A stretch of 58,138 nt of DNA, from positions 1 to 58,138 of the IMG/VR virus record IMGVR_UViG_3300042691_039422; one strand, given 5' to 3'. The DNA comes from a virus. A program made the translations under genes and the position numbers. Positions 1 to 58,138 of the stretch are shown in pieces. Each line of letters starts with the position of its first letter. Positions within the stretch are counted from its first letter, which is position 1. The notes below the pieces were generated by a model. The model had not been told where the DNA came from, searched no databases, and saw only the letters and a program-made list of their open reading frames with translations.

Positions 1-69
1 CCCCCCGACCCGCGACCTTCGTGTTGGTGAAACACCCCTCCCGTATGAAAATCCCGGTACACCCGGTAC
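1..69. repeat. Terminal direct repeat (left copy)
   Basis: Bases 1-69 are identical to 58070-58138. This is either an assembly overlap of a circularly permuted genome or a very short terminal redundancy. It shows the window is a complete phage genome of about 58,069 unique bases. One copy of the dispersed motif (33-42) lies inside it. Confidence 0.95.
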
Positions 70-210
70 ATATTCCACCCCCACCGGTATCACAACCCCT
101 TTCCCCACCGTCCCTTACCCGCTGTACCACTCTTTTCTCTTTTAGAAGAAGAAGAAGAAGATATATATATATATGCGGAGCGAAAGTACGGCACACCCGG
201 TACTGTCCCC
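51..210. other. Iteron-like GGTAC repeats and AT-rich tract; candidate origin
   Basis: Non-coding. It holds tandem CCCGGTACA units at about 53-69, further GGTAT/GTAC elements near 84, 122, 187 and 199, and a purine tract followed by alternating TA at about 145-174. The TA run stands out in a GC-rich genome and could act as an unwinding element. It lies just beyond the end of the primase-helicase gene. A similar arrangement is found at 29377-29494. Origin function is inference only. The region could equally be just the terminator of the primase transcript. Confidence 0.35.
124..160 (-). terminator. Pyrimidine/purine hairpin, probable terminator of the primase transcript
   Basis: A run of CTCTTTTCTCTTTT is followed by TAG and then GAA repeats, so the two halves can pair into an AT-rich hairpin. 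It lies about 60 bases beyond the primase stop codon in the direction of transcription. A closely similar hairpin lies at the convergent end of the two gene arms near 29434-29467. Confidence 0.4.
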
Positions 211-221
211 GCTCCCGGGGA

Positions 222-1667
222 TTACTCCACCTTTCGGGTGGCCCGCAGGACCATGCCCCGCATGCCCCGGCTCCCACCGCTCCCGTTCCGGCTCTTGACC
301 ACGCCCCACATGCCCTGGTCCTCCAGCTTCGTCAGCAGGTTGTGCTCACTCACGCCCTCCGGCTCCCGCCCCCGCAGCTGGTCCCGCACCCAGGCCTTCC
401 ACGCCCGCCGCACGAGCTCGCCCGCCACGAAGCCCTTGGCGGCCTTCTCGAAGCACACCGCCTGGAACGCCGCGACCGGGCTGTTCTCGACCAGGAACGC
501 CTCCTCCATCTCGACGCCCACTTCCGGCTTGGGCCACTTCACTTCGCCCCGCTCCTCGACCTCCTTCGCGACCCGTCTCGCCCCCTCCACCGCCCACCCC
601 ACGATGCCCGCCAGCTCCTCCCGCACCAGCCGGTCCTTCAGCCCGACCTCGGCCCCGCCCTTGTCGAAGCTCTTCCGGATCGGCAGCATCAGCATCTTGT
701 TGGTCAGCCCGCCCCTCTCGTTCTCCAGCTGCGGCACCACGTTGCTCGTCATCACAAGCATCGCACCGCACTTCACGCCCCGCTCCACCTGCCCGAACTT
801 CGGGTTGATCGTGAGCCCATCCTCGCCCACGATCTCCTTGAACAGCCTCGCGACCGTCCTCGCGCTCTCGCCCCGTCCCTTCGTCACTTCCGGCACCCAC
901 AACCCCTGTGCACTGCCCAGCCCGACCGTGCCGTGCTTGTCCGCCAGCGCCTCCATGTTGCTGATCTGCAACGCCCGGCCCATCATCGCCCGCACCACAT
1001 GCTGGATCACGCCCTTCCCGCCGCCCGTCTCACCCTGGATCAGCAGGCACTTCCGCAGCCTCCGCACCGGCATCAGCATGTACCCGAGCGACATCTGCAA
1101 CAGCGGACCCCACTCCGCATCGCCGCAGGCCCACTGCTCCACGCACTTGGCCCACCGCTCCGCCTTCGCGCCCTCCAGATCCTCGTACCGCACCGGCAGG
1201 ACCATCGTGCCGAACCACGTCTCGTCCCTTGTCCACGTCTTGCCCGTCTTCACGTCCAGCACCACGTCCTCGAACGGGATGCACCACGCCGCGTCCGGCT
1301 CCCCTCCCGACCCGTTCTTCCAGCCTGGCACATCGCTGTCCGTCCGGGCCATCGCCTGCACGAACCGCAGCGTGTCCTCCACAAACCCCACACTCGGCGA
1401 CAGCCGGACCTTCCGCTCCCCGTCATCTTCGGTCCGCTTGATCACGACCGCGTCCTTCAGCAGGAGCAGCATCAGGTCCATCGCCTCCACCACCGACAGC
1501 ACACGCCACCGGCTCCCGGCCCAGAGCATCAGCTCGCCGCCTCGCCAGTACACGCCCTGCCGTCCGCTCGGCGTCCGCAACAGCCTCATCACGGCCTCCG
1601 CGGCCTGTCCCGGCTCACGCCGCGTCAACTGCACACCCTCGGCCGCCTTTACAGTCATTTCGCTCAT
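222..1667 (-). CDS. D5-like primase-helicase (SF3 helicase domain)
   Basis: 481 residues. The N-terminal part contains an IPFEDVVLDVKTG stretch (about 130-142) typical of the D5_N region of phage and poxvirus primase-helicases. The helicase domain has the Walker A loop QGETGGGKG (about 211-219) and the sensor-like MTSN motif (about 306-309) with two asparagines nearby. Such proteins form hexameric rings that unwind DNA at the fork. No zinc or TOPRIM primase centre is visible, so priming activity is uncertain. The start at 1667 has GGAG eight bases upstream, and upstream ATG/GTG codons lack this. It is the only minus-strand gene left of the divergent region and continues the minus arm across the map junction. 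Confidence 0.85.
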   Translation of the reverse strand: MSEMTVKAAEGVQLTRREPGQAAEAVMRLLRTPSGRQGVYWRGGELMLWAGSRWRVLSVVEAMDLMLLLLKDAVVIKRTEDDGERKVRLSPSVGFVEDTLRFVQAMARTDSDVPGWKNGSGGEPDAAWCIPFEDVVLDVKTGKTWTRDETWFGTMVLPVRYEDLEGAKAERWAKCVEQWACGDAEWGPLLQMSLGYMLMPVRRLRKCLLIQGETGGGKGVIQHVVRAMMGRALQISNMEALADKHGTVGLGSAQGLWVPEVTKGRGESARTVARLFKEIVGEDGLTINPKFGQVERGVKCGAMLVMTSNVVPQLENERGGLTNKMLMLPIRKSFDKGGAEVGLKDRLVREELAGIVGWAVEGARRVAKEVEERGEVKWPKPEVGVEMEEAFLVENSPVAAFQAVCFEKAAKGFVAGELVRRAWKAWVRDQLRGREPEGVSEHNLLTKLEDQGMWGVVKSRNGSGGSRGMRGMVLRATRKVE

Positions 1668-1795
1668 GTGACACTCCTGCCCTCTTCGGGGCATATCCAT
1701 TCCGTTCTGTTGTGTGGGGTGCCGGCGCTGACGTGACTCATCGGTGCGTGATGGGAGGGGTGACTCGTCCGGCACCACACTCTACCCTTCTCCCG
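1668..1795. promoter_or_regulatory. Divergent intergenic region
   Basis: This is the only place where genes diverge: primase-helicase to the left, the packaging and structural arm to the right. Promoters for both arms are expected here, but I cannot point to a convincing -35/-10 pair. It contains a motif copy (1753-1762) in the full form GTGATGGGAGGGGTGA, a possible operator. The start of the rightward gene is uncertain, so the region may be shorter. Confidence 0.45.
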
Positions 1796-2374
1796 ATGCG
1801 ACATCAAGGCCCGCCGATCATTTCTCTTCCATACGTGCGACTCTACCACGAGTCTACATTCTGCAAAGCGCTGGGCATGTCCACACGCCAATTCCGCGCG
1901 TGGTTACGCACGCTCGGCGTCCCCTCCCTCGAACTCAAGGGCGGCCGCTACATCGAGCACACGACCTTCGCCATCGCGCTCATCTCCTCGCTCCAGATCC
2001 ACGACCCCCCGTGCCACACCACGCCGGGCTCACCCTCCAAGTCCAAGGGCCGGGTCACCCCTCCCACCCTCACGCCGGACCAGGCCGCCATCTCGATCTC
2101 GCAGCTCATGCTCTCCTCCCACCTCACGGAACGCGAGGCCCGCAGCGACATTCTCCGGAAGGCACGCAAGGGGGCCGACGCCCTGGCCCTCATGGCCTAC
2201 ACTGCCGAGAAGAACCGCAAGCGCGGCCAGGACCTCCTGAAGCACCGCATCAAAGAGAACCCCGTCGTCGCCCAGATCCTTCAGGCTGCCACCCATGCTT
2301 CGAGCGACCATCACACCACCCCCTCCCATCCCGACCGAGCCGCAGTCGGAGCTCCTGCACCAGCCCACGCCTGA
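1796..2374 (+). CDS. Helix-turn-helix DNA-binding protein (terminase small subunit candidate)
   Basis: 192 residues from ATG 1796. A GTG at 1712 and an ATG at 1877 are alternatives, and none has a clear ribosome site. Residues about 20-50 read as a helix-turn-helix (FCKALGMSTRQFRAWLRTLG followed by a GGRYIEH wing), like excisionase/MerR or small-terminase DNA-binding folds. A helical segment rich in Arg and Lys (SDILRKARKGADALALMAY) follows. As first gene of the plus arm, two genes before the large terminase, it could be the packaging-site recognition subunit or an early regulator. Its C-terminus overlaps the next gene by 80 bases in another frame and is probably low-constraint. Confidence 0.6.
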   Translation: MRHQGPPIISLPYVRLYHESTFCKALGMSTRQFRAWLRTLGVPSLELKGGRYIEHTTFAIALISSLQIHDPPCHTTPGSPSKSKGRVTPPTLTPDQAAISISQLMLSSHLTEREARSDILRKARKGADALALMAYTAEKNRKRGQDLLKHRIKENPVVAQILQAATHASSDHHTTPSHPDRAAVGAPAPAHA

Positions 2375-2744
2375 CCTGGCCGTCGTGCAGACCTTCTTCT
2401 CGCTCGAAGGTCTCGAAGCCGCTCTCCGTGCCGGGGGCGCCCCCTTCACGCAGACCGACCTGGTCCAGCAGCTCATGCGGCTCTGCAACGACCCGGACCC
2501 CAAGATCCAGCTGGCGGCCATCGCCCGACTCACCGCCTACATTGAAACGTGCCTCAAACTGAACGGTCGCATCGCGACCCTCACCCAACAGGAGAAGACC
2601 AGTGTCTCTGCCACCGCCTCCGTCACCCGCACTGCCAAAACAGTCACTGCCTTCACCCCTCCCGTCCCCGCAGCCCCCATCGACATCGCCCTCCCCGAAG
2701 GAGCCGCCCGTCGCGTTGACCCCCGACCAGAGAAAGAGGGTTGA
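2295..2744 (+). CDS. Helical protein upstream of terminase (second small-subunit candidate)
   Basis: 149 residues. The central part (about 30-105) is a mostly helical domain with a segment DPDPKIQLAAIARLTAYIET, followed by a Thr/Ala-rich tail. I do not recognise a family with certainty. Helical oligomerising proteins of this size in front of the large terminase are often small terminase subunits. It overlaps the preceding gene by 80 bases and the following one by 143 bases. The ATG at 2295 lacks a strong ribosome site, so translation may be coupled. A motif copy (2654-2663) encodes TPPVP in the tail. Confidence 0.55.
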   Translation: MLRATITPPPPIPTEPQSELLHQPTPDLAVVQTFFSLEGLEAALRAGGAPFTQTDLVQQLMRLCNDPDPKIQLAAIARLTAYIETCLKLNGRIATLTQQEKTSVSATASVTRTAKTVTAFTPPVPAAPIDIALPEGAARRVDPRPEKEG

Positions 2745-3051
2745 CACGGCCTGCGACCTCCTGCTCTCCGCGGCTCAGGACCCCTACGGGCTCGGCGTGC
2801 TCCTCGCCCGCTTCCTGCCCGAGGTCGGCATCACCGACCGGGGCGCTCAGCTCGGCACCATCGAGGAGGTCGGCGAACTCGTCATCCCCGAGTACACCGC
2901 CCGGGACGGCCGTCTCCAGCCGTGGGTCCGCGTGCACCTCCAGGAGCTGGTCCGCGGCTCCAACTTCATCGAGCCCCGCATCGCGGCCGCGTTCGTCACC
3001 CGCATCGCCCTCTCCTCCGCCCTCATCACGCTCGCCAAGGCCGGCACTTGA
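2602..3051 (+). CDS. Hypothetical protein between small and large terminase genes
   Basis: 149 residues from GTG 2602, supported by AGGAG seven bases upstream. A TTG at 2716 with AAGGAG upstream is the alternative and would remove a proline/serine-rich N-terminus that overlaps the preceding gene out of frame. The conserved-looking part begins at about residue 40 (TPDQRKRVDTACDLLL) and is helical, with a segment of small residues at the C-terminus. No family recognised. The stop overlaps the TTG start of the large terminase (TTGA), implying coupled translation and a packaging-related role. Confidence 0.55.
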   Translation: MSLPPPPSPALPKQSLPSPLPSPQPPSTSPSPKEPPVALTPDQRKRVDTACDLLLSAAQDPYGLGVLLARFLPEVGITDRGAQLGTIEEVGELVIPEYTARDGRLQPWVRVHLQELVRGSNFIEPRIAAAFVTRIALSSALITLAKAGT

Positions 3052-5003
3052 GTCTCACCCCGATCAAAGCCATCCCCCTCGACTGTCCGCTGCACCCCCT
3101 GCCGCTCGACTATCACGACCTCACGCAGGAGGGTCAGCGGCAGGCCCGGGTCAACGCCGCCCGGCAGTGGTCCCTGGAGGGCACGGCGGCCGAACGCGCT
3201 CGCCGCCTGATCAACTCGCTCAACTTCTTCGACCTGCACTACCTCGCGGACGACGTCGAGTCCCTGCACGAGCCGGGCTTCTACGACATGCCGCCGCTCC
3301 GGACGCCCGCCTACCACTGGGAGATCGCGTCCCACTGGGTCAACCCCCTCTCGATCACGCTGGCCCCCCGCGGCGGCGCCAAGTCCACCTTCATCCGCAA
3401 GGACGTCATCCTCCGGATGGTCTCGATGCCCCGCTACTCGGTCGCGTACGCCACCTCCACAAACGAGAACGCCCTCTATACGGGCCAGCTCGTCAAGGAC
3501 CAGTGCTACGAGAACGGCCGCATCCAGGCCGACTTCGCGCCCGAGTGGGACGCCTCGACCCTCAAGCCCAACCGGGGCGCGAAGTCCACCGGCGTCCAGA
3601 TGTTCTTCCTGAACAACGGCTCGTGGCTCCGGTGCGTCTCGGCCCGCTCCCGCCTCCGCGGTCTGCGTCCCCGCATCTTCAAGCTGGACGACCCCGAGTA
3701 CGACGAGTCCGGCTCGACCTCCATGGACGAGATCCGGGCCTACATGGAGCGACTGCTCTTCTCCATCGCCATGCCGATGACCCTGCGTGCGAACACCTTC
3801 CTGCACTGGGTCGGCACCTTCGTCTCCAAGCGGCACTACCTCTGGCAGGCCATGGACACGGTCAACACGCCCGAAGGCCCCCGAGCCGTCGACCCCCGCT
3901 TCGACCTCTGGTCCCGCCTCCACATCCGCGCCTCCTGGGTCGACGAGCAGACCGGCCGTCTCCGCTCCTGCTGGCCCGAGATGTGGCCCGCCGACGAGGA
4001 GGAGAAGGTCCGCCTCAAACTGCCCGAGTCTACCCGCACCATCACCCAGATCCAGAAAATGCTGGGCTCGGCCGTCTACAACAAGGAAATGCTGGGCCTC
4101 CCCGGCACCTCCGACCAGCTCCTCTTCAAGCTCGACGCCGACACGAAGGGCACGCACGCCTGGTGGCTCGAAGAGGCCGACGAGATCTTCAACGACCAGC
4201 CCCTTCTCTCCCGGGCGAAGATCTGCTTCCGGGACCACGACAAGCCCGACGTCGTCCACCGCCTCTCCGTCATGGACTTCCTGGCCCAGTCCAAGCTCTT
4301 CATGACCGTCGACAGCGCCTTCACGGAGACCGCGACCTCGGACCGCCGGGTCTCGCACCTCATGGCCCTGTACGCCAACAACATCCTCTTCTCGCTCGAC
4401 CTCTGGTCCGACCGGAAGACCGACGGGGAGCTGCTCAACGCCTCGCTCATCCAGGCCGACAAGTGGCGTTGCCCGATCATCTTCGTCGAGGTCGTCCGCG
4501 AGTCGATCAAGCTGTACATCCGCTACCGGTCGGCCGTGCAGACCCGCGTCACGACCAACCTCGGCCTGACGCACACGCCGCTCGTCAAAGACCTCCGGCC
4601 CGGCGCCATGACCAAGACCGCCAAGATCTCCACCATGGACACCCGGTTCGAGTTCGGCCTCGTGAAGCTGCCGCTCTGGCGTCGCGGCCGGCACGGTCCC
4701 TACACCCGCCTCTTCGAGCAGATCGAGTCCTTCAACCCGAGCTCCAACGACGGCGGCCTGGCCAACGACGACGAGATCGACACGCTCTCCATGTCCAGCA
4801 TGGTCATCCGGGGCAAGCACGGCATCCGCCACACCCAGCTGGCCAAGTCCGAGGCCGTGGACGCCCTCGCCCTCCTCCGGCAGGGCAAGCGGCATATCCC
4901 CGGGACCTCCATCCCGCTCGTCAGCGCTTTGCCGCACGACATGATCACGACCGACCTGCTCGGTCCCTTCCCCGACGCCCCCGACCAGGAGTCCGTCATT
5001 TGA
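3048..5003 (+). CDS. terL: Terminase large subunit
   Basis: 651 residues from a TTG start overlapping the previous stop as TTGA. The ATPase domain has a phage-type Walker A, LAPRGGAKST (about 105-114), and a Walker B, IFKLDDPE (about 210-217). The nuclease domain has the first acidic residue in TVDSAFTE (about 420-427), and a downstream EAVDALALL supplies a likely later acidic residue. The enzyme pumps DNA into the prohead and cuts it at packaging start and end. In-frame ATG codons are far downstream and would remove essential sequence, so TTG is preferred. AAGG lies seven bases upstream. The following gene uses the same TTGA arrangement. Confidence 0.9.
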   Translation: MSLTPIKAIPLDCPLHPLPLDYHDLTQEGQRQARVNAARQWSLEGTAAERARRLINSLNFFDLHYLADDVESLHEPGFYDMPPLRTPAYHWEIASHWVNPLSITLAPRGGAKSTFIRKDVILRMVSMPRYSVAYATSTNENALYTGQLVKDQCYENGRIQADFAPEWDASTLKPNRGAKSTGVQMFFLNNGSWLRCVSARSRLRGLRPRIFKLDDPEYDESGSTSMDEIRAYMERLLFSIAMPMTLRANTFLHWVGTFVSKRHYLWQAMDTVNTPEGPRAVDPRFDLWSRLHIRASWVDEQTGRLRSCWPEMWPADEEEKVRLKLPESTRTITQIQKMLGSAVYNKEMLGLPGTSDQLLFKLDADTKGTHAWWLEEADEIFNDQPLLSRAKICFRDHDKPDVVHRLSVMDFLAQSKLFMTVDSAFTETATSDRRVSHLMALYANNILFSLDLWSDRKTDGELLNASLIQADKWRCPIIFVEVVRESIKLYIRYRSAVQTRVTTNLGLTHTPLVKDLRPGAMTKTAKISTMDTRFEFGLVKLPLWRRGRHGPYTRLFEQIESFNPSSNDGGLANDDEIDTLSMSSMVIRGKHGIRHTQLAKSEAVDALALLRQGKRHIPGTSIPLVSALPHDMITTDLLGPFPDAPDQESVI

Positions 5004-5287
5004 GCACCGAAGTCCCGTCCAACTTCCTCGCCGGTTCCCACGTCGTCGTACCCCTCACGTTCTTCAAGGAGCTGCTGGCCTGCTACTACGGCACCGGCCC
5101 CCGCTTCGGCGAGTCCCGCACTCCCACCCCTCCCGTCACGCCCGCTCCAAGCCCGGTTGTTGAGATGGGAGGGGTGTCCCCTACAGTCCCCGTGCCTGTG
5201 AGCTCCATGCGGTTGACGCCGATGGGGGCTGCACGACCGAAGGAACCCGTCCATGAGCCACGCATTAAGCAAGCTGCCGAAAAGTGA
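5000..5287 (+). CDS. Small protein between terminase and portal
   Basis: 95 residues from TTG 5000, which overlaps the terminase stop as TTGA and has AGGAG eight bases upstream. The N-terminal third is hydrophobic and aromatic (VVVPLTFFKELLACYYG), and the rest is Pro/Val-rich and probably flexible. It carries two motif copies: 5125-5134 gives TPPV and 5167-5176 gives MGGV. The 3' end overlaps the portal start by 35 bases. No family recognised. Its position suggests a packaging or portal accessory protein. Confidence 0.55.
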   Translation: MSTEVPSNFLAGSHVVVPLTFFKELLACYYGTGPRFGESRTPTPPVTPAPSPVVEMGGVSPTVPVPVSSMRLTPMGAARPKEPVHEPRIKQAAEK

Positions 5288-7241
5288 CCAGACGCTGGCG
5301 ACCATCCTTCGGATGCACAGCGCCCGCTGCATGACCCACTACTCGTGGCGGCGCGTGAACTGGCTCCTTGCCTACTACTACCTGTCGGGCTACCGCACCT
5401 TCGACCTGTACGACCCGCAGACCGGTCGCATCGAGGCCCGTCACGTCGGGTCGGACGGCAACGTCGAGTACCACTCGGAGGAGCTGCTGTACGCCATCAA
5501 CCAGCTGGCCTCCCGCCTCCAGGGCCTGGACATGCGGCCCTCGGTCGTCGCCCAGGGCAGCACCCTCGGCGCCATGCGGGACCGGGCCGTCCTCCAGATC
5601 ACGGCCGACTCCCTCTTCCTCCAGGACGAGCTGGACCGTAACGTCCGCGACTTCTCGTGGCTCTTCACGTGCCTCGGCTTCGCGGGCATCACCGCCGAGA
5701 TCGAGGACCACCCCGCGATGGGCCTGACGGCCGAACTCGAAGTGATCCACCCCAAGGAGATCATGCCGTGGCCCCTGCTCGGCGAGGACCCGACGAAGCT
5801 GTCGGGCATCATGCGGGAGCGCGTCATCTCCATGGAGCACCTGTACGAGGTCTTCGGGAAGAACAAGATCGCGGGCAAGAAGGACAACGAGCTGGAGTGG
5901 TTCGTCCTCGAACACGGCCAGTCGCTGCCCGCGATCGACACGTACTACTCCGGCAACGTCTCGGGCATGGCCAACTCGCACCTGTCGGCGAACACGCACC
6001 CCCGCGACGGCGCCGAGTTCGTGAAGGTCCGCGAGCTCTGGACGTTCGGTCCGGGCCGCACCGTCGCCGACTACGTGATCGCCTCGGGCGACTGCATCCT
6101 GTCCCGCCAGGACCTCCGGGCCCAGCAGGTGCACTGTCCGATCGGATTCGCCCGCTTCATGGACAACGGCACCTTCCACGGGGCCGGTCTCTTCGACGTT
6201 ATGTTCCACTCGCACCGCCAGCTCGAAAAGCTGAGCAAGCGGCTCTTCCAGAACGTGCACGACACCGAACGGTTCGGCCTGCTGGTCATGCCTTCGGGAC
6301 AGATCCCGCAGGAGAACGTGCTCCGACCCGTCGGCGACAGCCTGAAGGTCCTCTTCTACGAGCCGGACGCCATCTCCGAGGGCTTCAAGCCGTTCGCCAT
6401 CACGCCGACGAACACGGGCGAGATTCCGGGCCGGACCGCCGCGTTCGCCCGCGAGGCCATGAACCGCGTGAACCCCATCCGGGACCTGATCGAGGAAAAG
6501 GGGCGCGTCGACTCAGCCTCCGGCCTCTCATTCCTCCAGGAACAGATCAACCAGGCGCTCACGAACCCGACGGGAGGGGTGCGGGACGCCTTCTCCGCCA
6601 TGTACAAGGCCGGGTGTGCCCGCGGGCTCCTGCTCTACACGACCACGAAGCGGCCCATTCCCGTCCAGAACCTCAGTCTGGAGATGGCCGGAGCCGTGAT
6701 CAACCACGAAAACGGCACACTTCAGTTCTCGGAGAACCCGCTGCCCGACATCAGCCGCCTCCAGGTGACGATTCGGGCGCTCACGCCGAAGTCTCCGGCC
6801 GCGATCAAGGCCGAACTTTACGAACTCTGGAAGAACGGCATCGAGCAGGACCCGCTGGCCTTCCGGCTGGCGTGCCTGCGGGCCGGTGTGGACATCCCGC
6901 TCTGGCTCGAAGAGGAGAAGGGCGCCTACGAGATGGCCGTCCTGTCGATTCTGACGCTCTTCGGCAACGGGGAGGAGCCGGGCGAGCTCGTCCTCACGCC
7001 CACGACCACGCGGCCGGACGTCGTGGCCCGCGTCCTCTCCGGATTCATGTGCTCGCCGATCATGCAGAAGGCCTCGCCCTCCGTGGTCGACGCGTTCTCG
7101 GCGTTCCGGTTCACGCTCATGCAGTACATGGGTCCGACCCTGCCGGGAAATCTGCCGAACCCCGAAGATCTTGCTATGCTTTCTCAACAGCAACAGCCCG
7201 GTGCGTCACCGGCGCAATCGAGTAACCGGAGTCCCCAATGA
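5253..7241 (+). CDS. Portal protein
   Basis: 662 residues. The protein follows the large terminase and precedes scaffold and capsid genes, the standard place for the dodecameric portal that forms the DNA channel at one vertex. The size fits podovirus-type portals. Visible features are an N-terminal helical/aromatic region, a middle LIEEKGRVDSASGLSFLQEQ segment reminiscent of portal stem/clip regions, and a Gln/Pro-rich C-terminus. AAGGA lies upstream of the ATG. A motif copy at 6572 encodes TGGV inside NPTGGVRDAF. The stop overlaps the next start (ATGA). The assignment rests mainly on position and size. Confidence 0.75.
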   Translation: MSHALSKLPKSDQTLATILRMHSARCMTHYSWRRVNWLLAYYYLSGYRTFDLYDPQTGRIEARHVGSDGNVEYHSEELLYAINQLASRLQGLDMRPSVVAQGSTLGAMRDRAVLQITADSLFLQDELDRNVRDFSWLFTCLGFAGITAEIEDHPAMGLTAELEVIHPKEIMPWPLLGEDPTKLSGIMRERVISMEHLYEVFGKNKIAGKKDNELEWFVLEHGQSLPAIDTYYSGNVSGMANSHLSANTHPRDGAEFVKVRELWTFGPGRTVADYVIASGDCILSRQDLRAQQVHCPIGFARFMDNGTFHGAGLFDVMFHSHRQLEKLSKRLFQNVHDTERFGLLVMPSGQIPQENVLRPVGDSLKVLFYEPDAISEGFKPFAITPTNTGEIPGRTAAFAREAMNRVNPIRDLIEEKGRVDSASGLSFLQEQINQALTNPTGGVRDAFSAMYKAGCARGLLLYTTTKRPIPVQNLSLEMAGAVINHENGTLQFSENPLPDISRLQVTIRALTPKSPAAIKAELYELWKNGIEQDPLAFRLACLRAGVDIPLWLEEEKGAYEMAVLSILTLFGNGEEPGELVLTPTTTRPDVVARVLSGFMCSPIMQKASPSVVDAFSAFRFTLMQYMGPTLPGNLPNPEDLAMLSQQQQPGASPAQSSNRSPQ

Positions 7242-8137
7242 AGTTCAACCGCCATCCTCTCCTCTCACCCGACGACGCAGGCGCCGCCGGAGCCAAGAGC
7301 CCGATCCCGCCCGCACCCGGCAGTGACGCCATCCCGCTTCCGCGTGCCGAGTACGACAAGCTGGTCGCCGCCCGGACCGAACTCGACCAGATCAAGCCCC
7401 GCATCCAGGAAGCCGAGACCATCAAGGGCTCGTTCCAGACGCTCTTCTCGAAGGACGCCAGCCCCGAAGCGAAGGCCAACATCGTCGCGACCCAGATGAA
7501 GGCCGCCGGGTACACCGACGCGGAGATCAAGGCCCACCTGTCGGGCGAACCCGAAGAAGAGCCGGAACAGCCTCGCCGGGGCCGTGATGGGAGGGGTGAA
7601 CCGGACCCCACCGACGACCTTCGCAAGGAAGTGAACGAGATGAGCATGGCGATGCGTCGCCAGGCTCTGGAGTCGGCCAAGGAGGCCCTCGACACGTCGA
7701 TCCAGTCGACGCTCGACGAGGCCTCGGACCTCCAGTCGGCCCTGAAGAAGATGTCGGAAGTGGATGAGGAGGGGGCCGCGACCGCCAAGGAGCTGGTCCC
7801 GACCATTTCGGCCGAAGCCCACTCGGCGGCCATCGCCGCCCTGAAGGCCAAGCGGGAGAAGGGCGTGACCCTGACCCGGGACGAGATGCGGAAGACCGCT
7901 CGCGAGGCGACGGCGGCTACTATCAAGAAGTACCAGCGGATCATCGGGCAAGCGTCCCGCATCGGGAAGGCCCCGCAAATGGATGACTACGCCGAACTGG
8001 CGAAGTCGACGCCGGTGGCGACACCCACGGTCAGGCCGAACGCTCAGCGTGCAGACGTCGAGCGCGATCTGGAAGCGTGGAGCGTCGACAAGCTCTTGCG
8101 TGAAGCGACCAGCCTCGATTCGCCCGGTCGCGTCTAA
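7238..8137 (+). CDS. Scaffold-like protein
   Basis: 299 residues, charged, Ala/Glu/Lys-rich and largely helical, with a proline-rich N-terminus and a predicted coiled-coil middle (about 125-230). This composition and the location between portal and capsid genes match internal scaffolding proteins that guide prohead assembly and are later removed. A motif copy at 7589 is read as DGRGE in an apparently disordered stretch (about 115-122). It is translationally coupled to the portal through an ATGA overlap. No protease domain is visible. Confidence 0.65.
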   Translation: MKFNRHPLLSPDDAGAAGAKSPIPPAPGSDAIPLPRAEYDKLVAARTELDQIKPRIQEAETIKGSFQTLFSKDASPEAKANIVATQMKAAGYTDAEIKAHLSGEPEEEPEQPRRGRDGRGEPDPTDDLRKEVNEMSMAMRRQALESAKEALDTSIQSTLDEASDLQSALKKMSEVDEEGAATAKELVPTISAEAHSAAIAALKAKREKGVTLTRDEMRKTAREATAATIKKYQRIIGQASRIGKAPQMDDYAELAKSTPVATPTVRPNAQRADVERDLEAWSVDKLLREATSLDSPGRV

Positions 8138-8182
8138 CTGAACAACACCGCCCGACGACACCGTCGGTGATGGAGATGAACA

Positions 8183-9778
8183 ATGCCTGCAACTATCGGG
8201 TCGCTTTTCAGCACCCGCGCCAACTCGATTCAGGAGATCCTGAACAAGCAAGTCGAAATGATCATGCCGACGGCTGACCCCGTCTTCAAGTCGATGCAGA
8301 TGGGCCGCGGCAACGCGAGCGCCATCGGCCGCGACTTCCTGATCCACCGCACCTTCCAGAGCGGCCTCGCCGGTGTCATCCGTGCGGGCGGCTCCGTGCA
8401 GGACTTCACCCTGTACGGCGACCCGCACAACTTCGCGTCGGCCACGGCCAACCAGGTGGGAGCCAAGCTGTTCAAGCAGGGCCTCACCCGCACCTTCCCC
8501 GATCCTTTGACGGGCATGAAGCAGCAGACGTTCCGCATGTCGGTGCCGATGCGAGCCATGGACACGAACCTCGCCATGATGCTGTCGGAGCTTCGCCTCG
8601 AAGCGACGGCCGCCAACATCGCCGAGATCGTGCAGCCGACGCTGGCCGCCTTCGGTCGCCACATCGCGCTGACCGTCTCCAACTACTTCTACCTGTCGCA
8701 GAACGATCTGTACCGGCTCTGCCGTCTGACGGCAGGCTCGTGGACGCTGTCGGACCCCGGCACGGGCGCGAACCGTCGTCTGACGATCGACCTGAAGCTG
8801 GACAACTACGCGATCAACCGGTTCGCTCCGGGCCAGCAAGTCCAGATCGCGAGCCAGGCCGGTCAGCTCCGCAACGGCAGCGCCATCACGATCGTGGAAA
8901 GCGTCGACGAGACGCGTGCGGTCGTGACGTTCCGTAACGTCGACGACAGCGTCTTCAACGCCGGTGGCGCCGCGTCGGTCGCGGACAACGACATCGTGAT
9001 CGTCCCTGGCACCATCGGCACCTCCGCGACGCCGTACGCGAGCAGCCCGTTCTTCACGGGCATCGCGGGCGTCCGCAGCTGGCTGAAGACGGGTCAGGGC
9101 GGCAACGACAACATCATCCTGGGCCCGGAAGCCACGAACGAGTCGCCCTTCAGCGGCCGTATCGACGTCACGGTGCACCCGGAGTTCAAGTCGCTCCTGT
9201 TCGACGCCGGCAACCAGCCGCTCACCCAGCAGTTCCTGCGTCGCATCATGGCCCGCTGGCACTCGGCCCGAGCGGTCCGCTACGGCCAGAGCATCGACCT
9301 GCTCCTGGCCAGCGAGGGCGTCTGGCTCGCGATGGAAGCCACGCAGGCGACCCGCGAGATCATCGACCGGACCGGCCGTCTCGCGACCGTGCAGAACGGT
9401 CAGGGCTCGGAAGGCGAGGGCGGCATGGTCTTCACCTACGAAGGCGAGACCTACCGCGGCAAGACGAGCGGATGCATGCAGGCCAACACGGTCTGGGGCA
9501 TCAAGTCCAAGAACAACTGGGACGTCTACACGCCCGCTTCGTTCAAGGGCAAGAGCTTCGACAAGGCGCCCCCGATGGTCCCCTTCCAGTTCGTGGGAAG
9601 CACCCTCAACGGCACCGACAGCCACCAGATCCCGATCCAGAAGGTGGACGCGAACGGCAACACGGCCCTCACCGAAGGTGTCCAGATGCCCGGCACGTTC
9701 ACCATGCAGGTTGTGCCTCGTCAGATCCCCGGCATCGTGATTCAGAACGTCGCCGAAGATCGTCAGTACAGCCTCTAA
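8183..9778 (+). CDS. Major capsid protein
   Basis: 531 residues, with a strong GGAG ribosome site and balanced composition typical of an abundant structural protein. A terminator follows immediately. It lies downstream of the scaffold candidate. The N-terminus (STRANSIQEILNKQVEMIMP) is an extended/helical arm as in HK97-fold capsid proteins, and the C-terminal part is beta-rich. No delta-domain protease site is obvious. A small inverted repeat (CCGACG...CGTCGG) lies at about 8153-8168 just before the gene. Confidence 0.8.
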   Translation: MPATIGSLFSTRANSIQEILNKQVEMIMPTADPVFKSMQMGRGNASAIGRDFLIHRTFQSGLAGVIRAGGSVQDFTLYGDPHNFASATANQVGAKLFKQGLTRTFPDPLTGMKQQTFRMSVPMRAMDTNLAMMLSELRLEATAANIAEIVQPTLAAFGRHIALTVSNYFYLSQNDLYRLCRLTAGSWTLSDPGTGANRRLTIDLKLDNYAINRFAPGQQVQIASQAGQLRNGSAITIVESVDETRAVVTFRNVDDSVFNAGGAASVADNDIVIVPGTIGTSATPYASSPFFTGIAGVRSWLKTGQGGNDNIILGPEATNESPFSGRIDVTVHPEFKSLLFDAGNQPLTQQFLRRIMARWHSARAVRYGQSIDLLLASEGVWLAMEATQATREIIDRTGRLATVQNGQGSEGEGGMVFTYEGETYRGKTSGCMQANTVWGIKSKNNWDVYTPASFKGKSFDKAPPMVPFQFVGSTLNGTDSHQIPIQKVDANGNTALTEGVQMPGTFTMQVVPRQIPGIVIQNVAEDRQYSL

Positions 9779-9801
9779 TCTGACTTCAGCCCCCTATCCT
9801 G

Positions 9802-9840
9802 AAGGACCCTTGCCAGCGTGGCTTGGGTCCTTCTTCTTTT
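9802..9840 (+). terminator. Rho-independent terminator after capsid gene
   Basis: An eight-base stem AAGGACCC/GGGTCCTT (9802-9809 with 9825-9832) is followed by CTTCTTTT. It lies 24 bases after the capsid stop and would lower expression of downstream head-tail genes relative to capsid. Confidence 0.85.
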
Positions 9841-9855
9841 CAGGGACCGCCATCC

Positions 9856-10413
9856 ATGAACCTCATCGTCTCGACCCCGTACGACCGAGCCTTCCACGCC
9901 TGCGGCCAGCTCAGCTCCGACCGGCACACGCTCCTCGCCCACAACGCGTGGTCCGACTGGCTCGTCCGCCAGACCGCCAACCCCCGTCTCTTCCTGCTCC
10001 GCCACCACTGGGCCAACTCGACCGTCCTCTGTGCCTGGGTCTACAGCCCGGCCGAGGCGACCGTGCCTCTCTTCCAGGAGCTTGAAGCGTTCAAGGCGGA
10101 CCCCCGCGAGTGGTGGCCCTCGGACCTTCTGCCCCCGGACCGGCTGCTGGCCCGGTTGGCACCCCTCCCATCCGACGGCACGCTGCCGTTCAAGAAGGCC
10201 CTGGAGGACGAGAAGGCCGCCAAGCGGGCGCTCGCGGAGCAGGCCTCGATCGAGAAGAGCGACATGGTCCGCAGCCTCCGGCGCCGCGGCTCCACGGAGA
10301 TCGCGGCCGGCATCGAGAGCGGAGCCGTCAAGTGGCAGCCGACTACGATCACCGGCAAGGACGCGGCCCGCGAGCAGACGAAGCAGCTCCTTGAAATGAC
10401 GAAAGGGCTCTGA
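9856..10413 (+). CDS. Hypothetical structural-module protein
   Basis: 185 residues from ATG 9856, just after the capsid terminator. The N-terminal half has many aromatic residues (a WSDWLVRQ segment, a LRHHWANSTVLCAWVY segment). The C-terminal third is a charged helix (KKALEDEKAAKRALAEQ) that may form a coiled coil. A motif copy in complement (10160-10169) encodes APLPSD at about residue 102-107, between the two halves. The stop overlaps the following ATG (TGATG). A head-completion or adaptor role is plausible from position only. Confidence 0.6.
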   Translation: MNLIVSTPYDRAFHACGQLSSDRHTLLAHNAWSDWLVRQTANPRLFLLRHHWANSTVLCAWVYSPAEATVPLFQELEAFKADPREWWPSDLLPPDRLLARLAPLPSDGTLPFKKALEDEKAAKRALAEQASIEKSDMVRSLRRRGSTEIAAGIESGAVKWQPTTITGKDAAREQTKQLLEMTKGL

Positions 10414-11336
10414 TGGACTCCAACTTCTCCTACCTCCAGGCCGACGTCGAACACATCCGCACGATGCTCGACGCGTCTCGGATCGACGGGGGCAAGTACA
10501 CCGACTCGTACATCTGCTCCTACTCGCTCACGCACTCGATGCGGAACGTCCTCTCCCGCCTCTCAAACAACAGCGGGTGCCGCATCCTCCAGAAGTTCCG
10601 CATCACGCCCGTGGCGGGTCAGACCCGGTACAAGCTGCCGCCGTGCATCGAGGGCGTCATCCGCCTTCAGTTCACGGACACGCTCGGCAACGTCGTGGGC
10701 GAGATCCAACCCTTCTCCCCGTGGAGCGCGAACGGCCAGGGCTGGCGACTCGAAGGCACGCCGGGCTTCCTGAGCATCGTCTTCGACGCGACGCCCGACC
10801 CCTCCCAGTTCCTCGACATCGTCTACATCTCCAACGGCGACTGGTATCCCCACTACGGCGAGGGCGACCTCGAAGCCCCCAAGACGGGCAACCTCCAGGT
10901 CATGTCGCTGGCGACCGCGCCCATCCTGGGGACCGTCGACCGCCGGGAGTCCGCCTACCTGGGCTCGCACGTGCGGATCATCCCGAGCAGCAACGCACCC
11001 GTGCAGGAGCGTCAGATCCTCCGGCACTGGCACGACGGCACCGACTGGAAGATCGAGTTCGAGGCCACCAACCCCGAGCTCATTGACAAGCACAACTACG
11101 AGATCGTCGTGCCCGGCTTCGGCGCCTTGCACCACGCCGTCGCGATGCTCACCGCCTTCGAGTTGTCGGTCGCCCTCTCGGCCACCCAGTCGAAGCAGGG
11201 CGGCATCCTCACCCTGTACAAGACCGCGATGAAGACGGCCCTCGACAACGTCACCTCGATCAATCGAGCGCTCGGCTTCTACATGGAACGCAACGTGCCG
11301 GGCTCCGCCGTGAACATGACCTTCGGGAAGAACTGA
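10413..11336 (+). CDS. Head-tail adaptor / tail tubular protein A-like
   Basis: 307 residues, located directly after the head genes, as is the podovirus gatekeeper (T7 gp11-like tail tubular protein A). The protein starts with a helical segment and has a beta-rich centre (FRITPVAGQTRYKLPPCIEG). It ends with a helix-rich region of the type seen in adaptor rings (AVAMLTAFELSVALSATQSK). The family assignment is by position and general layout, not by a diagnostic motif. The start overlaps the upstream stop and the stop overlaps the next ATG. Confidence 0.55.
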   Translation: MDSNFSYLQADVEHIRTMLDASRIDGGKYTDSYICSYSLTHSMRNVLSRLSNNSGCRILQKFRITPVAGQTRYKLPPCIEGVIRLQFTDTLGNVVGEIQPFSPWSANGQGWRLEGTPGFLSIVFDATPDPSQFLDIVYISNGDWYPHYGEGDLEAPKTGNLQVMSLATAPILGTVDRRESAYLGSHVRIIPSSNAPVQERQILRHWHDGTDWKIEFEATNPELIDKHNYEIVVPGFGALHHAVAMLTAFELSVALSATQSKQGGILTLYKTAMKTALDNVTSINRALGFYMERNVPGSAVNMTFGKN

Positions 11337-12631
11337 TGCCCTCCACGAACCCCATCCAGTCGGATCTTGGCGGCGACGCGATGAACCAGTGGGCCTCCAC
11401 GTTCAGGCCCCGGTTCTCCACGTCCGTCATGACCCGGCTCGCGACGGGGTTCGGCCAGCAGAAGATCCGGGACCCCCTCCCATTCCCGCTGCCACGCGCC
11501 CGCACCTCCCAGCAGCCCACCCTCCGCCGTCCGTTCGACCAGGGCGTCCTCACCCCCGTCCTGCTGCCTGCCTCTTCGGCCATCATCGTCGCGGAGACGC
11601 CCAACGAAACGCCCGGCCTCGACACGACGCCCGGCGACCAGTCCACGCCGGGTGATGAATCCACTCCGGGCGATGAGTCCACACCCGGCGACGAGTCGAC
11701 CGACGGTGAAGACACCACGCCAGGCGACGGCACCACCGAAGGTCCCGGCGAAGAGAGTACACCTGGTGAGGGCACGACCCCCGGTGACGAATCCACGGGC
11801 GGTCCCGGCGAAGAATCCACTCCGGGCGATGGTCCCGACACCGATGGTGTCGCGACGTCCGGCGGCGGCGATACACCTGGCGGCTTCACGACCGGTCCGG
11901 ACGGGACCGCTGTCATCGGCGGCGGTGGTGGTGGTCAGCCTCCGTGGGGCGGCACTGACGGTCCGGGCCAAACCGGCTCCTCCTCGTCGAGCAGCTCCTC
12001 GTCCAGCTCCGAAGACCAATGTGCCGGGTGCGGTGCGGGCTTCACCGTCAACCTCAGCGCCGGCCCCTCCTACGTCCGCAACTCCGCCAACCCGACTGAG
12101 TTCGTCGACTGCACCGCCTTCAACCCCATCGAAAGTCCGAGCGCGTGCGGCAGCTTCGTCACTGCGGCGTTGGACGACGCCTGGTTCCAGTACGACCAGT
12201 TCGTGTCTGCCGGGATCGCGGGCAATCCCCCTCCCTTCCCCCGCTCCTCCGAGCTGGGCGCCTACTGCGGTTGCGTCGTCAAGCAGCAGGTCCCGGGCAT
12301 GCACCGCGTCCCCGGTAGCAACTGTCTGTGGGCCGAGACCATCGTCACGGAGGTTTGCTTCGAGAACGCCCGAGTGACGCCTCTGCACCTGGATTGGTAC
12401 GTCGCGTACGGCTTCGCCTATGGGAGCGCGGTCCTCGAAGCCGCGTTCATCAACCCGGACGACCCGACGAAGTTTGAGACCTTCAACCCCAGCACGTTCC
12501 TGCTCATTCAGCCGGGCGAGGGCACGTGCTGCGACCCTACAAACAACAGCACGACGCCGGTGGATTGCGCCGACTACCGTTTCTTCAACACGTTCACCGT
12601 CAACGGCCCCGTCTGCATCAGATACCGATGA
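11336..12631 (+). CDS. Low-complexity TPGDES-repeat protein with Cys-rich C-terminal domain
   Basis: 431 residues. Residues about 90-175 are a hydrophilic low-complexity region built from TPGDES-like units. Next come a Gly-rich stretch, a tract of about a dozen serines, and then a C-terminal domain (about 225-431) with many cysteines (CAGCG, YCGC, TCC). Acidic Thr/Pro/Gly/Ser repeats make extended flexible linkers, as in virion decoration or fibre proteins. The cysteine-rich domain may bind metal or form disulphides on the virion surface. No family recognised. It sits between the adaptor and glycosyltransferase genes, so its Thr/Ser-rich repeats could be glycosylated (inference). Confidence 0.6.
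   Translation: MPSTNPIQSDLGGDAMNQWASTFRPRFSTSVMTRLATGFGQQKIRDPLPFPLPRARTSQQPTLRRPFDQGVLTPVLLPASSAIIVAETPNETPGLDTTPGDQSTPGDESTPGDESTPGDESTDGEDTTPGDGTTEGPGEESTPGEGTTPGDESTGGPGEESTPGDGPDTDGVATSGGGDTPGGFTTGPDGTAVIGGGGGGQPPWGGTDGPGQTGSSSSSSSSSSSEDQCAGCGAGFTVNLSAGPSYVRNSANPTEFVDCTAFNPIESPSACGSFVTAALDDAWFQYDQFVSAGIAGNPPPFPRSSELGAYCGCVVKQQVPGMHRVPGSNCLWAETIVTEVCFENARVTPLHLDWYVAYGFAYGSAVLEAAFINPDDPTKFETFNPSTFLLIQPGEGTCCDPTNNSTTPVDCADYRFFNTFTVNGPVCIRYR
11614..11840 (+). repeat. Tandem imperfect repeats encoding TPGDES units
   Basis: Imperfect units of about 18 bases (ACGCCGGGTGATGAATCC-like) are repeated consecutively near 11640-11700 and in degenerate form to about 11840. Copy-number variation by slippage is likely. 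They encode the acidic flexible linker of the surrounding gene. Confidence 0.75.
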
Positions 12632-12999
12632 CCCCCGAAGAAGCCATCCGCACAGCGAACGAGGTCCGCGAGCGATACTTCGCCCGCCTCGAAGGACCGC
12701 TGGACTTCACCCGCTCCATGCTAAGCCGGGGTCCCTTCGATCAGCGGGCCGGGCCCGAGGTGGTTCGGGAGCGGCACATCGCCTGCCACGGGCGAGAACC
12801 ATACAGCCTGGTGCAGCTACAGGCGCCGTGCGAGCGACGGGTCGAGAAGGACGGCTTCCACTACTGCGGGAGCTGCGGCTGTCCGAAAGCGAAGGGCACG
12901 CGGCTTGACGTCGGACCGGACTTCTACAGCAAGCTGGAGTACCCTTGGCTCGCATGTCCACTGAAGCGGAAGGGCTTCTCCAACCATGAACCGCCATGA
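12628..12999 (+). CDS. Small protein with candidate zinc-binding cysteines
   Basis: 123 residues from ATG 12628, overlapping the previous stop (ATGA). The start is MTPEEAIRTAN. The C-terminal half holds CERRV, FHYCGSCGCPKAKG and ACPLKRKG, giving at least five cysteines with spacing compatible with a zinc ribbon. It ends by overlapping the first glycosyltransferase gene by four bases. Function not recognised. The position suggests it belongs to the same unit as the glycosyltransferases or the preceding surface protein. Confidence 0.55.
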   Translation: MTPEEAIRTANEVRERYFARLEGPLDFTRSMLSRGPFDQRAGPEVVRERHIACHGREPYSLVQLQAPCERRVEKDGFHYCGSCGCPKAKGTRLDVGPDFYSKLEYPWLACPLKRKGFSNHEPP

Positions 13000-13889
13000 T
13001 CACACTCGATCCTCGAACTCGCAAGGCTCAACGCACCAGTCCGGCGCCGAAGGAACCGTTGGCGTTCGAGCCCGACTCGGGCATGAGAGGCCCCTCACCC
13101 TTCTTCTCAGCGGGCGGCGAACCCCTCCGCGTCGACGGCATGTACCGCAAGGCCGTCCTCTTCCTGATCTGTTCCGGGCCCTCCCTCTCGACCCTTGACC
13201 TCGCTCCGCTCCGGGACCGCGGCCGTCTCAGCATGGCCGTCAACAACGCCTGGCTCCGCTATCGGCCGGACTTCTGGGTCGGCGTCGACAATCCGGCCCA
13301 ATTCGCCGATACTGGCTGGCGGGACCCAGGCGTCCTGAAGTTCGTGCCGGCCGCCCACCTGGGCCGCCGACTCCGGACCTGGTCCGACGGCGAGATCAAG
13401 GCGAGCCTGCTGACGCCCCGCGACTGTCCGGGTGTGGTCGCGTTCCGCCGTCACGACGGGTACGACCCCGCCACCTTCCTGGACCTGCCTGTCTGCGGGT
13501 GGGGCACCCTGAAGGGCACGAAATGCGCCCTCGGCATCAAGGGAGCCCGCTCCGTCATGACGGCCGCTCTCTGGATCGCCGTCAAGCTGGGCTTCACCAC
13601 GATCAACCTGCTCGGCTGCGACTTCCACATGCCGCCCGAGGGCGACTGCTACGCCTTCGGTCAGGACAAGCACGAGCGAGGCCGTGCCTCCAACAACCGG
13701 TTGTACCGGGTGCTGAACCAGCGGCTCACGTCGCTCACGCCCTATCTGAAGTCCCGTCGCATCCAGGTCTGGAACGCGAACCCGTCTTCGGGCCTGACGT
13801 GCTTCCCGCACAAGCCGTACGCCCAGATGCTCGAAGAGTCACACCCCTACTGCCGGACCGCCGTTCCGGAGGGAGGCTGGTACAAATGA
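12996..13889 (+). CDS. Putative glycosyltransferase (DUF115/sialyltransferase-like)
   Basis: 297 residues. Around residue 58 the segment FLICSGPSLS, followed by MAVNNAW (about 81-87) and WVGVDNP (about 94-100), resembles the nucleotide-sugar binding region of DUF115 (Maf-type) and sialyltransferase-like proteins. Later segments KGARSVMTAALW and INLLGCDFHMP fit the second half of such a fold. It would transfer a sugar to a protein or polysaccharide. First of three consecutive glycosyltransferase genes, it is coupled to its neighbours by ATGA overlaps on both sides. Donor and acceptor are unknown. Confidence 0.6.
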   Translation: MITLDPRTRKAQRTSPAPKEPLAFEPDSGMRGPSPFFSAGGEPLRVDGMYRKAVLFLICSGPSLSTLDLAPLRDRGRLSMAVNNAWLRYRPDFWVGVDNPAQFADTGWRDPGVLKFVPAAHLGRRLRTWSDGEIKASLLTPRDCPGVVAFRRHDGYDPATFLDLPVCGWGTLKGTKCALGIKGARSVMTAALWIAVKLGFTTINLLGCDFHMPPEGDCYAFGQDKHERGRASNNRLYRVLNQRLTSLTPYLKSRRIQVWNANPSSGLTCFPHKPYAQMLEESHPYCRTAVPEGGWYK

Positions 13890-14692
13890 GTCCCACAATG
13901 AGGGCGCGGTTTCCGCTCGCCTTCTGCATCAATCTGGCACGCCGGTCCGACCGGTGGGCGCTCGCTTCGGCCGAGTTCAAGAAGGCAGGCATCGACGTCC
14001 GCCGCTTTGACGCGATCGACGGCGAGACGTACCCCTCCCATCTCCTCCCCGCCACGCCGCCGCTGAAGTGGCCGCTCACGGCCGGGCCGTACTGCTGTCT
14101 GCTGTCGCACCTGTCGGTCATCTCGCTCGCGAAGAACGCGGACCTGCCGGGCGTGCTCATCTTCGAGGACGACCTCTGGCTGGCCGACGACTTCAAGGTC
14201 CGGTGCGACGCCTTCCTCCGGGAGGTCCCGGACGACTGGGACATGATCTACCTGAACGGCCGGGTCATGCTCGACCGGGCCCGGGTCTCCACCCAGGTGG
14301 TCCGGCCGTCGTACGTCTACAACTGCTTTGCCTACGCGGTCTCCGCGAAGGCCTACGACCGGTGCATCGCCGCCCTCCGGACGAAGGCCCACTGGAACGA
14401 CCAGCTCCTCGCCGGGCTGCACCCGCAGATGTCCGTGTACATGCCTGCCGTCCCGTTCGCGTGGCAGCGGAACGACCTGATCTCAGACAACAAGGACAAG
14501 AACCGTGAACGCAATCGCATTACACTCGACACGTCCGTGGCCGGAGAACGCGCGTCGCTCAGTCGAAAGAGCAGCCTCCCGCTGGGGGGTCGAGATTCGG
14601 GTATTCGACTTCCCGTTCGAGCCCCATCCAAGCTGGGCCCGCCTGGCACTCCCCTCCCATCTCCGCCAGTACAGCCGCGTTCTGGTCCTTGA
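13886..14692 (+). CDS. Glycosyltransferase family 25-like protein
   Basis: 268 residues from ATG 13886 (ATGA overlap). The N-terminus, AFCINLARRSDRW with RRFDAIDGE shortly after, is a good match to the family 25 (LPS biosynthesis) signature. The metal-binding acidic motif is in VLIFEDDLW (about 92-100). The protein would use a nucleotide sugar to modify an acceptor. The last 62 residues overlap the next gene in another frame and look like read-through of unconstrained sequence, so the functional enzyme may end near residue 205. A variant motif copy lies near 14031. Confidence 0.75.
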   Translation: MSPTMRARFPLAFCINLARRSDRWALASAEFKKAGIDVRRFDAIDGETYPSHLLPATPPLKWPLTAGPYCCLLSHLSVISLAKNADLPGVLIFEDDLWLADDFKVRCDAFLREVPDDWDMIYLNGRVMLDRARVSTQVVRPSYVYNCFAYAVSAKAYDRCIAALRTKAHWNDQLLAGLHPQMSVYMPAVPFAWQRNDLISDNKDKNRERNRITLDTSVAGERASLSRKSSLPLGGRDSGIRLPVRAPSKLGPPGTPLPSPPVQPRSGP

Positions 14693-15503
14693 CCCGGACA
14701 TCGTGCTGTCGGCCGACTGCCCGGACCCGTTCCGGTGCACGAAGCCCGGCCACATCTACATGGCGCCGGAGTGGCAGTACGTCGGATCTGCCGGCCGCTA
14801 CCCGTGGGGCCGCTGTCTCGCCGCGTGGGAACCCCACTTCGGTCCGACCGACCCCCGCGAACACCTCCAGGGCGGTCTTTGCCTCTACGAACCGGAGACG
14901 CACGGCCCCCTGATCGAACTCATGCACCGGTGGTGGGTCGACAAGGGCCGTCCCTCCTTCAGTCCCCTCTACGAGCAGCCGCTCTGGTCCGAAGTCCTGG
15001 AACGGCAGTGCGGCGGGACCATCGTCCGTATCTCCCGGCTCCTCAACCGACACACACCCCACCCCCGGGCCATCGAGACGTGGGGGGCCCACTTCAGCGG
15101 CATGAAGAAAGTGCACATCCCGGCGGTGGATGGGAGGGGTGAAGCGTCGATTCCCGCCCGCCTCGTCCGGACGGCCTCCACAATCCCCGGCACCGTACCG
15201 CTTTCGGCCCTCCGGGAGTGGGCGGGCACGTTCGGCTGGCATGAGAATGTGGTGTTTGTGGGTGCGGAGATGCTGCCGCTGGTGTGGCTGGCCTCGCAGA
15301 TCGTCGAGGGCCGGGTCCTCTGGTTCCACCCGGACTTCCGCGGTGCCGGTCGCCTGCTCTTTGACGTGCTGGCGGCGGAGATGGGAGGGGGAAAGGTCAC
15401 CATCGTCAGTTCGCCCCCGGAGCGATACGCTTACCACGTGAAGCACGTGCTGCATGGACGCCCCTGTCTGGCGGTCGGTGTTGAGCCCGGGAGCCTGGAA
15501 TGA
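14505..15503 (+). CDS. Family 8-like glycosyltransferase
   Basis: 332 residues from GTG 14505, with AAGGA upstream. The DxD metal site lies in VLVLDPDIVLS (about 59-69), the usual place for family 8/GT-A enzymes. A later HLQGGLCLYEP (about 124-134) suits the acceptor side. The C-terminal quarter (about 245-332) may be a separate small domain. It overlaps the preceding glycosyltransferase by 188 bases in another frame. Motif copy 15132 reads VDGRGE. Together the three enzymes suggest virion glycosylation or host-surface modification. Confidence 0.65.
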   Translation: MNAIALHSTRPWPENARRSVERAASRWGVEIRVFDFPFEPHPSWARLALPSHLRQYSRVLVLDPDIVLSADCPDPFRCTKPGHIYMAPEWQYVGSAGRYPWGRCLAAWEPHFGPTDPREHLQGGLCLYEPETHGPLIELMHRWWVDKGRPSFSPLYEQPLWSEVLERQCGGTIVRISRLLNRHTPHPRAIETWGAHFSGMKKVHIPAVDGRGEASIPARLVRTASTIPGTVPLSALREWAGTFGWHENVVFVGAEMLPLVWLASQIVEGRVLWFHPDFRGAGRLLFDVLAAEMGGGKVTIVSSPPERYAYHVKHVLHGRPCLAVGVEPGSLE

Positions 15504-18232
15504 ACCGCACTCAGATCGACAACGTGAGCTGGGACATGCCGCTCGTCAACACGACGATGGACGCGAAGGCGAGCCGCATCAAGGTCACGGAGCCCTTCTC
15601 GTGGCGCATGCTGGGCGTGGACGGCAGCACCGAGGGCGGGCTCCGGCCGTTCCCGGGCTTCATCGAGACGCATCGGTTCGACCACGAGGCGTGGGGCACG
15701 GCGGTCCTGGGGCAGCACGACGAGACTTCGGAGATCATTGACGTCCGGGGCGTGAACTTCACCATCTCGGATCGCTGGTACGGGTTCGGCTTCGTCTATC
15801 GGGTGCGACGGAAGAACGGGAGCCTGTTCTCCGACATCTTCATGGACTACTACCACACGCAGCTGGGCCGCTGGGTCAAGAGCGTGCTGCTGATGCAGAC
15901 GGTGCCGGTCGGTCCGAAGCAAAGCGCGATCCTGGGCAAGCCCATGACGGTGCAGGTGCAGGGCCGCAACATCTACGTAATGGTCAAGGATCGGGAGCCG
16001 GTGCTGGCGTACGTGCGGCGGGAGGCCCCGTACGACCTGATCGTCGTGGGCAACACGGGACCGGGCGCTCGACCGGCGCTCCTGGGGCCGGACCTGGCGG
16101 GAGCGCTCGGTTCGATCGCGTCGACGGGCGATCCGAACCGGCCAGGCGCCGGACAGCTGGTGCTGCTGGACTTCCTGCCGAGCGAGGCAGATCCGCTCAT
16201 GCCGTATGACGGGACCGGCTCGGTCGATGCGTCGGGCACGGGCTATGGGCAGGACGAGTCGAAGTTGCAGAAGCTGCCGCCGGGCGACTACGCCTTCGCT
16301 TATCTGCTGTACAACAGCGAGACGGGGAAGCGGAGCGCGCTCTCGGAGATCGCGGACGTTCGCAAGTCGAACTTCGACGAGAACCCGGACGACGACGTCG
16401 AACCGATTCCGCTGTATGCGGCAATGGAGATCACGTACGACTCGACGCAGTACGACCGGGCCTACTTCTACCGGAGCGTGCGGGTGCAGGACGCGGGTGG
16501 CGTGTACGTCGCGGGCATCCTGCATCTGGACGCCATCGTGGACCTCACTTCGGTGCAGACGGCGAACGTGCTCTCAGGCTCGCTGAAGCAGGCCGTCTAC
16601 TGGTACGAGCTGTCGGATAAGCAGCTGGTTTTCCAGTCCACGTTCCAGGACCGGACGCTGTACGACGCGGACATGCCCAAGGGCGGCGCCGCCATCTGGT
16701 ATGAGGGCTCGCTGATTGTGGGCGCGATCTCGCAGAGCAGCCAGTCGTCCACGGGGACGAACACGCAGGAGGACGAGGTCAGGGGCGTCGGTGAGATCCG
16801 GTGGTCGTCGCTCACGGAGATCAGTCCGGAGCTGTTCCCGCCGGACAACCGGTACTACCCGAGCCTCCAGTACAACGAGGTGATCGCGTTCGAGAAGGCG
16901 GGACCCAACGTCATCGGGTTCAGCCGGGACCGGCAGTACATGCTGCGGCGTGAGGACCAGTACATCCGCGTGACGGAGATGCATGAGGGCTTCGGCGTCG
17001 TCAACAGCAAGGCGTGCGAGACGGTCGGCTCCCTCATCTACTTCGTGACGAGCAAGGGGATGAAGAACGTCGACTCGCAGGCCCAGCTGGACGAGGTCAA
17101 GTCGATCAACTACATCATCCGGGAGACGTGGGCCGCTGACATGCGGGCCGTGGAGCTGGTCTTCGATCCGCACACGTCCTGCCTGTACGCGTACAACCCG
17201 ACTCGGGGCGAGGCTTGCCTCTTCTGGTTCAACACGGGCATCGTCACGGAGCTGCGGGACCTGCCCTTCGAGACCGGCTGTCGGGCGGCGTGGCCCCAGG
17301 ACTTCGTCTACGACCTGAGCGACCTGACGACGAACGACGGGACCAACAACGCGACGTACCGGAATCCGCTGGAGGAGCGGGCCTTCTTCGTGCAGAACGC
17401 GCCCAAGGACGGAGTCTCCGACATCGTCACGGGCTTTGCGTTCCGGCTGTTCACGCACGACGTCCGCCGCGAACGCCGGCACCGCGGCTCCAAGCTGTTC
17501 AACGTGCCGTGCACGACGCTGCTCCCGTGCGACCTCGACTCCTGCTTCAACGTCTCGGCCGACTACAGCGGCATCGGCGAGATCGCTCTTGGCACCACCT
17601 ACGGCGAGACCTACCCGAGCGAGGTCTGGGGCATGCGTCTCTACGTCCTGTCCTCGACCAACCCGGCTCTCGTGCACAAGTCGGCCGTCGTGAAAAGGGC
17701 GGCCGAGACGTCGGGCCGGTACGTGCTCACGGATGCGACGCGGGCGAACCTGTCCGGCCTCAAGGCGGGCGACATCGTGGGCTTCTCGCCGGTCTATTTC
17801 GAGTGGCAAGGCTCGCAGCTGGGCACGAAGGCCGAGGACGGGACGCCGATGGCGGAGTCGCTCGACTACTTCTCGGTGAAGCACGTGCAGTCGCTGGGTG
17901 CCTCCTTCGCAGGCGTCACAACGCCGGGACTGGCGGACCGGCCCGCCTTCCTCAACCGGTTCCGGGCGACCGTCTACCGGGGCACGGAGGAGCAGCCGCT
18001 CGTCAGTGCGTTCCCGACGGACCGGAACGGCAACCCGACCGCGTCGGTGGTGGATCGGGAGGGGACATACCACGCCGCGTTCGGCCTCACCGCGGAAGCG
18101 GGAAAGCACGGGGTCTCCGGGACGGCTCTGGTTCCGGGCGTTATCATTGTGGCACCCTCCCTGGACTTTGAGTTGCTCGGGGTGCGGGTGCAAGGCAGCG
18201 TTCTCGCCTCAGATCGGAGTCGCAAGGCATGA
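15500..18232 (+). CDS. Large tail/nozzle protein candidate
   Basis: 910 residues and beta-rich. It begins MNRTQIDNVSWDMP, then GGLRPFPGFIETH, and contains repeated aromatic/Gly segments. Its size and position between head-tail adaptor genes and ejection proteins are consistent with a podovirus tail tubular protein B (nozzle) or another tail-hub component. No enzymatic motif was found. The start is coupled to the glycosyltransferase stop (ATGA). An alternative is a tail fibre, but the location upstream of internal proteins favours the nozzle. Confidence 0.5.
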   Translation: MNRTQIDNVSWDMPLVNTTMDAKASRIKVTEPFSWRMLGVDGSTEGGLRPFPGFIETHRFDHEAWGTAVLGQHDETSEIIDVRGVNFTISDRWYGFGFVYRVRRKNGSLFSDIFMDYYHTQLGRWVKSVLLMQTVPVGPKQSAILGKPMTVQVQGRNIYVMVKDREPVLAYVRREAPYDLIVVGNTGPGARPALLGPDLAGALGSIASTGDPNRPGAGQLVLLDFLPSEADPLMPYDGTGSVDASGTGYGQDESKLQKLPPGDYAFAYLLYNSETGKRSALSEIADVRKSNFDENPDDDVEPIPLYAAMEITYDSTQYDRAYFYRSVRVQDAGGVYVAGILHLDAIVDLTSVQTANVLSGSLKQAVYWYELSDKQLVFQSTFQDRTLYDADMPKGGAAIWYEGSLIVGAISQSSQSSTGTNTQEDEVRGVGEIRWSSLTEISPELFPPDNRYYPSLQYNEVIAFEKAGPNVIGFSRDRQYMLRREDQYIRVTEMHEGFGVVNSKACETVGSLIYFVTSKGMKNVDSQAQLDEVKSINYIIRETWAADMRAVELVFDPHTSCLYAYNPTRGEACLFWFNTGIVTELRDLPFETGCRAAWPQDFVYDLSDLTTNDGTNNATYRNPLEERAFFVQNAPKDGVSDIVTGFAFRLFTHDVRRERRHRGSKLFNVPCTTLLPCDLDSCFNVSADYSGIGEIALGTTYGETYPSEVWGMRLYVLSSTNPALVHKSAVVKRAAETSGRYVLTDATRANLSGLKAGDIVGFSPVYFEWQGSQLGTKAEDGTPMAESLDYFSVKHVQSLGASFAGVTTPGLADRPAFLNRFRATVYRGTEEQPLVSAFPTDRNGNPTASVVDREGTYHAAFGLTAEAGKHGVSGTALVPGVIIVAPSLDFELLGVRVQGSVLASDRSRKA

Positions 18233-18888
18233 TCACCTTCAGCCCCCGTTTCCGCAGTCAGTCCCCCGCACACAACGGCGGGCCCGGTGGCTCGCTTCAG
18301 TACGGCGACATGAGTGTCCTTCAGGGCCTCGCGGCCAACGACCCCCGCGCCGAGCTGCTCCTGAACGCGAACAACCAGGCCATTGATCAGACGCTCCGGG
18401 ACCTGTTGGGCGGCGGCCCGATGAGCCCGGTGAACCGGGCCTGGATGGAAGGCCACCTGCTGAATGGGCAGGACCTGGAGTCGCTGCTTCAGACCCGCGA
18501 GGGCATCCGCAGCGGCAAGGCTCAGGCCTACTTCGGCGCCGACGGCAACCTCTCGGTCCGCCGACAGGGCGAGGCCGGTTGGACCGGTGCGGCACCCGCA
18601 GGCTCCCTGGGCATCCCGGCCGACGGCGGCACGTACAACGGGATGGCGAGCGCCCGGATTCCCGGACTGCCGACGATGGGCGGTCGCTACACGGACGACA
18701 TGATCCGCGATCCGGTCACGGGCATCAGTGTGAACCGCAGTCAGCAGGCGGCCGCGACCCAGAAGTACGGTCGAGGCAACCAGCGGATTGGCGTCACGCC
18801 GCTGAACAAGTACAACACACCGGCGTGGCTGAAGAGCTACAACACGTTCAACGCGCCCGGCTCCGGTCGGGGAGGAAAGACCACATGA
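18229..18888 (+). CDS. Hypothetical virion-associated protein
   Basis: 219 residues, Gly/Ala/Asn-rich with no clear hydrophobic core beyond a helical segment at about 40-60. No domain recognised. It is translationally linked to its neighbours on both sides by four-base overlaps, placing it in the structural operon. It may be a small internal or tail protein. Confidence 0.5.
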   Translation: MITFSPRFRSQSPAHNGGPGGSLQYGDMSVLQGLAANDPRAELLLNANNQAIDQTLRDLLGGGPMSPVNRAWMEGHLLNGQDLESLLQTREGIRSGKAQAYFGADGNLSVRRQGEAGWTGAAPAGSLGIPADGGTYNGMASARIPGLPTMGGRYTDDMIRDPVTGISVNRSQQAAATQKYGRGNQRIGVTPLNKYNTPAWLKSYNTFNAPGSGRGGKTT

Positions 18889-20258
18889 ACAGCGCCAGCA
18901 ACCCGTTCGGAAGCACGCCCCGTCTTCAGGGCATCCCCGGTCGTGCACGCCGCGTCGATCAGCAGTTCGACCCGTACCACCAGTCGAACACGCCGCAGTG
19001 GAACGACACGGGCGTCGAGGAGCTGCTCCGGTCGGCGGGCCAGAGTCCGGCGGACGCCGCTCGCGGCATGGGCATGCGGGTGCAGGGCCAGAACGCCTAC
19101 TGGACGCAGTCCGGCATCCCCCATCAGATGCCTCTCTCGCAGATCAACACGGGAGGCAACTCGCTCGGGCTGCCCCCGGTCCTGACGCAGGCCTTCCTCC
19201 AGGACCAGAACGCGATGCAGTCGGCTGCCGACGAGCAGTACGGCATCGTCAACAACCGGATCGGCGACATCTCCGACCTGATCGGCGGCGTCAACAACCG
19301 GCTGGGCGGCCTCGCGGACAGCACGACCGATCCCTTCATGGGCATTGCGGACGCCCTCTACGGCTCGGCCCAGCAGAACACCGGTGACGTCCAGGCCGGA
19401 ATGGACAACGCCCTCGCGGGGATGCGGGGCGCGATGCCCGCCTTCCGTCGCGGAATGGGCAAGGCCGAGCAGATGACCGATGCCGCCTCGAAGGACGTCG
19501 ACACGGCCATGAAGGGCCTGAACAACGTCGACGCGGACGTCAACAAGGCGTACGGCCTGGCCGACGGGGCCGTCGCCACCATGCAACAGGCGATCTCCGA
19601 GTTCAAGGACCGCAGCGCCGAGGACGCCAGCTCGACGGCGTACGCTCTCCACCGGTCGGCTCGATCGACCCGCCAGCAGATCGAGGCGATGCGTGGGGCC
19701 TACCCGGACGAGGTCGTCGACAGTCAGCTGTACGCCCTCGAAACGGAGACCCGAGCCTCGACGCAGGCCGCGATCACGCCCATCATCAGTTCGTACAACC
19801 AGGCGTCCGCCTCTCTGAAGCAGGCACTTGCGGGCACGAAGCTGAACGCGGCCGGCACGTACCTCCAGGGCGCGGGCATCAAACAGCAGGGCGCCCAGCT
19901 TCGGATGGCCGGTGCCGACACCAAGCTGAAGGCCGGAGCCCAGCGTGCAGCCCTCGCGGAAGGTCGTCTCGCGGGCGAACGCTCGGCCGCGGAGCTGGAG
20001 ATGGGAGGGGTGGACCGCGTGCAGGAGGCCGTCCGTCAGGAGCAGGCCATGGGTCAGCTTCGCGTCTCGGCTTACGAGTCGGCCGCCAACATCAAACAGG
20101 CGGCGATGCTCAACGCGATCAACCTCGAAATGAGCGGGTTCGGGAAGGTGGCCGAGCTTACCATGGCGAACCCCCGGAGCGTGACGTCGTGGCTCCAGGG
20201 GCTCCTGTCGATCTATGCGGCACGTGCCGCGTCCACGGGCAACACGCGACTGGCATGA
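18885..20258 (+). CDS. Ala/Gln-rich helical virion protein (ejection protein candidate)
   Basis: 457 residues from ATG 18885. After a disordered N-terminus the protein is mainly long helices rich in Ala, Gln and Asp (about 110-440), suggesting an extended coiled-coil. Podovirus internal core/ejection proteins have this character and lie in this position. Motif copy 20003 encodes MGGV (LEMGGVDR) within a helix-prone segment. The gene is coupled to the upstream gene by an ATGA overlap. Confidence 0.55.
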   Translation: MNSASNPFGSTPRLQGIPGRARRVDQQFDPYHQSNTPQWNDTGVEELLRSAGQSPADAARGMGMRVQGQNAYWTQSGIPHQMPLSQINTGGNSLGLPPVLTQAFLQDQNAMQSAADEQYGIVNNRIGDISDLIGGVNNRLGGLADSTTDPFMGIADALYGSAQQNTGDVQAGMDNALAGMRGAMPAFRRGMGKAEQMTDAASKDVDTAMKGLNNVDADVNKAYGLADGAVATMQQAISEFKDRSAEDASSTAYALHRSARSTRQQIEAMRGAYPDEVVDSQLYALETETRASTQAAITPIISSYNQASASLKQALAGTKLNAAGTYLQGAGIKQQGAQLRMAGADTKLKAGAQRAALAEGRLAGERSAAELEMGGVDRVQEAVRQEQAMGQLRVSAYESAANIKQAAMLNAINLEMSGFGKVAELTMANPRSVTSWLQGLLSIYAARAASTGNTRLA

Positions 20259-20266
20259 GGTGACAC

Positions 20267-22039
20267 ATGGCGGAGAACATTCTGGGCGGCGGCAACCTCT
20301 ATACGGCCAAGCCCGTCAACGTCATCAACCCGGGCGGCATGACCGCCAGTCAGTCCATCGACACTATCGCGGGCGTCGGTGAGGGCAACCGTCAGCGTGC
20401 ACTTCAGGCCTCCGAGGGCCAGAAGAACCGCAACGCGAGCGCCGCCTCCGACATGCGGAACGAGCGTCTCCAGCGGGACAAGATGTCGCAGGACGCCTCC
20501 CTGGCCGAGAAGGAGCTGGCTCAACGGGGCGCGACCGACCAGCAGTCTCTCGCCCTTCAGGCCCGCCAGGTCCAGCTTCAGGAGCAGGAGGCCCGCGAAG
20601 CCGCCGAGGAACGCGACCGTGCCAACCGCCTCGCGCTGCGTCGCGAGCAGCTGGACCTCCAGCGGCAGAAGGCCCTGCGTGCCCGCATCGACGTGCGGAG
20701 CGAAGGAACACCCCTCCCATCGCCGGGTCCGGTCGGCGGCGATCTCGACGGGGACGGCATGGTGACCACGCCCGAGGAGCTGGAGGCGTTGCAGTCGCAG
20801 ATCACGGCCGAACAGATCGAGCAGGAGAAGTTGCAGGCCAAGATGCTCATCGCCCGGCAACTGCTGGACCCGGCTCAGACCGAGGCGGTGGCCGACGTCG
20901 TCGCCGACTTCGACAACGCCAAGACGGCGGGCTTTCAGGTCCGCCAACGCGCCTTCATGGACCTCCCGATGGTCCTCACGGACACCCTGCCCGAAGTGAC
21001 GGAGACCCCAGGCGACCCCCGCAAGATCGCTCAGGTGAGGAAGTTCCGGGCCATGAACGAAGGTTCCGGTCCGGCCTCCATCGCGGGAGATCCGGGTCTG
21101 ACTCTGACGGACGAGCAGTGGGACCAACAGCAGGCTCAGGTAGAGACGAAGAAGACGGACCGGCTCAAGGTGGATCGGTTGGCGGAGCACATTGCGGCAC
21201 ACTCGCACGGGAAGATGGCCGTAGATCAGGTGGCCACGCAGACGAAGGTGCTGCTGTCGGCGCTCGACGGACTGGCCCAGGGCGACAAGACGCAGGAACA
21301 GGTCGCGGTCAACGCCTTCAAGTCGTTGCAGGCCGGAGGCGCCGACACGGACGTCCTGTCGGACATCATGGCCCGAACGATGTGGCAGGCGACGCAGCTG
21401 GAGAAGGACGCGGCGAACACGCTGGTAGCGGCTGCCGAGACCGGTGAGAAGGTGGACAAGGACCGGCTCGCGTCGGGCAAGAAAGAGAAGGCCCGAGGTC
21501 TCCGCATCGCCAACATGGCCCGGATGCTGTCGCAAGTCAAGGGCGAGGACGGGAACCCGCTCGTGTCTGACTTTGGCAGCGGCAATGGCATGTACGACCT
21601 GACGGCGGCGGAGTTCTCGCAGCGGGGTGTGGACATGCGGGACACGGTGAAGGAGGTCTTCGGCGCCATCATCGGGTCGCAGGACCCGGCCGCGATCATC
21701 TCGGCGCTGCGTGACGGCGACCCCACCAACGACCCGCAGGTCGGCACTCTCGTGCGTGACATGAGCCCCAAGCTGAAGACGATCATTCTAGATGCGGCCG
21801 ATCGGGAGTACCGGCAGCTCCAGGCGAGCATGACTCAGGCGGGCTACGGGAACGTGGCTGAGATTGCCAACTACAACGCGGTCGCGGGCAAGGACCGCAT
21901 CGACGACTTCGACCGGCAGCTGGACCGCACCGACCGGGACCTGGCTCGCCTCGTGAGCCGGGGCGAAGTGGAGCGGAACAAGAAGCTGGATGCCCTCGAC
22001 ACGGAGTACGAGCAGTTCCTTGGAGATCTGTACCGGTGA
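20267..22039 (+). CDS. Coiled-coil internal virion protein candidate
   Basis: 590 residues. Residues about 55-130 are a highly charged Gln/Arg/Glu coiled coil. A DLDGDGMVTTPEE segment (about 162-174) resembles a calcium-binding EF-hand loop, and helical segments continue to the C-terminus. The predicted architecture fits podovirus internal (ejection) proteins. A complement motif copy at 20709 encodes TPLPSP just before the EF-hand-like loop, a likely disordered linker. A GAGGTGAC sequence lies just upstream of the ATG. Confidence 0.55.
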   Translation: MAENILGGGNLYTAKPVNVINPGGMTASQSIDTIAGVGEGNRQRALQASEGQKNRNASAASDMRNERLQRDKMSQDASLAEKELAQRGATDQQSLALQARQVQLQEQEAREAAEERDRANRLALRREQLDLQRQKALRARIDVRSEGTPLPSPGPVGGDLDGDGMVTTPEELEALQSQITAEQIEQEKLQAKMLIARQLLDPAQTEAVADVVADFDNAKTAGFQVRQRAFMDLPMVLTDTLPEVTETPGDPRKIAQVRKFRAMNEGSGPASIAGDPGLTLTDEQWDQQQAQVETKKTDRLKVDRLAEHIAAHSHGKMAVDQVATQTKVLLSALDGLAQGDKTQEQVAVNAFKSLQAGGADTDVLSDIMARTMWQATQLEKDAANTLVAAAETGEKVDKDRLASGKKEKARGLRIANMARMLSQVKGEDGNPLVSDFGSGNGMYDLTAAEFSQRGVDMRDTVKEVFGAIIGSQDPAAIISALRDGDPTNDPQVGTLVRDMSPKLKTIILDAADREYRQLQASMTQAGYGNVAEIANYNAVAGKDRIDDFDRQLDRTDRDLARLVSRGEVERNKKLDALDTEYEQFLGDLYR

Positions 22040-22302
22040 CGAAGAACTGGGGCAAGGTGGCGGATACGGTGGTCGCCCAGCTCGCGGAGAAGGGGGTGGC
22101 TCTTGCATGGGAGACAGAGGTGGCGGCCTCCGACTTCCACGATGCCGCCCCCTCCTCCGCAACTGTGCTGCCGGCACCGCTCACGGCCGCGGACGTTCGT
22201 CGGTGGTTGTGGTCGGTCCGTCACGTGCCTTCGGCCGGTGTGTACGCGTACACTGAGGGAGACCGGGTCCACATGGGCCTCGCCTTCCCCGTCCCCGCCT
22301 GA
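22036..22302 (+). CDS. Small hypothetical protein
   Basis: 88 residues from GTG 22036, overlapping the previous stop (GTGA). It has one helical half and one beta-leaning half (AGVYAYTEGDRVHMGLAF). No family recognised. It sits inside the virion-interior gene cluster and is probably co-translated with its upstream neighbour. Confidence 0.5.
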   Translation: MTKNWGKVADTVVAQLAEKGVALAWETEVAASDFHDAAPSSATVLPAPLTAADVRRWLWSVRHVPSAGVYAYTEGDRVHMGLAFPVPA

Positions 22303-22313
22303 AAGGAGCCCTT

Positions 22314-22772
22314 ATGTCCATCGGATCTGCCATCCCCGCCGCAACCGCTGCCGCAGGGCGAGTCGGTCCCATGCTCTCTCGAATGACCCCGCACGTCAAG
22401 AACTACGGGGGCAAGGCTCTCACCGGGCTCATGAGTGCAGGTGCCGCCCTCGGCATCTATCAGCAGGGCAAGGACTGGTTCACCGGCGACGGGGGCCTCG
22501 ACACGGCGTCGCAGGACATGCTGGACCGCTTCACCCTCGAAGGGCTGGGCGACCAGGCCAACGTGCTGAAGTCGGAGCAGGACCTCTCCATGCTGCTGTC
22601 GGGTCTCGCGCCCGAGTCCGACGGCCGGATGAGCGCTCGGCAGGCGTCGGACGCGATCCTGCTTCAGGAGGCTCTGGCCCGCGAAGCACCCCGTCTTCAG
22701 GCCGCAGCCGTCCGCCGCCAACAGCGTCCCCTCTCCTACATCGACGTCCTCACCCGCCTCGGAGTCTCCTGA
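22314..22772 (+). CDS. Small virion-module protein
   Basis: 152 residues with the strong ribosome site AAGGAG. The N-terminal half is rich in small residues and contains a mildly hydrophobic helix (TGLMSAGAALGIY, about 38-50), possibly membrane-interacting. The C-terminal half is helical and charged. In the ejection-protein cluster, small proteins of this kind may interact with the host envelope during DNA entry, but nothing diagnostic is visible. The stop overlaps the next start (TGATG). Confidence 0.5.
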   Translation: MSIGSAIPAATAAAGRVGPMLSRMTPHVKNYGGKALTGLMSAGAALGIYQQGKDWFTGDGGLDTASQDMLDRFTLEGLGDQANVLKSEQDLSMLLSGLAPESDGRMSARQASDAILLQEALAREAPRLQAAAVRRQQRPLSYIDVLTRLGVS

Positions 22773-23626
22773 TGCCCCGCAAGACACGCACACCTCCGCC
22801 CGGTCTGCTTTTTGACAAGGGCACCTACACCAAGCGGTTCGCTGAGGTGGGCATTGACCCCGACACGCTGAGCGAGGAGGAGTACAAGGCGTGGGTCAAG
22901 TACCTCGACGGGGTTCCGGACGATCCCCCTGAACTGATCGCTCCGCAGGGGCAGATGTCCCTGTTCGACGTCTACGAGGAAGCGGACCTGAAGCGACGGT
23001 CGGCTGAAGACCTGAAGCACCGGGACGGAGCTCACCAGGCGCTCCGGGACGCAACGGCCAAGGCCAAGTTCGTCAACAAGTCCAAGCCGATGGGACCGTA
23101 CGACCCGTCCGGGTTCGCACCCCGACTGAAGCCGGGAGGCAAACTCGCGAGTGCACCTCCGATCCCGAAGGGGCGGTGGAGTGCGGCGGGTCTGATCAAG
23201 GGCGTCAAGGGAGCGGCGAAGGCCCCGCTGACGCTGAAGGGTGCGGGAGCGCTCGGCGGTGCCCTGTTTGCGATGGAAGCGGCGGACATGGCCGCAGGCG
23301 GGCTGGGTGCACTCAAGGACTGGGCCTTCGCGGACCCGGCCGCCGATCAGGCTCGAATGCTGCGGGCTCGGACTCAGCTGATCCGGGAACGGCAGCGGCA
23401 ACAGGCGGAGAAGCAGGAGACGGAACGGCTGCGTGCGGTCAACATGCAGCGGATCGCCACGCTCAACCCGCAGCTGGCGATGCAGCTGTCGGCCGGTCGC
23501 ATCCTGCCCAAGAACGCCACCGTCATCGGCGGTCGTCCCAACATCTCGGCGCTGGAGTCCGTCGCGGACGCGATGGCCGCCGGCAGCCTCGACCCCAACA
23601 CACCCGACCCCCTTGCTGGAATGTAA
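22772..23626 (+). CDS. Virion-module protein with small-residue hydrophobic segment
   Basis: 284 residues from ATG 22772. The N-terminal 130 residues are charged. Residues about 145-185 form a Gly/Ala-rich moderately hydrophobic segment (GAGALGGALFAMEAADMAAG). A helical Arg/Gln stretch follows (RARTQLIRERQRQQAEKQE), likely a coiled coil. The combination resembles ejection proteins that contact membranes, but no family is recognised. It is embedded in the structural operon. Confidence 0.5.
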   Translation: MPRKTRTPPPGLLFDKGTYTKRFAEVGIDPDTLSEEEYKAWVKYLDGVPDDPPELIAPQGQMSLFDVYEEADLKRRSAEDLKHRDGAHQALRDATAKAKFVNKSKPMGPYDPSGFAPRLKPGGKLASAPPIPKGRWSAAGLIKGVKGAAKAPLTLKGAGALGGALFAMEAADMAAGGLGALKDWAFADPAADQARMLRARTQLIRERQRQQAEKQETERLRAVNMQRIATLNPQLAMQLSAGRILPKNATVIGGRPNISALESVADAMAAGSLDPNTPDPLAGM

Positions 23627-23629
23627 GCC

Positions 23630-24985
23630 ATGGCAAAGCGGATCAAAATGCCGAAGCTGTTCACGCCTTCCGCAGGTCGTCGTGCGGCTGACGTCGCTTT
23701 GTTCAAAGAGGCAGGTCCGGCGCCTGAGAAACTGTTCGTCCAGAAGCTGCTGGCCCGGAGCAAGGAGCCGGTCAAGTACGAAGGCAAGCCCAAGATTCAG
23801 CCGGAGCCTCCGCCCCGCTACGTGGAGCGGGACTGGAACACCAAGAACGAGCGGAACCCTGTGGCCGCTCTCCTGGAGCGGTTCCGGGACCCGCCCGCCA
23901 TCGTGCGGTACAAGGCGAAGGACGGCCAGACCCGCGCCCGTCTCGACCGCGGCAGCAAGGTGAACGAGTACGACCCGGTCCGGCAGGTCAGTCAGAGCGT
24001 CTTCACGAACGAGTACATCGGCCCCGGTGACACCCGGAACCTGAAGGTCATCCCGGAGGCCCGCTTCCTTGACGACTTCCTGCGGCGGGACGACGTGCCG
24101 TACGGCGCGAAGACCCAGCTGCTGACGGCGATGATGCAGATGCCGTCGTTCGCCAACCTCCGCATGATGGACCTGGCTCGCTACTTCCCCGGCACGGAGA
24201 GCGTGCTGCGGTGGTCCATCCGCAACAACAACACCAAAGTGGCACCCCTCCCATCGCCGCTCCGACAGTTCGGGGCCGGGCGTGAGGCTGCGAGTGTCCC
24301 GGTGGGAGGGGTGGACCTGTCGCCGCACAAGAAGGCGGGCGAAGCCTTTTGGATGAACCAGGCCAAGAGCCGGGAGGGAGCGGGATTCAACCCGCAGTTC
24401 GCCCAGACGGCCGCCGCCAAGGGCTACGGGAAGGCCATGAACGACGGGCTGGCCCGGAGCGCCCGCGACTTCGACGGGGACGTCGAGGCGGTCGAGAGCA
24501 CGGCCTTCCACGAGGGTGAGGGTGCTCGGCAGGCCGGGAAGTGGAAGAAGGACGCGGACCGCGAGCACGAGCAGGCATACAACCCGGCCGCCCGGTTTGC
24601 AGCGAGCCGACGTCCGGTCGCCCCGAAGAGCAAGCCGTTGGAGAAGGCGAGCCTCGCCGATCTTGACACGACCGGCCGTAACCGGAAGGCTCTGCTGGAG
24701 CGGATGGGAGGGGTGAAGCAGGCCCCGCCTCCGCCGAAGCTGTCCGACCGGGACATCATCATCTCGCAGTTGCAGGGGAAGGCCCGCGATCAGTGGGCCG
24801 GTCGAAAGCAGGTCTCGGGTGATCCGAGGGCCGCGGAACTGCTTCGGCTGCTGGACATCAACAAACAGCGGGGACTGACGGGAGCCAACGTCAAGCCGAA
24901 CTACCGGGGCTTCGACCCGATCACGGGCGAGGTGTCCGAGGGAACGGAGACGGAGGAGCTGCTACAGTTGCTCGGTCTCATCTGA
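23630..24985 (+). CDS. Hypothetical virion protein with three motif copies
   Basis: 451 residues, basic and apparently partly disordered. It is unusual in carrying three copies of the dispersed motif in different frames or orientations: APLPS (24243), VGGV (24304) and MGGV (24706). Each falls at a boundary between conserved-looking segments, suggesting tolerated linker positions. A helix-rich central part (about 125-190) includes LLTAMMQMPSFANLRMMDLA. No domain recognised. Probably an internal virion component by context. Confidence 0.5.
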   Translation: MAKRIKMPKLFTPSAGRRAADVALFKEAGPAPEKLFVQKLLARSKEPVKYEGKPKIQPEPPPRYVERDWNTKNERNPVAALLERFRDPPAIVRYKAKDGQTRARLDRGSKVNEYDPVRQVSQSVFTNEYIGPGDTRNLKVIPEARFLDDFLRRDDVPYGAKTQLLTAMMQMPSFANLRMMDLARYFPGTESVLRWSIRNNNTKVAPLPSPLRQFGAGREAASVPVGGVDLSPHKKAGEAFWMNQAKSREGAGFNPQFAQTAAAKGYGKAMNDGLARSARDFDGDVEAVESTAFHEGEGARQAGKWKKDADREHEQAYNPAARFAASRRPVAPKSKPLEKASLADLDTTGRNRKALLERMGGVKQAPPPPKLSDRDIIISQLQGKARDQWAGRKQVSGDPRAAELLRLLDINKQRGLTGANVKPNYRGFDPITGEVSEGTETEELLQLLGLI

Positions 24986-25004
24986 ACCCACAAGGAGTGT
25001 CCCA

Positions 25005-25439
25005 ATGCCTGGTCAACGTCCCACCCCCTCTGGCGCCGGCAACACGGTCGGCATCGCGTCGCAGATCCTGCCGATCAACGTCCGCATCGACGGCCTCACG
25101 CAGGTCCCTCTCTTCACGGCGAGTCAGCGAATGGTGCTGGAGAACATCGTGGTCCGCTTCAACGCGGTCAACGGCACGGCACTGACGGGGCACATCGCCC
25201 GCGTTGCGAACGGCGTGGCCCTGACCACCAACACCGACGTGACGGCCGCGAACGGCATCAACTTCAACGCGGGTGCGAACACGAACGTGGTTCCGGCGTT
25301 CATCACGGGCGCGAACGGCCCGACGGAGAACATCGTGGAAGCGGGCGAGACGGTCATCCTAGAGCTGAACACGGCTGCGGCGACGGTGGCGGCTCGACTG
25401 GCGACGGTGACGTTCGAGATCACGAACAAGATCAACTGA
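25005..25439 (+). CDS. Small beta-rich structural protein (decoration candidate)
   Basis: 144 residues with a strong AAGGAG ribosome site. Composition is rich in Asn, Thr, Val and Ala, with alternating hydrophobic residues typical of a beta-sandwich (for example VALTTNTDVTAANGINF). Such small proteins often decorate heads or form trimers on virions. No family recognised. It precedes the largest gene of the arm. Confidence 0.5.
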   Translation: MPGQRPTPSGAGNTVGIASQILPINVRIDGLTQVPLFTASQRMVLENIVVRFNAVNGTALTGHIARVANGVALTTNTDVTAANGINFNAGANTNVVPAFITGANGPTENIVEAGETVILELNTAAATVAARLATVTFEITNKIN

Positions 25440-25452
25440 CGGGAGGAGTCCC

Positions 25453-28400
25453 GTGGCTCAGATTCCGGCGTTTGAGCCGGTCCGCATCTATGACACCCCG
25501 CAGATCGCGGCGGCCCAGCTTCTCGAAGGAGAGGCTGCTTTGTCGTCGTTCAAGGACCTGTTCCTGAGTCCGAACAATCTGACGCCGGAGGAGCGAACCA
25601 GCATCGCGGACTCGGTGGTGGACCCGAACGACCGGCTCAGCAAGACCTTCATGGAGACGGTGACGAACCCCTTCATCTGGTTCTGGTTTCTGAGCAGCCC
25701 GTTGGGGTGGGGTGCCGCGAAGGCCGGGCGCTCGATGCTGGAACCCGCCCGCCGGTTCGTGTCGCAGAACAAGAAGGGCCTCTCCATCTTCTCGCAGTTC
25801 CGGACGTACGGCCGCGAGTTCGCCGGGTCCAACATCACCGAGACGGTCCGGGCCGCGTCGCAGCGGCTGGAGCGGGTGATGGGAGGGGTGTCACCCACGC
25901 TGGCTCGTGCCGACCAGGAGATGATCGAGGCGATCGAGCAGGTGGCGGCGAAGCGAGGCGTCAAGATGAAGTGGTCCGTCGAGGACCAGTTGAACCCGTA
26001 CGAGTACACGCGAGGCAGTGCTGAGCGCGACATCTTGCAGGAGTTCCACGACCACGCCGCCGCCGTCGCCAGCGGCGAGTACCGGACGAAGAAAGTGCGA
26101 GACTCGCTTCAGGTGAAGCTGCGGGCCAAAATGTTCGACCCGGAGAAGGGTGTCCGCGACATCGAGTTCGAGGAAGGCATCAAGAACAATCCGGCGGGGC
26201 AGGCGGCGCAGCTGCGGGCTATGGCGGACCAGTTCCGGCGTGAGGAGGAGCAGGCCCGCAAGATCTGGTACTCGACGAAGGAGCAGGACAGCGACGGGCT
26301 GTATGGGCTGAAGAAGGAGTACGAGGCGCGGTTCGACCGGATGAAGAAGGAGGAGTTCAAGACCCGGCTGGAGGAGGGTCGGAACATCCCCGCGACCCCG
26401 TTCGACCTGTACTACGAGGACTACGGGCGTTACCTGGTGAAGGACCAAGGGACGATGGAGACGCCGTGGGGTCCGACAAAGCTGGACGACCGGTCGATTA
26501 GCGTGGAAGAGGGCAACTTTCGGATGGAACCGCAGGTCTTCGAGGAGGGAGTGCGGGCGCGGTTCGAGGAGTTGTATGGGGACGCGGGCGTGAAGTGGCT
26601 GACGCGGAACGCGGTGGCTCAGAAGGAGCTGTACGTGCGGGCGGTCGGCCGCGAAGACCTCTGGGACGCGACGAAGAAGGTCGATGCGGACGGGACCCTC
26701 GTGGGTGAGGGCGACTTCGTGATTGACGAGGACAAGCTGACGCTGCTGGCGAACGGGTTGCATCGGAAGCTGAAGGCGAGTGGCGGCCCGAATCAGTTTG
26801 CGGATGTGGCCACGCTGACGGAGAATGTGGAGGGCATGGAGGCCCTGCTGGCGGTGTCGAGCTGGGACGAGCTGAGCCGGATCGCACGCACGCATAGCGC
26901 TCCGGAACGGCGGAAGCGGGTGGGCGAGGTGCTGGAGCGACTGTTGCAGCCGCAGCGGAGCGAGTTCTTCCTGTCGAAGAACGCGTTGAAGCAGGGCCGC
27001 ATCAACGGGCAGACGCCGCACGTGAACCTGAGTGATGCGGAGCGGAACATGCTGGAGACGGCACCGTTCGCCGCGAGCAACATGCTGGGCGGTCGGCTGG
27101 CCCCGTTGACGAGCGAGTCGATCCTGTGGGACCCGGAGTACCTGGAGCGGATGCAGGCGAGGGGCCTGCTGGGCAAGGACGGGGAGCGGCTGATCAAGAG
27201 TGCGAAGAAGGCGATTGAGGACTCGGCGAAGAACAGCCGGCCGCAGCTGGTGGTCGACTCGAATGTGAGCGTGTCGCGGAACCGGTACGTGGTGGGCATG
27301 GGTCGGACCGCGGCGTGGGACACGTACGCGGCGCCGGTGCACGTGATGAAGGGGAACGACCGGGCGATCTCGCTGATGAACGATCCGGGCCAGGGGGCCG
27401 TGGACTACACGAAGCGGTTCGTGCCCAGCCAGCACGGTGAAGAAGTGCTCGACGTCATGCACAAGGCGAACGAGCCCATCATGGAAGGCGAGACGATCCG
27501 ACAGGGCGTCAAGGTCAGTGTGGCCGACATGGCGGACGCGGCGATGCTGCGTGAGGCGGACCCGGAGCGGCAGCGGATCATGCGGGAGATGCTGATCCCG
27601 AACATGCTGCACGTAGCCGGACCGAAGTACATGATGCGGCGGAACCAGGAGTTGCAGAACCGGCAGGCCGCCAAGTGGTTCGCGAACAGCTTCCTGGGCA
27701 GGACGATCGAGAAGTTCGGTGACACAGGCAAGGGCTTCATCGGCCGGATGCGCGAGATCGCGGACCCCGAGTCGTACATGACGCCCCGCTCCCTGTCGCA
27801 AGGGGTGGCCAACTACCTGTACGGGACGCACCTGGGTCTGAACCTGGCGAGCGTGGTGCTGAACCTGACGCAGCCGATCATCGGTGCGGCCCTGCACGGG
27901 CGGCTCGACGACGCGGTCGTGGCGTACGGCAAGGCCTTCGGGGAGATGGCGGACTACACGAAGCGGCGAATCTCGCTCGGTCTCACGGCGACCATGGAGC
28001 AGAAGGAAGAGGCCATGCGGGCCGCCTTCAAGCACATGGGCAAGGGGACGGGAGGGGTGAACGTCCTGGGCCTGTCGGCTGATCCGCACCAGATGATTGA
28101 CGGGGTGCTGCGGGCGAACCGGCGGGAGACGTTCACGGACAAGTTGCAGGACTCGCTGCTGGGTCTCTTCAGCGCGAGCGAGGCCATGAACCGGAGCGTG
28201 TCGGCCCACCTGTTCGAGCGCGTGAACGTGAGGGCCGGACGGCAGCTGGATGCGTCGTTCTGGGAGGAGACACGCGAGTTCGTGTCGATGTACCAGTTCG
28301 GTAGCGGGCCGGAGAACACGCTGCGAATCTTCCAGGAGAACTCGTTCGCGGCCAACCCGCTCGTGAAGATGTTCCTGACGTTCCCGCTCCGGACGACGAT

Positions 28401-29376
28401 GAACGCCGTCTATGAGACGCCGCTGATTGCGGCGGGCGAGAGCGGCACGTACCTGAAGGGACTGGCCCAGACGACGCTGCGGGGCCTGGGCCTCTCGGCG
28501 CTGACGTACGAGGTGACCAAGGGCCTCGTCGGTGTGGACATCTCGCGTGGTCTGTACGGGGAGGCGGCACCGGGGTTGCTGTACGGGCCGAGGTTCACGG
28601 ACCCGAACGAGCAGATCATTCCGTTGCCCCCGGTGGTCGCGATTCCCCGTGACATCATCCTTGGACTGGCGACGGAGGACCGCCGTCTGCTGAGCAGTGC
28701 GATCTTCCGGTTGGCGCCGGCGGGTGTGGCGTTGCACCGCATGGTTGGACTGAGCCCGGAGGCCCCCGAAGTGGAGGGTCTGGCGGGGTTGCCGGGGTCG
28801 ATGCAGGCGACGTATGTGGGCTGGAACGCACCCCTCCCATCCGGCGAGGTCCCGGTGTTCAAGGCCGACGGCAAGCTCATTGAGTACCGGACGCCCGCGG
28901 AGGTCATTGCGAGGGGGCTGGGGCTGGACCTGGGGCAGTGGCAGGAACAGGGGCAGCTCGACCAGTACCTGGTGAAGCAGCGGGAGGAGATCGTGAAGGT
29001 CCGGAACCAGTACATCAACGCACTGGTGGGGAACGATCCGGGCCGGGCCGATCGGATCCGGAAGGACTTCGAGCGTCGGTTCAAGGTGCCGCTGTCGGTG
29101 ACCCAGGCGGACCTGGAGAGGGCCCTCCAGTCGCAGGTGGTGGGCCGGACCGAGCGGGTGCTGGACCGGATCAACCCGGCCGTCCGGGACCGGTATGCCC
29201 AGATGGCGGACGCGTCGGGGTACGGCCGGAACGTACCGGCAGGGCTCACGTCGGGACCGACGGCGACCCACCGAGACCGGCTCACCCAGGCGAGGGACAC
29301 GCAGGCGGCCCTCGAAGTGCAGCGGCGGCTCGACGCGGTGGGTGGCGGGGCGGTCGCGAGCTTCGACAGCTTCTGA
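25453..29376 (+). CDS. Giant internal virion (ejection) protein
   Basis: 1307 residues from GTG 25453, with GGAGGAG upstream. It is the largest gene and the last of the plus arm, where podoviruses encode their large internal core protein. Segments such as NPFIWFWFLSSPLGWG (about 72-87) and LGLNLASVVLNLTQPIIGAA (about 796-815) are hydrophobic and could enter the membrane. The latter resembles a conserved patch in large internal proteins of marine podoviruses. Long charged helices surround them. No lysozyme/transglycosylase motif was recognised. Motif copies: MGGV (25881), TGGV (28050), APLPS (28829). Confidence 0.6.
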   Translation: MAQIPAFEPVRIYDTPQIAAAQLLEGEAALSSFKDLFLSPNNLTPEERTSIADSVVDPNDRLSKTFMETVTNPFIWFWFLSSPLGWGAAKAGRSMLEPARRFVSQNKKGLSIFSQFRTYGREFAGSNITETVRAASQRLERVMGGVSPTLARADQEMIEAIEQVAAKRGVKMKWSVEDQLNPYEYTRGSAERDILQEFHDHAAAVASGEYRTKKVRDSLQVKLRAKMFDPEKGVRDIEFEEGIKNNPAGQAAQLRAMADQFRREEEQARKIWYSTKEQDSDGLYGLKKEYEARFDRMKKEEFKTRLEEGRNIPATPFDLYYEDYGRYLVKDQGTMETPWGPTKLDDRSISVEEGNFRMEPQVFEEGVRARFEELYGDAGVKWLTRNAVAQKELYVRAVGREDLWDATKKVDADGTLVGEGDFVIDEDKLTLLANGLHRKLKASGGPNQFADVATLTENVEGMEALLAVSSWDELSRIARTHSAPERRKRVGEVLERLLQPQRSEFFLSKNALKQGRINGQTPHVNLSDAERNMLETAPFAASNMLGGRLAPLTSESILWDPEYLERMQARGLLGKDGERLIKSAKKAIEDSAKNSRPQLVVDSNVSVSRNRYVVGMGRTAAWDTYAAPVHVMKGNDRAISLMNDPGQGAVDYTKRFVPSQHGEEVLDVMHKANEPIMEGETIRQGVKVSVADMADAAMLREADPERQRIMREMLIPNMLHVAGPKYMMRRNQELQNRQAAKWFANSFLGRTIEKFGDTGKGFIGRMREIADPESYMTPRSLSQGVANYLYGTHLGLNLASVVLNLTQPIIGAALHGRLDDAVVAYGKAFGEMADYTKRRISLGLTATMEQKEEAMRAAFKHMGKGTGGVNVLGLSADPHQMIDGVLRANRRETFTDKLQDSLLGLFSASEAMNRSVSAHLFERVNVRAGRQLDASFWEETREFVSMYQFGSGPENTLRIFQENSFAANPLVKMFLTFPLRTTMNAVYETPLIAAGESGTYLKGLAQTTLRGLGLSALTYEVTKGLVGVDISRGLYGEAAPGLLYGPRFTDPNEQIIPLPPVVAIPRDIILGLATEDRRLLSSAIFRLAPAGVALHRMVGLSPEAPEVEGLAGLPGSMQATYVGWNAPLPSGEVPVFKADGKLIEYRTPAEVIARGLGLDLGQWQEQGQLDQYLVKQREEIVKVRNQYINALVGNDPGRADRIRKDFERRFKVPLSVTQADLERALQSQVVGRTERVLDRINPAVRDRYAQMADASGYGRNVPAGLTSGPTATHRDRLTQARDTQAALEVQRRLDAVGGGAVASFDSF

Positions 29377-29494
29377 CGGTGGTACGCTGGTACGCGGTGG
29401 TACGCCTAAGTGCTTGCGCCCGAAGGTTATACCATGTACCACTCTTCTTTTTCTTATTAGAAGAAAGGAAGAGTATATAGAGGGGAGCGGGAGC
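29377..29494. terminator. Convergent arm junction with GGTAC iterons and bidirectional hairpin
   Basis: Both arms end here. Three near-direct repeats of TGGTACGC lie at about 29382-29407. A long imperfect AT-rich hairpin follows (ACTCTTC...GAAGAGT, about 29434-29467), able to terminate transcription from both sides. The stretch GTACCACTCTT and the following T/A-rich part closely match 122-155 at the other end of the genome. Confidence 0.6.
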
Positions 29495-29968
29495 TCAGTG
29501 TGGTCCGGGTGGTACGGCCGGTCCGTATACCCAGAACAGGAGGGGGTCCGTGGATGCGACGAAGGCGTGCCGGTCCCGTTCGAGGAAGAAGTCCGGGAGG
29601 AGGGTCGGGTGCCGGAGGGCGAAGTGCGTGCGGAGGGAGGTGGCGGCCCGGGCCGAGACGACGGCCCGCCAGAGGGAGGTGCCGGGCTTGTAGGTGAACT
29701 GGACCGGGACGACGGGGTCGATGAGGGTGGTGTTGTTGGGCGGTGCCAGCGCCGGCGCTTGGGCCGACCAGGAGCCGTAGAAGCCGATCATGGGGTAGAG
29801 CAGGCCGTCGGCGGATTCGGTGCGGAAGAGCAGGGAGCAGCGGGCCGTGACGGTGCGGAGGGTGACGGCGGGGAAGGGAGCAGGCGCCCGCCACGTGATC
29901 AGGAAGCCGGACGCCGCGGTGACGGTCACCTGGTTGGCGAGGGGCTTCATTTGGGCGCGTATGAACAT
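29495..29968 (-). CDS. Hypothetical beta-rich protein at the end of the minus arm
   Basis: 157 residues from ATG 29968. GTG 29995 and ATG 29950 are alternatives. The middle is beta-leaning (VTVTAASGFLITWRAPAPF) with many aromatic residues, suggesting a sandwich fold, possibly a small virion or adhesion protein. No family recognised. It is separated from the upstream SSB-like gene by a hairpin with TTTT, so it may have low read-through expression. Confidence 0.5.
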   Translation of the reverse strand: MFIRAQMKPLANQVTVTAASGFLITWRAPAPFPAVTLRTVTARCSLLFRTESADGLLYPMIGFYGSWSAQAPALAPPNNTTLIDPVVPVQFTYKPGTSLWRAVVSARAATSLRTHFALRHPTLLPDFFLERDRHAFVASTDPLLFWVYGPAVPPGPH

Positions 29969-29988
29969 AAAAGCCCCCGGAGGCTTTG
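29969..29988 (-). terminator. Short hairpin with T-run
   Basis: On the minus strand AAAGCC pairs with GGCTTT and is followed by T residues. It lies between the SSB-like gene and the last gene of the arm, and overlaps the ribosome-binding region of the latter. It could attenuate expression. Confidence 0.45.
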
Positions 29989-30035
29989 CGGGCACGCCGG
30001 GGGCAGATGGGAGGGGTGCTTGTGAGTGCGGTAGC

Positions 30036-30611
30036 TTAGGCCGAGACTTGGCCGTTCAGCAACTCGCGGATGAAGTCGGTCTTGTAGACCTTGGTCTCAC
30101 CGTTCTGCGTGTTCTCCCGGTGCTCGCAGAAGAGGCTGACGCTGGGCTTGGTGGCCACGGCGGCGACGATCTTCGGCAGGACAGCGACCGGGTTCTTGCA
30201 CTGGTCTTCGGGGAGGCCGAGCAGAACGACGGCCGACTGGATGAAGCGTTCGGCGGACATACGGAAGCGGGTCTGCTCCTTGTCGCCGAGCTTCTCCCAG
30301 CCGGGCATGAAGGTCATGGGCGAGCCCAGGAACTCCAGGTAGTCGCCCGACTTGGGGTCGTAGCCGGGCTTGGACTTGTCGTGGTAGAGGCGGTAGGTGA
30401 AGCGGGCACTGAAGCCGTCAGCTTCCTGGGGGTTCTGGCCCTTGGGGCCGTACTTGACCTTCTCGGGCTTCAGGGTGAAGCCTTCGACGACGACGACGTG
30501 CTCGCCGTGGGGGGGCCACTGGCCGCCGGAGCCATCGTTGGCACGGACGCCGTTGAGGGTGCCGGTCAGGGACTGAGCGAGCGAGAGAACTGATTGGTCG
30601 ATAGCGGACAT
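30036..30611 (-). CDS. SSB-like protein (DUF669-type candidate)
   Basis: 191 residues, start 30611 with GGAG upstream. A beta-strand-rich N-terminal half (EHVVVVEGFTLKPEKVKYG, then FSARFTYRLYHD) followed by helices fits the OB-fold DUF669-like ssDNA-binding proteins often encoded beside Sak4-type ATPases. It would coat single strands during replication and recombination. The assignment relies on general pattern plus the neighbouring ATPase gene. Motif copies flank it: 30009 after the stop and 30630 before the start. Confidence 0.5.
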   Translation of the reverse strand: MSAIDQSVLSLAQSLTGTLNGVRANDGSGGQWPPHGEHVVVVEGFTLKPEKVKYGPKGQNPQEADGFSARFTYRLYHDKSKPGYDPKSGDYLEFLGSPMTFMPGWEKLGDKEQTRFRMSAERFIQSAVVLLGLPEDQCKNPVAVLPKIVAAVATKPSVSLFCEHRENTQNGETKVYKTDFIRELLNGQVSA

Positions 30612-30657
30612 GGGGACGGGTCTCCAGATGGGAGGGGTGAAAAAGCAGCGTCTGACG

Positions 30658-31560
30658 TCAGATGCTGTGCTTGGCGTGATGGGCTTCGAGAGCGGCCCAG
30701 CTGTCAACGGCCGGGAGCTTGAAGCGGGGGAACATGCTGCGGGTCTTGCTGATGCCCGCGTACTCGGGATTGAGACAGTCGATGTAGGAGCAGAGGACGT
30801 TCTTGGTCTCGACGTGCTTGACGGTCTGGGTCTTGCCCGGACCGACCATCACTTCACGAGTGCCAACGGTCTCCTCGGCCTCGACCACCTGGTCGATGAG
30901 GCATGAGTAGTCGACGACGGCGCTGAGGCGTTTCCAGAGGCCGTCGCCAAAGGTGAAGTCGACGCTGGGAAGGAACTTGTTGTCGCCGAGCGGGATCTTC
31001 TCCTTGACGATGTGTGCAAGGATGGTGACCCCGTAGCCTGCGTTGCGGAGGTCGGCCACGAATGAGGTGACCTGCTCGTAGACGCAGTCGTATGCGGCGG
31101 GCCCGTAGAGAACGCGGAAGGATTCGGGCGGGTTGTTCTCCTTCCAGATGTTGAGCGCCTTGGCGTTGGCCGTGACGTAGGGCTTGACGAGGGTGATGAA
31201 GGTGGTGAGCGAGTCGATGACCACGGTCGCCGGACGTTCCTTGTTGTCGCGGGCGAGCTGGATCAGGACGTCCTTCTTGCGGAGGACATGCTCGTAGGTG
31301 AGAACGAAGGGGCGCCCGTCGTCGTTGACTGGCTGGCCGGTCGGCGAGACGCCGGGCCAGATCAGTGCGAGCGGCTTGGCCGTGACCGTCGAGGACTGGT
31401 CGCAGTTGAAGATGAAGGCGTCAGGGTTGGTCTGGACGAGGGTGGTCTTGCCCTTGCCGGGGAGTGAGAAAAGCAGCACGGTGGACCGGCTGAGCGGGAT
31501 TCGCATGGGGCCTGAGAAGCCCCCAAGGCCGGCATAACGGCCCGCCGCGACTGTGTTCAT
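30658..31560 (-). CDS. Sak4-like RecA-type ATPase
   Basis: 300 residues, start 31560 with GGAG upstream. The Walker A region is LLFSLPGKGKTTL (about 29-41), with the first glycine of the usual loop replaced by serine. The Walker B candidate is ATVVIDSLT (about 110-118). Single-domain proteins of this type (phage AAA_24/Sak4) support single-strand annealing with SSB partners. The adjacent SSB-like and nuclease genes support that reading. A motif copy (31576) lies between the upstream stop and this gene's ribosome site. Confidence 0.65.
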   Translation of the reverse strand: MNTVAAGRYAGLGGFSGPMRIPLSRSTVLLFSLPGKGKTTLVQTNPDAFIFNCDQSSTVTAKPLALIWPGVSPTGQPVNDDGRPFVLTYEHVLRKKDVLIQLARDNKERPATVVIDSLTTFITLVKPYVTANAKALNIWKENNPPESFRVLYGPAAYDCVYEQVTSFVADLRNAGYGVTILAHIVKEKIPLGDNKFLPSVDFTFGDGLWKRLSAVVDYSCLIDQVVEAEETVGTREVMVGPGKTQTVKHVETKNVLCSYIDCLNPEYAGISKTRSMFPRFKLPAVDSWAALEAHHAKHSI

Positions 31561-31593
31561 GGGTGTGTCTCCGATGGGAGGGGTGCGAGTGGT

Positions 31594-32085
31594 TTACGAC
31601 GTGGTGGGGGCAGTGTATTCGAGGACGGGTTGGGGCGGACGCTGACCGGGAGCGAGCGGCGGATCGGCCGGACGCGGGTTGGTGGCCGGGGGCACCTCGA
31701 TCTCCGGGGCCTCGTCGTCCGCGGCGGTGGGGACGGTGGGAGGGGTGGGAGCGAGGTTGGTCGGTGCGACCGGGTCGATCTTGATGACGCGGCGCCGAGC
31801 GAAGGCGTTGGCGTACGGGTCGCCCATGGCCTGGAGCCACCGGCGGAGGTGGTCTTCAGGCACGCGGGCCTCCAGCTCGTCCTGGACCTTGCGGTGCAGT
31901 TCGGCGAAGGAGGAGACGCCGTTGGCGAAGATGTTCCGGATGAGGGCGCCGAAGATGTGGACGGCCCAGCCCTGGAACGATTCGAGGTCGTGCCAGATGG
32001 GGCGCTCGTCACGCTTCTTGTCGAGCGTGGCCGGTGGCGGCGGTGGGGGTGGTGGGGGTGCGATGGGGCTAGTTTGCGGGTTCAT
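31594..32085 (-). CDS. Proline-rich protein with short helical core
   Basis: 163 residues from ATG 32085 with AGGA upstream (GTG 32100 is an alternative). Nine consecutive prolines near the start and a Pro/Ala-rich second half flank a helical core of about 60 residues (RPIWHDLESFQGWAVHIFGA). The C-terminal region contains the complement of motif copy 31738, read as TPPTV. No family recognised. It lies between nuclease and ATPase genes and may be an adaptor in the recombination module. Confidence 0.5.
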   Translation of the reverse strand: MNPQTSPIAPPPPPPPPPATLDKKRDERPIWHDLESFQGWAVHIFGALIRNIFANGVSSFAELHRKVQDELEARVPEDHLRRWLQAMGDPYANAFARRRVIKIDPVAPTNLAPTPPTVPTAADDEAPEIEVPPATNPRPADPPLAPGQRPPQPVLEYTAPTTS

Positions 32086-33358
32086 GGAGAGGGTCCTCAC
32101 GGTGCACGGTGACGAGTCTCTGCTGGCGGATCAGAGTGGGCCATTGAGACGGGGATGAAACAGCGAGGGCACCCCATGCAGTGTGCCGGTTGCTGTCGCG
32201 GTCCACCAACGAAAGGTGGTCCACGGGAAAGTTGTGAGGCTCAGGCTCGACCGTCGCGTAGTGGGCGATGAGATCGTGCTTGAGCTGGAAGTGGCGGAGG
32301 CGGGCCGGGTCGAGGACGCCGGGCTTGGTGTTCTGGGGAGTGGCTCGGGCGTGCGTCCACGACATGTTGATGACGGGGTCGAGGGAGCGTTCGGCCCGCA
32401 GGTGCAGGTAGTCGTTCTCGGCGAGCGCCCAGTCCTGGACGCGGCGGAGGTAGTTGCGGAACTGAGGAAGGCCGTCGAACTGCTTCTCGGTGCGAACCTG
32501 GCCCTTATTCTTGCCGCGGCTGACGGTCTGCTCGACGACGACGAAGTCCCGGTCCTCGTTGGAGAGTCGGATCTTGGGCTTCTCGAAGGCGACGTGGACC
32601 ATGCCACCGACCCGGACGTCCGTGGGCAGATCGGGGAAGCGGTCGTGGATGAGGCCGGCCTTCAGGGACTCTTCGAGGAGCCAGATGTAGTGGAGGGTGC
32701 CGTACTCCCAGCCGCAGCCCGCGAGGCGAGCGCTGGTGGTGAGAGAGGTGGACTTGATGTCGAGGACGACCAGCTCGTTGGTGATGCGGTTCAGGTAGAG
32801 GAGGTCGATGCGGCCCGCGAGGGGAGGCAGGTCGGCGTGGAACGGGTTCTTGATGCGGAGGCCGACTTCGCGGCCCAGGATCTGGATGTTGGGGTTGCAG
32901 AGGAAGCGGGAGAAGCAGGGCCCGTTGCCGATGGGCACGCGGCGTTCGGCGGAGTACCAGGTTGCGACGGTGTGGGCGTCTTCCTCTTCGCGGCGGAGGA
33001 TGGCCTTGCGGCTGTCGCCGTGGATGTTGAGCGTGTCGCAGACGGTGGTGAGTTCGGCCTGCCGGGCGGCGATGTGGGGAGAGAGGGCGCGTTGCCACTG
33101 GTCGAGGGTCCAGTTGACGTTGAAGGGGTCGAGTTCGAGGCACTTGTGGAGCCACGAGCCATGGCGGAGCGCCTCGGAGTAGGTGAACATGGACTGGAGG
33201 CCCAGACGGCGTTCGACGTAGTAGCGGAACGGATCGTGGGCGCAAAGGTAGTGGTCAGAGGCGCGGATCTGGGGGGTCATGGCGGTGAGGCCGTGGGCTT
33301 GAAGCCACAAGACGGCCGACTGACCCCAGTCGGTGGGCGGGGGAACGGACTCGGACAT
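32069..33358 (-). CDS. PD-(D/E)XK nuclease (Cas4/RecB-like)
   Basis: 429 residues, start 33358 with GGAG upstream. The signature is AGRIDLLYLN followed by LVVLDIKSTS (about 180-204), giving the catalytic D...(D)xK arrangement of PD-(D/E)XK exonucleases. Several cysteines (YLC, KCLE, FLC) may contribute to a Cas4-like metal cluster, but the complete set is not certain. It would degrade DNA ends or process strands for the annealing ATPase. The 3' end overlaps the next gene by 17 bases. A motif copy (33375) lies directly upstream. Confidence 0.7.
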   Translation of the reverse strand: MSESVPPPTDWGQSAVLWLQAHGLTAMTPQIRASDHYLCAHDPFRYYVERRLGLQSMFTYSEALRHGSWLHKCLELDPFNVNWTLDQWQRALSPHIAARQAELTTVCDTLNIHGDSRKAILRREEEDAHTVATWYSAERRVPIGNGPCFSRFLCNPNIQILGREVGLRIKNPFHADLPPLAGRIDLLYLNRITNELVVLDIKSTSLTTSARLAGCGWEYGTLHYIWLLEESLKAGLIHDRFPDLPTDVRVGGMVHVAFEKPKIRLSNEDRDFVVVEQTVSRGKNKGQVRTEKQFDGLPQFRNYLRRVQDWALAENDYLHLRAERSLDPVINMSWTHARATPQNTKPGVLDPARLRHFQLKHDLIAHYATVEPEPHNFPVDHLSLVDRDSNRHTAWGALAVSSPSQWPTLIRQQRLVTVHREDPLHEPAN

Positions 33359-33385
33359 TGGCGGTGTCTCCGATGGGAGGGGTGA

Positions 33386-34648
33386 TCAGCGAGCGAGCCA
33401 CGCGGGCTTGACGGCGGCGTAGGCGGGGGCGTGCGGGGTGCCGCTGTAGTTGATCTTCTGGATCTGCGAGTAGATGAGGTTGGCCCAGTTGGTCCGGAGC
33501 GTGGCGTTGGCGGTCGCGGGGTGGATGAGGTCGGAGAGTTGGGTCGTGCGCCACGCGGACCAGGGGCCGAAATTATCGCGCTGCCAACCGCAGAAGTCAA
33601 CCACTTCGACGGCGGAATCTGTGTAGCCGATGTCCCAGCAGGCCTGACGCGCGGTGTCCCAGGACGTCTGGTCGTCGGAGAGGGCGTCGTACTGGGTGAC
33701 GAGGAGGAAGAAGGGGGCGGGGATGCCGGCAAGGGCGGCACAACGACGGATGCGAGCGATGACACGCTGGACGCGGTTCTTGAGGCCGGGGAAGTCAGTC
33801 TCGTTGGCGCCGGGGCTCAGGATGATGAGGTTGTAGCGGTAGGCGGCGAGTTCGGCGATGAGGGCCGCGTCGGAGTAGGAGGGGTCGTAGGCAGGGGCGT
33901 CGGCGGTGATGGTGACGCCGGGGGTGGCGGAGGTGTGGGGTTCGAGGCCCCACGAGCCGTGCCCGCCGTAACCGCCGAAGACGCCGACGGACTCGCCGAC
34001 CACTTCGAGGGCTCCGGACGCGACCCGGAAGGTGCCGGACTCGACCTGGTTGGAAGATTGGATGAAGGCGAGGAGGGCGTTGGAGCCCGTACCTGCCGAG
34101 TAGGCGGTGGAGGTCAGTTGGCGAATCAGGGAGGGCGTCGCGGTGATTGTGGAGCCGACCGTGAGGGAGTAGGTGTTGGAGGCGGGAGAGGTGCGGTTAG
34201 CGCCCTTGTGTTCCCAGTTGGCGTAGCCGGTGAGGGAAGGGTCGGATTCGAGGAGGAAGATGCTGCGGAAGGTGCGAGAACCGAGCCAGTCGGCGCCGGG
34301 GCCTGCGTCGTAGACGGCTGAGAGGGAGGCGGTAGGCGTAAAGCTGCTGCAATCGCCGGAGGCGAAGGTGGTCTGTTTCAGGTGGCACTTGCTGGTGTCT
34401 TCGCCCGGACGGCGGGACGTGAGGGTCATCCCGAGGCCGTTGAAGGAGCCGGTGACGGGGAGGCCGGTCGAGAAGACCATGCCTGCGGAGTTGCCGAGGA
34501 TGGGCGTGGGGGCCTGTTTGAAGAGGGCCTGCGTGACGTTGTAGTTGATCGAGGGAAGGTGGATGGAGTTGCCGAGGATCAGGAAGCGGAATTGGGCCGC
34601 GAGGAGGCGGGCTGCGTTACCGCGGATGATGTGCTTGGCAACGGCCAT
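33386..34648 (-). CDS. SGNH/GDSL-type hydrolase
   Basis: 420 residues, start 34648 with AAGGA upstream. RFLILGNSIH (about 21-30) replaces the GDS block of SGNH hydrolases with GNS. The block LIILSPGANETD (about 272-283) provides a Gly/Asn region. A later block with LIHPA (about 380-384) resembles the DxxH segment. These enzymes cleave esters or acetyl groups in carbohydrates, so host polysaccharide or cell-wall modification during adsorption or lysis is plausible. The holin-like and lipoprotein genes immediately upstream suggest a lysis unit. Some catalytic positions are uncertain. Confidence 0.55.
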   Translation of the reverse strand: MAVAKHIIRGNAARLLAAQFRFLILGNSIHLPSINYNVTQALFKQAPTPILGNSAGMVFSTGLPVTGSFNGLGMTLTSRRPGEDTSKCHLKQTTFASGDCSSFTPTASLSAVYDAGPGADWLGSRTFRSIFLLESDPSLTGYANWEHKGANRTSPASNTYSLTVGSTITATPSLIRQLTSTAYSAGTGSNALLAFIQSSNQVESGTFRVASGALEVVGESVGVFGGYGGHGSWGLEPHTSATPGVTITADAPAYDPSYSDAALIAELAAYRYNLIILSPGANETDFPGLKNRVQRVIARIRRCAALAGIPAPFFLLVTQYDALSDDQTSWDTARQACWDIGYTDSAVEVVDFCGWQRDNFGPWSAWRTTQLSDLIHPATANATLRTNWANLIYSQIQKINYSGTPHAPAYAAVKPAWLAR

Positions 34649-34650
34649 GG

Positions 34651-34950
34651 TCAGTCCTTCCGGGAGGCGAGGTGGATGTCGCGGAGGTCGCGGGTCAGTT
34701 CGAGGTTCTTGGCGAGGCCGTCGTTGATGTTACGGCTGCCTTCCTTGAGGTTGGCGGAGGCCTCGGCCATGTTCACAAGGCCCTCTTTGATGACGGTGGC
34801 GAGGGGGATAAGGCCGAACTTGGTGAGCAGGTAGAGCCCGAAGATGCCCACGCCGATGGTCACGAGGACGATGGACTCGCGGAGGAGGGAGTAGACGGTG
34901 GGAGGGAGGTCGGGCACGGAGGGCGCGGCTGCTGTGGCAAGGTGGAACAT
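34651..34950 (-). CDS. Holin-like single-TM protein
   Basis: 99 residues, start 34950 with GAGGAG upstream. One strong transmembrane segment (IVLVTIGVGIFGLYLLTKFG, about 28-47) is followed by a charged helical tail (EASANLKEGSRNINDGLAKN). Size and topology fit a class III holin or an inner-membrane lysis protein. It lies next to a lipoprotein and a hydrolase, as in lysis cassettes. A role in virion entry cannot be excluded. Confidence 0.55.
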   Translation of the reverse strand: MFHLATAAAPSVPDLPPTVYSLLRESIVLVTIGVGIFGLYLLTKFGLIPLATVIKEGLVNMAEASANLKEGSRNINDGLAKNLELTRDLRDIHLASRKD

Positions 34951-34989
34951 GGAGGCTCCTCGGAAAGGGTGGAGCCTAAAGGTAGGGTC

Positions 34990-35589
34990 TCAGGGGACCG
35001 GGATTCCAGTCACGACGGAGAGGATCGTGGACGCGAGGGAGTCCCCAAGGGCGGCCCGGGTCTGGAGTTCGGCGAGCCGGGCGTCCCGCTGGGCCGGAGT
35101 CAACTCTTTCCACCAGGAGGTCACGGCTTCGACGGAGGGGTCGAACGCGGACACGACGGTCGAGGTGAGGGTGGTGAAGCGGGCGATCTTGATGACGCCG
35201 GTGGTGGGGTTGTATTCGAGGCCTTCGAGGGTGGCGTCGGAGGGCCCGGCGAGGTTGAGTTGGCGAGTGCCGTCAGCGGCCCAGACGAGGGAGATGTTGC
35301 GGGGCGGGCTGTTGGCGAACATGGCGGTCGTGCCGTCCACGTCGGCCGCGATCCAGCCGGTCGAGGAGGTGCCGGAAGCGGTGCCGATCCGGGTGTCGTC
35401 CTGGATGTTGACGGTCACGGCCTGGCCGCCCACGAGTTCGGTGGTGGTGGGCGTGAACTTGGACCGGTTGCCCACGGTCTGACAGCCCGTCAGCAGGAGG
35501 AGGCAGCACCCGAGGAAGATGAGGACGAGCACGACGAAGAAGGAAACGAGAGCGGGGCTGTACGGGGCGAGGGACGGGCTTTTGGCCAT
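34990..35589 (-). CDS. Predicted lipoprotein
   Basis: 199 residues, start 35589 with GGAG upstream. The N-terminus has a hydrophobic stretch ending in the lipobox LLTGC (about 31-35), predicting lipidation at the cysteine and anchoring in the envelope. The mature part is beta-leaning and ends with a helix. It could be an outer-membrane spanin component or a superinfection-exclusion protein. Motif copy 35617 precedes its ribosome site. No family recognised. Confidence 0.6.
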   Translation of the reverse strand: MAKSPSLAPYSPALVSFFVVLVLIFLGCCLLLLTGCQTVGNRSKFTPTTTELVGGQAVTVNIQDDTRIGTASGTSSTGWIAADVDGTTAMFANSPPRNISLVWAADGTRQLNLAGPSDATLEGLEYNPTTGVIKIARFTTLTSTVVSAFDPSVEAVTSWWKELTPAQRDARLAELQTRAALGDSLASTILSVVTGIPVP

Positions 35590-35627
35590 GGGTGGACTCC
35601 GGGGCGGGTGCGGGATGGGAGGGGTGT

Positions 35628-36233
35628 TCACTTGCCGAACGTGCACACGAGCAGGCCGTTACCGGTCGCGGTGCCGGTGTAGGTGGCTGCGGTGGTGCAG
35701 ACGACAAGGAGCTGGGAGCAGCCGAGGGTGTGCAGGAGGAAGGGGCGCGTGATCCGCATGCCGTTGGTGTGGTACTGCATCGCGATCTCGGTGGGGAGCG
35801 TGATGTCGTACTCCTGCGTGGTTAGGTTACCGAGGGGAGTCCAGATGCCGTGAGCGTCGAGCTGAGCGGCGGCCTGGTTGGTGTTGAACTGGCGCCAGGA
35901 CTTGGCGGTGTTGTCCGAAGAGGCGGGCCCGCTCGTGTTGGCGTAGGCGGGCAGGAGGCCAGCGGCTCGGATCTTGGTGCCGCTGACGGCGGTGACGCCG
36001 ATGGGCAGGAGCTGGTGGATGAGGGCGAACGTGGCGCCGACGGGGATGGCGACGGGGCGATCGACTGCGGCGATGCCGGCGTCGTCGCCGTTGAAGACGC
36101 GGTACGGATCGAAGGTCGCCTGAGCGACGGTGATGTCGGTCTGAAGGACCTCGAAGTTGGTGGTCTGGGCGGCGACCGTCGAGTCTACGCGGTTTTCACG
36201 GAACTGGACATTGGAGGTGGGGGAGGTGGGCAT
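35628..36233 (-). CDS. Hypothetical Thr/Ala-rich protein
   Basis: 201 residues from ATG 36233 with GGAG upstream. The sequence has Thr/Ala/Val-rich strands (NFEVLQTDITVAQATFDPY), suggesting a beta-rich structural protein such as a minor decoration or receptor-binding component. No family recognised. It overlaps the end of the ERCC4 nuclease gene by 49 bases. Confidence 0.5.
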   Translation of the reverse strand: MPTSPTSNVQFRENRVDSTVAAQTTNFEVLQTDITVAQATFDPYRVFNGDDAGIAAVDRPVAIPVGATFALIHQLLPIGVTAVSGTKIRAAGLLPAYANTSGPASSDNTAKSWRQFNTNQAAAQLDAHGIWTPLGNLTTQEYDITLPTEIAMQYHTNGMRITRPFLLHTLGCSQLLVVCTTAATYTGTATGNGLLVCTFGK

Positions 36234-36727
36234 TGCATCGCTCCGAAGATGAGACGGGAGGCGAGCCACTCAGCCGCATGGTTTCGTGCGTTCGCCGTGC
36301 TGCATGGTAGCATCATCAGCTCGACCCGGTGTTCGGCGAGGGTCGAGAGGAGGATGTCGCGGATCACGGCCGGGTTGCAGTCCCGGGTGCGGGTCAGGGA
36401 GAGGGGATCCCCTTCGAGGAAGAGGACGCGGTGCGTGAACTCCTGCATCCGGATGAGTTCGTCGCGGAATCGGCGGAGGCCGTCCCGGGTGGTCAGGTTG
36501 GCGGCCAGCTCGTCGAGGTGCTGCTTGCGTTCGATGACGGTGGCCCGGGGGGCGGACTCCAGCACGTAGTCCCCGGTGGGCAGGAGGACCGTCTTGGTCT
36601 GGAGCCGGATGGTCGTGGGGTGGGGGGCGAGGAGCGTGCTGCTCGGGTTCCACACCACCAGATGGGAGGGGAACTGCATCGGCTTCTTCTCACGCTGATC
36701 CACCAGGATGGTGTATGTCGTGGCCAA
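36185..36727 (-). CDS. ERCC4/XPF-type nuclease
   Basis: 180 residues. The nuclease core is recognisable: ILVDQREKKP (about 7-16), then LPTGDYVL (about 49-56), then VIERKQHLDELAANL (about 64-78), matching the GDxxx...ERK signature of XPF/Mus81-type nucleases that cleave branched DNA. No helix-hairpin-helix domain is present, as usual for short phage versions. The start appears to be TTG 36727, immediately next to the tRNA end, with no ribosome site. The C-terminus is proline-rich and overlaps the next gene. It is likely involved in recombination or flap/junction resolution. Confidence 0.75.
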   Translation of the reverse strand: MATTYTILVDQREKKPMQFPSHLVVWNPSSTLLAPHPTTIRLQTKTVLLPTGDYVLESAPRATVIERKQHLDELAANLTTRDGLRRFRDELIRMQEFTHRVLFLEGDPLSLTRTRDCNPAVIRDILLSTLAEHRVELMMLPCSTANARNHAAEWLASRLIFGAMQCPPPPPPMSSSVKTA

Positions 36728-36728
36728 A

Positions 36729-36802
36729 TTGCGGGAGCTGGATTTGAACCAGCGACATGGCGATTATGAGCCGCCTGTTCTACCGAACTGAACTATCCCG
36801 CA
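36729..36802 (-). tRNA. tRNA with anticodon CAT, probably tRNA-Ile2
   Basis: 74 bases that fold into a standard cloverleaf: acceptor TGCGGGA with TCCCGCA, D stem GTTC/GAAC, anticodon stem GGCGG/TCGCC with loop CTCATAA, and T stem GCTGG/CCAGC with loop TTCAAAT. CCA is not encoded. The anticodon arm and T arm closely resemble bacterial tRNA-Ile2, whose CAT anticodon is modified to lysidine to read AUA. The D stem and anticodon stem do not match an initiator. Elongator tRNA-Met is the alternative. Confidence 0.88.
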
Positions 36803-36888
36803 AAGAAGACGGAGCGCGATCGGGTGGACCACGCTCCGTTGTTCCCATCTGCCACCCGGGGGGAGAGTAGCAGGATGGGTCTGGAGGG

Positions 36889-37299
36889 TCAAGCGCGTTT
36901 GGCCTTCTTCTTGGCGAGGGCCTTGGCGTTGCGTGGTTTACGGACGGCGGTGGCGGCCTTCTTGAAGAGGTCGCCCTTCTTCCGCATGTTGACGAGGGTG
37001 CGATAGACGGCGTTGGAGAGGGCGAGGCCCAGCTGGTGGGACTGGCCGACCTTGGCGGCGACGCACATCTCGTGGAGGATCTGGTCGAAGTGGGCGGTGT
37101 AGGGGAGGCCGTCGAGCGCCCACTCGCGGGTGGCGACGGGCGACTTCTGGGCCTTCTGGATCGAGGCGAGGGTGCGTTTCACGGCGCGGTCGACGTGAGG
37201 CTGCATGTCCTTGCGGAGATTGGCGAGGGCGACGGGGTCCTTGGCGAGGGTGAGGCGGGAGAGGCGGAGGGCGATGTCGAGGTGGGTCTGGCGGGGCAT
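36889..37299 (-). CDS. Small basic protein
   Basis: 136 residues, start 37299, just after the polymerase stop. It is mainly helical with a strongly basic C-terminus (RKPRNAKALAKKKAKRA), suggesting nucleic-acid binding. No family recognised. It follows the polymerase catalytic subunit in the same operon and may be a replication accessory factor. Confidence 0.5.
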   Translation of the reverse strand: MPRQTHLDIALRLSRLTLAKDPVALANLRKDMQPHVDRAVKRTLASIQKAQKSPVATREWALDGLPYTAHFDQILHEMCVAAKVGQSHQLGLALSNAVYRTLVNMRKKGDLFKKAATAVRKPRNAKALAKKKAKRA

Positions 37300-37300
37300 G

Positions 37301-38257
37301 TCATGCGGCCTTGTGCTCGTAGTCGAGAGGGATCTTGCGACCGTAGTGGGCCTGGAGCATGGCCCAGTAGTCGGTGTCCGTCACGGTGCGGACAGCTTCC
37401 CGGTAGTGATCGAGCAGTGTAGGCACGAGATGGGGCGAAGCGCAATCGAAGTAGAGAGCGTCGTAGACGTTCAGGAAGAGCTTGATGGCGCGGTCGAGGT
37501 TGTGCTGGATGAGGCGGAGTTGGACGTGGTGCTGGATGCGGGCGAGGGTCATGGCCGCGCTGCTTTGGATGGGGAAGTTGACGATCTCGTTGACGTCGTA
37601 CTTCTCGCCGCCCGCGAAGTTGCGGTGGTGGCCCGTGACGGGGAGGGTGACGCGGCCGGTGGAGCGGGCTTCGGCGATGCGGGCCTCTTGCCAGGCCCAG
37701 AGGACCGGGAGATCGCGCTGGCGGTTGGCGACGATCTTCTCGAAGTAGTGGATGGGCAGGAGCTCGTGGATGTCGGCGAGGACGGAGGCCTGCATCTTGT
37801 CGGCGCCGGCCCGGAAGAGGTGGGAGAAGTTGATGCGTTTGCCGACCTGTCCCTCGAACTTGGAGAAGCGGGGGTTGCTCTTACGCCACCGGTCGACCGG
37901 CAGGCCCCGCAGGTCCGGGTAGCGGGAGAGAATCTCGGACTCGGACCAGATGAGGGCGGCGGCCCGGCCGTGCATGTCCCAGCCGTTGGTGTAGGCGTTG
38001 ACGAAGAAGGGCTCGCCCGACAGGAGGGCGGCCACGCGAAGCTCGATCTGGGAGAGGTCGATGGAGACGATCACCCCTCCCATCCACCGGGACCGGCGGC
38101 AGTCCTGGATCTCCGGTGGGTCGGTCTGGTGGGCCGCCTTCTTGCAGGTGATGCGGACCTGCACGGTGCCGCCGTCGTCGCCCGCCGAGTCCTTCACTTC
38201 GGACGGGACGACGTACCAGGTGGGGTGCGACAGCCAGACAGAGGGGTCAATCCGCAC
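37301..38257 (-). CDS. Family A DNA polymerase, catalytic half (palm/fingers)
   Basis: 318 residues from GTG 38257, with GGAG seven bases upstream. Motif A is VSIDLSQIELRVAA with catalytic Asp (about residue 66). Motif B is seen as GKRINFSHLFRAG (about 145-157), and motif C as VYDALYFD, where the usual His-Asp is Tyr-Asp. It lacks the exonuclease and thumb, which are encoded in a separate gene at 38471-39922, so the polymerase is split. A complement motif copy (38072) encodes MGGV immediately before motif A. The active enzyme presumably forms from both subunits. Confidence 0.8.
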   Translation of the reverse strand: MRIDPSVWLSHPTWYVVPSEVKDSAGDDGGTVQVRITCKKAAHQTDPPEIQDCRRSRWMGGVIVSIDLSQIELRVAALLSGEPFFVNAYTNGWDMHGRAAALIWSESEILSRYPDLRGLPVDRWRKSNPRFSKFEGQVGKRINFSHLFRAGADKMQASVLADIHELLPIHYFEKIVANRQRDLPVLWAWQEARIAEARSTGRVTLPVTGHHRNFAGGEKYDVNEIVNFPIQSSAAMTLARIQHHVQLRLIQHNLDRAIKLFLNVYDALYFDCASPHLVPTLLDHYREAVRTVTDTDYWAMLQAHYGRKIPLDYEHKAA

Positions 38258-38669
38258 GGGGCAGCTCCGGAAGGCCGAGGTCAGGATCGTCGTCCACGTC
38301 ATCGTCGAAGTCATCGTCGTCGAAGTCAAACTCGCCCGACTCCTCGCACTCGTCGTCGTCATCGTCGTCGAAGGGCTCGGTCTCCTCGTCGTCGTCGGGG
38401 TCGTCGTCTTCGTGGACGGTCTTGGTGGGAAGGTAGAGGGGGCGCTCGGTGGCGTCGGTGTAGGCCTGGATCAGCCATTCGGGGACGATGGGGTAGGGCT
38501 GTCCGTGGACGATGGTGACCTGCTGGGCGGGGCCGGGATCGCCGGGGTTGGTGTCGAAAGTGAGCTCGGAGTAGTAGCGGTCGAATCCCTTGTGGCACTT
38601 TCCGGTGGAGGTGCGGGGTCGGGCGCGCTCGAAGATCTGGACTCGGTCGGAGGGGTTAAGGTCTTGCAT
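38247..38669 (-). CDS. Acidic protein between polymerase halves
   Basis: 140 residues, start 38669 with GGAG upstream. The N-terminal about 90 residues look globular. The C-terminal about 50 residues are almost entirely Asp/Glu. Long acidic tails mimic DNA or bind basic partners, as in single-stranded-DNA-binding proteins, and such a protein placed between the polymerase genes could hold the halves together or serve as processivity/SSB factor. No family recognised. It overlaps the polymerase catalytic gene by 11 bases. Confidence 0.6.
   Translation of the reverse strand: MQDLNPSDRVQIFERARPRTSTGKCHKGFDRYYSELTFDTNPGDPGPAQQVTIVHGQPYPIVPEWLIQAYTDATERPLYLPTKTVHEDDDPDDDEETEPFDDDDDDECEESGEFDFDDDDFDDDVDDDPDLGLPELPRAD
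38278..38415 (-). repeat. GAC/GAT trinucleotide-rich tract
   Basis: On the coding (minus) strand the tract is dominated by GAC, GAT and GAG codons, giving the acidic tail. Imperfect triplet repetition makes the tract prone to length change by slippage. Confidence 0.7.
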
Positions 38670-39922
38670 GGCGGAGGCTCCGGATGGGAGGGGTGAGGGG
38701 ACAGGGACGGGGACCACGGGCAGCCGGGCTGCGGGACCAGCAGGGAGGTGCGGTCCTGCGGCTTCTGGACGCTGTGGAACAGGAGGGGGTAGCAGTACGT
38801 GCCGTTGATCTTGCTGGCCGCGGCGTTGCGGTCCCAGCAGCGGAGGGCACGGTGGAGGGGGGAGGTAGCAGGCAGGAGCGAGGAGAGGAAGGAGCGGTTG
38901 GCGTCGCTGTGTGAGATCTCGCGGGTCTTGGGGGTGAGCACGACGCGGGGGTGGGCAAGGACGGTGGTGGCGCCGGGAGGGAGGCCGGGGAACGGGAAGG
39001 GCCGGGGATGAGAGGGGTCGAACCAGTAGGCGTCCACTTCGTCGACGAGGCGGGTGAAGAAGGAGGACTTGGACTTCTTGGAGCCGACGGTGTCGTCGGT
39101 GTTGGAGATGAGGAGGGAGTGACGAGTGCGGGCGACGTGGTGCGTGCGGCGTTGGCGGAGCGCGAGCTTGGCGTGGAGGGCGGCGAGGGTGGGCCGGTGG
39201 ATGGGAACGCCGTTGAGGGACATCTCGATGGTGAGGTGGATGGTGTCGGAGAAGGAGGCGAGGGTGAAAGGCGAGAGTTTGAGAGAGCGGCCGGGCTCGG
39301 GGAGAAGGTCGATGCGGCGGGCCAGTTCGGCGATGGCGAGGACGCTGTTGTGGGTGTCGCAGCCGTTGTAGTCGGCCATCTCGGCGAAGCAGGAGAAGCG
39401 GTCGCGGGCGGTCTTGTCGTAGATGTGGGTGCCGATGACGGGGCCGATGGCTTTGAGGGAGCGCTCGGAGCGGTCCGGGTTGTCGAGGAAGTTGACGTAG
39501 GAGAGGTCGATGAGGAGGGGGCGGCGGACCCGAATAAGCTCGCGAATGAGGGGGAACAGGAAGCAGAGCACGGACAGGTCGTACGCCAGGTTCATGCCGA
39601 GGATGGTCGTGGCGTGACTGAGCCAGCGAAGGAGGCGGGCGGGAGACTTGCGGAAGTCGGGGCTGAGCCAGGATGGGAGGGGTCGCTGCGAGAGGGGGAC
39701 GGGATCGACGAAGGGGAGGACGTAGGTCTCGGCGGGGCGGATGCGGGAGAGAAGGCGGGCGGACCAGGGACCGAGCTCGGGGACGATGACGCGCGTGATG
39801 GCGGTGGTGAGGAGGATGGAGGAGGGCTTGTCCACCCACGACATCCGGGGCGGCGAGAACACGGTCTGGGCCGGGAACGCCGTGTGGATGCCGTAGGTCT
39901 CGGTGTCAAGGGAGATGACCAT
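38471..39922 (-). CDS. Family A DNA polymerase, exonuclease/thumb half
   Basis: 483 residues. The 3'-5' exonuclease motifs are visible: ISLDTETYG (Exo I, about 3-11), LGMNLAYDLSV (Exo II, about 108-118) and YNGCDTHNS (Exo III, about 184-192). A thumb-like region follows, including IEMSLNGVPIHRPTLAALHA. The protein has no palm, which is encoded in 37301-38257. The last about 65 residues overlap the acidic gene in another frame and are low-complexity, so the functional end may be nearer residue 415. Proofreading in trans is implied. Confidence 0.75.
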   Translation of the reverse strand: MVISLDTETYGIHTAFPAQTVFSPPRMSWVDKPSSILLTTAITRVIVPELGPWSARLLSRIRPAETYVLPFVDPVPLSQRPLPSWLSPDFRKSPARLLRWLSHATTILGMNLAYDLSVLCFLFPLIRELIRVRRPLLIDLSYVNFLDNPDRSERSLKAIGPVIGTHIYDKTARDRFSCFAEMADYNGCDTHNSVLAIAELARRIDLLPEPGRSLKLSPFTLASFSDTIHLTIEMSLNGVPIHRPTLAALHAKLALRQRRTHHVARTRHSLLISNTDDTVGSKKSKSSFFTRLVDEVDAYWFDPSHPRPFPFPGLPPGATTVLAHPRVVLTPKTREISHSDANRSFLSSLLPATSPLHRALRCWDRNAAASKINGTYCYPLLFHSVQKPQDRTSLLVPQPGCPWSPSLSPHPSHPEPPPCKTLTPPTESRSSSAPDPAPPPESATRDSTATTPSSLSTPTPAIPAPPSRSPSSTDSPTPSSPNG

Positions 39923-39936
39923 GGCTCACGAGGGGT

Positions 39937-40215
39937 TCAAAGAGGGCGGGGTTCGGAGGCGAGGAGGACGAGGGTGGAGCCGTCGGGGGCGAGGGATTCG
40001 GTGACGGCGAGGATGGGGAGTTCGACATTGGTGCCCTCGATGCGGATGAGGAGACGGGGCGCGTAGGCCGCGTCCGTGGGGTGCTGGGTGCCGGCGGGGC
40101 GGACCCACCGGGCCTGCGGGAGGGAGGACAGGGCGGCGAAGAGCTGGGGGATGGTGAAGCCCGGACGGGGATTGGCGGGGGACCGGGCGAGGACGGTGGG
40201 AGGGGTGGGCGTCAT
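39937..40215 (-). CDS. Small hypothetical protein
   Basis: 92 residues, start 40215 with AGGA upstream. The first residues (MTPTPPTV) are largely encoded by the complement of motif copy 40198. The rest is a mixed alpha/beta segment with APRLLIRIEGTNVELPILA. No family recognised. It lies between the helicase and the exonuclease half of the polymerase in the replication operon. Confidence 0.5.
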   Translation of the reverse strand: MTPTPPTVLARSPANPRPGFTIPQLFAALSSLPQARWVRPAGTQHPTDAAYAPRLLIRIEGTNVELPILAVTESLAPDGSTLVLLASEPRPL

Positions 40216-40224
40216 GGGTTGATC

Positions 40225-41358
40225 CTAGCGGCCGATGAGAACGGATTCTTCGGCCCGGGTGATGGCGGTGTAGAGCCAGTTGCGGGCGTGCTGGCGGAAC
40301 ACGTGGGACTCGTCGATGATGGTGACGGTGCGCCACTCGGAGCCTTGGGCTTTGTGGACGGTGATGGCGTAGCCGAAGTCGAAGTGGGAGGCGAGCTTGG
40401 ACTCGTCGAAGGAGGGTTCGGAGCCGGGGTGTGTGAAGTAGCAGGCGTGGGCGGAGACGTCGATGTCGGGGAGGATGGGGTCGAACTCGGGGCGGAGCCG
40501 CATGTTGATGAAGGCGGGCGAGTCGGAGGGGTAGACGGTGAGGACGACGTACTGGACGCCGTTGAGGAGGCCGAGCTCGTGGTCGTTGCGGAGGCAGATG
40601 AGGCGGTCACCGACGATGGGCGTGGGCGGGAGATGAAGGGAGGGGTGCGTGAGACGGCGGATGGTGGCGTTGAGGGAGTGGCGGGTGTTGTTGCGGCCGC
40701 AGAGGACCTGGGTGCTGCGGAGGTAGTCGACGTCTTCGAGGAGGAGGCGGGGCACGACGCGGCTGGAGCCGTACTCGCCGAGGGGGATGGGGCGCGACTC
40801 GGAGGCCCAGTCGGCGAGCTGGAGGATGGGCGAGTCGAGGGCCTGACGGTGGACTTCGGTGAGGGTGATGGCGGGGCGGACTTCGGTCATGAAGAAGGAC
40901 TCGGCGGCCTTGACGGGCGGGAGCTGGGCCGGGTCGCCGAGGACGAGGATGGGACGGTTGAAGGAGAGGAGATCCTCGGCGATGCGGGTGGGGACCATGG
41001 AGGACTCGTCGATGACGATGAGGTCGTGGGCGACGATGTCGGAGTCGCGGTTGAGGGAGAAGCGGATGGTGGTGCGGCGGGTCTTGGGGTCCTCGACGGC
41101 GAAGCAGCGGTAGATCTTGGAGTGGATGGTGGCGGCGGGGTTGCCCTTGGCGCGCTGGCGGGAGGCGGCCTTGCCGGTGATGGTGAGGAAGCAGGGGTTC
41201 TGGGCCTTGCGGACGAGGACCTGGGTGCAGGTGGTCTTGCCGGTGCCAGCCTTGCCGTCGATGCGGAAGACGCCCTTGGGGTTGGCGAGCCAGGCCTCGG
41301 CCAGCTGGATGGCACGGAGCTGCTGGGGGGAGTACGTGATGGCGGGTGCGGTCGGCAT
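40225..41358 (-). CDS. RecD-like SF1 helicase
   Basis: 377 residues, start 41358 with GGAG upstream. All diagnostic helicase motifs are visible: Walker A GKAGTGKTT (about 36-44), Walker B LIVIDESSMV (about 113-122), motif III LVLGDPAQLPPV (about 139-150), motif V ITVHKAQGSEW (about 330-340) and motif VI YTAITRAEESVLIG. This is the RecD/TraA-type superfamily 1B helicase, 5'-3' polarity, acting in recombination or fork restart. It is short compared with bacterial RecD and lacks N-terminal extensions. Confidence 0.9.
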   Translation of the reverse strand: MPTAPAITYSPQQLRAIQLAEAWLANPKGVFRIDGKAGTGKTTCTQVLVRKAQNPCFLTITGKAASRQRAKGNPAATIHSKIYRCFAVEDPKTRRTTIRFSLNRDSDIVAHDLIVIDESSMVPTRIAEDLLSFNRPILVLGDPAQLPPVKAAESFFMTEVRPAITLTEVHRQALDSPILQLADWASESRPIPLGEYGSSRVVPRLLLEDVDYLRSTQVLCGRNNTRHSLNATIRRLTHPSLHLPPTPIVGDRLICLRNDHELGLLNGVQYVVLTVYPSDSPAFINMRLRPEFDPILPDIDVSAHACYFTHPGSEPSFDESKLASHFDFGYAITVHKAQGSEWRTVTIIDESHVFRQHARNWLYTAITRAEESVLIGR

Positions 41359-41371
41359 GGGGAACTCCGAA

Positions 41372-41410
41372 GGTGAAAGCGCCCGCCTGCCGGTAAGGGC
41401 GAAGCGGGCG
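41372..41410 (-). terminator. Hairpin between operon segments
   Basis: CGCCCGC (41380-41386) pairs with GCGGGCG (41404-41410). On the minus strand it is followed by CTTTCACC. It lies between the gene ending at 41434 and the helicase start. Similar hairpin-CTTTCACCCCAGGAG arrangements recur before the genes starting at 55553 and 56063. The T-run is weak, so this may be attenuation rather than full termination. Confidence 0.5.
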
Positions 41411-41433
41411 TGTGGGAAAGGGAGCGGGAGGGG

Positions 41434-42180
41434 TTACGACAGCGTGTCGACGATGGCATCGACGTTGTCGGTGGCCATCTTCTTCAGCTGAGTGGTGAGG
41501 GCGGCGTCGCCGGTCTTGGTGAGCATGGCTTCGGCGATGCCCGCTTCGGCGAGTTCCTGGATGGCGGCCGGGTTGGCGAGCACCTTGCGGATGCGGGTGA
41601 TCTCCTCGTTGAGCTTGGTGATCTCGGCCGTAGCCTGATCGAGTTCGGCGCGGAGGGCCATGACGTCGGGCGGGATCGACTCGACGACCCGGCGGCGGAT
41701 CGTGATGGAGACGCCCTCGGCGTCTTCGTTGCGGGTGGCCTTGTAGACGTAGGTGACCGTGGTGGTAGCGGTGCCCAGGGTCCAGTCGATCAGGGGCGAT
41801 TCGGGCTGGGTGATCTCGGGCGAGGCCGCGATGAAGGAGGAGGCGAGGCCGGTGAAGGGACCGAAGTCGGTGGCGAGGGTGCCCGCCGCACGACGGGTCC
41901 AGCCCTGGAAGGAGGCCTTGATGGAGCTGCTGAGCTGGGTGTGCGTGGCCGTGGCTTCCTTCAGCTTGTCCTGGAGGGAGCGTTGGCGGTCACGCATGGC
42001 GCTCTTGGCCTGCACGACGGTGATGGCGACGAGCGACTTCTCGGAGACCTGCACGTCGAGTGCACGGCGTACGTTGAGGCCGGCGCCATCGTTGTTGTAG
42101 GTGGCGATCGCGTTGCCGGTGACGGGCGCGTCGATGTTGAGGTTGGTGGTGTTGACGGGCGGGGGGGTGGGGATACTCAT
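41434..42180 (-). CDS. Hypothetical coiled-coil protein
   Basis: 248 residues from ATG 42180 with AGGAG upstream. After a Pro/Asn-rich start it contains a helical segment (QAKSAMRDRQRSLQDKLKEA), a beta-leaning centre and a long C-terminal helix with Glu/Ile/Leu heptads (about 185-235). It overlaps the previous gene's stop by four bases. No family recognised. Lying between the RecD helicase and a large unknown protein, it may act in DNA metabolism. Confidence 0.5.
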   Translation of the reverse strand: MSIPTPPPVNTTNLNIDAPVTGNAIATYNNDGAGLNVRRALDVQVSEKSLVAITVVQAKSAMRDRQRSLQDKLKEATATHTQLSSSIKASFQGWTRRAAGTLATDFGPFTGLASSFIAASPEITQPESPLIDWTLGTATTTVTYVYKATRNEDAEGVSITIRRRVVESIPPDVMALRAELDQATAEITKLNEEITRIRKVLANPAAIQELAEAGIAEAMLTKTGDAALTTQLKKMATDNVDAIVDTLS

Positions 42181-43496
42181 AAAAGGCAAAGCTCCTCTTG
42201 GGTGAGGTGGGTCGCACACTCGGCCTGATCCGGGTACGTCCGGAGACCCAGTGTGCGTTGGAACCGAATCAGGTTGCGGGCGAGGGCCCGGTTACGTTTG
42301 GTGAAGTCCAGGGGTCTGGAGACGCGGTCGCAGGATTCGATAGGGCGCAACAGGTGCGGCAGGTAGTTGTGATAGTAGGAGAGCGCGTTCCGCATTTCCC
42401 GAAGGCGGTAGCGGAAAATGAAGTGGAGGAAGGGATTGGGGAACCGGGCGGACGCCACGAGGGGGCGATAGGTGGGACACGCGATGAAGACGAGGTCGGG
42501 GGAGTGGAGGAACTCCAGGATGTCGGCCATGTGATCGTTGATGCGGGAGAAGAAGTTGAGTTCTTCGATGTAGTCGGGTTCTGATTGGACGCAGCGGAGG
42601 TGACGGCTCTCGTTGAACTCGCCGTGCCAGTCCCGGCTTGTGTCGAAGGAGCCGGTGGGCAGGTCAACGACGACGCAGTGGTTGCAGGAGAGGGGTTCGT
42701 CGAGGTGCTGAAATTTGTGGGCGCGGAAGAGGTGGGGGCGATGCTGTTTCTGGTAGGGGAGTTGGGCGAGGATGGGGTTGCAGATGGAGTGGAGGGCTTG
42801 GAAGAAGCGGCGGTGGTAGGGGATGGGGATGCAGCCGCGGTTGATGAACCAGGTGCGGCGAGCCTTGTTCTCCCACTTGTTGACGGCCGGGAGGTGGAGG
42901 AGCGAGGCGTGGATCTGGTCGGGCGTGGGCTTGGCCACGGCGGGCTCGGGCGTGGACTCGACGGCGACCGCCATGACGGGGGTCTTGCGCTTGGCCTTGG
43001 TCCTGAGGGGCCGGGCGGCGACGATGCCCTGGGCTTTGTTCTTGGTGTAGAAGAGGTCGGGGAACCGGTAGGCGAAGGTGGGCGCGATGTAGGGGCGCTC
43101 GGTGGAAAGGGGGCCGGTGTCGAGGAGGTACTGGCGGAGCTGGAAGGCCTGCTCGCGGGTGAGAGAGTCGGGGTCGACGAGGACCGGATCGTGGACGACG
43201 AGAGTGTGGCCGTTGCGGACGGTGACGCAGCGGGTGCCGGGGGCAGGGGTCGGGTTGGTGGCACGGATGGTGCTGATGGCCTCGTCGAGGGAGCTGTAGC
43301 CGATGGCGTCGGTGTGCTTCTCGAAGGAGAGCGGGTCGCCCGAGAGCTGGTAGACGGTCTGGCTGTCCTCGTAGGTGGGCACGGCGTGCCAGATGGCTTC
43401 GTGCGGGTTGACCGGCAAGGTCATGGGGCCGTGCGGCGTGTGGAACTGGGCGTACTCAACCTTGCGCTTGGGGATGGACGGGAGGGACAGGGTCAT
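42177..43496 (-). CDS. Large hypothetical replication-module protein
   Basis: 439 residues, start 43496 with GGAG upstream. The N-terminal third contains two apparent alpha/beta segments, then a Lys/Arg-rich linker (about 165-185). The C-terminal half has Trp, Cys and His clusters (ARRTWFINRGCIPIPYHRRF, CNHCVVVDLPTG) and ends in helices. The cysteine/histidine-rich region hints at metal binding. No family recognised. It overlaps the end of the uracil-DNA glycosylase gene by 41 bases. Confidence 0.5.
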   Translation of the reverse strand: MTLSLPSIPKRKVEYAQFHTPHGPMTLPVNPHEAIWHAVPTYEDSQTVYQLSGDPLSFEKHTDAIGYSSLDEAISTIRATNPTPAPGTRCVTVRNGHTLVVHDPVLVDPDSLTREQAFQLRQYLLDTGPLSTERPYIAPTFAYRFPDLFYTKNKAQGIVAARPLRTKAKRKTPVMAVAVESTPEPAVAKPTPDQIHASLLHLPAVNKWENKARRTWFINRGCIPIPYHRRFFQALHSICNPILAQLPYQKQHRPHLFRAHKFQHLDEPLSCNHCVVVDLPTGSFDTSRDWHGEFNESRHLRCVQSEPDYIEELNFFSRINDHMADILEFLHSPDLVFIACPTYRPLVASARFPNPFLHFIFRYRLREMRNALSYYHNYLPHLLRPIESCDRVSRPLDFTKRNRALARNLIRFQRTLGLRTYPDQAECATHLTQEELCLL

Positions 43497-44316
43497 GGTA
43501 ACTCCGGAAGTCGGGGCGCGAGGGAAGCGGCATGGTGCCGTGAACGTGGGCGGCGAGCAGGTGCATGTGGCCGCCGATGGCGTGACACGCGTTGAGGTCG
43601 CGGAGCATGAAGGCGGGGTGGTAGGTGCCGAAGATCGTAAGGACACCCCTCCCATCCTCCAGCCCGGGAGTCGGTTCTTGCATCCCGGAGCGGGGGGACG
43701 TCTCCGTACTTGGGCTACCGGTCGCGGGCGGAGGGATGGGAGGGGTTTTGCGGGGCTTGCGCTTGGGGACGGGGATGGGAGGGGGGAACGGGAGCTGGAG
43801 GCCCTGGCGCTTGAGGAGGGCCTTGAGGGTGGGCTTCTTCTGGGAGGGGTCCAGCAGTTTGAGGGTGTGCGTGACGGCAGGCCCGCCGAGGAGGAGCAGG
43901 GTGAGGGAGCAGTGGGAGGCGAGCAGGTGCTTGATGTCGTTGAGGAGGTAGGGCGAGCAGGCCCGGTAGACGGGGTTGGGGACGTTGTCGCCGTTGCCGT
44001 GGAAGCAGCGGGCGGTGTTGGTCACGTAGATGGTGACGGAGGGGTGGAGCTTGGCGGCGTCGAGGTAGACGGACTGGAGGGCCTGGCCGGACTTGCCGAC
44101 GAAAGGCGTGCCGCAAGCGTTCTCCCAATAGCCCGGATTCTGTCCGACCACGAGGAGCGCGGGGCTGGATGGGAGGGGTGCGAGGGAGTCAGGCAGTCGG
44201 TGGAGTCCGATGCCGACGTGGCGGGCAGTCTTGTGGAGAGGGCAGAGGGTGCAGCCGGGGCGATGGGAGGGGAACTGGGGAAGGGGGATGGGGTCGGCGA
44301 AGGTGCGGTGCTGCAT
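43456..44316 (-). CDS. Uracil-DNA glycosylase superfamily protein (family 4/5-like)
   Basis: 286 residues from ATG 44316 (GAGG seven bases upstream). The iron-sulphur type N-terminus CTLCPLHKTA is followed by LVVGQNPGYWE (motif 1), ARCFHG and a further cysteine completing four, and ends with the second motif GTYHPAFMLRD. The enzyme removes uracil from DNA. A basic, proline-rich insertion of about 50 residues (about 185-235) interrupts the fold before the last motif. Two motif copies fall in variable parts: APLPSS (44171) and DGRGV (43644). Use in repair, or against uracil-bearing rivals, is open. Confidence 0.7.
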   Translation of the reverse strand: MQHRTFADPIPLPQFPSHRPGCTLCPLHKTARHVGIGLHRLPDSLAPLPSSPALLVVGQNPGYWENACGTPFVGKSGQALQSVYLDAAKLHPSVTIYVTNTARCFHGNGDNVPNPVYRACSPYLLNDIKHLLASHCSLTLLLLGGPAVTHTLKLLDPSQKKPTLKALLKRQGLQLPFPPPIPVPKRKPRKTPPIPPPATGSPSTETSPRSGMQEPTPGLEDGRGVLTIFGTYHPAFMLRDLNACHAIGGHMHLLAAHVHGTMPLPSRPDFRSYHDPVPPVHPQAQG

Positions 44317-44573
44317 AGCCACGCCTCATGGAAGGGGACGGGGACACGGGAGAACTCGAAGTGACGGACGTCGAGCGGGATGGTGCGGGGTGTAGTCGCC
44401 ATGCCCGCGACCTCGATGAGGAGGAAGGGGTACGAGACGGCCTTGACCTCGAAGGGCATGCCCGGGAGGAGGAGGAAGGTGGGCGGGTCAATCGACCGGT
44501 TCGGGTTGGTCTTCAGGATGGTCAGCAGGTCGCCGACGTGGACGTCTTCTGCGTGGCGAATGGGGTGGCTCAT
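44022..44573 (-). CDS. Hypothetical protein overlapping the glycosylase gene
   Basis: 183 residues from ATG 44573. The first about 85 residues look like a compact beta-rich domain (HVGDLLTILKTNPNRSIDPP, FEVKAVSYPFLLIEVAG). Beyond that the reading frame overlaps the glycosylase gene by about 295 bases and becomes Ser/Pro/Ala-rich, probably unconstrained sequence without a stop. No ribosome site is obvious and translation may be coupled to the upstream gene. Function not recognised. Confidence 0.5.
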   Translation of the reverse strand: MSHPIRHAEDVHVGDLLTILKTNPNRSIDPPTFLLLPGMPFEVKAVSYPFLLIEVAGMATTPRTIPLDVRHFEFSRVPVPFHEAWLCSTAPSPTPSPFPSSPPIAPAAPSALSTRLPATSASDSTDCLTPSHPSHPAPRSSWSDRIRAIGRTLAARLSSASPARPSSPSTSTPPSSTPPSPST

Positions 44574-44910
44574 GGGTGAAGGAGGGTAGGACCTCGGGCG
44601 ACAGCGAGGTCGGCGGGATTTCGCCCAGTGCGTCGTAGAGAAGGAAGAGGAGGGAGCGCAGGGAGCGGATGTCGGCGGAGATGGATGGGGAGGGGTGGTG
44701 TGGAAGAAGGGACTGGAGGTGGATGGAGAGGGATTCGGTGAGGAGACGGACGTCAGCGGGCGGGAGGGAGAAGGCGAGCTTGTTCGACGAGGAAGGAGAC
44801 GATGAAGCAGATGGCGAAGATGAAGAGGAGGACCCAGGCGGTGGCGAGGAAGAGGATGTGCCAGAGGCGGCGGAGGAGTTCGTTGAACTCTTGCGGGGTG
44901 GACGGGTCAT
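44488..44910 (-). CDS. Hypothetical protein overlapping a TM protein gene
   Basis: 140 residues from ATG 44910, with GGAG seven bases upstream. The first about 45 residues are Ser-rich and lie opposite a better-constrained membrane protein frame. The part from about residue 49 (LPPADVRLLTESLSIHLQSL) is a plausible helical domain, and the tail is Arg/Pro-rich. It overlaps both neighbours. It would be a small soluble protein. No family recognised. Confidence 0.45.
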   Translation of the reverse strand: MTRPPRKSSTNSSAASGTSSSSPPPGSSSSSSPSASSSPSSSNKLAFSLPPADVRLLTESLSIHLQSLLPHHPSPSISADIRSLRSLLFLLYDALGEIPPTSLSPEVLPSFTHEPPHSPRRRRPRRRPADHPEDQPEPVD

Positions 44911-45004
44911 GCTCAGGCTCCGGGTGTGGCGGGCGCGGAAAGGCGAGCGGAGAGGGGAGTTCCGATGATGGTCCGGACGGCGGCGTCTTGGGCGATTCGG
45001 GCAT
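44753..45004 (-). CDS. Small single-TM protein in an overlapping frame
   Basis: 83 residues from ATG 45004, with GGAGG nine bases upstream. The first half is proline-rich. The second half has a clear transmembrane segment (ILFLATAWVLLFIFAICFIV) preceded by a charged helix. The same frame stays open up to an ATG at 45445 with another hydrophobic leader (MATTALLLSALIVLASALLV), so a longer product or a separate small membrane protein is possible. Overlaps both neighbours. Confidence 0.45.
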   Translation of the reverse strand: MPESPKTPPSGPSSELPSPLAFPRPPHPEPEHDPSTPQEFNELLRRLWHILFLATAWVLLFIFAICFIVSFLVEQARLLPPAR

Positions 45005-45284
45005 TGCGGGCTGCCTCCAGGATGAGGGGTGCGGCGTGGAGCACGCCATAGGCGACTCCGACGTGGACGGGGCGGTTGTCGCGGATGAGGGGCGCCCGCT
45101 TGGAGTGCTCGTTGGGGAACTCGAAGTGGAGGATGTGGAGGCCGGAGCGGTAGCGGACGGAGATAAGGGCGTTGGTGAAGAGGTTGTGGATGCGGAGGTC
45201 GAAGGGGGCCGAAGTGTCGGACTTGTTGAGGAGGGATTCGAGCTCGGTGAGCTGGGCGATGATCTCGGGCGAGTCGGGCAGCAT
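44913..45284 (-). CDS. Hypothetical alpha/beta protein
   Basis: 123 residues, start 45284 with a strong AAGGAG. The sequence looks well-constrained: a helical N-terminus (PEIIAQLTELESLLN), central strands (RYRSGLHILHFEFPNE) and Ala-rich helices later. No family recognised. It is a member of the dense accessory cluster, with the TM-protein frame overlapping its 3' end. Confidence 0.6.
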   Translation of the reverse strand: MLPDSPEIIAQLTELESLLNKSDTSAPFDLRIHNLFTNALISVRYRSGLHILHFEFPNEHSKRAPLIRDNRPVHVGVAYGVLHAAPLILEAARNARIAQDAAVRTIIGTPLSARLSAPATPGA

Positions 45285-45369
45285 GGTTGACTCCTTGAAA
45301 CAAAGAAAGAACTGTTCGTGCCGGACGGACGTCGACAGACGGCCGGCACGAACAGACAGAGGCGGCCGA

Positions 45370-45897
45370 TCAGGGCGGTGTCCCGGACGAGGAGGGCGGA
45401 GGCGAGGACGATGAGGGCGGAAAGAAGGAGGGCAGTGGTGGCCATGAGAGGTCCGCGGTGTTGGGGACGAACCACTCGCCCCGGGATGTGGTCTGGATCG
45501 GGTTCTCGTCGATGAGGTCCTCGACGTTGGCGTACCAGAGACCGGGACCGGGGACGATGTGGGGGCAGTGGATGGCGCCGTAGAGGCGGGAGGCCAGCGT
45601 CGTGCAGTCGTCGGCCCACTGATCCCGTTCCTCCTCCGTTGTCGCGAGGTCGGATTCGAGGGAGCGGATGCGCTCGTGGAGGGTGTTGTAGAGGGACTCG
45701 ACCTCGGAGACGTAGTCGTTGAAGTCGTCCTCGGAGATGTAGACCTCTTGGAAGCGAGCGCGCCAGCTGGAGTTGTTCTCCTTGGTGTATTGGGTTTCGG
45801 AGGGGCGGGTGTTGCAATCGTTGCAGACACCGGCTTCCTCGAAGGCGACCTTGTCCAGGTTGGAGGAGGGCAGGGATGGGATGGGTTCGTGAGGCAT
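45370..45897 (-). CDS. Hypothetical protein with CxxC and coiled-coil
   Basis: 175 residues from ATG 45897. The N-terminal part holds VCNDCN, suggestive of a zinc finger as in HNH-like fragments. A charged helix (SEVESLYNTLHERIRSLESD) follows as a likely coiled coil. A Pro/Ser-rich tail overlaps a hydrophobic frame beginning at 45445. The start follows two GC-rich hairpins. No family confirmed. Confidence 0.55.
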   Translation of the reverse strand: MPHEPIPSLPSSNLDKVAFEEAGVCNDCNTRPSETQYTKENNSSWRARFQEVYISEDDFNDYVSEVESLYNTLHERIRSLESDLATTEEERDQWADDCTTLASRLYGAIHCPHIVPGPGLWYANVEDLIDENPIQTTSRGEWFVPNTADLSWPPLPSFFPPSSSSPPPSSSGTPP

Positions 45898-46009
45898 AAA
45901 TCCCCACTGCCCGGGGGAGGCGAGTGGGGTGAGACCCCGGCAACACACCGGGGCTCGGTGGAGGAAGAAGAGGTTACTTGTTGGGCATGGGAAGATCTCC
46001 TGGGGGAAA
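45898..46009 (-). promoter_or_regulatory. Structured leader with four-codon ORF
   Basis: Downstream (minus strand) of the tRNA-like element is AGGAG, nine bases, then ATG CCC AAC AAG TAA (45974-45988), a complete MPNK mini-ORF. It is followed by the hairpin GAGCCCCGG...CCGGGGTCTC and a second stem CCCCACT...AGTGGGG abutting the next start. The arrangement resembles an attenuator or translational leader but could be coincidental. Confidence 0.3.
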
Positions 46010-46140
46010 TGCAGCGGGCCGGAGTCGAACCGGCTGTGGCCATCGGCAACGTGCGAGAATCGAACTCGCCAAAGGCCTGCTTTTGACACCCGGCCTTACC
46101 CATTCGTTGCCTAGCGTGTCACCGTCCACGCCGCCGCTGC
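46010..46140 (-). ncRNA. Nested tRNA-like element
   Basis: Two T-arm-like hairpins with perfect five-base stems and canonical loops (GCGAG-TTCGATT-CTCGC and GCCGG-TTCGACT-CCGGC) lie in tandem on the minus strand. An outer acceptor stem GCAGCGG/CCGCTGC encloses a D-arm-like hairpin and a 67-base inner unit closed by GGCAACG/CGTTGCC. The inner unit lacks a normal D-arm and has a long hairpin with loop GTCAAAA instead of a canonical anticodon arm. The whole looks like a cloverleaf whose anticodon arm was replaced by a second tRNA-like fold. No coding gene overlaps it. Confidence 0.5.
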
Positions 46141-46148
46141 GGTGAGGC

Positions 46149-46535
46149 TTAGGGGGTGTGGGTGCCTTCGACGCCTCGGCCTTGGCGAGTGATGGTGCGG
46201 GAGCGGAGAGCCGCTTGGGCGCTGCGGATATGAGTGAGGGCCTGGTCGTTCTCGGGGCAGGCGAAGGGGCCTTGTTGGAAATTCCGGAGGCGGTCTTCGA
46301 GGATGGCGAGGAGGACTTCGTTGGTGAGGCCGTTGACGCCGTCGGCGATGGGGCCGTCTTGGAACTTGAGGTTGACGCCGAAGGAGGGGACGGAGCCGAC
46401 GCCGGGAACGTCGTGGCGGGGGCCGGAGATGTCGTAGCGGACGGGGGCCCCGCCCGTGCTGGGGCGGTGGGCAGTGAGTTCGATCTGACGGTTGCAGTCG
46501 TTGGTGTGGTGGGTTGTGATCTTGCGTTCGTTCAA
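46149..46535 (-). CDS. Acb2/Tad1 hairpin-domain-type protein (candidate anti-defence)
   Basis: 128 residues from TTG 46535, supported by AGGAG eight bases upstream. The C-terminal half has the pattern seen in phage proteins annotated as Acb2/Tad1 hairpin domain: NGLTNEVLLAILEDRL, FQQGPFACPEN, AALRSRTITRQ and a terminal RGVEGT. Acb2 and Tad1 proteins sequester cyclic nucleotide or cyclic ADP-ribose signals of CBASS and Thoeris defence. This assignment is from remembered family pattern and needs a profile search. The N-terminal half is beta-leaning (VNLKFQDGPIADG). Confidence 0.6.
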   Translation of the reverse strand: MNERKITTHHTNDCNRQIELTAHRPSTGGAPVRYDISGPRHDVPGVGSVPSFGVNLKFQDGPIADGVNGLTNEVLLAILEDRLRNFQQGPFACPENDQALTHIRSAQAALRSRTITRQGRGVEGTHTP

Positions 46536-46546
46536 GGGAGGGACTC

Positions 46547-46960
46547 CTAGCGGGTGCGGGCGGTGGGTTTGATGAGGTCGGCTACGTATTCGAGGATGTA
46601 GACGCGGGGCGCAAAGGTGGCCTTCACGGCGTCGTCGAGGCAGGGGAAGAAGCAGATGATGAGGACGATGGAGGCGATGGTGGAGATGACGCAGCCGAGG
46701 CCGTGGACGAAGCGGGCGTCTTCGGTGCTGGCGGGGAGGCGGGCGACGTGGTAGCAGCGGCGGAAGAGGAGGAAGCAGCCGAGGAGGAGCAGGAGAATGA
46801 CGAGGCAGTAGGCCCAGTTGGAGTAGGCGCCGTAGAGGGCGATGTCGCGGGCGAGCAGCGGGATTTGAGTTCCCGCAAAGTCGACACCAGACTTGAGGGT
46901 CTCAGTGAGGTAGTCGAGGAGTTGGTCGAGGCGGGAGGCGGCGTCTGGGGCGGGAAGCAT
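46547..46960 (-). CDS. Membrane protein with two TM segments
   Basis: 137 residues from ATG 46960 (GGAG upstream). Two transmembrane segments are clear: WAYCLVILLLLLGCFLLF (about 54-71) and GLGCVISTIASIVLIICFF (about 90-108). It lies among small accessory genes and could be a holin-like or superinfection-exclusion protein. The stop codon region overlaps the ribosome site of the Acb2/Tad1-like gene, indicating close coupling. Confidence 0.6.
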   Translation of the reverse strand: MLPAPDAASRLDQLLDYLTETLKSGVDFAGTQIPLLARDIALYGAYSNWAYCLVILLLLLGCFLLFRRCYHVARLPASTEDARFVHGLGCVISTIASIVLIICFFPCLDDAVKATFAPRVYILEYVADLIKPTARTR

Positions 46961-47091
46961 GGAAGGTCTCCGGTGTGGGTGGTGAGGGACTGGAAGTAGG
47001 AGGCGAGCCAGCGGTCTAGCTCGTCCATCAGCTCCGGCGTGAAGGGAGGGGCGTCGGGGTTGTCGTCGAGGATGTAGATGCTGGGCTTCAT
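46624..47091 (-). CDS. Hypothetical protein with short ordered N-terminus
   Basis: 155 residues from ATG 47091 (ATGA overlap with the preceding stop). Only the first about 50 residues (MKPSIYILDDNPDAPPF onward) look constrained. The remainder lies opposite the two-TM gene in another frame and is almost pure Ser/Pro/Ala. A short protein followed by read-through without a stop is likely. Function not recognised. Confidence 0.45.
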   Translation of the reverse strand: MKPSIYILDDNPDAPPFTPELMDELDRWLASYFQSLTTHTGDLPCFPPQTPPPASTNSSTTSLRPSSLVSTLRELKSRCSPATSPSTAPTPTGPTASSFSCSSSAASSSSAAATTSPASPPAPKTPASSTASAASSPPSPPSSSSSASSPASTTP

Positions 47092-47423
47092 GAGGTCTTG
47101 CGGGCGGCAATCATGGCGTCCGCGATGCGGTAGCGGATGGTGGCGAGGATCTCAGGGTATCGCTTGCCGTCCCAGGGGGCGTGTTGGGACATGCCGAGAA
47201 AGGCGCGACACTCCTCCGGGGTCTGGGGGGCCAACGCTTGTGCCTCGGTCACGGAGACGTTGGCGGCGAAGTAGTCGCGGAGGGACATGCCGGGTGAGGG
47301 CATCCCGACGTACTGGGAGGCAAACTGCAAGTCCCCTTCGCGGGAGTAGAACAGTTGATCCATCGCGCCCGGGAAGGCGGGGCCGCCGTCGTCAATCTTG
47401 GGTGGGGTGGGGGGTGTGGTCAT
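47088..47423 (-). CDS. Conserved phage protein with SLRDYFAA motif
   Basis: 111 residues from ATG 47423. The segment GMSLRDYFAANVSVTEA followed by YRIADAMIAARK is the pattern of a widespread family of small phage proteins of unknown function, often annotated as hypothetical. Start and stop overlap neighbours by four bases, so it is part of a translationally coupled chain. No catalytic motif. Confidence 0.65.
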   Translation of the reverse strand: MTTPPTPPKIDDGGPAFPGAMDQLFYSREGDLQFASQYVGMPSPGMSLRDYFAANVSVTEAQALAPQTPEECRAFLGMSQHAPWDGKRYPEILATIRYRIADAMIAARKTS

Positions 47424-48298
47424 GGGGTGGTGGTTCCTTTGGCGAGGTCGAGGGCGGCCGCGCGGTAGGTGGCGAGGAAGTACTTGGGGCACACGGGCGA
47501 ACGCCAGCCCATAGTCGTAATGTGGGCCTCAAACACCCTGTTTGCGTCGAGCGACTGCGACGACCCCATGCCGAATGATGCGACACATTGCCACCATCGC
47601 TCCCGAAGTTCCTCCGCCTTCGCGTAGGCGTGGAGGGAGGGGGACGCTGCAAGGAGGTGGACGTTGTTCTCGCCTCGGGCTTCCGCGAGCGGATTGCATG
47701 TAGCGATGTGACGACCGGGACCGCCTGCTGGGTTGTGGGGTTCGGCGGTACGGACTTCATAGGTCCACTTGCCGCCGTCCTTGGTAATGACCGGGACCCA
47801 GGATTTAGGGGGTTGGGGAGATGCGTTCCGGATGTACTTGTTGGGTGGGACGATGAAGCCCTTCTCGGTGATGGCGGGGTCGGGTGGGGTGGGCTTCTGG
47901 CGGAGTTCGTCCTGGTGGGCGGAGATCTCGCTTTGGGTCAGGTCGGACGGGGAAGGCTTGGGGGGAGGGGAGTAGGTGATGGGGAAGGAGAGCCAACTGG
48001 AGAGGGTGAAGAAGGAGCCGTAGGTGTCGGGGTTCTTCTGGGAGAGGGCGCCGAAGGGAACGGCTCGGACCATCCGAATAATTTCAGGAGAGGAAGAGCC
48101 CGGGTTGACTTCGGTGGAGAACCAGGTGAGGCACCAGTTGTACTCGCCAGGGAAGGCGAGGCAGGTGCTGTCAGTGCGACGGCACTCACCGATCTGGGGA
48201 AGTGGGGAGGTAGGTGAGGGTGGAGTGGGAGGGGGTGAAGTGGCGGGCTGGGCGGGAGATGAGGAGGGGCCAGGGGATGGTGGGAGGGGTGACGTCAT
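47420..48298 (-). CDS. Hypothetical protein
   Basis: 292 residues from ATG 48298 (GAGGAA upstream). The start is uncertain because the first about 37 residues overlap the beta-helix gene and are Pro/Ser-rich, partly encoded by motif copy 48282. From about residue 38 the sequence appears constrained (FPGEYNWCLTWFSTEV, then SGSFFTLSS-like), and the C-terminal third has ENNVHLLAASPSLHAYAKAE, which looks helical. No family recognised. The stop overlaps the next gene (ATGA). Confidence 0.5.
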   Translation of the reverse strand: MTSPLPPSPGPSSSPAQPATSPPPTPPSPTSPLPQIGECRRTDSTCLAFPGEYNWCLTWFSTEVNPGSSSPEIIRMVRAVPFGALSQKNPDTYGSFFTLSSWLSFPITYSPPPKPSPSDLTQSEISAHQDELRQKPTPPDPAITEKGFIVPPNKYIRNASPQPPKSWVPVITKDGGKWTYEVRTAEPHNPAGGPGRHIATCNPLAEARGENNVHLLAASPSLHAYAKAEELRERWWQCVASFGMGSSQSLDANRVFEAHITTMGWRSPVCPKYFLATYRAAALDLAKGTTTP

Positions 48299-49637
48299 GG
48301 CGGATGGGTTCCTCGATGAGGAGGGCGGGGGAGAGGGAGGCGGGGGACTTCCAGTTGATGGGAAGTTCAAAGCCGGAGATGAGGGTCCGGGAGACGGTGG
48401 TGGGCAGGGGGTTGGGGTTCTCGATCTGGAGCGCGTAACCGAAGCCGGGGGTGGAGATGAGGGTATTGAAGGAGACGGTGGCGGAGGAGTTTTGGAGGGC
48501 GATGCCCCAGCCCGGGCGCTTGGGGAAGAGAATGAGGTTGTGAGAGAAGGTGCCGGAGGTGTGGGTGCCGTAGGACATGGGGTGGCCGATGCCGATGGCG
48601 TTGCCGCACGAGGAGAAGATGTTGGAGGTGATGGTGTAGGTGCCGCCGCGGCATTGGACGCCTGCGAAGCCGGGGTTGTGGACGAAGGTGGTGGAGAGGT
48701 TGCGGGTGCCGGCACCGGCGACGAAGTAGAAGCCCTGGTTGAAGGTGGTGGGGAGGCCGACGTCGTAGAGGACGCAGTCGGTGGCCGAGAAGAACTGGCA
48801 GGCGGAGACGTAGACGCCCTGGTTGTGCTGGAAGGAGGAGGCCTGGCGGAGGATGATGGTGCGGTGGAGGCGGACAGTGCCGGCGCCTGGCATGGTGAGG
48901 CCTTCGACGGCGAGACCGATGGCACCGCCTTCGAGGATGCAGTCCTGGATCAGGAGGTTGTGGGCGGGTCCGTAAGCGCGGATGAGGGCGGAGTGGGAGG
49001 GCGTGCCGATCAGGTGGAGCGAGTCGATGACGATGTCGGAGACGGAACCGGAAAGGTGGATACCCACGGGTGATCGACCGTTGAGAGTGATTCGAGGTCG
49101 CTCTCCGTCAGGGCCATGTAGACCCGCCAGAATGAGCGGGCGGCCTGGCGTGCCCCCCATGTCGAGTATGGGTGCGGTGACCGTGTACGGGGTGGATCGC
49201 CAAGGGAGATGGATGATGCCAGGAGTCCCGTTGACACCAAGGTGGGTCTCTTGGGGCAGTCGAGCAAGAAGAGGTGCCAGGTCCAGAGTGAAGGATGGCG
49301 GCACTGGGTCAGGGACAGGGGCGAGGAGGACAGGGCAGGAGGGGCAGAGAGGTGGGATGAAGCCGGTGTCATCGGGGCCTCCAGTGACGACGGAGAGCAG
49401 GGTGGTGCGGTCCGCGTCCTCGGGATAAACGGAGTTGCCGTTGATGTCGATGGAGTGGGCGGGTGATGGGAGGGGTGCGCCCGCGAGGCAGGCGTCGAAG
49501 GCGGTCAGGTCGGCGGTGGTGATGCGGCCGTCGAGGTCCCAGTCGTACTGCGGGACCGGGGCTTCCGAGGCGTAGACGGTCTGGTTGTGGGCGACCTGCG
49601 TGGGGAGGAGGAACGAGAAGACGAGGGCGGCGAGCAT
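48186..49637 (-). CDS. Secreted beta-helix protein with dockerin-like EF-hand module
   Basis: 483 residues, start 49637 with AAGGAG. A signal-peptide-like leader (LAALVFSFLLPTQVA) is followed by a dockerin-type calcium-binding pair: DWDLDGRITTADLTAFDACL (about 27-46) and DINGNSVYPEDA. Residues about 120-450 form repeated short strands with Gly/Asn/Ser turns (for example IVIDSLHLIG, LLIQDCILEGG), the signature of a right-handed parallel beta-helix as in pectate lyase-like depolymerases or tailspikes. A phage protein with a dockerin and a leader suggests export or host-derived origin. Motif copies 49468 (APLPSP) and 48282. Confidence 0.65.
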   Translation of the reverse strand: MLAALVFSFLLPTQVAHNQTVYASEAPVPQYDWDLDGRITTADLTAFDACLAGAPLPSPAHSIDINGNSVYPEDADRTTLLSVVTGGPDDTGFIPPLCPSCPVLLAPVPDPVPPSFTLDLAPLLARLPQETHLGVNGTPGIIHLPWRSTPYTVTAPILDMGGTPGRPLILAGLHGPDGERPRITLNGRSPVGIHLSGSVSDIVIDSLHLIGTPSHSALIRAYGPAHNLLIQDCILEGGAIGLAVEGLTMPGAGTVRLHRTIILRQASSFQHNQGVYVSACQFFSATDCVLYDVGLPTTFNQGFYFVAGAGTRNLSTTFVHNPGFAGVQCRGGTYTITSNIFSSCGNAIGIGHPMSYGTHTSGTFSHNLILFPKRPGWGIALQNSSATVSFNTLISTPGFGYALQIENPNPLPTTVSRTLISGFELPINWKSPASLSPALLIEEPIRHDVTPPTIPWPLLISRPARHFTPSHSTLTYLPTSPDR

Positions 49638-49661
49638 GAGTGATCTCCTTTGGGGGAGATC

Positions 49662-50048
49662 TTAGGGGCGGGAGGCGTAGCGGGGGGACTGGGCCTTCTT
49701 GATGAGGGCGAGGACTTCGGGGAGCTTGCGTTCCCTGTGGTCGTTCCAGTAGGCAAGGTCGATGGTGGATCGAAGGTGGGGTTTGGGAAGACCGAGAGCG
49801 CGGCCGAGACGTGTGCGGATGCGGGACTCCATGGTCTTTTCGGTGAGGGTCGGGTGGCGGCCGTTACCGACGACGTGTTCGACAGCGCCGAGGAGACAGC
49901 AGGCGCCCCGCTTCCCGTCTGCGGTGTAGCGGAACGTGTTGTTCTTGCACCAGCGGCGGGGGACCGAGAGGAGTTTGTGCATTTCGCGGAGGGTGTGGAG
50001 TTCGGGGTTGGCCCGGGGCGGGCACGGCGATGGGAGGGGTAGTGGCAT
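49662..50048 (-). CDS. DUF6197-like protein (copy 1)
   Basis: 128 residues from ATG 50048. Key features are RRWCKNNTFRYTADG (about 31-45), the cysteine pair in ACCLLGAVEHV (about 49-59), and the C-terminal block AYWNDHRERKLPEVLALI. These match a small family (DUF6197-like) typically described in phages and actinobacteria. Two further copies lie at 54222 and 54604. Function is unknown. The N-terminal Pro-rich start includes a one-base variant of the motif. Confidence 0.6.
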   Translation of the reverse strand: MPLPLPSPCPPRANPELHTLREMHKLLSVPRRWCKNNTFRYTADGKRGACCLLGAVEHVVGNGRHPTLTEKTMESRIRTRLGRALGLPKPHLRSTIDLAYWNDHRERKLPEVLALIKKAQSPRYASRP

Positions 50049-50051
50049 GGG

Positions 50052-50312
50052 TCAGGTCCGGGGGATGAACCAGGTGGAGTAGGGGTCGGAGGTGAGGCGG
50101 ACGAAGATGGCGGAGGTGCCGTCGGGCATGACGGTGGCGGGCTCGAAGCCGAGGGGCTTTTCGGCTCGGAAGCGGTAGTAGATCAGTTCGACGGCGTGTT
50201 CGGCGCTGAGGCCGTCGATGGAGATGGTGATGGATGAGGGGCGGTCAGGGACGTGGATGTGGGGGACGCGGTGAGAGAGGGTGCAGGGAGTGACCTCGAA
50301 GTGGAGGGGCAT
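50052..50312 (-). CDS. Small hypothetical protein
   Basis: 86 residues from ATG 50312. Beta-rich, with VPDRPSSITISIDGLSAEHA followed by VELIYYRFRAEKP. No family recognised. The preceding gene overlaps its 5' end by 130 bases. Confidence 0.5.
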   Translation of the reverse strand: MPLHFEVTPCTLSHRVPHIHVPDRPSSITISIDGLSAEHAVELIYYRFRAEKPLGFEPATVMPDGTSAIFVRLTSDPYSTWFIPRT

Positions 50313-50545
50313 GGGGTGGGGTCCGGGAGGGCGAGGGGGGTGTATGTGTAACGGGAAATGGGTAGAAGGGGTGGGAAGGAGGAGGCGGAGAAGTCGATGC
50401 CGATGAAGTTGTGGTTGAGGTGGGCGACGCGGTGGATTCCGACTCGGGCCCAGTAGTCTTCGGCGGTGAAGCGGACGGGTAGGTGGGGGAGGAGGTCGTC
50501 GCGGGTCAGGGCTGTGCCGGCGGCGGCGAGGTCGCGGGGTCGCAC
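50183..50545 (-). CDS. Small hypothetical protein, GTG start
   Basis: 120 residues from GTG 50545, chosen because AGGAG lies eight bases upstream. The first about 75 residues (RFTAEDYWARVGIHRVAHLN) look like a real small domain. The final 45 residues overlap the next gene and are Ser/Thr/Pro-rich, probably unconstrained. It overlaps the stop of the TM-protein gene. Confidence 0.5.
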   Translation of the reverse strand: MRPRDLAAAGTALTRDDLLPHLPVRFTAEDYWARVGIHRVAHLNHNFIGIDFSASSFPPLLPISRYTYTPLALPDPTPCPSTSRSLPAPSLTASPTSTSLTAPHPSPSPSTASAPNTPSN

Positions 50546-50769
50546 GGGGGTTTCTCCTGGGGAGGGGGCTTTGGGCGCCAGAGGATGATGTCGCTGGAGC
50601 GCTCGATCAGGAAGGAGATGAGGATGCAGGGCCACACCAGGGTCATGGCAAGGTAGACCAGGAGGTCAAGGAGGGAGATGGGGCGACGGTGGACTCGCTC
50701 GTAGGCGAAGATGGAGAGGAGGGCCAAGGTGCCGAGCGCGAGGTAGACGAGGGTGATGATCAGCCACAT
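50506..50769 (-). CDS. Small membrane protein
   Basis: 87 residues from ATG 50769. Two hydrophobic segments are visible: LIITLVYLALGTLALLSIFA (about 3-22) and LLVYLAMTLVWPCILISFLI (about 36-55), with a proline-rich tail. It could be a holin-like or immunity protein. It overlaps the previous gene by ten bases and the next by forty. Confidence 0.55.
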   Translation of the reverse strand: MWLIITLVYLALGTLALLSIFAYERVHRRPISLLDLLVYLAMTLVWPCILISFLIERSSDIILWRPKPPPQEKPPCDPATSPPPAQP

Positions 50770-51080
50770 GGGTTGTTTCCGGTTCCTTTCTCCCGGGGTG
50801 GGGGGACTTCGGTGGGCTCGGTTGGGAAGAGGGAGCGGGAACCGGTGTGTTTGGAGAGGCGGTGCAGGGTGGCGTATGCGAGATTGATGGCGTGGGTGAA
50901 GTCGGCGAGGTGTTCGGGGAGCCAGAGCATGGCGCGGTGGACCATGACGGCGTTCCGGCTGGCCGAGATCTCGAAGGCTCCGACCGCCTGGAACCGGTCG
51001 TCCTCCTTGCGGAAGTCGGTGGCGAACGTGACGACCTCGCCGTCCATGATGGTGCGACGGCTGCATTGGTGGACCGTCAT
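50760..51080 (-). CDS. Small hypothetical protein
   Basis: 106 residues from ATG 51080 (ATGA overlap, AAGGA upstream). Mixed alpha/beta, with VVTFATDFRKEDDRFQAVGA and later MVHRAMLWLPEHLAD. No family recognised. It belongs to the coupled chain running from 51999 to 50760. Confidence 0.5.
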   Translation of the reverse strand: MTVHQCSRRTIMDGEVVTFATDFRKEDDRFQAVGAFEISASRNAVMVHRAMLWLPEHLADFTHAINLAYATLHRLSKHTGSRSLFPTEPTEVPPPREKGTGNNPCG

Positions 51081-51307
51081 GCCTTTCCTTCCTGCCGCGT
51101 GGTGCGGCTGTTGTTTTTCTTGGCTTCGTCCAGTTTTCGCCGGAGTTCTTCGTATGGCGTGAGTGGGAACGCGGGCGCGCCGGGACTGGCACACATGCAG
51201 CCGTCGAGTGTTCCGCACGCGGGGCACCGAAACTCGGCAAAGATGTCGTCGTTGGACGCTCCGCACTTGCGAGCGAGCGTGACGAAGAAGCGGGCTAGTC
51301 GTGTCAT
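51077..51307 (-). CDS. Small CxxC zinc-finger-like protein
   Basis: 76 residues from ATG 51307 (ATGA overlap). Contains CPACGTLDGCMC, giving four cysteines in 12 residues, typical of a metal-binding knuckle, followed by a charged helix (EELRRKLDEAKKN). Codon choice is less C-rich than the surrounding genes. No family confirmed. Confidence 0.5.
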   Translation of the reverse strand: MTRLARFFVTLARKCGASNDDIFAEFRCPACGTLDGCMCASPGAPAFPLTPYEELRRKLDEAKKNNSRTTRQEGKA

Positions 51308-51999
51308 GTGGTTCCCTTCCCCTCGCGTGCGGCTTCGGCGGCGGTGCGGGTGGAGAAGCAGTCGCGAATGTCGGCGCAGTCGTGGTAAGGGCCACCCCAA
51401 TTGACCAGCGCGCCGTCCGACGCGGTTCCTTGCTCGTAGTTGTTGAGGGTGACGCGGAAGCTCTCGGTAACGGGCTGATGCTTTTCGCCAACAGGCACGC
51501 CAGCGAGCCACACTTGGCAGTTGTTCCCGACAATGAAACCGTCTGCGGTTGTAACGATCTCGCCCAGCACCTTCCGCACGTTCCCCTGCTCGTCGATGAA
51601 GCCCGCCGCCTTGCACTTCTCCACCGTCGCGTTCGCGGCGGCAAGTTGCTCCCACGCATTGAGCGGGAGGTAGTACGCAACGTGTTCCTGCCCGCATCCG
51701 TTCGCGTCGCAGTTGTGTTCCTCGCCCAACTGCGTGAGGCTGTCGGCCATGATTGAGACATGCGTGTCGTTCATGAACGCGACGACGGGGCGGAATCCGG
51801 CGGGCACATGCTCGGTGGAATATTTCGCCATGCGACGTTGCAGCGAGGCAAGCTGCTCGCGGGCGGCGGCGAGGTCGCGGGTGAGGGTGGCGATCTGCGC
51901 GTCTTTCTTGTCCGCCAACGCTTCGGCTGCGATGGTGACCGTGCCTTCCGGGTGTCCCTTGCTGTTCTTGCTGAAGTCGTACTTGTCTTTGATGTTCAC
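51304..51999 (-). CDS. Hypothetical protein with atypical codon usage
   Basis: 231 residues from GTG 51999, overlapping the previous stop (GTGA). The N-terminus is hydrophilic, a helix (ATLTRDLAAAREQLASLQRR) suggests a coiled coil, and the second half has strands and a Cys/His cluster (NCDANGCGQEHVAYY). The gene is more balanced in base composition and uses more A/T-ending codons than its Pro/Ser-rich neighbours, suggesting separate acquisition. No family recognised. Confidence 0.55.
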   Translation of the reverse strand: MNIKDKYDFSKNSKGHPEGTVTIAAEALADKKDAQIATLTRDLAAAREQLASLQRRMAKYSTEHVPAGFRPVVAFMNDTHVSIMADSLTQLGEEHNCDANGCGQEHVAYYLPLNAWEQLAAANATVEKCKAAGFIDEQGNVRKVLGEIVTTADGFIVGNNCQVWLAGVPVGEKHQPVTESFRVTLNNYEQGTASDGALVNWGGPYHDCADIRDCFSTRTAAEAAREGKGTT

Positions 52000-52217
52000 T
52001 TCTTCTTCGCTCCCTTCGGGGTGAGGGCGGGGTGGGTGAGGCCGGTGGGGGTGAGGTGGGTCAGGAGGTGGGGGGGATCGGCCGAGGGGCGCGTCGTGAT
52101 GAGGGAGTGGGAGGCGAGGGAGCGGGCGAGGTGCGTGAAGGAGGTGAGGTAGGGGGCGGGGTGGCGGGCTGCGATGGCACGGAGGAGGCCTCGCTGGGCG
52201 GCGGTGAGGGGTGGCAT
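51996..52217 (-). CDS. Small winged-helix-like protein
   Basis: 73 residues from ATG 52217. The pattern LTAAQRGLLRAIAARHPAPY with later LTPTGLTHPALTPKG resembles a small winged helix-turn-helix with a beta wing. It overlaps the LuxR-type gene by 157 bases and has no ribosome site, so it would depend on coupled translation. It may be a DNA-binding regulator. Only one of the two overlapping frames may be functional in the shared stretch. Confidence 0.45.
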   Translation of the reverse strand: MPPLTAAQRGLLRAIAARHPAPYLTSFTHLARSLASHSLITTRPSADPPHLLTHLTPTGLTHPALTPKGAKKK

Positions 52218-52666
52218 GCGTGGTAGAGGGAGGCGGCGTGGATGTGCGGGAGGATGGAGTCGGGGCCTGAAGAGTAGGCCAGGGAGTGGGAGATCAGGCG
52301 AGCCGCGGACGCGCGGGTGGGGGAGTCCGAGGGGAAGAGGGAGAGGGAGAAGGGGGCGGGGTAGGCGGAGAGGAGGGAGGTGAGGAGGGAGTGGTCCAGG
52401 AAGGAGAGGGAGAGGGGTGGGGGTGCGGCGCCGAAGAGGGCGATGAGGGAGGTGTGGGAGGTGACGTTGGTGGAGCGGTAGATGGCCTGGGCGTGGGAGC
52501 GGACGGTCTCGGTCGAGCGGTGGATGAGGCGGGCGGTGGTGGGGATGTTGTAGCCGGAGAGGAGGTAGGGAAGGACCAGGCGCTGGGTGGAGGTGAGGGG
52601 CGAGACGAGGTCGGGTCGGCGGTGCTGGAGGGTGGTGCCGACGATCAGGGGCAAGTCTTCAGCCAT
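52061..52666 (-). CDS. LuxR-type helix-turn-helix protein
   Basis: 201 residues from ATG 52666 (GGAG upstream). Residues about 24-78 match the LuxR/GerE DNA-binding domain: LTSTQRLVLPYLLSGYN, then TARLIHRSTETVRSHAQAIY, then SLIALFG. The rest is Ser/Pro-rich, and the last about 50 residues overlap the next gene in another frame. LuxR-type domains bind DNA as dimers. It has no receiver or autoinducer domain, so it may be a phage transcription regulator. Confidence 0.65.
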   Translation of the reverse strand: MAEDLPLIVGTTLQHRRPDLVSPLTSTQRLVLPYLLSGYNIPTTARLIHRSTETVRSHAQAIYRSTNVTSHTSLIALFGAAPPPLSLSFLDHSLLTSLLSAYPAPFSLSLFPSDSPTRASAARLISHSLAYSSGPDSILPHIHAASLYHACHPSPPPSEASSVPSQPATPPPTSPPSRTSPAPSPPTPSSRRAPRPIPPTS

Positions 52667-53189
52667 GGGAGGCTCCGGGGGTGGGGCGAAGGGTGAGGGC
52701 GTATGCCACGTTGGAGAGGTCGGAGAGGAAGGAGGGCGTGGCGGGGATGATGAGAGGGGGCCCGCCGCTGGGGGTGTGGAGGGCGAGGATGGAGGGAGGG
52801 CCGGCGTGGAGGGTGGCGGTGAAGGAGGCGGTGGAGCAGGTGAAGGTGTTGGTGGTGGGGTCGGCGGTGAAGGTGACGAGGGGAGAGGTCTGGTCGAGGG
52901 GCAGGGAGGCGGGGGTGACGGGAAGGTGGTAGTTGAGGAGGTCGAAGGAGACGCGGGCGGCCGAGGGGAGGGCCAGGAGTTCGAGGACTTCCTTGGGGGT
53001 GTTGGGCTCGGAGCCGAGGCGGGCGGTAAGGAGGTGGGTGAGGTCGAGGAAGGAGGAGATGCCGTCCCGGGAGTCGATCGAGGGTGGGTGGAAGGTGCGG
53101 TGGATGCGGGCGAGGGCTTGGACGATGAGGGGCGGGAGGGAATCGCGGACAGCGACGAGGGCGGAGAGTTCTGCGGATCGGAAGTGCAT
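52659..53189 (-). CDS. Hypothetical protein
   Basis: 176 residues from ATG 53189 (GGAG upstream). A helical N-terminal half with FRSAELSALVAVRDSLPPLI is followed by beta-leaning segments (TFTADPTTNTFTCSTASFTA). No family recognised. It precedes the LuxR-type gene with an 8-base overlap, so the two may be co-regulated. Confidence 0.5.
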   Translation of the reverse strand: MHFRSAELSALVAVRDSLPPLIVQALARIHRTFHPPSIDSRDGISSFLDLTHLLTARLGSEPNTPKEVLELLALPSAARVSFDLLNYHLPVTPASLPLDQTSPLVTFTADPTTNTFTCSTASFTATLHAGPPSILALHTPSGGPPLIIPATPSFLSDLSNVAYALTLRPTPGASHG

Positions 53190-53256
53190 GGGTGGGTGAT
53201 CTCCGGGGGTGAGAGGGGAAGGGCGGGGTAAGGGGTGGGGGACTAAGGGCTGGGGC

Positions 53257-53294
53257 AAAGAAAAAGCCCCTACTCCCGGTGAGGGGAGAGGGGC
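53257..53294 (-). terminator. Rho-independent terminator
   Basis: On the minus strand a stem GCCCCTCTCCC/GGGAGTAGGGGC is followed by TTTTTCTTT. It lies after the gene ending at 53321 and is one of the clearest terminators in the minus arm. Confidence 0.85.
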
Positions 53295-53320
53295 ATAGGA
53301 GCCTGCCATGCCGGGCAGGA

Positions 53321-54145
53321 TTAGGGGAGGCGGGCGTTTCCGCCAGCGTCGAAGGGTGCGGCGGGTGAGGAGGTGGGGTTGTGGGCGGCCACGGTGGATG
53401 GGGAGGGGTGCGGAGAGGTGACGTTGAAGGAGCGAAGGGCGGCCGCGGTCAGGGGGGAGGACGAGAAGGCGGGGGAGTCGCACTCGGCGTCGAGGTTGTC
53501 GCGTTCGAGGTCGGTGTCGGCGGTGGGCGAGTTGATTTCGAGGGTGTGACGGCGGTCGCGACGGTCGAGGCGGGTGAGCGTCTCTTCGGGGGAGACGGGG
53601 GAGAGGGTGACCTTGCAGTAGGCGTTGATGGCGACGGGACGGAGGACGGGCTGGGCCGGGCAGTCGTTGCGGCGGGCCGCGGAGACCATGAGGGGGAAGG
53701 CGAGGGAGTCCTGGACGCGGGTCTCGCCGAGGATGTGGGAGGGGCCGTAGACGGGGTGAGCGGGGCCTGGCTTGGGGAGGGCGTAGAGGGGCACGGGGAC
53801 CCAGAGGATCTGGCGGGGGAGGTCGCGGACGGAGCCGTGGGGACCGGCGGTGGTGAGGACGCAGTCGAAGGATGGGGAGGGGGTGATGCCGTTGCGGCCG
53901 CCGATGATGCAGGGGTTGGAGGAGAGCTGGAGGGTGCGGATGAGGGACTGGAAGGCGGCAAGGGATTCGCGGGCATCGAGGGCACGCTCGCGGGCGTCGA
54001 GCTCGGCGGCCTTCGCGGCGAGGGCGGCGGGGAGCAGGGTCTCGGGGGTGATGAGGTGGGCAGGGAGGTCACCGTCGAGGCCGGCGTTGCGGCGCTCGTG
54101 GTTCTTGAGGGCGCGAGCCCAGTCGGGAATGTGAGGCGAGGGCAT
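53321..54145 (-). CDS. Hypothetical protein
   Basis: 274 residues from ATG 54145 (AGGAG upstream). A helical, charged N-terminus (AALAAKAAELDARERALDAR) leads to a mixed alpha/beta centre including LPRQILWVPVPLYALPKP, then an Asp/Arg-rich part and a Ser/Ala-rich tail. A motif copy (53401-53410) lies in the tail. No family recognised. Flanked by strong hairpin terminators, so it is probably an independent transcription unit. Confidence 0.5.
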   Translation of the reverse strand: MPSPHIPDWARALKNHERRNAGLDGDLPAHLITPETLLPAALAAKAAELDARERALDARESLAAFQSLIRTLQLSSNPCIIGGRNGITPSPSFDCVLTTAGPHGSVRDLPRQILWVPVPLYALPKPGPAHPVYGPSHILGETRVQDSLAFPLMVSAARRNDCPAQPVLRPVAINAYCKVTLSPVSPEETLTRLDRRDRRHTLEINSPTADTDLERDNLDAECDSPAFSSSPLTAAALRSFNVTSPHPSPSTVAAHNPTSSPAAPFDAGGNARLP

Positions 54146-54172
54146 GGGTTACTCCTATGAAACAGACAGAAC

Positions 54173-54213
54173 AGTGTTGTGGCCTGCCTGACGAACGCAG
54201 TGAGGCAGGCCAC
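54173..54213 (-). terminator. Long perfect hairpin
   Basis: A 16-base stem (GTGTTGTGGCCTGCCT with its complement) encloses a 13-base loop. On the minus strand it is followed by TGTTCTGTCTGTTTC. It lies between DUF6197-like copy 2 and the preceding gene and is likely a terminator, possibly with dual function. Confidence 0.75.
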
Positions 54214-54221
54214 AACACACG

Positions 54222-54614
54222 TCAGGAGAGGCGGGCGATGGCGGCGTCGAGGAGAGCGAGGATGTCAGCGTGGGTGCGGCCGTGGAAGTCGTTCCAGACG
54301 CGGACGGAACGGCGTTCGAGAAGGACGCAGAGGATGTCGTTGGCTTCGAGGAGGGGGCGGGACTCGACGACGACGGGGGAGAGTTGGGAACCGCCGGAGG
54401 CGCGTTCGAGGGCGCCTTCGAGACAGAGGCAGCAGGCGAGGGGAGCGTTGCCGTTGGAGGAGACGGCGATGCCGCCGGGACGGAGGGCGTCGGGCCATGC
54501 GGCCCAGTGGAATTGGGTCCAGGCGTCGGGGTGCGAGAGGAGGGAACGGGTGCGGGTGAGGACTTCGAGGGCGGTGGTGGCGGGTGGGAATGTGGGGAGG
54601 GGTTCAGCGAGCAT
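54222..54614 (-). CDS. DUF6197-like protein (copy 2)
   Basis: 130 residues from ATG 54614 (AGGAG upstream). Contains APLACCLCLEGALERA (about 58-73) and the C-terminal block RVWNDFHGRTHADILALLDA, the two landmarks of this family. It overlaps copy 3 by 11 bases and shares a similar length, pointing to tandem duplication. Function unknown. Confidence 0.6.
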   Translation of the reverse strand: MLAEPLPTFPPATTALEVLTRTRSLLSHPDAWTQFHWAAWPDALRPGGIAVSSNGNAPLACCLCLEGALERASGGSQLSPVVVESRPLLEANDILCVLLERRSVRVWNDFHGRTHADILALLDAAIARLS

Positions 54615-54987
54615 GGGCGGAGGTCTCCTGTTCGATGGCGAGGTCGAGAGCGGCGAGGATGTCGGCGTGCGTGGTCTTGGGGTTGTCGTTGAACGCGGCG
54701 AGGAAGTTGGTGGAGGTCGCGCGGTGAAGAACGTCGTAGGTGGGGTCGCAAACACGCTCGCGGGCAATGGTGTGAAGGACGCCGGAGGTGCGGATTGCGG
54801 CGCCGACGAGACAGCAACAGGACACGGGGGTGCTAGGGTCTGCGATGTCGTCAAAGCGGACGGCGTTGCCCGAGGGGTGTTGGGCAAGGCAGTGGCGAGT
54901 CCAGTGGGAGGGGTTGGAGAGGACGGTGCGGATGCGGGTGAGGTGTTCGAGGGTGGAAGTGGGAGGGGTGGGGTACGTGGGGATCAT
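54604..54987 (-). CDS. DUF6197-like protein (copy 3)
   Basis: 127 residues from ATG 54987 (AAGGAG upstream). Family landmarks are VSCCCLVGAAIRTSG (about 54-68) and AAFNDNPKTTHADILAALD. The first codons include the complement of motif copy 54961 (TPPTS). Paralogue of copies 1 and 2, suggesting either dosage or diversification. Confidence 0.6.
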   Translation of the reverse strand: MIPTYPTPPTSTLEHLTRIRTVLSNPSHWTRHCLAQHPSGNAVRFDDIADPSTPVSCCCLVGAAIRTSGVLHTIARERVCDPTYDVLHRATSTNFLAAFNDNPKTTHADILAALDLAIEQETSAHAR

Positions 54988-54996
54988 GGGGGCTCC

Positions 54997-55341
54997 TTAG
55001 AGGCGGGTGACGGGGAGTGGGTTGGGGCGCTTGAAGTTGTAGGCGATGATGCGCTCGGCGAGGGGAGTGGAGGGGTTGCCGAGGGCGATGATGTGGGTGA
55101 GGTCGGAGTGGTCGGCGAAGAGGGAAGGGGCTGGAGTGGCGGGGGCGATGAGGTGGACGTTGAAGTCGTGGGGGGTGTCGTGGAGGGCCCAGTCGCAGGC
55201 GAGGCAGTGGGAGATGAGGCCGTTGCTGCGGAGGGAGTCGGGGGCGCCGTGTTCGGAGACGAACATGTTGAGGAGGCGGAAGACTTCACGCATACGGGCG
55301 GTGGGGGAGGGGACGTCGAAACCGAGGGCGAGGACGTGCAT
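54997..55341 (-). CDS. Hypothetical protein
   Basis: 114 residues from ATG 55341 (AAGGAG upstream). The sequence is well-mixed with VFRLLNMFVSEHGAPDSLRS and ISHCLACDWALHD. An alpha/beta fold is likely. No family recognised. Confidence 0.55.
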   Translation of the reverse strand: MHVLALGFDVPSPTARMREVFRLLNMFVSEHGAPDSLRSNGLISHCLACDWALHDTPHDFNVHLIAPATPAPSLFADHSDLTHIIALGNPSTPLAERIIAYNFKRPNPLPVTRL

Positions 55342-55352
55342 GGGGGGACTCC

Positions 55353-55553
55353 TTAGAGGGGACGGGGATGGGCGTAGCCGCCGGTCGTGGGGTCGTGTTT
55401 TTCTCCGGTGGCATTGGGCGAGACAGGCAGACCTTTCAAGGCGAGCGCCCAATTGGCTTGGTCGAAGAGGATGCGGAGTAGGGGGAGGTCCTGGGCTGAG
55501 ACTTTGTTGCAGAGGTGGAAGTAGGCTTGTTCGAGTTCTTTCGCGGTGTGCAT
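55353..55553 (-). CDS. Small hypothetical protein
   Basis: 66 residues from ATG 55553 (AGGAG upstream). Helical N-terminal two-thirds (TAKELEQAYFHLCNKVSAQD). Upstream lies a stop-motif variant-hairpin-CTTTCACCCCAGGAG arrangement shared with the previous intergenic region. No family recognised. Confidence 0.55.
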   Translation of the reverse strand: MHTAKELEQAYFHLCNKVSAQDLPLLRILFDQANWALALKGLPVSPNATGEKHDPTTGGYAHPRPL

Positions 55554-55613
55554 GGGGGGGCTCCTGGGGTGAAAGACCCTCCGGCCCCGGCAGGGGATGG
55601 GAGGGGCGAGAGG

Positions 55614-56063
55614 TCAGTTGGCGTCGAGAGCGGCTTGGGCACGGGCGCGGAGGCGAGTGTCCTGGTCGGTGAGGTAGTTGGCGAAGGAGGCGTAGAGGAC
55701 CTGGGTGTCGGAGCAGTTGAGGGTGGGGTTGAGGTCGCAGCGGAGGCCCTCTTTGGCGAGGTCGGCCACGAAGAGGGATAGGGCTTTGTGGCGGCGTTTC
55801 TCGTCGGCGAGATCGCTGTTGACGCCGGTGAGTACGGAGTCGAGGGTGCTTAGTTGTCGCCGGAGCAGGGTGTGGTGGTGGTTGATGGCGTCGAGGGCTT
55901 CGGAGGTGCGCTCGGCCATCTTGGCGTGGAAGCCCTGGATGATGAGCTGGCGGGCGGTCGCGTCGACGTTGGGGATCTGGGTGATGAGGTAGATGGCGAC
56001 TGCGGCGATGCGGGGTTCAGTGCGGATGCGATCGAGAGCCTGATGGAAAGAGAGTTGGGACAT
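55614..56063 (-). CDS. Hypothetical helical protein
   Basis: 149 residues from ATG 56063 (AGGAG upstream). Mostly helical with a central coiled-coil-like segment (HHTLLRRQLSTLDSVLTGVN) and a C-terminal helix. No family recognised. Upstream leader contains the CTTTCACCCCAGGAG unit. Confidence 0.55.
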   Translation of the reverse strand: MSQLSFHQALDRIRTEPRIAAVAIYLITQIPNVDATARQLIIQGFHAKMAERTSEALDAINHHHTLLRRQLSTLDSVLTGVNSDLADEKRRHKALSLFVADLAKEGLRCDLNPTLNCSDTQVLYASFANYLTDQDTRLRARAQAALDAN

Positions 56064-56123
56064 GAAAGGACTCCTGGGGTGAAAGCAGCCCACGGCCCGG
56101 TGGGGCGGTGGGATGGGAGGGGA

Positions 56124-56744
56124 TCAGTGGCGGTCGGGGAGGCACTTTTCGCAGGGGGAGGAGTAGGCCCAGCGGTTGCAGTTGGAGCAACGGACGGGGG
56201 TGCGGGACTGGGCACAGTTGGAGCAGTTGTCGGGGCAGCCGCAGTCAAGGCGGCGACAGCAGGGGCAGGGCTCGCCGGGGTCGTCGAGGCCGCCGAGGAG
56301 GGTGGGGGTGATGGGGGTGGCAAGGGCGGTGGTGGTGGGGGAGACGGGGAAGTCGGCGATGTGGCCGCCCGGGAGAAGGAGGTCGGAAGAGCGGAGGAAG
56401 TCGGGGAGGCGGTCCGTGGCGAGGGGTGAGAAGAGGCAGAAGGTGTGGCCGGTGGTGAAGTGGGCGAGGGTGTTGAAGCCGAGCTGGTCGAGGCGCTCGG
56501 TGAGGGAGGCGAGGGCGTTGCGGTCGGCCGGGGAGTAGGAGGGGAGGTGGACGGGGAGGACGAGGGGCAGTATGCAGAGCGAGTGGGAGGTCGCGTTGAG
56601 CAGGGAGAGGAGCTGGGAAGAGCAGAGGGGGAGGGAGTGGGTGGACTGGGGCGGGATAGGCAGGTGCGAGAGGGATATGGAGCACGAGGAGAGGCGGTGG
56701 AGGGAGACGGTGATGAGGCGGGGATGGGAGGGAGTGGATGGCAT
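56124..56744 (-). CDS. Protein with C-terminal zinc-ribbon cluster
   Basis: 206 residues from ATG 56744 (AGGAG upstream). The N-terminal 150 residues have leucine-rich hydrophobic stretches and ordinary alpha/beta content. The last about 45 residues carry around ten cysteines (CPCCRRLDCGCPDNC, then CSNCNRW and CEKC), forming tandem zinc ribbons. Such tails bind nucleic acids or proteins. No specific family recognised. Confidence 0.55.
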   Translation of the reverse strand: MPSTPSHPRLITVSLHRLSSCSISLSHLPIPPQSTHSLPLCSSQLLSLLNATSHSLCILPLVLPVHLPSYSPADRNALASLTERLDQLGFNTLAHFTTGHTFCLFSPLATDRLPDFLRSSDLLLPGGHIADFPVSPTTTALATPITPTLLGGLDDPGEPCPCCRRLDCGCPDNCSNCAQSRTPVRCSNCNRWAYSSPCEKCLPDRH

Positions 56745-56842
56745 GGGAGAGGCTCCTGAAAGGGAACGGGTGTCAATCGAGGCCGGTGAGGGGGCTCCTG
56801 CTCGCTTCCCCGGACGCCACGAGGCGGACGGGTACGCGGGCG

Positions 56843-56876
56843 AGACAAAGCGCCCGACCGCGGTGAAGCGGTCGGG
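56843..56876 (-). terminator. Hairpin terminator after the second minus-arm gene
   Basis: CCCGACCGC pairs with GCGGTCGGG (56853-56861 with 56868-56876). On the minus strand it is followed by GCGCTTTGTCTC. It lies just after the stop at 56884. Confidence 0.65.
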
Positions 56877-56883
56877 CACGTGA

Positions 56884-57381
56884 TCAGCGGACGTTCTCGA
56901 AGTCGAACGCCTGAGACTGCGGTGACGCAGCGGGCGTCCGGGTGCCCGATTGGCGTGCTGCGATCTGGGCGCGTACGTCCTCGGACGATTCGAGCGGACG
57001 ATACTGCTCGACGGCGAAGTTGAACTCTTGCATCACGCGAACGAAGTACGTGAGCATCTGTTCGGCCGTGACGGGCTTGGTCCCGCGTGAGCGCTCCTGG
57101 TTGAGGCCCACGAGGTTCGACATGGTCCGCTGGAACGAGGCACGTTCGACCGGATCGGTGATCGAACGCGACAGGATGACGCAGTGGGCGGGCTTGTCGT
57201 CAGGCGTGCGGCCAAGCGAGATCTCGGCGGACGTGAAGCCCACTTGGATGAACGAGTCGGACGGCATGGACTTGAGGCGTCCGTTTGCACCATAACCGAT
57301 GAACAGCAAGGTCTTCGGATCACGCTCCGTGGTGCTGGGTGCGGCGGCGTGGGGAAGAGCGGCGAAGGGGGACTGAGACAT
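56884..57381 (-). CDS. Hypothetical early protein
   Basis: 165 residues from ATG 57381 (GGAGG upstream). A well-mixed sequence with a strand-rich first half (KTLLFIGYGANGRLKSMPSD) and helical second half (QMLTYFVRVMQEFNFAVEQY). It resembles a small soluble protein, and its expected early position suggests a host-takeover factor. Base usage is more balanced than downstream genes. No family recognised. Confidence 0.6.
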   Translation of the reverse strand: MSQSPFAALPHAAAPSTTERDPKTLLFIGYGANGRLKSMPSDSFIQVGFTSAEISLGRTPDDKPAHCVILSRSITDPVERASFQRTMSNLVGLNQERSRGTKPVTAEQMLTYFVRVMQEFNFAVEQYRPLESSEDVRAQIAARQSGTRTPAASPQSQAFDFENVR

Positions 57382-57492
57382 ACGAACCTCCAGAAACTGT
57401 CGGTCAACAGAACCGACGAACTGACACAACCACCAACACGCTGTCGGTGGACAAAAGCGCAAGCACACCGCTAGATGTGCCGGCACGGGTGG

Positions 57493-57789
57493 TCAGGCGA
57501 AGCGGGTGAGGTCGAAGTTGTACGTGAAGCGGGTGCCGTCGAAGTTGGTCGGAGCGGGACGGGCTTCGGCACGGGCGGCTTGGCGACGCTGGCGGACGTT
57601 CAAGCGGGGTGCGTGCCAAGTGTTCCCGTACCGCTTCCGCCAGTAGCAGCGGAGGACGACGGACGAGGCGTTGCCATCTTCGAGGTGGTTGTGGAACGGA
57701 GTGGGAGAGGGCACGGAGATGCCGCCGATGACGGTCGAAGGCATGGGTGTGAGTGCGAGGCGGGCACATTGGCGGGCGGAGTAGAACAT
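57493..57789 (-). CDS. Small basic protein, first gene of the minus arm
   Basis: 98 residues from ATG 57789 (AGGAG upstream). Basic, with a cluster CYWRKRYGN (about 48-56) and RLNVRQRRQAARAEARP. First gene after the 57.8-58.1 kb leader, thus likely among the earliest expressed. Possible nucleic-acid-binding protein. No family recognised. Confidence 0.55.
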   Translation of the reverse strand: MFYSARQCARLALTPMPSTVIGGISVPSPTPFHNHLEDGNASSVVLRCYWRKRYGNTWHAPRLNVRQRRQAARAEARPAPTNFDGTRFTYNFDLTRFA

Positions 57790-58069
57790 GGGTGGACTCC
57801 TGAGTGGGACGGTTAGACGCGGCTACCAACGCGGTGCCGGGTTCCATAGGTCTAGGCATTATGGGACGGGCCGAGGTGGGGGTCCGATTGGGCGATGGGG
57901 GGGTCTTGTGAGGGCGACCGGGCTCCGAACGGGGCAGTCTGACCGGGTCGCGTTAGTCACCGGCGAGGGTGAAGGCGCCCACGACAGGGGAGTGGCTTAT
58001 CCGGAATCGTTCGGGGACCGTGCGGTTCAGAGCATCCCGTGATCGCGGGGGGACGAGGGGGGCAGCAGC
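57790..58069. other. Non-coding leader upstream of the minus arm
   Basis: No convincing gene. The region probably holds promoter(s) for the minus arm. It has scattered GACCGGG repeats (about 57918-57949) and GC-rich stretches. With 1-221 it makes the longest non-coding part of the circle, about 500 unique bases. Confidence 0.6.
57858..57863 (-). promoter_or_regulatory. Possible -10 box (CATAAT)
   Basis: On the minus strand CATAAT sits about 70 bases upstream of the first minus-arm gene. The -35 region (TCGGAC at suitable distance) is weak. Support is limited to one element. Confidence 0.25.
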
Positions 58070-58075
58070 CCCCCC
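58055..58075. terminator. GGGGGG/CCCCCC hairpin next to the junction
   Basis: GGGGGG, loop CAGCAG, then CCCCCC overlapping the right terminal repeat. A strong stem without a T-run. It may stop read-through of the primase transcript or mark a packaging site. No direct evidence for either. Confidence 0.4.
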
Positions 58076-58138
58076 GACCCGCGACCTTCGTGTTGGTGAA
58101 ACACCCCTCCCGTATGAAAATCCCGGTACACCCGGTAC
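58070..58138. repeat. Terminal direct repeat (right copy)
   Basis: Identical to bases 1-69. See the left copy. Confidence 0.95.

Follow-up and report, generated by a model that had tools for sequence, protein, structure and literature searches.

A nested pair of tRNA-like units without a decoding arm in a virus contig

Some tRNA genes contain introns, which belong to group I in bacteria and phages and are spliced by proteins in archaea and eukaryotes (PMC4090602, PMC3984707). In the open-access literature covered by our search, we found no account of a tRNA nested within another tRNA. Mitochondrial tRNA-Ser is a tRNA that lacks the D-arm.

Here, we describe a nested tRNA-like element of 130 nt on the minus strand (46140 to 46011) of a 58-kb virus contig, the whole 58,138-nt stretch of which is hereafter called the window. 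Its outer unit comprises an acceptor, a D-like and a T arm, and the place of its anticodon arm is occupied by an inner unit without a D-arm. The two nested units are tRNA-derived and non-random, and the decoding arm is absent.

Anatomy and surroundings of the element

An initial annotation, which gave no strand, had described two perfect T-arms with canonical loops, a perfect 7-base outer acceptor stem enclosing a D-arm-like hairpin, and a second 7-base acceptor stem around a D-armless unit. All of these parts are present in the sequence when it is read on the minus strand: the T-arms at 46069-46053 and 46034-46018, the outer acceptor stem at 46140-46134 / 46017-46011 (7/7 Watson-Crick pairs), the hairpin inside it at 46131-46114, and the second acceptor stem at 46111-46105 / 46051-46045 (7/7 Watson-Crick pairs). 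A plus-strand reading was rejected, as the T-arm consensus occurs on the minus strand only. The features of the region are as follows:

46149-46535, minus strand: upstream ORF, 128 aa; no Pfam match, stop codon 8 nt before the element
46011-46140, minus strand: whole nested tRNA-like element (T-arm count, stem simulation, linker comparison)
46134-46140, minus strand: outer acceptor stem, 5' strand GCAGCGG, pairing with 46011-46017
46114-46131, minus strand: D-arm-like hairpin GCGTG-GACGGTGA-CACGC; loop with GG, without U8/A14
46105-46111, minus strand: inner acceptor stem, 5' strand GGCAACG, pairing with 46045-46051
46072-46097, minus strand: inner hairpin AAGGCC / GGCCTT with 14-nt loop GGGTGTCAAAAGCA, in the anticodon-arm position; present in the minimum free energy (MFE) fold of the inner unit alone
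46053-46069, minus strand: T-arm 1 (inner), GCGAG-TTCGATT-CTCGC (T-arm scan, simulation)
46045-46051, minus strand: inner acceptor stem, 3' strand CGTTGCC; G46044 in the discriminator position
46035-46044, minus strand: 10-nt linker GATGGCCACA, compared with 15-22 nt in true nested tRNAs
46018-46034, minus strand: T-arm 2 (outer), GCCGG-TTCGACT-CCGGC (T-arm scan, simulation)
46011-46017, minus strand: outer acceptor stem, 3' strand CCGCTGC; A46010 in the discriminator position, CCA not encoded
45974-45988, minus strand: 4-codon frame ATG CCC AAC AAG TAA (MPNK), just 3' of the element
45370-45897, minus strand: downstream ORF, 175 aa (ORF list)

From 46140 to 46011, the minus strand reads GCAGCGG CG GCGTG GACGGTGA CACGC TA, then the inner unit, then GATGGCCACA GCCGG TTCGACT CCGGC CCGCTGC. 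The inner unit reads, 5' to 3', GGCAACG AATGGGT AAGGCC GGGTGTCAAAAGCA GGCCTT TG GCGAG TTCGATT CTCGC A CGTTGCC, and its length as an insert is 67 nt. All 35 of the base pairs drawn are Watson-Crick pairs and both T-loops are perfect; since every named pair is intact, this suggests either constraint on the element or its youth.

Two details of the inner unit correct the initial annotation: A46052 is unpaired between T-stem 1 and the inner acceptor stem, which is unusual for a tRNA, and there is a 6-bp inner hairpin with its 14-nt loop. The statement that no normal anticodon arm can be drawn holds, given the size of this loop and the absence of an outer stem. Drawing a 4-bp outer anticodon stem (GCTA/TGGC) requires the D-hairpin to be cut to 3 bp, and this option was set aside as weak. 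Judged by its length, linker GATGGCCACA is too short to fit an outer anticodon strand plus a variable loop. The outer unit, as read from the sequence, has C at position 8 and no A14, so it lacks the U8-A14 pair of canonical tRNAs. No CCA is encoded in the element, and the tRNA-Met of the same phage likewise has none.

The record has 66% GC and few recognisable proteins, among them a Dda-like helicase, a DNA polymerase-like protein, a Sak4-like protein, a PD-(D/E)XK nuclease and a UDG. The element sits in a 251-nt gap between the two minus-strand ORFs. A strong Shine-Dalgarno-like sequence (AGGAGATC, 45994-46001, minus strand) precedes the MPNK frame, and together (45974-46001, minus strand) they might specify a leader peptide. 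Scans for promoters and terminators found none. Elsewhere in the window, ARAGORN called a tRNA-Thr at 33882-33959, on the strand opposite the ORF at 33386-34648 and with no Rfam support; this call is probably a false positive.

A DNA search of phages gave no match to the element, and no relatives of the flanking 128-aa protein were found. The helicase search returned only relatives of 36-43%, which share no other genes in the loci compared. A 431-aa protein (11336-12631) is 100% identical in three other metagenome viral contigs (L218-L220), none of which covers the element.

Chance, folding and single-gene models

Defining a perfect T-arm as five Watson-Crick pairs plus GTTCRANYC, we found three in the window (at 46065, 46030, and 36749 in tRNA-Met). 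Shuffled windows contained a mean of 0.09 each, and a close pair of T-arms occurred in 0/200 shuffles. To estimate the stems, we held the T-arms and 3' strands fixed and simulated the upstream sequence 150,000 times. The inner stem arose by chance in 1451/150,000 simulations (~1%) and the outer in 2067/150,000 (~1.4%), while both were nested in only 4/150,000 (~3 in 100,000), and nested stems together with a D-like hairpin never appeared (0/150,000).

The nested fold of the 130-nt element has an energy of -57.9 kcal/mol, compared with -58.0 for the MFE structure, and each unit folded alone has the drawn shape as its MFE. The folding z-score is -1.56 for the whole 130 nt (not unusual for its composition), -2.76 for the inner unit alone and -1.65 for the outer. 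In the full-length ensemble, pair probabilities of the inner stem and both T-arms are 0.11-0.15, and alternative folds compete. The energy of the whole element is unremarkable, and the case therefore stands on tRNA-specific motifs rather than on stability. A GC-rich sequence folds easily, and the modest whole-element z-score would fit a chance resemblance to tRNA parts, yet the shuffles and the rarity of nested stems make this explanation extremely improbable.

Dedicated scans bear out the initial view that this is not a standard single tRNA. At the element, ARAGORN reported neither a tRNA nor a tmRNA, Rfam reported neither at the gathering threshold, and the best permissive Rfam match was tRNA-Sec (25.4 bits vs a cut-off of 47); a single canonical tRNA was thus rejected. 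Both units have a T-arm with a TTCGAnT loop and a 7-bp acceptor stem. Neither has a 5-bp anticodon stem with a 7-nt loop and U33, and the inner unit has no D-arm. A tmRNA was also rejected, with no tag frame or pseudoknots identified in addition to the missing ARAGORN and Rfam matches, as was a group I intron within a tRNA (no Rfam match at gathering; insert of just 67 nt).

Phage attP sites often contain a T-arm plus 3' acceptor sequence, and the element could in principle be an integrase attachment site carrying the 3' ends of host tRNA genes. Such a site predicts no pair of nested 5' acceptor strands with a D-like hairpin, however, and no tyrosine integrase was matched in the record, leaving this origin very unlikely.

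A recurrent phage RNA was found with a T-arm, the invariant linker TCGYTGRCCGAGATYNGGTGAA and a second T-arm (74 stretches among the matches listed, e.g. L023:1518-1652, L121:4825-4959 on the minus strand, and L230:1880-2014). It often has a 3' hairpin, GCCGG-GAAAGA-CCGGC, and Rfam gave no match to it in the contigs tested (L006, L023, L051, L066, L094, L107, L121). The window has a similar T-arm spacing, and its linker ACGTTGCCGATGGCCACA has CGYTG-CCGA in common with this family. In a comparison by eye, however, it departs from the invariant linker TCG-T--CCGAG----GGT-A at T18, G29 and GGT-A, and the sequence 3' of T-arm 2 differs. We rejected the assignment, and membership of this family seems highly doubtful. 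The initial suggestion of a novel phage ncRNA is compatible with the element, but not through this RNA, given the mismatches at invariant positions.

Nested tRNA genes in other viral contigs

For comparison, viral contigs were scanned for two close T-loops; all figures from this set hold among the matches listed and are not frequencies. Both acceptor stems were nested with seven pairs in 8/451 double-T-arm candidates among these matches, compared with a mean of 0.25 after shuffling. The eight comprise the window (14/14 Watson-Crick pairs), L016, L063, L042, L212, L008 and two others that are probably chance hits.

We then removed the inner unit in silico. A canonical outer tRNA with its junction in the anticodon loop resulted for 17/327 candidates among the matches listed, compared with 0-8 (mean about 2.6 per 327) in each of 20 shuffled sets. 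Exact excision from G1 to CCA gives tRNA-Glu UUC in L008:3330-3481 (junction 36/37), tRNA-Gln UUG in L063:1358-1515 (junction 34/35) and tRNA-Lys UUU in L450:6109-6261 (junction 36/37). In L212:361-514 (minus strand) and L042:4971-5124, the excised segment must be longer or shorter by one or a few bases, giving tRNA-Arg UCG and tRNA-Arg CCU respectively, and in L016 (near 5000-5150) excision leaves a 10-nt loop. Inner units were called as tRNAs in L450, L042 and L016 and were not called in L008, L063 and L212. ARAGORN reported 0 outer tRNAs on the unspliced nested genes tested. The 5' half of the outer unit in L008 has 90% identity to the annotated tRNA-Glu of Enterococcus phages; among the isolate phages searched, none was found to carry the nested form.

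The window has the nested acceptors and two T-arms of this class but, having lost the outer anticodon stem, yields no tRNA when its inner unit is excised exactly. The linkers measure 22 nt (5') and 10 nt (3'), compared with 25-29 and 15-22 nt in the true tRNA-in-tRNA genes, so that each side is short by roughly one strand of an anticodon stem. The position expected for the outer anticodon stem is taken by the inner acceptor stem. Of the possibilities raised initially, a tRNA inserted at the anticodon of another fits the anatomy best and has parallels in L008, L063, L450, L212 and L042; what fails is the restoration of a tRNA by excision.

These parallels, each yielding a tRNA on excision, also bear on whether the window contains a functional nested tRNA, from which tRNA-end nucleases would remove the inner unit, and a working tRNA would be made by ligating what is left of the outer one. 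The 17 include the window, with three excision variants for which ARAGORN makes weak outer calls (Val AAC, Ile AAT). However, these calls depend on a stem with a mismatch and have no U33, the controls give 0-8 such candidates per 327, and three variants is no more than the control level, compared with 24-41 successful variants in the clear nested cases. Neither RtcB nor the PF09414 RNA ligase was matched in the window record, and RNA ligase is not enriched with nesting (3/9 nested-tRNA records vs 6/20); an RNA ligase partner was rejected on both grounds. Combined with the failure of exact excision, this makes a working spliced tRNA most improbable for the window. As a lead, ligase-dependent splicing applies to the other nested genes and not to this element.

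A second scan searched viral and cellular contigs for two close D-arms. In three Patescibacteria contigs (L375, L396, L445), the two halves of one tRNA have another tRNA between them, with inverted repeats of ~9-12 nt on either side of it (e.g. CCCCGTTAAA...TTTAACGGGG). Separately, L447, L460, L468, L473, L474, L479 and L492 share a conserved viral arrangement, made up of a tRNA 5' half, a full tRNA-like unit whose D-loop is enlarged, and another T-arm; their outer acceptor strands have no obvious pairing.

Origin, function and comparison with known systems

We tentatively favour the explanation that the element is a pair of nested tRNAs no longer able to decode, which persists as a tRNA-like RNA and probably serves as a substrate for tRNA-end processing, a function that we infer. 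Its source would be two tRNA genes, with an insertion having placed one of them within the anticodon arm of its partner. The acceptor stem, D-like hairpin and T-arm of the outer unit would have been retained, while the anticodon stem and loop would have been replaced by the second unit, which has an acceptor stem and a T-arm of its own and no D-arm, and any role in translation would have been lost. Co-transcribed with the neighbouring minus-strand genes, the element would offer its acceptor/T-arm ends to RNase P and 3'-end nucleases and, because these recognise such ends, would be cut out of the polycistronic transcript or cut that transcript up. Another possible role is that of a decoy to which tRNA-handling enzymes bind. 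It is not certain that tRNA enzymes would recognise the element, since U8 and A14 are missing from the outer unit and one additional base separates T-stem from acceptor in the inner unit.

A strong rival, nearly as likely though itself less than an even bet, is a neutral relic, in which recombination in a phage tRNA cluster was followed by loss of decoding in both units, leaving a functionless, decaying remainder. Both units lack a usable anticodon arm, excision yields no tRNA, the outer unit lacks U8/A14, no sequence relatives were found, and the nested genes of other viruses look recombinational. Against this, 35 pairs and the T-loops are perfect while the anticodon and D arms are wholly gone, and decay acting uniformly should have affected both; such uneven decay could reflect a recent origin. 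Since the searches found no relative that covers the element and could be examined for covariation, the relic stays a strong rival, and the degenerate tRNA pair suggested initially may likewise apply.

A broader proposal, which we regard as rather unlikely, is that tRNA-in-tRNA is a recurring phage architecture in which the anticodon-loop unit acts as an intron excised by tRNA-end nucleases, the element described here being a derived form whose anticodon arm has given way to the inner unit, leaving a stable, non-decoding tRNA-like RNA. The halves left by nuclease excision would have 3'-OH and 5'-P ends, which an RNA ligase could join. Standard tRNA scanners would overlook such RNAs, if they are made, just as ARAGORN overlooks the outer tRNAs of the nested genes tested. 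If the proposal is true, nesting would provide a simple kind of intron for which no dedicated splicing endonuclease is needed, and would give anticodon-loop RNA ligation a testable natural role. The window case would show that non-decoding tRNA ends can be kept for transcript processing or as bait for tRNA enzymes.

Among known systems, the element most resembles the tRNA-in-tRNA genes (L008, L063, L450, L212, L042, L016), in which an inner acceptor/T-arm unit likewise lies between the outer D-arm and T-arm, and the acceptor stems of the window pair in the same nested register. In L008, L063, L450, L212 and L042, however, the outer anticodon stem is intact, whereas the window lacks it on both sides. 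Intron-containing tRNA genes also have their insert in the anticodon region, but the 67-nt insert of the window is itself tRNA-like and the outer anticodon stem is missing. As in tmRNA, acceptor, D-like and T elements are present and an insert replaces the anticodon arm, although here the insert carries a T-arm and there is no G3-U70 pair. Finally, the inner unit, with acceptor, anticodon-like and T arms and no D-arm, is similar to D-armless mitochondrial tRNA-Ser, but has a 14-nt rather than a 7-nt loop and is nested in another unit.
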